Virus record (IMG/VR): IMGVR_UViG_3300035190_000171
Coordinates: 1 to 22,001 of that record
Origin: a virus
Direction: 5' to 3' (one strand)
Length of the DNA stretch: 22,001 nucleotides
In this document: positions 1-22,001 of the stretch, piece after piece
Layout: every line of letters begins with the position of its first letter
Numbering within the stretch: position 1 is the first letter of the stretch
Program-made: the position numbers and the translations under genes
The notes under the pieces: generated by a model
Told to the model about the DNA's origin: nothing
The model's database searches: none
The model's input: the letters and a program-made list of their open reading frames with translations, nothing else

Positions 1-1
1 A

Positions 2-394
2 GCAGTTGCAACTTCAGTATTAAGTACATTCTCAGCTCCAGGTAACAGCGAGCCAGCAATTATTATTACTGCTTGGGTTCCTACAGTAAACGGTGGTAGT
101 TCATCAGTAGTTGGTGACATCGTTGCGCAAAAAGGTTCACGTAGAATGAAAGTTGAAACAGCACAAGGTACAGGCGTTGTAACTTTAGTTGCAGCAGTAG
201 TTGCAGCTGGTCAAGGTACAATTATTGCTACTGATGTTAATGGTAGTACATATTGGGTTACAAAATTAACAAGCCATAAAGCATTATTAACACGTAAAAC
301 AATGAGCGGTTCATATGAATTTGCAACAGATGCTACTGCACAGTGGTCATTTGCTGCTCCTTCGACTGGTATCGTACAAATAGCTAACGCTTAA
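2..394 (+). CDS. 3' end of a virion-structure-type protein (partial)
   Basis: The reading frame is open from the left edge of the window to a TAA at 392-394, giving the last 130 residues of a longer protein. An internal ATG at 146 is not a likely start, because in-frame coding of the same character (Ala, Val, Thr, Ser and Gly rich, beta-type) continues upstream of it to the edge. The tail of the protein contains a GSTYWVTKLT segment followed by an aromatic QWSF stretch and ends in IANA. I associate this style with C-termini of structural proteins in marine T4-like phages but cannot name the family. It is followed after 13 bases by an intrinsic terminator, so it is the last gene of its transcription unit. 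Function is unassigned; a virion role is inferred from composition and from the neighbouring appendage genes. Confidence 0.75.
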   Translation, partial: AVATSVLSTFSAPGNSEPAIIITAWVPTVNGGSSSVVGDIVAQKGSRRMKVETAQGTGVVTLVAAVVAAGQGTIIATDVNGSTYWVTKLTSHKALLTRKTMSGSYEFATDATAQWSFAAPSTGIVQIANA

Positions 395-407
395 TTGCAA
401 TAAAACT

Positions 408-436
408 AAAATAACAGCCTCGGCTGTTATTTTTTT
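408..436 (+). terminator. Rho-independent terminator
   Basis: An 11-bp stem (408-418 with 423-433) closes a CTCG tetraloop at 419-422 and runs directly into a T tract ending at 436. The AACAGC/GCTGTT core gives a GC-containing stem base near the loop. It sits 13 bases after the stop of the partial gene and 22 bases before a late-promoter box, so it separates two transcription units. Confidence 0.9.
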
Positions 437-457
437 GACTACACTATCTACAATTAG

Positions 458-465
458 CATAAATA
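458..465 (+). promoter_or_regulatory. T4-type late promoter box (CATAAATA)
   Basis: CATAAATA matches the T4 late consensus TATAAATA at 7 of 8 positions. It lies between the terminator and the ATG at 485, so the start of transcription would be near 471. A purine-rich GGAA just before the ATG can serve as ribosome-binding site. Boxes of this kind occur by chance about a dozen times in AT-rich sequence of this length, so position is the main support. Confidence 0.7.
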
Positions 466-484
466 ATAGAAACTGGAATAAAAA

Positions 485-1090
485 ATGGCCACAGTTAAGA
501 AACTTAACTCCTCGTATACAATTGATACTACTGATGTAATTCTCACAGGTAATCTTACGGTTGCAGGAACATACGACACATTAAATGTTACAAACACAAA
601 CATCGTCGATAAAGATCTAGCATTGAATGTCGGTGAATCCGGATCTGGTGTTAGTCCGGCAGGCGCAGGCACATCAGGACTAATAATTGATAGAGGTAGT
701 CTAGCCAATGTAGAATTGCGTTGGAATGACGCTACCGACACATGGCAAATAACATCAGATGGTGTGCTTTACTCGAACATAGCTTCTTCGAATTCTGGCG
801 TAACAGCTTTAACAAATGTATCTGATGATCCAAGTCCAGAGTTGGGCGGAAATTTAAATGTACGCACATTTAGCATTTTTACCAGCAATGTAGCTACAAA
901 CATTACCTTTGCAGGAAATTTACAACTCAATAATACTCTAGTAGCACCGACCTTGGTAGCCAATGCTACTGTAGTTTATGCTGCTGAACCTGCTGCGGGA
1001 ACCAGCGGAGTGTATGTAATAAACGGCGCCGCCGCAAATCAAGAATTAATTACAAAAGCTCGTGCATTCGGCTTTTCACTGTTACTATAG
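485..1090 (+). CDS. Small fibre/appendage-type structural protein
   Basis: 201 residues. The first half carries the GNLTVAG-type strand repeat and a block with IDRGS, ELRWND and DTWQI. The same block occurs near the N-terminus of the 2382-residue fibre protein (GNLTVQG, FNRGS, AIIWDE), so the two share a module. The second half contains ALTNVSDDPSPELGGNLNV, a motif I know from marine phage fibre proteins, and ends in a short domain with a hydrophobic tail. There is no signal peptide or membrane helix. It follows a late-promoter box, with GGAA about 6 bases before the ATG. It is the first of three closely spaced genes (gaps of 9 and 3 bases), which are probably co-transcribed and co-assembled. 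A tail-fibre or decoration role is inferred from module sharing; the exact position in the virion is unknown. Confidence 0.8.
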   Translation: MATVKKLNSSYTIDTTDVILTGNLTVAGTYDTLNVTNTNIVDKDLALNVGESGSGVSPAGAGTSGLIIDRGSLANVELRWNDATDTWQITSDGVLYSNIASSNSGVTALTNVSDDPSPELGGNLNVRTFSIFTSNVATNITFAGNLQLNNTLVAPTLVANATVVYAAEPAAGTSGVYVINGAAANQELITKARAFGFSLLL

Positions 1091-1099
1091 GAATAACAA

Positions 1100-1411
1100 A
1101 TGGCAATATCTAATAATTTATTAACTACAACAATATCTAATGTATACGTTAGTTCCGGTAATACAGTAGTATCGACTATGTATTTTTGTAACACATCTAC
1201 CGGAGCAAGAAATTTTGACCTCTACTTAATGCCTGCTGGAACTAGTAGTGCAAATACCAGTGTGCAAATTTACAAAAATATTCAAATAGCCGCAAGCGAT
1301 ACTTATGTAATGGACATGGAAAAATTAGTATTAGGCTCGGGCGATATGCTGCAGGCCAATGCTAGTGCAAATACTGCTATTACCTGTACCTTAAGTTTTG
1401 TAGGGATTTAA
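1100..1411 (+). CDS. Small conserved phage structural protein
   Basis: 103 residues, compact and beta-rich, with no cysteine pair, signal peptide or membrane helix. It begins with a TTTISNVYVSSGNT segment and continues through STMYFCN and DLYLMPAGTSS to VMDMEKLVL, a pattern I associate with a small protein found beside fibre genes in marine T4-like phages. An AGGA lies 7 bases before the ATG. It starts 9 bases after the upstream gene and ends 3 bases before the next, so the three form one operon. Role unknown; a decoration or appendage subunit is likely from context. Confidence 0.78.
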   Translation: MAISNNLLTTTISNVYVSSGNTVVSTMYFCNTSTGARNFDLYLMPAGTSSANTSVQIYKNIQIAASDTYVMDMEKLVLGSGDMLQANASANTAITCTLSFVGI

Positions 1412-1414
1412 TCT

Positions 1415-1834
1415 ATGGGCCGCATGCTTAAAAATACAGTATTCAGAAGTGCTAGTTATGCTCTAGGTGTCCCTGTGGGATCTAGCACTATAACACCAGA
1501 TAGCCCAGTGGTAGGTCAGGCCTTATGGAATACTAGTAACAGTAGATTAGAATTTTATGACGGTAGCAGCTGGCAAGGCATAGCAAAAGAGGGTGATGCA
1601 ACTCTTGTTCGAGACAGCTTTACTGGTAACAGTGTTCAAACAGACTTCACTATGTCAATTAGCTACAGTGCAGGTGAGCAAAATAGAGTTTTAGTATTTG
1701 TAGGTACTGTAGTTCAACAACCAACCACCAATTACATCTTTACTGGCGGCACTGTAATACAATTCTTAGCGGCACCGAGCACCGATGCTTCTATTAGTGT
1801 TATTCATAATCTTGGTAGTACAATCGTAGCTTAA
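1415..1834 (+). CDS. Two-domain appendage protein (YDGxxW module plus beta domain)
   Basis: 139 residues made of two modules. Residues about 28-56 form the recurring GQALWNT...FYDGSSW unit found in many proteins of this window. Residues about 65-135 form a beta domain (DSFTGNSVQTDF, then VFVGTVVQQPTTNYIF). The same domain pair, in the same order, occurs inside both long fibre proteins (positions 3229-3530 and 10321-10640), with VSINGTLQQP and VSINGIVQIP at the matching place. This gene is therefore a free-standing copy of a fibre segment, or the fibres have absorbed it. A GGG-containing ribosome site lies in the last codons of the upstream gene. The first ATG is used here; the ATG three codons later is the alternative start. 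Confidence 0.8.
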   Translation: MGRMLKNTVFRSASYALGVPVGSSTITPDSPVVGQALWNTSNSRLEFYDGSSWQGIAKEGDATLVRDSFTGNSVQTDFTMSISYSAGEQNRVLVFVGTVVQQPTTNYIFTGGTVIQFLAAPSTDASISVIHNLGSTIVA

Positions 1835-1839
1835 ATCTG

Positions 1840-1847
1840 GCTAAATA
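1840..1847 (+). promoter_or_regulatory. Late promoter box, CTAAATA variant
   Basis: GCTAAATA lies 6 bases after the stop of the preceding gene and 19 bases before the fibre ATG at 1867. Seen again, with the same GCTAAATA spelling, in front of the minus-strand neck operon, which supports it as a real variant of the late box. A strong GAGG plus AGGT ribosome site follows. Confidence 0.6.
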
Positions 1848-1866
1848 CTAAAAATGAGGTAGGTAA

Positions 1867-4008
1867 ATGTCGATTGCACGTGTCCCTGGATTTTCACTAT
1901 TATCCGATTTAGATAGACAAGGTATAGATCTAAGATTTTCAACAAACGGTCAAACCTTAACCTACATGGATTTTGCTAACTTCCGGTTGGGCGTTAACAC
2001 GGCTAGTCCTAGTCAATCATTGGAAGTTGTTGGTAATGTCTTAGTTACTAACGGTCATATTTTTTCATCAGCAAATGTTTCATACGACATAGGTAGTGAC
2101 AGTGAATGGTTTAAGCTAATCTATGCTAATAGCATAATCAGCACTAGCCTAACTGGAACACTACAAACATCCGATCAACCAAATATCACAGAGTTAGGTA
2201 CACTAATCGATCTAACAGTTTCTGGGAATGTTGCAGCTGGTAATATTTCGACTGCAGGACTAATTGCAACCACAGGTAATTTATCAGCTAACAATGTAAC
2301 TGCAAGTACCTATACTGGTGATATTATAACATCATCTCAACCTTTTATAACTAATCTAGCTAATATTACTTTAGACAATTTAATTTCTACAGGCAATATT
2401 ACTGCAGACTGGGTAGTAGCTGATCAAGCTAATATCGGCAACATATACGGAACAATTCGTACAGGAAATCAGCCACATATTACTAATTTAGGTAATATTT
2501 CAGTAGAAAGTATCGAGATTGCTGGAAATATTACTATTACTGGAAATACTGTTGGTGGTGTTATTGATGCAGATGAGTTGTATGAAAATGGATTTAGAGT
2601 TTTAACAGCTAATTCTAATATTGTTGTAACAGGTGACGTATTAGGGTCTGGAACATTTAATAATGTAGCAGTATCTCTCAATACTGTAGGAGTAAATGCA
2701 GGTGCATATGGTAGCACTAACAGTGTACCAAGTATAGTAGTAGACTCAAAAGGTAGGGTTACATCTGCAGCTAATGTGGTGTTAACAAAAGTAGGAAACG
2801 TTACTGTCGTTGATACTACTATATCTACTACAGGTAATTTAATTTTATCTCCTAGCTCAGGTATAGTAGACGCAGGTAATAGTAGAATTAGTAATATTGC
2901 GGCGCCTATAGAATCATCAGATGCAGTTACAAAAAGTTATTTAGAAGATGCTTTAATTTTTGCAGCAAATATTTTAGCAGCAGGTGACAGCACAGTTACG
3001 TTAACTGATAACGGAACAGCAAATCTAGCAACAGTGTTAGATGGAAATTTAACCAGTGTACAAACAGCAATTTCTACTACATTTTACCAAGCAGTAACAG
3101 TAGATGAAATAACCATAGAAGACAATACTATTTCGAGTGCAGGCAATATTATATTAGATGCATTAGGTGAAGGAATAGTACAAATTGCCGGATCCGATGC
3201 ATTGGGTCTTCCTGCTGGTGGTGTAGGTACTAGACCTAGCTCACCGATGACTGGTTATACTCGATTCAACACAGATACTTTAGTTATTGAAACTTGGGAC
3301 GGCAATACGTGGAACAGTCCAGGTATTTCGACTGTTACCAGCGAAACAATTATACCAGACGGAGTAAGTAATGTTTTCGTCTTATCTACCAATGCAACCA
3401 GCGCATATGGTTTATTAGTTAGTATAAACGGTACTCTACAACAACCAGTGATATCATATGATGTTGCCGGTAATCAATTAATATTCACAGAAGTTCCGCA
3501 AGATACAGATGTAGTTGAGGTTCGCAGTATTGCTGCTGGTATTGTTGTGACAGCACTGCAACTTGGTAGTACAGAAGTAGATTTGACTGCAGGTAATGTT
3601 AATATTGCAGGCAATTTAATACCTCAAGCAGACGTTACGTACGATATTGGATCTGCAGACAAGCAATGGCGAGATTTACATCTAAGCAGTAATACAATAC
3701 ACTCAGGAAATATAATAACAATATTAAACAACAACGAAACTGTAACAGTTGACAGTTTTTTAACCTCTAAATACAGAACTGCAAAATATATTTTACAAGC
3801 AACCTCTGAGACTGATTATCAGAGTGCAGAAATATTAGTAGTTCATAATGGAACCACTGCATATAGTAATGTTTATAGCGTAATTAATACCGGAAATATA
3901 CTAGGTAATATTAGTACCATTGTTAGTGCAGGAAGTGTTTTAGTACAATACACTACAAGCTATGACAATACAATTATACGTTTAGCAACAAATTATATAG
4001 TTGTATAA
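1867..4008 (+). CDS. Repetitive tail fibre-type protein, 713 residues
   Basis: A modular, beta-rich fibre protein. The N-terminal region (about 1-95) has LRFSTNGQTLTY and LGVNTASPSQSLEVVGNV, and a YDIGSDSEWFKLIYA segment. Three copies of a TSxQPxIT-type repeat follow between residues 98 and 225. Next come VPSIVVDSKGRVTSAANV and SRISNIAAP...AVTKSYLEDAL (about 275-360), both common in marine phage fibres. Residues about 455-555 hold the YDGxxW-type unit (here WDGNTW) and the beta domain with SINGTLQQP. A second YDIGS...QWRDL segment (about 587-600) precedes a C-terminal domain that matches the end of the 2382-residue protein (SKYRTAKYI against STYSSAKYL; SAEILVVH against SAEVLLIQ). A long tail fibre or baseplate-attached fibre is the best call; trimerisation is inferred from the family style. 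Confidence 0.85.
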   Translation: MSIARVPGFSLLSDLDRQGIDLRFSTNGQTLTYMDFANFRLGVNTASPSQSLEVVGNVLVTNGHIFSSANVSYDIGSDSEWFKLIYANSIISTSLTGTLQTSDQPNITELGTLIDLTVSGNVAAGNISTAGLIATTGNLSANNVTASTYTGDIITSSQPFITNLANITLDNLISTGNITADWVVADQANIGNIYGTIRTGNQPHITNLGNISVESIEIAGNITITGNTVGGVIDADELYENGFRVLTANSNIVVTGDVLGSGTFNNVAVSLNTVGVNAGAYGSTNSVPSIVVDSKGRVTSAANVVLTKVGNVTVVDTTISTTGNLILSPSSGIVDAGNSRISNIAAPIESSDAVTKSYLEDALIFAANILAAGDSTVTLTDNGTANLATVLDGNLTSVQTAISTTFYQAVTVDEITIEDNTISSAGNIILDALGEGIVQIAGSDALGLPAGGVGTRPSSPMTGYTRFNTDTLVIETWDGNTWNSPGISTVTSETIIPDGVSNVFVLSTNATSAYGLLVSINGTLQQPVISYDVAGNQLIFTEVPQDTDVVEVRSIAAGIVVTALQLGSTEVDLTAGNVNIAGNLIPQADVTYDIGSADKQWRDLHLSSNTIHSGNIITILNNNETVTVDSFLTSKYRTAKYILQATSETDYQSAEILVVHNGTTAYSNVYSVINTGNILGNISTIVSAGSVLVQYTTSYDNTIIRLATNYIVV

Positions 4009-4032
4009 TACGCCCTCTGCCTTTTCTTAAAA

Positions 4033-4044
4033 TCTAAATAAATA
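4033..4044 (+). promoter_or_regulatory. Overlapping late promoter boxes before the giant fibre gene
   Basis: TCTAAATA (4033-4040) overlaps AATAAATA (4037-4044). Transcription would start near 4046-4050, leaving a leader of about 85 bases before the ATG at 4133, longer than for the other late genes here. The leader holds the possible upstream ORF at 4079-4126. Confidence 0.6.
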
Positions 4045-4078
4045 CTTGTAACACAACTGTACCTAGCTCTAGGGGAAT

Positions 4079-4126
4079 ATGGAACCGCAGGCTCAAAACA
4101 GTGTAAAATACTATTGCGGAGTTTAA
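4079..4126 (+). CDS. Possible 15-codon upstream ORF (leader peptide)
   Basis: A 15-residue frame, MEPQAQNSVKYYCGV, begins at an ATG placed 3 bases after a strong AGGGGA ribosome-binding sequence (4071-4076) and ends with TAA at 4124-4126, 6 bases before the fibre ATG. It lies in the same frame as the fibre gene but is cut off by that stop and by a second TAA at 4130-4132. The ribosome site of the fibre gene (GGAG, 4118-4121) lies inside this small frame. Whether the peptide is made is unknown; the strong ribosome site is the only direct support. Confidence 0.35.
   Translation: MEPQAQNSVKYYCGV
4085..4121 (+). promoter_or_regulatory. Leader hairpin overlapping the fibre ribosome-binding site
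   Basis: CCGCA at 4085-4089 can pair with TGCGG at 4115-4119, with a further G-T pair, around a 24-base loop. The right arm includes the first two bases of GGAG (4118-4121), the only plausible ribosome site for the ATG at 4133. A ribosome translating the upstream ORF would melt the stem. The stem is short and the loop long, so the structure is only moderately convincing. Confidence 0.35.
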
Positions 4127-4132
4127 CCATAA

Positions 4133-7100
4133 ATGTCAGTCTTAACCAGAATTAAGAATAATCAGATTACTGATTCTACCATCCTTGCTAATACCAAGAT
4201 TGTTCCAGGGTCTATTGTAGGTAGCTTATTCAATACTAACCTAACAATGACGTCAGATGTTACTATTACAGGTAACTTGACAGTACAAGGTTCCAGTACA
4301 TATCTAACAGTAGCTAGTACTAATACCTACGTTAATGACCCATTAATTGTTATGAACAATGCCTTTGCGGGCACTAACACCAACGACATTGGACTACTGT
4401 TTAATCGTGGTAGTGACACTAACCAAGCGATCATCTGGGACGAAAGCGAAGACGAATTCCGCTTGATAGCTACAAGTGAAACTGGAGAAATTTATGGCAA
4501 CGTAGCCACTTCGAGCTATGCTAATGTGCGGGTGGGTAATTTAAACGTTGAAGGCGCCGCAGCCTTTGGTAGTTTAAGTACTTCTGGAAATATAGGTGCA
4601 GTAAACATAACACTCAGCGGTGATGCTGCAGTTAACGGTGGTGATTTAACTACCACTGCTAGTACATTTAATCTAGTTAATTCTAATGCTACTACTGTAA
4701 ATTTTGCAGGTGATGCAACTACTTTAATCGTGGGCAGTACTACTGGTACAGCTAATATACGTAATGCTACTGTTAACCTAATAGGTAATACCACCGTTGG
4801 TGGGACATTAGGTGTAACAGGTCATGTAACCTTAGAAGGAGTAACAAGTACCGGTGCTACTGGCACAGGTAATCTTGTGTTTAGTACTAGTCCAGTATTG
4901 ACTACTCCAAACATAGGCACACCAAGTTTTGCTAATTTAACAAATGCCACCGAACTTCCTATTAGTACTGGTGTTAGTGGGTTGGCTACAGGCGTAGCTG
5001 ATTTCTTAGTTACTCCGTCTAGCAGTAACTTAATATCAGCAGTCACAGATGAAACTGGCACAGGTAATCTTGTGTTTAGTGCAAGTCCGGTATTGACTAC
5101 TCCAAACATAGGTACACCAAGTTTTGCTAACTTAACAAATGCTGTAGCCTTACCTGTAACCAGTTTAACTGGACTGGCCACAGGCATAGCCGACTTCTTA
5201 GCTACGCCATCTAGCAGTAACTTAATATCAGCAGTCACAGATGAAACTGGCACAGGTAATCTTGTGTTTAGTACAAGTCCAACACTCGAAACATCGTTAG
5301 CTACAACCAGCACTAATTTTGATCTATTAAACACCTCAGCAACTACAGTTAACTTTGCAGGTGCGGCTACTACATTAACCATTGGTGCTACTTCAGGAAC
5401 ATTAACAGTACGTAATGCATTACTTGATGTTGATGGTAATGCAACTGTGGGTGGAACACTGGGTGTGACAGGTAATACAACGGTAACTGGTGATTTAGCA
5501 GTTAATGGCGGAGACATTACCACAACTGCTAGTACATTTAATTTACTAGACGCAAATACTACAACAGTAAATGCATTCGGTGCTGCTACTGCAATTGATC
5601 TAGGTGCCACAACTGGTACACTGACTCTTAATAATCCAACAGTAGTTGGTAGTCAATCAACACAAGACTTATACAACACCACAGCAACTACTGTTAATTT
5701 TGCAGGTGCAGCCACTACATTAACTGTTGGCGCTACTTCTGGCAACACAGCTATTCGCAACAATTTAAATGTAGGGTTAACATTAACTGCACAGGATATT
5801 AACAACACTGTTATTGGCAATGTAACTCCTGCGGCAGCAACATTTACCACAGCTAACGTTCAAGGTAATACTAGCTTAGGTTTAACTACAGCCGCTGCAA
5901 TTAACAATACACCAATTGGTAATGCTACAGCAAGTTCAGGTTCATTTACTACATTAATATCTAGTGGCGTAACACAGGTAAATGATACTACTGTAGCAAC
6001 ATCGGTAGGCACAGGCGCATTCCGTGTAGATGGAGGCGCAAGTGTAGCAGGCAACTTATGGGTTGGCGGCAACATTAATGTAGTAGGCAATACATTTACT
6101 ATTAGTGGCAACACTGGTCAATTCTTTGGTGATATAAATGGGTTTGGTGCACTGTACGCAGGTGTTGCAGGATTCACATCACTACCTCAAACTGTATTAC
6201 AAGTAGCGGCAGATGTTAATAACTATGCGCAGATAAACTTTGAAAACGTTAATACGGGTACAGATGCAAGTGTGGACTACGTAGCTACATCAGGCAACGG
6301 TGACGACACTAATCACTATATCAATATGGGTATTACATCTCCAAATTGGGATGGTACACAAGAAAACAGTTTATCAAATTCACTAAGTGGTAATGACGGT
6401 TACTTATATACACAAGGTGACGCAGGTAATGGTGGTAATCTAGTAATTGGTGCAAGCACTCCTAATAGAACAGTTAGTGTAATCGTTGGTGGTAACACAG
6501 CCAGCAATATCACCGCAGTATATCGTGCTCCGGGTACAGTATCAACTAACACCACTACTGGTGCACTAACAGTTGTTGGTGGAGTAGGTATTTTAGGTAA
6601 TGTCTATGCAAATAACCTAAGCACCGGCGGTGAAATTTCAGCAGCTGATTTAACTTTAACTGGTGACCTAGGAGTCAATGGCGGTGACATTACTACTACA
6701 GCTTCTACATTTAATTTATTAGATGCTAACGCTACAACTGTAAATGCATTTGGTGCAGCTACATCAATTGACTTAGGTGCAACTACTGGTACACTAACTA
6801 TCAATAACCCAACTGTAGTTGGTTCACAAACAACACAAAATTTATACAACACCACTGCTACTACAGTTAATTTTGCAGGTGCTGCAACTACACTAAACAT
6901 TGGTGCAGACACCGGTACTGCGACAATTAATAATAATACTATTGATCTTGAAGGTAATGTTAACGTTAACAAAACAACACCTAGTACTAATAGTACATCA
7001 GGTGCGTTAGTTGTTGATGGCGGAGTTGGCATCGCAGGTAATTTAAACATAGGCGAAAATGTAATAATTACAGGTAATTTAACAGTACAAGGAGATGTTA

Positions 7101-10100
7101 CTACATTAAGTACATCAACTCTTGATGTTGAAGATTTGAATATTACAGTGGCTAAAGGGGCAGTAGATAGTGCAGCAGCCAATGGTGCAGGTTTAACAGT
7201 AGATGGTGCAAATGCAACACTAACGTACAATCATGCAACCACCAGTTGGGATCTTAATAAGATTACTAGAGTTACTGATGATACTAATACAACCAACGAG
7301 ACATCGGGAGCATTACGAATAGCTGGGGGTGTAGCTATAGCTAAAGATCTATTTATTGGCGGCGGCAATGTAATCACTGATGAAACAACATTTAACTTAT
7401 TAGATGCTACAGTTACAACATTAAATATTGGTGGCGCAGCTACAGCCATTGATTTAGGTGCCGCAACTGGTACACTAACTATCAATAACCCAACTGTAGT
7501 TGGCTCACAAACAACACAAGATTTATATAATACTACTGCTACAACTGTAAACTTTGCAGGTGCAGCCGCTACTTTAACTATTGGTGCAGCTACAGGCACT
7601 ACAAATATACGTAATGCCTTGGTTGATATTGATGGCAACGCAACAGTAGGCGGTGATACAACACTAACAGGTGACTTAGCAGTTAACGGTGGTGATCTAA
7701 CTTCAACTGCAACAACATTTAATTTATTAAACAGCACAACACTTAATATTAATGCGTTTGGTGCAGCAACAGATATTAATATGGGCGTTAATAACGCCGC
7801 CGCCAGATTTGGTATAAAAACTCCTAATATATGGTTTGACAATTTAGCAAACTTAGAAACTTATTCAAGTAGTATCAAGGTCTTTAATACTAGTGCCAGT
7901 ACAGTAAACGCATTTGGTGCTGCAACAACACTTATCTTAGGCAGTGCTACTGGCGTAGCTAATATCCGCAATGCAACTACAAACATCTTAGGTAGTTTAA
8001 CAGTTGGCGGCACCATTACGTTACCCAACGGCGCAGTAATTAAAGACACTACAGGTAATGGTGTAACATTTGGTGAACTTGCAGGCACTGCTAGCTCTAA
8101 TGCTACGGTAGCTATCGGACGAGCTGCTGCGAACAACGGGCAAAAAGACTATGCTGTAGCAGTTGGCTCACTTGCAGGTAATGGTAATCAAAACATAGGA
8201 GCAGTAGCAGTAGGCTACCAAGCAGGGCAAACAGATCAAGGTGTTGGTGCTGTGGCTATTGGTCGTCTTGCTGGCGGTACAACACAAGGTAATACAGCAA
8301 TTGCAATTGGTTTAAATTCTGGCGCATCAGATCAAGGCATTAATTCAATAGCCATTGGTACAAATGCAGGCAAAACATCTCAGGCAGCTAATACTATTAT
8401 CATTAGTGCTACTGGAATTGAAACAAATGGTGTAGCAGCACAAACAGACAGTTTCTATGTAAACCCAATTAGAAATGCCACAGGCAACGTCGGTACATTG
8501 CAATACAATAGTGTTACTAAAGAAGTTACATACAGTTTAGACTTAACACTGGCTAATATTACCTTAACAGGGGATTTAGCAGTCAATGGTGGAGATATAA
8601 CTACAACTGCTAGTACATTTAATTTAGTTGACGCTAATGCTACTACTGTAAACTTTGCAGGTGCAGCAACTACCATTGATCTAGGTGCTACTACTGGTAC
8701 ATTAACTATTAATAACCCAACTGTGGTTGGCTCACAAACAACACAAGATTTATATAATACTACAGCTACTACACTTAATTTTGCAGGTGCAGCCACTACA
8801 CTTATTGTTGGTGCAACTACTGGTATAGCAAACATACGTAATGCAACTACTAATGTTATTGGCAATGCTACAGTAGGCGGAACGTTAGGTGTAACCGGCG
8901 ATACAACATTGACAGGTGACTTAGCAGTTAATGGTGGTGATATTACGACTACAGCCACTACAGCCACGGTGTTTAATACCAATGCTACTACAGTTAGCGC
9001 ATTTGGTGCTGCAACTACATTAGGTATTGGTGCTACTACTGGTACGTTAACTCTTAACACTCCGACTGTAGTTGGCTCACAGTCAACACAAGACTTATAT
9101 AACACCACAGCAACTACCCTAAATTTTGCAGGTGCAGCCACTACATTAACAATTGGTGCTGTTACTGGTACTGCCAATATACGCAACGCAACTACTAATA
9201 TTATTGGTAATGCAACAATTGGCGGTACTTTGGGTGTAACTGGAGCAGTTACATTTACTGACGACATAGCAGTTAACGGTGGAGATATAACAACTACAGC
9301 CACTACAGCCACAGTGTTTAACACTAATGCTACAACGGTAGACGCCTTTAAAGCAGCCACAGACTTAGAGTTTGGCGCTACTACTGGTACACTAACCCTT
9401 AACAATCCAACAGTGGTAGGCTCGCAAACAACACAGGACTTATACAATACCACTGCAACAACAGTTAACTTTGCAGGTGCCGCAACAACATTAAACATTG
9501 GTGCTGACACAGGCACAGTAACTATTAACAATAATACAGTTAACCTTGAAGGTAACGTTAACATTAATAAAACAACACCAAGCACTAACAGTACGTCGGG
9601 TGCATTGATTGTTGATGGTGGTGCAGGGGTAGCTGGCAATTTAAATGTAGCAGCAAATTCTCAAATAGTAGTTGGTGCAGAATTAAATTCAATCACACTA
9701 GCTAATATTGGTGCAGCATTCTTCGGAAACATTGATTTAGCATATAAAATAGAACTCCAAAATATTAGCTCAGATAGTCTAGCACTATCTGAAATTCGAA
9801 TTCATAACGATGCTAGTACTGACGAAAATGATCAGAATATTCGAGTTGGTATTGCTAGTTCTACATACACTAATGCTCAGCGAACTATATTTAAACCAAA
9901 CGATGGTTATGTATATAACATGGAAGGTAACCTACTTGTAGGGTCAGACACCAGTGACGTAATTATTTTTGTTGGCGGCCGCAACGCCGAAGATGAATTA
10001 GTAAGATTTAGTAATAATAATAGTAACGTTACTATTTTAAGTAATACAATATCTACGAGTTCAACTACTGGTGCATTAACAGTACGCGGCGGTGTTGGCT

Positions 10101-11281
10101 TAGGTGCCAACTTAAATGTTGCCGGCGGTGCAGTAATTAATCGTAATCAAACAGCTGAATCATTCCAAGTTAGAGGTCAATTTGCAACTACATTAATCTA
10201 TGCAGATTCAATAACAGATACAGTAACCATTGGCGGTAGCAATACTACTCCTGTTAGTGGTGCTACACTACGAATAAACGGCACAGGGGCAATGATATTG
10301 CCAGTAGGTACCACTGGTCAACGTCCAGGAGCAACCGGAAACGTCGATGTTGCGGGTATGTTGCGTGTTAACAGTTCATTAAGTATTCTAGAATATTATG
10401 ATGGTGATGCTTGGCAAAGTTCACAAGGTTCGTTTACAATAATTAACAGCGAATCATTTAGTGGTAATGGCGTTGCTACAGTATTTAATATGAGTGGATC
10501 TGCAACAACTGCATCGGCCATTGTAAGTATTAACGGTATTGTGCAAATACCGATAACTTCATACAGTATAACAGAAGCCGTACTAACATTTACAGAAGCA
10601 CCAGAAATAGGTGACATTATTGATGTTCGTAGATTAACTACAACTGCGTCAGTTGACGAACTTGGATTTAATCAAAATATATTTAAAGCTAACTTAGATT
10701 ATGCTTATATTAGTACAGGCACAGTAGGATCGGTTGAGAGATTACTAATCGATGATACAGGGTTAGTTACTGTTACTGGTAACATGGAAATTTACGGTAA
10801 TCTAACTGTCAGAGGTGACACAGCTGGGCAGATTAACATTGGTGACAGTACTGCTGACAATGTAGCTATTACAGCTGAGATTAACAGTAATTTAGTACCT
10901 AGTGCTAATAACACATTTGATTTAGGTAGCTCTACACAAAGATGGCGCGATGTTTACAGTCATGCAACTGTACACGATCAAACACCAACTAATGTTAGTG
11001 CTAATGCTACTCCTACCTTAATTGACACTTTTACAACGTCAACGTATTCTAGTGCAAAATATCTTGTACAGATTAAAGATGGCAGTGATATACAATCCGC
11101 CGAAGTATTGTTAATACAAGATACAGCTAATGCATTCATTACTACATATAGTGTGTTAAGTAGCAATGTTGAATTAGGTACATTTACAGCTAGCATAGAT
11201 AGTGGTAATGTAAACTTATTTTACACTAGTACCACAGCAACAAACAGCAACGTAAAAGTTCACACTACATATATTGTATAA
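4133..11281 (+). CDS. Giant modular tail fibre protein, 2382 residues
   Basis: By far the longest gene in the window. The N-terminal region (1-150) shares the GNLTVQG...FNRGS...IIWDE module with the gene at 485. Residues about 240-390 hold two repeats of the well-known fibre motif LVFSTSPVLTTPNIGTPSF with GVSGLATGVADFL. Most of the rest is a repeating beta unit with AVNGGDITTTAS, NNPTVVGSQ and NFAGAATTL; six NPTVVGSQ copies are present. Residues 1325-1420 are six exact 16-residue units of the type AVAVGxxAGxxxQ, resembling YadA/Hep_Hag head repeats. Residues about 2063-2170 hold the YYDGDAW unit and the SINGIVQIP domain. A FDLGSSTQRWRDV segment (about 2258-2271) and a C-terminal domain shared with the 713-residue fibre end the protein. 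It probably forms a long trimeric fibre used in host binding; this is inferred from modules and length. Confidence 0.85.
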   Translation: MSVLTRIKNNQITDSTILANTKIVPGSIVGSLFNTNLTMTSDVTITGNLTVQGSSTYLTVASTNTYVNDPLIVMNNAFAGTNTNDIGLLFNRGSDTNQAIIWDESEDEFRLIATSETGEIYGNVATSSYANVRVGNLNVEGAAAFGSLSTSGNIGAVNITLSGDAAVNGGDLTTTASTFNLVNSNATTVNFAGDATTLIVGSTTGTANIRNATVNLIGNTTVGGTLGVTGHVTLEGVTSTGATGTGNLVFSTSPVLTTPNIGTPSFANLTNATELPISTGVSGLATGVADFLVTPSSSNLISAVTDETGTGNLVFSASPVLTTPNIGTPSFANLTNAVALPVTSLTGLATGIADFLATPSSSNLISAVTDETGTGNLVFSTSPTLETSLATTSTNFDLLNTSATTVNFAGAATTLTIGATSGTLTVRNALLDVDGNATVGGTLGVTGNTTVTGDLAVNGGDITTTASTFNLLDANTTTVNAFGAATAIDLGATTGTLTLNNPTVVGSQSTQDLYNTTATTVNFAGAATTLTVGATSGNTAIRNNLNVGLTLTAQDINNTVIGNVTPAAATFTTANVQGNTSLGLTTAAAINNTPIGNATASSGSFTTLISSGVTQVNDTTVATSVGTGAFRVDGGASVAGNLWVGGNINVVGNTFTISGNTGQFFGDINGFGALYAGVAGFTSLPQTVLQVAADVNNYAQINFENVNTGTDASVDYVATSGNGDDTNHYINMGITSPNWDGTQENSLSNSLSGNDGYLYTQGDAGNGGNLVIGASTPNRTVSVIVGGNTASNITAVYRAPGTVSTNTTTGALTVVGGVGILGNVYANNLSTGGEISAADLTLTGDLGVNGGDITTTASTFNLLDANATTVNAFGAATSIDLGATTGTLTINNPTVVGSQTTQNLYNTTATTVNFAGAATTLNIGADTGTATINNNTIDLEGNVNVNKTTPSTNSTSGALVVDGGVGIAGNLNIGENVIITGNLTVQGDVTTLSTSTLDVEDLNITVAKGAVDSAAANGAGLTVDGANATLTYNHATTSWDLNKITRVTDDTNTTNETSGALRIAGGVAIAKDLFIGGGNVITDETTFNLLDATVTTLNIGGAATAIDLGAATGTLTINNPTVVGSQTTQDLYNTTATTVNFAGAAATLTIGAATGTTNIRNALVDIDGNATVGGDTTLTGDLAVNGGDLTSTATTFNLLNSTTLNINAFGAATDINMGVNNAAARFGIKTPNIWFDNLANLETYSSSIKVFNTSASTVNAFGAATTLILGSATGVANIRNATTNILGSLTVGGTITLPNGAVIKDTTGNGVTFGELAGTASSNATVAIGRAAANNGQKDYAVAVGSLAGNGNQNIGAVAVGYQAGQTDQGVGAVAIGRLAGGTTQGNTAIAIGLNSGASDQGINSIAIGTNAGKTSQAANTIIISATGIETNGVAAQTDSFYVNPIRNATGNVGTLQYNSVTKEVTYSLDLTLANITLTGDLAVNGGDITTTASTFNLVDANATTVNFAGAATTIDLGATTGTLTINNPTVVGSQTTQDLYNTTATTLNFAGAATTLIVGATTGIANIRNATTNVIGNATVGGTLGVTGDTTLTGDLAVNGGDITTTATTATVFNTNATTVSAFGAATTLGIGATTGTLTLNTPTVVGSQSTQDLYNTTATTLNFAGAATTLTIGAVTGTANIRNATTNIIGNATIGGTLGVTGAVTFTDDIAVNGGDITTTATTATVFNTNATTVDAFKAATDLEFGATTGTLTLNNPTVVGSQTTQDLYNTTATTVNFAGAATTLNIGADTGTVTINNNTVNLEGNVNINKTTPSTNSTSGALIVDGGAGVAGNLNVAANSQIVVGAELNSITLANIGAAFFGNIDLAYKIELQNISSDSLALSEIRIHNDASTDENDQNIRVGIASSTYTNAQRTIFKPNDGYVYNMEGNLLVGSDTSDVIIFVGGRNAEDELVRFSNNNSNVTILSNTISTSSTTGALTVRGGVGLGANLNVAGGAVINRNQTAESFQVRGQFATTLIYADSITDTVTIGGSNTTPVSGATLRINGTGAMILPVGTTGQRPGATGNVDVAGMLRVNSSLSILEYYDGDAWQSSQGSFTIINSESFSGNGVATVFNMSGSATTASAIVSINGIVQIPITSYSITEAVLTFTEAPEIGDIIDVRRLTTTASVDELGFNQNIFKANLDYAYISTGTVGSVERLLIDDTGLVTVTGNMEIYGNLTVRGDTAGQINIGDSTADNVAITAEINSNLVPSANNTFDLGSSTQRWRDVYSHATVHDQTPTNVSANATPTLIDTFTTSTYSSAKYLVQIKDGSDIQSAEVLLIQDTANAFITTYSVLSSNVELGTFTASIDSGNVNLFYTSTTATNSNVKVHTTYIV
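4862..5272 (+). repeat. Tandem 192-195 bp repeats inside the giant fibre gene
   Basis: The GTGNLVFS-coding unit begins at 4862, 5057 and 5249. The first two copies are nearly full length and the third diverges soon after it starts. Within them a 63-base stretch at 5018-5080 is repeated without any mismatch at 5210-5272, including silent positions, so the duplication is recent or kept uniform by recombination. Confidence 0.85.
8105..8392 (+). repeat. Six 48-bp units coding YadA-head-like 16-residue repeats
   Basis: Units start at 8105, 8153, 8201, 8249, 8297 and 8345, with a partial seventh at 8393. Each codes a unit such as AVAVGYQAGQTDQGVG. The period is exact but the DNA of the units differs, so the repetition is kept by protein structure and is not a fresh duplication. 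Such A-x-A-x-G repeats form left-handed beta-rolls in trimeric autotransporter heads. Confidence 0.8.
8579..9613 (+). repeat. Three tandem 345-bp (115-residue) repeats in the giant fibre gene
   Basis: Copies start at the codon for Ala of AVNGGDIT at 8579, 8924 and 9269, exactly 345 bases apart. The second and third share the TTTATTATVFNTNATTV version of the segment, so they are closest to each other. The third copy switches after about 230 bases into the NVNINKTTPSTNSTSG block, which also occurs near 6960. Further dispersed copies of the same unit occur near 4629, 5499, 6673 and 7678. Confidence 0.8.
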
Positions 11282-11292
11282 AGAAAAGATAA

Positions 11293-12030
11293 ATGTTAAA
11301 ACTTAATAAATTATACAGACAAGGATACACTGGCGAACAAATTATTGCCAGTCGTTTCTTAGAAAATGGTAGTTGGACCACAGCTACAGAGCATGTACCT
11401 AGTAATGTAGCTAACAATCAAGTATCAAATCGAGCCGCAGTATTTGGTAATGGTCACGGGCGTGACAAGTTTGATCCAAAATTAATTATCAATCATAAAA
11501 GCGGACTATTAGGTGCAGATACTCTACAGACTTATGCCTGTAACGCATTTTATCGAGACTATACACCTGATTTCTTAGTAGTAACAGATCGTCGCGTAGC
11601 TAAAGAAATAGTTGATACTAATTTTACACAAAATAATATTATCTATACAAGAGTTGACATTACCTTAGAATTTCCTAAAAAATTCTATTTGATACCACAT
11701 GATGTTTATGCTGATGCCGGTACCACTGCGTTATACTTGGCAGCATTTGATGGACACAAAAGAATTTATATGTTAGGCTTCGATGGACAAGACACACCCG
11801 AATACAATAATAACATCTACGCTGGTACGAACGGATATGATGCCATTAAGTTTAACCTGTCAGATGAAAAATGGACAAATAATCAACTAACTGTGTTTAA
11901 TACATACAATGATGTAGACTTTGTACATGTCAGCGAAACCGGACGTCAAACTATACCAAAATTATGGAAATACTGCTCAAATCTGCGTAGAATTAGCTAT
12001 CGTGACATGGTTTTAGAAGCAGACTTATAG
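11293..12030 (+). CDS. DUF115/GT42-like Rossmann-type protein, possible glycan-modifying enzyme
   Basis: 245 residues. Residues 51-57 read FGNGHGR, 83-89 CNAFYRD, 92-99 PDFLVVTD, and 142-165 hold AGTTALYLAAF followed by KRIYMLGFDG. This order (glycine-rich loop, NA-Y-x-D, P-D-x-x-x-x-x-D, and a helix ending in I-Y-x-L-G-x-D) is that of the DUF115/motility-accessory-factor and GT42 sialyltransferase-like fold. Family members transfer sugars or act on nucleotide-linked substrates. It follows the giant fibre gene by 11 bases, with only a weak purine-rich ribosome site, so it is probably co-transcribed and may depend on coupling. Modification of fibre proteins or of host surface glycans is an inference. 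The 3' end overlaps the Nudix gene of the other strand by 6 bases. Confidence 0.6.
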   Translation: MLKLNKLYRQGYTGEQIIASRFLENGSWTTATEHVPSNVANNQVSNRAAVFGNGHGRDKFDPKLIINHKSGLLGADTLQTYACNAFYRDYTPDFLVVTDRRVAKEIVDTNFTQNNIIYTRVDITLEFPKKFYLIPHDVYADAGTTALYLAAFDGHKRIYMLGFDGQDTPEYNNNIYAGTNGYDAIKFNLSDEKWTNNQLTVFNTYNDVDFVHVSETGRQTIPKLWKYCSNLRRISYRDMVLEADL

Positions 12031-12042
12031 TACAGCTTCTAA
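12013..12042. terminator. Inverted repeat spanning two convergent stop codons
   Basis: TTAGAAGC (12013-12020) and GCTTCTAA (12035-12042) are exact inverted copies around a 14-base loop that contains both stop codons. A hairpin would form in either transcript. No T tract follows on either side, so it is not a standard intrinsic terminator; it may protect or define mRNA ends. The symmetry also makes both proteins end in Leu-Glu-Ala-x-Leu. Confidence 0.35.
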
Positions 12043-12477
12043 GGTCTTGATCTTAGCAATAACAGCTTCAAAATTGATAGTTCGCCAAACTCCTGGATGT
12101 AATGGTTTAGGATGATCTTCTAAACTGACCCAACAATATCCGCGATGTTCGTAATTTATATACGGCACAAATTCTTCATCTACCGGTATTATAAATGTAT
12201 GATAGATAAATTTGTCGTTGTCGCTGGTAAATTTTTCAATTGGTATTACTTTGCTGTAACTAAAATCGTATCCTATTTCTTCACTTAGTTCTCGATGCAG
12301 AGATTCTAGTAATTGCTCACCTGACTCAATTCCTCCGCCGGCAAGACCCCATGTACCTGCATACTTTTTTGTGTTTCGAAGTAAAAATAGATAACGTTTA
12401 GTAGAGGTACAATAGATAAACGTACCTACTCCTTTTATAGGACTAGGATTAGCCGTATGTTTTTGTGCTATATGCAT
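12025..12477 (-). CDS. Nudix hydrolase
   Basis: 150 residues. The full Nudix box G-x5-E-x7-R-E-U-x-E-E-x-G-U is present: G48, E54, R62-E63, E66-E67, G69 and Y70. The metal-binding glutamates are all in place, so the enzyme should be active. Nudix enzymes cleave nucleoside diphosphates linked to another group; the substrate cannot be read from the sequence. A GTWGLAGGG lead-in and a C-terminal RGYCWVSLEDHPKPLHPG stretch are typical of the mutT-like type. It is the third gene of the minus-strand neck operon, 8 bases after the gp15-like stop, so it is likely expressed late, unusual for a nucleotide enzyme. A housekeeping role in cleaning the nucleotide pool, or mRNA decapping as for T4 NudE-like enzymes, is possible. 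Confidence 0.88.
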   Translation of the reverse strand: MHIAQKHTANPSPIKGVGTFIYCTSTKRYLFLLRNTKKYAGTWGLAGGGIESGEQLLESLHRELSEEIGYDFSYSKVIPIEKFTSDNDKFIYHTFIIPVDEEFVPYINYEHRGYCWVSLEDHPKPLHPGVWRTINFEAVIAKIKTLEAVL

Positions 12478-12485
12478 AGATAGAA

Positions 12486-13892
12486 TTAAAGGATCAATGA
12501 CCAGGATCCATTCTTATATTCGCCTTCCCAACTTTTCACCCATTGATCTCCGTTCCACTTATATTGAGTACCTGTGTTAAGGTTGCTTACATATTGTATA
12601 CTCGACGATAGTTGACTGTCAAATGAAACAGTCCATTGAACACCATTGTATTGAATAATGTCATTGGCGTGTGCAACTAATTCAACACCGTTTGTTCCTC
12701 TCCATAATGGAGCACCATCTCCTGAAGTAGTTCCTGATATTCCTATGTCGTTTAATATTAGAAATCTAGTACCGGTTACTGCAGCTTGAACTAGAGCAAT
12801 GACAGAATCTTTTCTAGGATCAATGATAGCATTAATATTGTCCAGTGTGTTAGTTGGATAAGTGTCAATGTCGGCGTTAAAAATTAAAAGAGAATTGTCT
12901 GTAGGGTGGTAGCTTACTGTGCCAACAACTTCAGTGAGCTCGTCTTCGCTTAATAAACGCACCTGACTCGTACCATTTTCTAAAACACCATATACGTTAA
13001 TTAAATTTGGCCAATCATCACTGGTACCAATTTTAGTTTGTGTTTCTAATGTAGGGTCTCTAGGATCTGCAATTTCTTGTACTTTTAACAATGTTAAAGT
13101 ATTTCCGACTAACAATACACCATAATTCATAGGAGTAAAATATTGTCTCTCCCCTAATAGATTAGTGTCATTGTACACAGCCGAACTTAAGTCCCCGTCG
13201 GCATCGTGAATACTAGCAATAATTTTTTGGATAACTCCAAGTTTTTTAACTTTAGCCGGAGGACTAATCCAAATTGGTAATTTAAATGCTAGTGTAGCAA
13301 CATCAATTGGATTGTCTGTTCCTATAGGAACACTACGGCTAGTCCAGGTAGTTGAGTCTAAATATATCACGCTTAGACTAGTCCAGTCTATGTAATTGTC
13401 GGTACTTTGTATTTCTAAACTTGGATTAAACAGTACCTGAAGTTGTTCTAATAGCTGTAATTTTTGTTTAGTATTACTAGTCCAAATATCAACCTTTAAA
13501 TCTAACATATAAGGAACGGGCATTAATCGTTCAACTGTAAAGGCATTTCCTTGTGTTTGTTCATATTCTTGAGTAACATCGTTATATGTTCGTTGACGAA
13601 TATTTAATTTACTTATAAAACTAGGCTCTTGTATGCGATCTCGATCGTAGGCTAATCCGTTGATGTATACCGTCATTGCGGGCACAGTAGGTAAAGAGTT
13701 TTCACTATTGTTAGCAATAATTTGTGCTACTTGACGACTACCGTCGCCGTAGAATACAGGAACACGTTGTAATGTAGTATTGCCCTGTTGGTCTTTACCA
13801 AATTCGACTTGAAAGCCGCTGATCATACGAATAAATTGAACTAGAAATCTTTCAATTTGTGCATCATAAAAATATTGTTGAAGTGCAGCCAT
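12486..13892 (-). CDS. gp15-like tail sheath stabiliser with C-terminal extension
   Basis: 468 residues, against about 270 for T4 gp15. The N-terminal 230 residues fit the family: YFYDAQIERF (7-16), VPVFYGDGSRQ (44-54), VPAMTVYINGL (70-80), ERLMPVPYMLDLKVDIWTSN (121-140) and FNPSLEIQSTDNYIDWTSLS (155-174). In T4 gp15 caps the upper end of the tail and binds the last sheath ring and the neck. The remaining 240 residues are an extension with two aromatic YNGVQW and WNGDQW units of the module seen across the window's virion proteins. It starts 3 bases after the gp14-like gene and precedes the Nudix gene, all from the late promoter near 15280. The identification of the first half is fairly sure from remembered marine T4-like homologues; the function of the extension is unknown. 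Confidence 0.78.
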   Translation of the reverse strand: MAALQQYFYDAQIERFLVQFIRMISGFQVEFGKDQQGNTTLQRVPVFYGDGSRQVAQIIANNSENSLPTVPAMTVYINGLAYDRDRIQEPSFISKLNIRQRTYNDVTQEYEQTQGNAFTVERLMPVPYMLDLKVDIWTSNTKQKLQLLEQLQVLFNPSLEIQSTDNYIDWTSLSVIYLDSTTWTSRSVPIGTDNPIDVATLAFKLPIWISPPAKVKKLGVIQKIIASIHDADGDLSSAVYNDTNLLGERQYFTPMNYGVLLVGNTLTLLKVQEIADPRDPTLETQTKIGTSDDWPNLINVYGVLENGTSQVRLLSEDELTEVVGTVSYHPTDNSLLIFNADIDTYPTNTLDNINAIIDPRKDSVIALVQAAVTGTRFLILNDIGISGTTSGDGAPLWRGTNGVELVAHANDIIQYNGVQWTVSFDSQLSSSIQYVSNLNTGTQYKWNGDQWVKSWEGEYKNGSWSLIL

Positions 13893-13895
13893 AAA

Positions 13896-15251
13896 TTAAT
13901 TATCCGATGAGGGTCTTAGCGCATCGCTCAGACTTTGACGTTGATGTGTGACATTTGCATATACAGTATATTCTAATACGTCATTTACATTTAATGTGTT
14001 TGACACTGTGAATGATAAATTTCCGCTACTATTACTAACAGTATTATTAATCAGCATATTATTAAGTTTAGTTTTAATACCGTATAGACTGTTAAATAAT
14101 GTTTTAGTAATTACTCGATTGTTGCTTAAGGTAAATGATTGAGTATGTGCATTGGCTAATGGCGTATAAGGATTAGCAACACGAATAGCGTCCCAAGCAA
14201 TAGCATCTTTAAAGTTTTTATCATTATTATTAATAAAAGAACTAAGTTGAGTTTTATTGTTTACTCCGGGAGTAAGGTTCGTTCGAACTGAGTCTTCAAT
14301 TTTAACCCAGCGTCGGCCATCATATCGAAATAATCGATTGGGCACATAGTCGATTCGTAAATAGTAATCACCTATAGTAGAAGTACTAGGAAATGCAATC
14401 CCAGCCGCTACAGCTCCGCCGTTTGGAACTAAACCGTCACCTGTTAAATATCCTTGTACTTTACCTGAACTCGATGTTGTGACAGGGTTTCCGGGATAAC
14501 CAGAATCATCAAACACCGGAGCATGATATATACCGCTGGTGTCGTAACCACTTGCTGGCACTTCTTCTTCGGCACGTGCAACAATAGCATCATTTATAGC
14601 AAGAAACTTATCATAGGTGCTAAACAAGTCACCAATGGCAGTGTCTTCAACTCCGTCGTTGTCTGTATCGACTTTGATAAAATTTAAGATATCTTTGTAT
14701 TCTTGGCTGTCGACCAATGGTTGAACTTTAACTCGCCATAAATGTGGATACCAAGTTGGAGCGAATCCTTCTGCGGCTCGAGTAGCATCGGTGACAACAT
14801 AATACCTTTTAAGTGCTGCAGGAAGACTGTCATCTAACGGATAAAAGTCTTTGAGATGAGGCAACTCCATAACATCACCTACCATAATCTTACGACCAAA
14901 TGTTTCTATCATATCGTTTAGGTGAAACACCATAAACATAGTATCACCAGTTAGAAATAGACCAAATTGACTTAGGTCGAAATCGTTATCGTTTAATCGA
15001 TAAAGACTGCGTAGTACATAGATATCCGGATCGTATTTGCGATCACGATTTTCTAAAAACAACAAATCTTGAATACTAGTGATACCAGTAATACCAGGCT
15101 CTGTGTTACTAACGAACCCAGTTTCTGCTGGTCCCAGGTACTTGTGTATGTTTACATCAGTGCCGCCCACAGTGAGCATTTCGCTCATTCTGCGATCAAA
15201 AAATTTGTAATCGTTGCCCTTGTTAGGACGATACAGTGACAATCTTGGCAT
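13896..15251 (-). CDS. gp14-like neck protein with extension
   Basis: 451 residues, against 256 for T4 gp14. The start region has RPNKGNDYKFFDRR (8-21) and VGGTDVNIHKYLGP (28-41). Further on are FLENRDRKYDPD (65-76), MELPHLKDFYPLDD (128-141), KRYYVVTDATRAAEGF (148-163) and WYPHLWRVK (167-175), which I recognise from neck proteins of marine T4-like phages. gp14 joins the head portal and gp13 to the tail. The second half includes a GDYYLRIDYV...FRYDGRRW unit of the recurring module. It is the first gene of a minus-strand late operon; an AGGA lies 7 bases before the ATG and a late box 24 bases upstream. Its partner gp13 lies on the opposite strand, unlike in T4. Confidence 0.75.
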   Translation of the reverse strand: MPRLSLYRPNKGNDYKFFDRRMSEMLTVGGTDVNIHKYLGPAETGFVSNTEPGITGITSIQDLLFLENRDRKYDPDIYVLRSLYRLNDNDFDLSQFGLFLTGDTMFMVFHLNDMIETFGRKIMVGDVMELPHLKDFYPLDDSLPAALKRYYVVTDATRAAEGFAPTWYPHLWRVKVQPLVDSQEYKDILNFIKVDTDNDGVEDTAIGDLFSTYDKFLAINDAIVARAEEEVPASGYDTSGIYHAPVFDDSGYPGNPVTTSSSGKVQGYLTGDGLVPNGGAVAAGIAFPSTSTIGDYYLRIDYVPNRLFRYDGRRWVKIEDSVRTNLTPGVNNKTQLSSFINNNDKNFKDAIAWDAIRVANPYTPLANAHTQSFTLSNNRVITKTLFNSLYGIKTKLNNMLINNTVSNSSGNLSFTVSNTLNVNDVLEYTVYANVTHQRQSLSDALRPSSDN

Positions 15252-15274
15252 TACTATATCCTATCTTATGTTAC

Positions 15275-15282
15275 TATTTAGC
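15275..15282 (-). promoter_or_regulatory. Late promoter box for the minus-strand neck operon
   Basis: On the minus strand the sequence reads GCTAAATA, identical to the box before the fibre gene at 1867. It ends 24 bases before the ATG of the gp14-like gene, giving a short leader with an AGGA ribosome site. It lies back to back with a sigma70 promoter on the plus strand. Confidence 0.6.
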
Positions 15283-15285
15283 TGA

Positions 15286-15314
15286 TTGACTTCTATGTCA
15301 AATGATAGTATACT
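15286..15314 (+). promoter_or_regulatory. Near-consensus sigma70 promoter (TTGACT-17-TATACT)
   Basis: TTGACT at 15286-15291 and TATACT at 15309-15314 are separated by 17 bases. Each hexamer differs from consensus at one position. The expected transcription start is near 15321, 3 bases before the ATG at 15324. This is a host-polymerase, early-type promoter in a region otherwise read from late boxes. Confidence 0.8.
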
Positions 15315-15323
15315 TATGAAACT

Positions 15324-15593
15324 ATGAGTAACCAAATACAAACAAGTCTAGATTGGCCTGATGTGCAGACAGCTATGGAAGCACCATTGCACAATATGAA
15401 AAAATACACACATGAAATGTGGAATATCAGTCATAATATTGGCTTGATGGTTAAAGAACTAAGTAAAGAAGAAATCAATTGTCGTAGACACCAAAAGCAG
15501 ACTAGACTACATGCAGAACAGGTGGCTAAGATAAATGAACATATAGCAGACTACGAACGTATGATAACGTTTGCTGTATTATTAGCAGGTTGA
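15324..15593 (+). CDS. Small helical protein of unknown function, probably early
   Basis: 89 residues, mostly alpha-helical, with charged heptad-like stretches (EEINCRRHQKQTRLHAEQVA) that could form a short coiled coil, and no signal peptide. I do not recognise the family. There is no Shine-Dalgarno sequence before the ATG, and the sigma70 promoter would start the mRNA about 3 bases upstream, so the message would be nearly leaderless. The stop codon TGA lies inside the -35 hexamer of the next promoter. Small helical proteins made early by T4-like phages often bind host proteins, but nothing here points to a target. Confidence 0.7.
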   Translation: MSNQIQTSLDWPDVQTAMEAPLHNMKKYTHEMWNISHNIGLMVKELSKEEINCRRHQKQTRLHAEQVAKINEHIADYERMITFAVLLAG

Positions 15594-15618
15594 CAAAATA
15601 CCAAAAAGGCTATATAAT
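15590..15618 (+). promoter_or_regulatory. Perfect-consensus sigma70 promoter (TTGACA-17-TATAAT)
   Basis: TTGACA at 15590-15595 and TATAAT at 15613-15618 match the bacterial consensus at all 12 positions, with the ideal 17-base spacer. The -35 overlaps the stop codon of the upstream gene. The start of transcription is expected near 15625, at or next to the ATG at 15626. A perfect match is rare and suggests strong early transcription by host polymerase. Confidence 0.88.
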
Positions 15619-15625
15619 GTTAATA

Positions 15626-15790
15626 ATGACTATAGAAGAAGCACACGTTGCAGTACAGTTTTATGATAGAAATTTATGGACTGCCCTCGCACAAATGGAT
15701 AGTGAGTGGGATGATCTAGATACATACGATCGTACAGCATACAAAATGATTAAACGAGAGCTAGAAAAGGAAATGGCAAATGGCAATTAA
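15626..15790 (+). CDS. Small acidic protein of unknown function, probably early
   Basis: 54 residues from the ATG at 15626 (MTIEEAHVAVQFYDRNLW), helical and acidic in the middle with SEWDDLDTYDRT. I do not recognise it. Start choice: the promoter just upstream would begin the mRNA at this ATG, giving a leaderless message. An in-frame ATG at 15617 lies inside the -10 hexamer and could only be used on read-through mRNA, where AAAAGG provides a ribosome site 7 bases before it. A TTG at 15590 opens the frame further but overlaps the upstream gene and the -35. The 3' end overlaps the next gene by 11 bases, so the two are translationally coupled. Confidence 0.65.
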   Translation: MTIEEAHVAVQFYDRNLWTALAQMDSEWDDLDTYDRTAYKMIKRELEKEMANGN

Positions 15791-16973
15791 AATTGACGGC
15801 ATGAAAAAGAAAACCAAGGCTGCTACACGTGATCCTATTTTTGCAGATGAAAAATCAATGGGCACAGAGCCAGTTTGGGATACTGAACGTGCGCTTGTAA
15901 TGGAAGATGATGAATTTGATCACTACATGCGAGAAAGTTTGCGTTATTACAACTATTTCTATTCAAGTAAAGAACTTAAAAAATATCTTGTTGACTGGCT
16001 AAAACAAACAGCAGGTGTTGCTCATAAATTAGATGCCGCAACTATTACACGTTTTGCAAAAAGTACAGATGGATATACTCCATTGACTGCACCGGCATTG
16101 ATCAAAGCACACACCTGCGGCATGCCATTACGTGAGCGTGAAATTAAGTATATTATTAGCGCGGTTAATAAAGCATTGGTATTAGATGACGCAGATGAAA
16201 AAGTAATCGAAGTGGTTGCTGACAAAACTAAGCCGGCGGTTAGGGTGCCTACCATTCAAGATCGTATGAATGAGATTGCCAGCAAGCATACTCTATACTT
16301 TGAAGAACTTGAAGATAGTCTATACGAGGGTGCTGCAGTGGATCCTCGAGCATATGAGTATCTGTCAAGCAAAGCAGTACCACAGGCAATGTTAGGTAAG
16401 ATACAGGCAGTATTTGAACGTCGTTATGCTGAAATTACAGAAGCTAAAACAACCAAAGATGAAGATCTTAAGGATGCTTATGCCTATATGAAAGCCGCAG
16501 ATTGGAAACGTTATGATACGTTCTATACTAAGTTGTTTGAAGGTATTGCACAGTACGCTCAGGTTAAAAAAGCAACTAAGCGAGCAGCAGTGCGTAAGCC
16601 ACCACAGAAAGAGAAACTTGTGGCTAAACTTAAGTATATGAAAAATGACCCTATAACTAAACTAGTAAGTGTTAGTCCTGTAGATATCGTTGGGGCACAA
16701 GAGCTTTGGGTATATAATACTAAGACACGTAAACTAGGCAAATACGTTGCTGAGGGGATGGGTGGAGCACTGGGTGTTAAAGGTACTGCTATAACAGGTT
16801 TTAACGAGTCTACAAGCGTACAAAAAACTCTGCGCAAGCCAGAGGTGCAGTTGAAAGAATTTATGGCTGCAAGCAAGATTCAATTGCGTAAGTTTTTAGA
16901 TGATATCAAAGCAACTGACATTAAACTCAACGGACGTATCAATCCAGATACTATCCTACTAAAAGTCCAATAG
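15780..16973 (+). CDS. Conserved-type phage protein of unknown function, 397 residues
   Basis: 397 residues, helical and highly charged in the first 290, with a basic stretch KKATKRAAVRKPPQKEK (about 263-279). A smaller mixed alpha/beta C-terminal region follows, with VSPVDIVGAQELWVYNTKTR and YVAEGMGGALGVKG, ending in the conserved-looking INPDTILLKVQ. I have an impression of similar proteins in marine T4-like phages, but no name or function. Lysine-rich patches suggest nucleic acid contact; that is inference. The ATG overlaps the preceding gene by 11 bases and has an AGGA about 8 bases upstream. It should be transcribed from the strong sigma70 promoter at 15590, so it belongs to the early cassette despite its structural neighbours. 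Confidence 0.72.
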   Translation: MAIKIDGMKKKTKAATRDPIFADEKSMGTEPVWDTERALVMEDDEFDHYMRESLRYYNYFYSSKELKKYLVDWLKQTAGVAHKLDAATITRFAKSTDGYTPLTAPALIKAHTCGMPLREREIKYIISAVNKALVLDDADEKVIEVVADKTKPAVRVPTIQDRMNEIASKHTLYFEELEDSLYEGAAVDPRAYEYLSSKAVPQAMLGKIQAVFERRYAEITEAKTTKDEDLKDAYAYMKAADWKRYDTFYTKLFEGIAQYAQVKKATKRAAVRKPPQKEKLVAKLKYMKNDPITKLVSVSPVDIVGAQELWVYNTKTRKLGKYVAEGMGGALGVKGTAITGFNESTSVQKTLRKPEVQLKEFMAASKIQLRKFLDDIKATDIKLNGRINPDTILLKVQ

Positions 16974-16979
16974 CCAATA

Positions 16980-17024
16980 TATCCTGTTATACTATAAACA
17001 TAATAAATATAGTATAACAGGATA
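16980..17024 (+). promoter_or_regulatory. Perfect 17-bp inverted repeat hiding the gp13 ribosome site
   Basis: The left arm is at 16980-16996 and the right arm at 17008-17024, exact inverted copies around an 11-base loop. The right arm contains AGGA (17019-17022), 7 bases before the ATG at 17030. In any mRNA read through from the upstream early gene the ribosome site would be buried in a 17-bp stem. An mRNA starting from the late box in the loop would lack the left arm and be free. No T tract follows, so it is not a simple terminator. Confidence 0.8.
17002..17009 (+). promoter_or_regulatory. Late promoter box inside the hairpin loop
   Basis: AATAAATA differs from the T4 late consensus at one position and sits in the loop and first bases of the right arm. 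With T4 spacing the mRNA would begin near 17015, inside the right arm, leaving the ribosome site at 17019-17022 exposed. Confidence 0.65.
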
Positions 17025-17029
17025 ATACA

Positions 17030-17920
17030 ATGGCCACACCAACCGGTAATCTAACAGCTAATTTAAGCCTTACAACAGACAGTTTATTTAATCCCGCTAC
17101 AGGAACCGGAGCAGGGCATATTGCTTTTGATCCTACTCCACTTACAGCAACAGAAGCACAAAAAAATGATATTATTGACTATGTGCGATTTAGACTAGGT
17201 GACGGTATGGTAGATATCGAAGCAGATAGGGACCACTACTATATGGGCATTAGGCAAGCTCTTATTCGCTATAGACAAAAAAGCTCAAACAGTGTTGAGG
17301 AAAGCTATGCGTTCTTAGACATACATCCTGAAACTCAAGAATACATACTTCCGCAAGAAATTATGAATGTGCGTGCTATGTACCGTCGTGGTATAGGTAG
17401 TGTCACAGGAACAACAGCTAGTCAATTTGAGCCATTTGCATCAGGATACCTAAACACCTATATGCTACAAGCAGGAAGAGTTGGTGGCTTGGTAAATTTT
17501 GAACTATTTGCAGGCTATCAAGAATTAGCTATGAAAATGTTTGGCGGATACATACAATTTTCCTGGAATAAAGTAACTAAAAAACTTATCTTAACTCGCA
17601 AAATACCTAACTTCGGACAAAATTACAACGAGAACATCAGCGAAAGCGTTTTGCTGCACATCGACAACTATAAACCAGACCAAATGCTGCTAGCAGATCA
17701 TACTGCACTACCGTGGATTCAAGATTACACCTTGGCATTTGTTATGATAGCAGTGGGTAATGCACGTGAAAAATTTTCCACTATTGCCGGACCAGGCGGC
17801 GGCACTAGCTTAAATGGTACTCAACTCAAAACAGAAGGCCAAGCAATGCTAGACAAATTAGATGACGATATTAAAAACTATGTTGATGGTGGAATGCCGT
17901 TGACTTGGATCACAGGCTAA
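17030..17920 (+). CDS. gp13-like neck protein
   Basis: 296 residues, close to the 309 of T4 gp13. Key stretches are DIIDYVRFRLGDGMVDIEAD (47-66), ALIRYRQKSSNSVEESYAFL (77-96), YILPQEIMNVRAMYRRG (about 104-120), a central AYQE-type segment with FSWNKVTKKLILTRK, and the end LPWIQDYTLAFVMIAVGNAR with YVDGGMPLTWI. I recognise this order from neck proteins of marine T4-like phages. gp13 and gp14 close the portal after DNA packaging and allow the tail to join. It has a clear AGGA ribosome site, but that lies in the arm of a long inverted repeat with a late promoter in the loop. It is separated from its gp14 and gp15 partners by an early cassette and by strand. Confidence 0.72.
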   Translation: MATPTGNLTANLSLTTDSLFNPATGTGAGHIAFDPTPLTATEAQKNDIIDYVRFRLGDGMVDIEADRDHYYMGIRQALIRYRQKSSNSVEESYAFLDIHPETQEYILPQEIMNVRAMYRRGIGSVTGTTASQFEPFASGYLNTYMLQAGRVGGLVNFELFAGYQELAMKMFGGYIQFSWNKVTKKLILTRKIPNFGQNYNENISESVLLHIDNYKPDQMLLADHTALPWIQDYTLAFVMIAVGNAREKFSTIAGPGGGTSLNGTQLKTEGQAMLDKLDDDIKNYVDGGMPLTWITG

Positions 17921-17935
17921 CCAAAACTCTAGACC

Positions 17936-17963
17936 TTGCGGTATATTTGTAATAAAATATACA
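17936..17963 (+). promoter_or_regulatory. Possible weak sigma70 promoter for the dNMP kinase
   Basis: TTGCGG at 17936-17941 and TATACA at 17958-17963 are 16 bases apart. A perfect 8-bp inverted repeat, GTATATTT (17941-17948) and AAATATAC (17955-17962), fills the spacer and overlaps the -10, a position where an operator could act. No late box is evident, which would fit an early nucleotide-metabolism gene. Confidence 0.4.
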
Positions 17964-17982
17964 TACTATCAGGGGATTTTTA

Positions 17983-18645
17983 ATGAGTTCAATCATCGCT
18001 ATCTGTGGCTTTATGGGGTCAGGCAAGGACACTATTGCTGACTATCTAGTTAATTTTCATGGTTACAAACGAGAAAGTTTTGCCAACAGTCTTAAAGATG
18101 CTGTTAGCGTAGTGTTTGGCTGGGATCGTGAGATGTTAGAAGGTCGTACTAAACAATCTAGAGAATGGCGCGAACAAAAAGACGAATGGTGGAGTGCAAG
18201 ACTAAAGCAGGATATCACTCCAAGATGGGTATTACAGTATTGGGGCACTGAAGTAGTTCGTAAAGGATTTCATGACGACATGTGGGTAGCTAGTTTAGAG
18301 CACAGACTACTATCTAGTAAAGACGATATTGTTATCACTGATTGCCGATTTCCTAACGAAATACGAGCACTTAAAAACGTCGGTGCTATTGTACTTAGAG
18401 TTAAACGTGGTCCAGAACCAGCATGGTACAATCATGCTAAAAACTACAATAAAGGAATAAAACGTATTGGTTGGGCATTAGGTAAAACCGAGCTTGAAAA
18501 AGCCAAAGTTCATGCTAGCGAATATAGTTGGGTAGGCAGTAAGTTTGACTATGTTGTTGAAAACGATACTACATTAGACGACTTATATACCAGAGTTGAA
18601 GATATACTAAAAGTCAGGAACCAAATCACCTTGACGCCAGCCTAA
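17983..18645 (+). CDS. Deoxynucleoside monophosphate kinase (T4 gp1-like)
   Basis: 220 residues, near the 241 of T4 gp1. A P-loop, GFMGSGKDT, occupies residues 9-17. The DITPRWVLQYWGTEVVR segment (77-93) and TDCRFPNE (119-126) are typical of the phage dNMP kinase family, followed by EPAWYNHAKN near 145. The enzyme phosphorylates dNMPs, including modified ones in T4, to dNDPs for phage DNA synthesis, in the cytoplasm. An AGGGG lies about 8 bases before the ATG. In T4 gene 1 also lies beside tail genes, so the location is not unusual. The last 39 bases overlap the C-terminal coding region of the minus-strand zinc protein, so the tail of this kinase (NQITLTPA) may be a by-product of that overlap. 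Confidence 0.88.
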   Translation: MSSIIAICGFMGSGKDTIADYLVNFHGYKRESFANSLKDAVSVVFGWDREMLEGRTKQSREWREQKDEWWSARLKQDITPRWVLQYWGTEVVRKGFHDDMWVASLEHRLLSSKDDIVITDCRFPNEIRALKNVGAIVLRVKRGPEPAWYNHAKNYNKGIKRIGWALGKTELEKAKVHASEYSWVGSKFDYVVENDTTLDDLYTRVEDILKVRNQITLTPA

Positions 18646-18960
18646 CCCTTCTCGAGCTACTTCAAATTGACAGTTAGCACAGATAGTTTTTAGATTATGC
18701 ACAGCACTGTTATTTAGATTGCCGTCGATATAATAGACAAATAACTGTTCTTTATATTTTGCCTTAAAGCCACACTTTTCACAGTGTGGTTTCTTTTTGT
18801 ATCCTCCTACAGCCCAACTAGGCAACTGTGGTTTTAACTTCCTTTCTTTGCGAATACATCCGTTACAACGTGTTCTAAAATGCGTGATTTCACCTCGCTG
18901 GTAATTGATAGCTGCAGGCATTTTACCACATGATTTGCATAAAGGACGATATAACATCAT
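18607..18960 (-). CDS. HNH-like zinc protein with altered active site
   Basis: 117 residues from the ATG at 18960. Four CxxC pairs are visible: C8/C11, C32/C35, C60/C63 and C94/C97, enough for two zinc sites. Residues 75-97 follow the HNH pattern (VYYIDGN, then NL and CANC), but the usual first catalytic His is Tyr (YY at 76-77) and the final His is Gln, so nuclease activity is doubtful. I recall similar proteins in marine T4-like phages, ending in GDLxPDF as here. The frame stays open upstream to a TTG at 19056, but that stretch overlaps the sheath late promoter and does not look coding, so the shorter start is chosen. The 3' end overlaps the dNMP kinase by 39 bases. It may be a DNA-binding regulator or a decayed homing nuclease. 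Confidence 0.65.
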   Translation of the reverse strand: MMLYRPLCKSCGKMPAAINYQRGEITHFRTRCNGCIRKERKLKPQLPSWAVGGYKKKPHCEKCGFKAKYKEQLFVYYIDGNLNNSAVHNLKTICANCQFEVAREGLGWRQGDLVPDF

Positions 18961-18961
18961 G

Positions 18962-18969
18962 TATTTATG
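18962..18969 (-). promoter_or_regulatory. Possible late box directly before the zinc protein
   Basis: The minus strand reads CATAAATA one base before the ATG pair at 18960 and 18957. A T4-type start would fall near 18956, at the second ATG, so the message would be leaderless or the box is chance. No Shine-Dalgarno sequence precedes the ATG. Confidence 0.3.
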
Positions 18970-19028
18970 ACAACTAGCATTATGAACCTTTGCAAAGGCA
19001 TAATAACCAACCAAAATTTTAGTATCTC

Positions 19029-19036
19029 GATAAATA
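19029..19036 (+). promoter_or_regulatory. Late promoter box for the sheath gene (GATAAATA)
   Basis: GATAAATA differs from the T4 late consensus at one position. The start would be near 19042, with AAGGA (19056-19060) as ribosome site 10 bases before the ATG at 19071. Confidence 0.7.
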
Positions 19037-19070
19037 AAATAAAGCATTAATAACAAAGGAATACAAAACT

Positions 19071-22001
19071 ATGGCACTAATTTCCCCAGGTGTAGAAGTA
19101 ACGGTAATAGACGAAAGTCAATTTACCCCAACCGCTGCAGGCACAATTGCATACGTGTTACTTGCAACAGCACAAGATAAAGCTACCCCTCAAGGTACAG
19201 CAGCTCTCGGCACATTGTCTTCAGCTGCAAACAGAATTACTACAGTAACCAGTCAACGAGAATTGGTTAGTTTGTTCGGAGCACCAAGATTTGAACTTGA
19301 TGCTGCAGGTAACCCAGTTAACGGTAGTGAAATAAACGAATACGGGCTATTGGCTGCATACTCTGCATTAGGAGTTTCGAATCAAATATACGTACAGCGT
19401 GCAGGTATTGATTTAAATGAACTCGATGGCACAAGCATTCGTCCTACTGGTCAAGCATCTGATGGAACTTATTGGTTCGATCTTGCAACTACAGCCTGGG
19501 GAATTTTTGAATGGAGTTCAACAGGATTTATACAACAGATTCCGGATGTTATCACAAATCCTGCATTTTTAAACGCAGGGGTACCATTAAGCTCATATGG
19601 TGTTATTGGTACCTACGCAGTAGTAGCTACTAGCACTAGCAATCCTATTTATTATAAAGGTTGGAATAATGTTTGGGTGTTAGTAGGAAGCGACAGTTGG
19701 TTAACGGCTACTCCTATTGTAACAGGTACTGTTGCAAACCCATCTAATCTAGCAATAGGACAAAAATTTGTTATTAACGGATCAAACGTAGACATTACTG
19801 GTACTACTGTAGCAGATGTTGCAGATGACATTACTGGCGCCGCTATTGTGGGAGTTTCAGCTCGTGCAAATGCAGAAGGATTTGTTGAAATTTTTGCAAC
19901 CAGCACGTCAGCAAGTACAGGTAATGTATTACTACCAGATGGTAAAATATCAATACAATCAGGCACAACAGTAGGTGCTACTGATGCTGCTGGACTTTTA
20001 GGATTACTACAAGCAGACATTGCCACAGTAGCAGGAAATGTTTACACATATAACTCACCAGTAGTAGCATTTGATACATTCAGAAACACTCCGGCTTGGA
20101 GAACAACGGATGTAACACCTCGTCCTTTTGGATCAGTTTGGTTCAAAACATCTGCAGCAGGTCAGGGTGCTAACTGGGCAATTAAACGTTATGAGGCAGT
20201 TATAGGTCAGTTTGTACTACAATCAGCACCTTTGTTTGACTCAGACAATGCAGCAATATTAGAATTAGATCCAGTAGGTGGCGGTGCAGGAATTGCCTTA
20301 GGTTCAGTGTATATAAAATATGATACCTTAGGTAATAACACAGGAACATTTAAAACATTTATTAAAGATGTTACAGGTATTGTAAAAGTCACAGGACCTA
20401 CCCCGGCAATACCGCTAGTATTTACTAGTGGCAATGTTTTCCGATTAGAAGCAAGTGTTCCTGGTACAGATGCAACGGTGACTGCAACAATTACATTATC
20501 GGGTACTACAGCAACTTCATTTGTAGGTGACATTTTGTCTGCTAATTTACCAAACATTGTTGCATCAGTCGAAGCAACAAATGCAGTAAGTATTAGTCAC
20601 TTAGCAGGCGGAACAATTAGATTTGAAGCAGTTACAGGTACCCCTTTAACCACAGCTGGCTGGACAACATCAAGTCGTGTACAGACAATTACTGCAGGAG
20701 TAGCGTGGTTAGCAAGTCCGTTCACTGCATTAACATATACATTTAGTACCACTGAGCCATTCAGTAATCCAGCCGACGGCGCATTGTGGTACTATAATAC
20801 TGCATTAGAAGTTGACATTATGATTAATGATGGCAGCAGTTGGAAAGGCTATCAGAACGTATCCAATGATGCTCGCGGATTTGATCTAACAACAACAGAT
20901 CCAGCTGGTCCAATTTTATCACCAACTCAACCAAGAGATCAAAGCGATGGCACAACAGTAGTAGCAGGCGATTTATGGATTAATACTGCTGATTTAGAAA
21001 ATTACCCGGTAATTAGTCGATATAATGGCACAGTGTGGGAACTACTTGACAATACCGATTCAGTCAGTATTGACGGCATTTCATTTGCTGATGCACGTTG
21101 GGCACCTAACGGAACAACGAATCCAATAACTGATGACGTACCTACAATTGTAAGTTTGTTGACCAGCAACTACTTAGATGATGATGCTCCGGACTATCGT
21201 TTATTCCCAAGAGGCTCACTATTGTTTAATACACGTCGAAGCGGGTTCAATGTTAAACGTTTTGAAAGCCAATATTTTGCTGAAGCCGAAAATCCACCAA
21301 CAGAACTCGGTGCATGGGTAAGTTCTAGCGGTATTGACAGTGACGGTGTTGCATATTTTGGACATTGGGCACAGCGCAACACTATAGTTGAGTCCCTAAA
21401 GTCAGCAATTATTTCAAGTGTTGAATTACGTGAAGAACAGCAACAATTTAACCTAATTTGTTGCCCAGGTTACCCAGAGCTAATCAGTGATATGATTACC
21501 TTAAATAATGAGCGCCTACAAACAGCGTTTATCATTGGTGATAGTCCGATGTCACTAGATTCAAGTAGTACAACACTTGACAATTGGGCTAGAAATAATA
21601 ACTTAGCAACGGAAAACGGATTAGACGGTCTAGTAAGCAGAAGTGAATACTTAGGTATATACTATCCAAGCGGATTAGCAACTAATCTAGACGGAAACAC
21701 TGTAGCTGTTCCGCCGAGTCATATGATGTTGCGCACATTTATTCGTAGTGATAACATTAGCTTTCCGTGGTTTGCACCAGCAGGTGTTCGCCGTGGATTA
21801 ATTGACAACGTAACAGCAATTGGGTTTATTGATATAACACAGGGTAATTTGTTCCGTAGTATCGGTGTAACAAACGGGTTACGTGATATTCTGTACACTA
21901 ATAATGTTAACCCAATTACTGTACTACCTGGTGTAGGATTAGTAGCATACGGTCAAAAAACCCGTGCAGCACAGACATCAGCAATGGATCGTATTAATGT
22001 A
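19071..22001 (+). CDS. Tail sheath protein (gp18-like), open at the right edge
   Basis: 977 residues are visible with no stop before the window ends; T4 gp18 has 659 in total. The N-terminus (ALISPGVEVTVIDESQF, then TIAYVLLATAQDK) and the last 220 residues (HWAQRNTIVESLKSAI, CCPGYPELISDM, NLATENGLDGLVSRSEYLGI, AVPPSHMMLRTF, FPWFAPAGVRRGLIDN, GLRDILY) are clearly sheath. The sheath contracts to drive the tail tube through the host envelope. The middle is swollen by inserted modules: four GxxWF/LW units with aromatic YNGTVW-like ends (residues about 124-155, 350-389, 563-597, 633-662) and two similar beta domains (about 222-314 and 460-524). These probably decorate the outer face of the sheath. 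The start is set by a late box and AAGGA. Confidence 0.9.
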   Translation, partial: MALISPGVEVTVIDESQFTPTAAGTIAYVLLATAQDKATPQGTAALGTLSSAANRITTVTSQRELVSLFGAPRFELDAAGNPVNGSEINEYGLLAAYSALGVSNQIYVQRAGIDLNELDGTSIRPTGQASDGTYWFDLATTAWGIFEWSSTGFIQQIPDVITNPAFLNAGVPLSSYGVIGTYAVVATSTSNPIYYKGWNNVWVLVGSDSWLTATPIVTGTVANPSNLAIGQKFVINGSNVDITGTTVADVADDITGAAIVGVSARANAEGFVEIFATSTSASTGNVLLPDGKISIQSGTTVGATDAAGLLGLLQADIATVAGNVYTYNSPVVAFDTFRNTPAWRTTDVTPRPFGSVWFKTSAAGQGANWAIKRYEAVIGQFVLQSAPLFDSDNAAILELDPVGGGAGIALGSVYIKYDTLGNNTGTFKTFIKDVTGIVKVTGPTPAIPLVFTSGNVFRLEASVPGTDATVTATITLSGTTATSFVGDILSANLPNIVASVEATNAVSISHLAGGTIRFEAVTGTPLTTAGWTTSSRVQTITAGVAWLASPFTALTYTFSTTEPFSNPADGALWYYNTALEVDIMINDGSSWKGYQNVSNDARGFDLTTTDPAGPILSPTQPRDQSDGTTVVAGDLWINTADLENYPVISRYNGTVWELLDNTDSVSIDGISFADARWAPNGTTNPITDDVPTIVSLLTSNYLDDDAPDYRLFPRGSLLFNTRRSGFNVKRFESQYFAEAENPPTELGAWVSSSGIDSDGVAYFGHWAQRNTIVESLKSAIISSVELREEQQQFNLICCPGYPELISDMITLNNERLQTAFIIGDSPMSLDSSSTTLDNWARNNNLATENGLDGLVSRSEYLGIYYPSGLATNLDGNTVAVPPSHMMLRTFIRSDNISFPWFAPAGVRRGLIDNVTAIGFIDITQGNLFRSIGVTNGLRDILYTNNVNPITVLPGVGLVAYGQKTRAAQTSAMDRINV

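Follow-up and report, generated by a model that had tools for sequence, protein, structure and literature searches.

A leader hairpin enclosing the late promoter of a jumbo-phage neck gene as a probable T4 e/soc/49-type translational timer

We found a perfect hairpin directly before a gp13-like neck gene in a 22,001-nucleotide stretch of viral DNA (hereafter the window), and a T4-type late promoter box lies between its two arms. The sequence evidence makes it very probable that this hairpin is a cis-acting RNA timer, which would be locked early and open late in infection. In the proposed mechanism, RNA started at sigma70 promoters would read through the upstream cassette into the neck gene and would carry both arms. 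In this read-through RNA the 17-bp stem would form and occlude the neck gene's only Shine-Dalgarno (SD) sequence, and little neck protein would be made early. When a phage late sigma factor of the gp55 type takes over, transcription would start at AATAAATA between the arms. The late mRNA, which would begin about 3-5 nt before the SD and lack the left arm, could not fold shut and would be translated. The early read-through RNA, the position of the late 5' end and the consequence for synthesis of the neck protein are inferred.

The hairpin and the late box in the window

The two arms are 100% complementary over 17 bp, which bears out the perfect inverted repeat claimed by the first-pass annotation (Table 1). 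This repeat is the longest of its kind in the 22-kb window, where the next-best perfect, non-overlapping inverted repeat (within 60 nt) measures 12 bp. Folded alone, the hairpin has a minimum free energy (MFE) of -20.3 kcal/mol (z -8.1; none of 200 shuffles as low), and the surrounding region (16965-17060) has an MFE of -27.2 (z -6.3). A chance origin of the hairpin is ruled out by the fold z-score, the shuffles and the co-variation described below. The ribosome site of the neck gene does lie in the right arm, as had been proposed. Relatives of the neck gene are annotated as neck protein in jumbo phages.

In T4 late promoters, an 8-bp box precedes the start by about one helical turn (PMC2988020). 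The first-pass annotation had placed such a box in the 11-base loop; this holds for most of the box, but its final two bases sit in the right arm. With the T4 spacing, the late start is predicted to fall inside the right arm, in agreement with the same annotation. WATAAATA occurs four times in the window against 6.8 expected; the late box alone is not improbable, and its position is what counts. In the relatives, GAP32, the other phages checked and T4, the position of TAAATA relative to start codons shows a peak at -40 to -20, whereas the permuted control TAAAAT has no comparable peak at start codons in the same phages. In phage CBB, ATAAATA was reported before structural genes at 35 places, together with a gp55-like sigma factor (PMC5259590). 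We found the late-sigma family phrog_12791 in relatives G002-G004 and in all five cultured genomes searched; the window itself, a 22-kb fragment, shows no late-sigma gene. The late promoter is thus predicted from sequence to be placed so that late mRNA is free of the left arm, and the box is conserved in relatives.

Table 1. Coordinates of the features (positions in the window unless a locus label is given)
Feature	Position	Strand	Remarks
Second sigma70-like promoter, TTGACT-17-TATACT	15286..15314	+	10/12 match; before the first small ORF (15324)
Small ORF of the cassette, 89 aa	15324..15593	+	No PHROG or Pfam match
Sigma70 promoter, TTGACA-17-TATAAT	15590..15618	+	12/12 consensus match; before the upstream gene(s)
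Upstream co-directional gene, phrog_11903	15780..16973	+	Proposed source of read-through RNA
Left arm (anti-SD)	16980..16996	+	TATCCTGTTATACTATA; complement of the right arm
Loop between the arms	16997-17007		11 nt
T4-type late promoter box, AATAAATA	17002..17009	+	Assigned by sequence; mostly in the loop; TAAATA invariant in a 35-leader alignment
Right arm, contains the SD	17008..17024	+	TATAGTATAACAGGATA
Predicted late transcription start	17014..17016	+	From T4 box-to-start spacing (box at -13 to -6)
SD of the neck gene, AGGA	17019..17022	+	ATG follows after 7 nt, at 17030
Neck gene, gp13-like head-tail adaptor Ad2	17030..17920	+	phrog_211, E=1.6e-27
Loci with the CCCTCAAGRTAGC block	L016, L017, L025-L033, L035, L038-L045, L066		Just before the left arm
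Further locked leaders of GAP32	L245:17013, L234:16348

Locked and open leaders in relatives and cultured jumbo phages

We modelled the cost of opening the SD in two leaders: a read-through leader, which begins 45 nt upstream of TAAATA and includes the first 25 nt of the gene, and a late leader formed by the RNA from the predicted late start. For the window, the calculated cost is 12.5 kcal/mol in read-through RNA against 1.7 in late RNA, and shuffling the left side did not reach the former value in any of 40 trials. More than 70 distinct leaders were compared, and in nearly all of them the read-through cost (mostly 6-14 kcal/mol) stands against a late cost of 0-2, with 0-1 of 40 left-side shuffles reaching the read-through cost. 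The locking of read-through RNA and unlocking of late RNA that had been suggested from the window sequence are therefore reproduced energetically, within this model, in nearly all distinct leaders.

The same architecture precedes the neck gene in the cultured phages RaK2, RCIP0023, 121Q, SD-2_S15, Munch, fENko-Kae01, Hallingskeid, GAP32, CBB, XbC2, BF-type SNUABM_19 and XaC1, at modelled costs of 11.9-15.9 against 0.7-2.2 kcal/mol (0/60 shuffles). Their arms are unrelated in sequence (GCACCTC/GAGGTGC, GCACCCCTA/TAGGGGTGC, CCCCTAAA/TTTAGGGG and AATCCTCTAAA/TTTAGAGGATT). Their upstream genes are co-directional and different from that of the window, in cassettes with a macro domain, nudE, glutaredoxin and tRNA nucleotidyltransferase. 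In RaK2 (L178 4944-4967) and 121Q (L179 4938-4961), the annotated neck start ATGAGGTGCT falls in the right arm. The true start is likely the next in-frame ATG (ATGTACGAT and ATGTCTTACGAT, respectively), with GAGG as the SD, and the hairpin thus flags likely wrong start-codon annotations in these two phages.

These leaders bear on whether the hairpin could instead be an intrinsic terminator of the upstream operon, with the late promoter merely lying inside it, which we regard as very unlikely. In several RaK2-type phages (GAP32, CBB, XaC1, 121Q and BF-type), T-rich tracts follow the right arm before the ATG; the stem and T-run there may also terminate early RNA, and both functions could coexist. 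However, no T-run follows the stem of the window (AATACAAT), a terminator scan does not list the hairpin, and the combination of G+C-rich stem and T-run that marks an intrinsic terminator is absent at this site. In the family of the window, just 4 of 68 distinct leaders pass a test for a T-run, whereas 68 of 69 have a paired SD. A rare T-run and a near-universal SD pairing indicate that what is conserved is the lock and not termination.

Preceding the lock in the window is a small cassette of co-directional genes. Homologues of its phrog_11903 gene are found close to nrdC, RNase H and phoH in phages phiM12 and DLP6, and one is found immediately before the neck gene in PA5oct. The sigma70 promoters that had been assigned to the genes just upstream are present, the better one with a full consensus match, and they are common in relatives: among 63 distinct relatives, the homologous upstream gene is preceded by a 12/12 promoter in 25 and by one of at least 11/12 in 36, while a late box lies within 120 nt of it in 10. 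Because of these consensus promoters, host polymerase should start at the cassette early. Promoters and gene families both suggest an early class for the upstream genes; the neck gene would accordingly be a late gene downstream of, and co-directional with, early or middle genes. The proposed neck-gene timer also suggests early expression of the phrog_11903 gene. Beyond the neck gene, the window contains an HNH endonuclease-like ORF (18610-19056, minus strand; phrog_10822, weak match) just past a dNMP kinase gene, and a similar ORF exists in relative G001.

The junction between the upstream gene and the neck gene takes several forms in the family. A conserved block, CCCTCAAGRTAGC, lies once per locus between the upstream stop and the hairpin at 21 loci (Table 1). 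In L135, L136 and L143-148 the late box itself is the left arm (for example, CATAAATAC/GTATTTATG), and the lock is weaker, at 5-6 kcal/mol against about 2 in late RNA. In L073-L082 and L048 the left arm belongs to the coding sequence of the upstream gene. The upstream stop TAA of L073-L082 is also part of the late box (ACAATAAATA), at about 20-45 nt from the neck ATG. Ribosomes could open a left arm that lies within a translated upstream gene, as in these clades.

Such opening is the core of another explanation, translational coupling, in which ribosomes finishing the upstream gene would open the left arm and expose the SD, so that the hairpin would set a ratio and not a time. The upstream stop codon of the window (16971-16973) lies only 6 nt before the left arm, and L073-L082, with the stop in the late box, also suit this explanation. 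We nevertheless consider it very unlikely. The distance between stop and arm is not constant, since 21 loci have an additional block of about 25 nt, and the upstream gene is a different one in RaK2-type phages. Coupling would leave both the invariant late box and the left-arm-free late mRNA unexplained. T4 e also closely follows the nudE stop, yet lysozyme synthesis is reduced 100-fold there (PMC3014915).

Compensatory changes in the arms

Co-variation of the two arms in related phages, which the first-pass annotation had named as a check, was strongly positive. Across 35 distinct leaders, compensatory double changes were found in 13 of 16 pairs (for example, CCTGTT/AACAGG, CCCGTT/AACGGG, CCCCAG/CTGGGG and GGGTCCTG/CAGGACCC). 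Double-changed cells number 63, against 22 in shuffles (0/500 shuffles) and 8-20 in slid controls; the leader rows are related, so that the shuffle figures are not probabilities, whereas the slid controls retain this relatedness. Pairing cells amount to 86%, compared with 34-46% when one side is slid, and the covariation score is 0.352, compared with 0.05-0.08. RNAalifold on a MAFFT alignment recovered only 7 pairs with a weak energy, probably because the loop lengths differ; the pairs were therefore counted on a stated structure.

The mismatches of the inner stem, read on the sense strand, are G·U in 15 contexts and A·C in 4 (p=0.019), or 30 against 5 when counted by stem. This excess of G·U is pointing to a sense RNA that must pair, rather than to a DNA palindrome. 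It is thus highly improbable that the repeat acts at the DNA level, as an operator or cruciform that overlaps the late promoter and is bound by a dimeric repressor. The arms do flank and overlap the late box, and I-TevI, which represses its own late promoter, is a precedent for repression of this kind of promoter (PMC2988022). However, the arms keep pairing through free changes in their sequence, in the length of the stem (about 7-17 bp) and in that of the loop; the mismatches are not symmetric, and in almost every case the right arm spans the SD.

Stems at the 5' end can stabilise phage mRNAs, but an mRNA processing or stability element (a 5' stem or RNase target) is barely worth considering, since the late mRNA, whose start is predicted within the stem, would not carry it, and an Rfam search of the whole window matched no family.

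Orientation of the upstream gene and comparison with known systems

The timer reading is also consistent with how the upstream gene is oriented. In four phages with a divergent upstream gene, the neck leader has no clear lock: Atu_ph07 (1.0 kcal/mol, 53 of 60 shuffles as high), SCTP-2 (4.7 kcal/mol, 15 of 60), Phosso (7.8 kcal/mol, 2 of 60; borderline) and Vibrio 2.275.O (5.7 kcal/mol, 3 of 60; borderline). The lock is present in 7 of about 8 co-directional lineages and in none of the 4 divergent ones (hand-computed Fisher p ~0.01, with shared descent as a reservation). This pattern fits the earlier suggestion that an early cassette placed before a structural gene created the need for the lock.

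Relatives with the same gene order but no pairing had been named in the first-pass annotation as evidence against the timer; they do occur, but only as two rare exceptions. In contig G001 (L127) the gene order and promoter are kept and the pairing is lost (1.5 against 1.3 kcal/mol). PA5oct, co-directional and with the same upstream gene, has no lock (4.9 against 1.6 kcal/mol, 6/60 shuffles). A loss of the hairpin along with the sigma70 promoter fits PA5oct but not G001, which has an 11/12 promoter at 11546 of L199. The neck protein of G001 (L199:13268-14461), the one close relative whose lock is lost, is longer by about 100 residues, which look like an inserted domain.

We scanned the genes with a late box and an SD in seven IMG/VR relatives, GAP32, PA5oct and part of T4. 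Each genome has 11-52 such genes, of which only 1-4 have the lock; six of the seven relatives and GAP32 include the neck gene in this small set. The scan recovered T4 e, I-TevII and segB, and it did not flag T4 soc and gene 49.

Several other genes are locked in the scanned genomes. A baseplate wedge gene has its late box inside an SD-locking hairpin in G004 (L270:5715, phrog_10646; 9.7/1.1 kcal/mol) and in G003 (L230:10347, near-identical protein start; 9.0/1.3), and its leader is a candidate for a second timer in the family of the window. A homing endonuclease gene of G005 (phrog_655, L214:11132-11797) has the same type of lock (11.6/0.6 kcal/mol), which parallels T4 I-TevI/II/III and segB. 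Strong hairpin and late-box leaders are also found before a 477-aa ORF of PA5oct without a PHROG match (L258:15620-17050; 14.7/0.9) and before phrog_8113 of GAP32 (13.8/1.9). GAP32 has, in addition, a virion protein with a locked leader (11.7/1.4) behind a divergent gene, so that genes other than the neck gene do not always follow the orientation rule.

These observations may reflect a general, re-inventable rule in T4-like jumbo phages, whereby a late structural gene behind a co-directional early operon evolves an SD-locking hairpin around its late promoter; we offer this tentatively, as somewhat short of an even chance. Under such a rule, arms, loop, upstream gene and locking mode (separate left arm, late box as arm, or stem with T-run) would differ while the logic is kept. 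RaK2, 121Q, GAP32 and CBB are culturable carriers, so that simple leader mutants could test whether gene order forces translational timing.

SD-sequestering leader hairpins with late promoters are known for T4 e, soc and 49 (PMC3014915; PMC2988022), as the first-pass annotation had correctly stated, and the class also includes I-TevI/II/III, segB and Aeh1 mobE (PMC2988022). For soc and gene 49, the hairpins are mentioned in PMC3014915 and in PMC2988022, the latter citing Macdonald 1984 and Barth 1988. In the open literature we found no earlier report of a hairpin of this kind before the neck gene of a jumbo phage, though one may exist elsewhere. Judged by sequence, the neck-gene hairpin is very probably a widespread timer of the e/soc/49 type on a structural gene, with the SD sequestered in the predicted read-through stem and with compensatory pairing. 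The T4 trick would then be deeply conserved among jumbo T4-like phages, where it would time the expression of a core morphogenesis gene.

As in T4 e, a stem would sequester the SD in a long early RNA and late mRNA would be open (PMC3014915); a late promoter of the TATAAATA type lies in the left-strand region, with the same geometry after an upstream early gene. Unlike in T4 e, the gene guarded is a connector (neck) structural gene and not lysozyme, and the sequences are unrelated. The e hairpin has been described in close T4 relatives, whereas the neck hairpin is kept across very distant viruses. The parallel with soc and 49, so far as the passages cited above describe them, is that of a late gene in an early or middle region silenced early by RNA folding. 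The product of soc is structural as well, but it is a capsid decoration protein, whereas the gene guarded here is of the gp13 neck type, whose T4 counterpart is found within the late cluster, following wac. The homing endonuclease hairpins likewise have a late promoter immediately upstream and a late RNA without the inhibitory structure (PMC2988022). However, I-TevI/II/III, segB and Aeh1 mobE are mobile genes in or between host genes, whereas the neck gene is a core structural gene.
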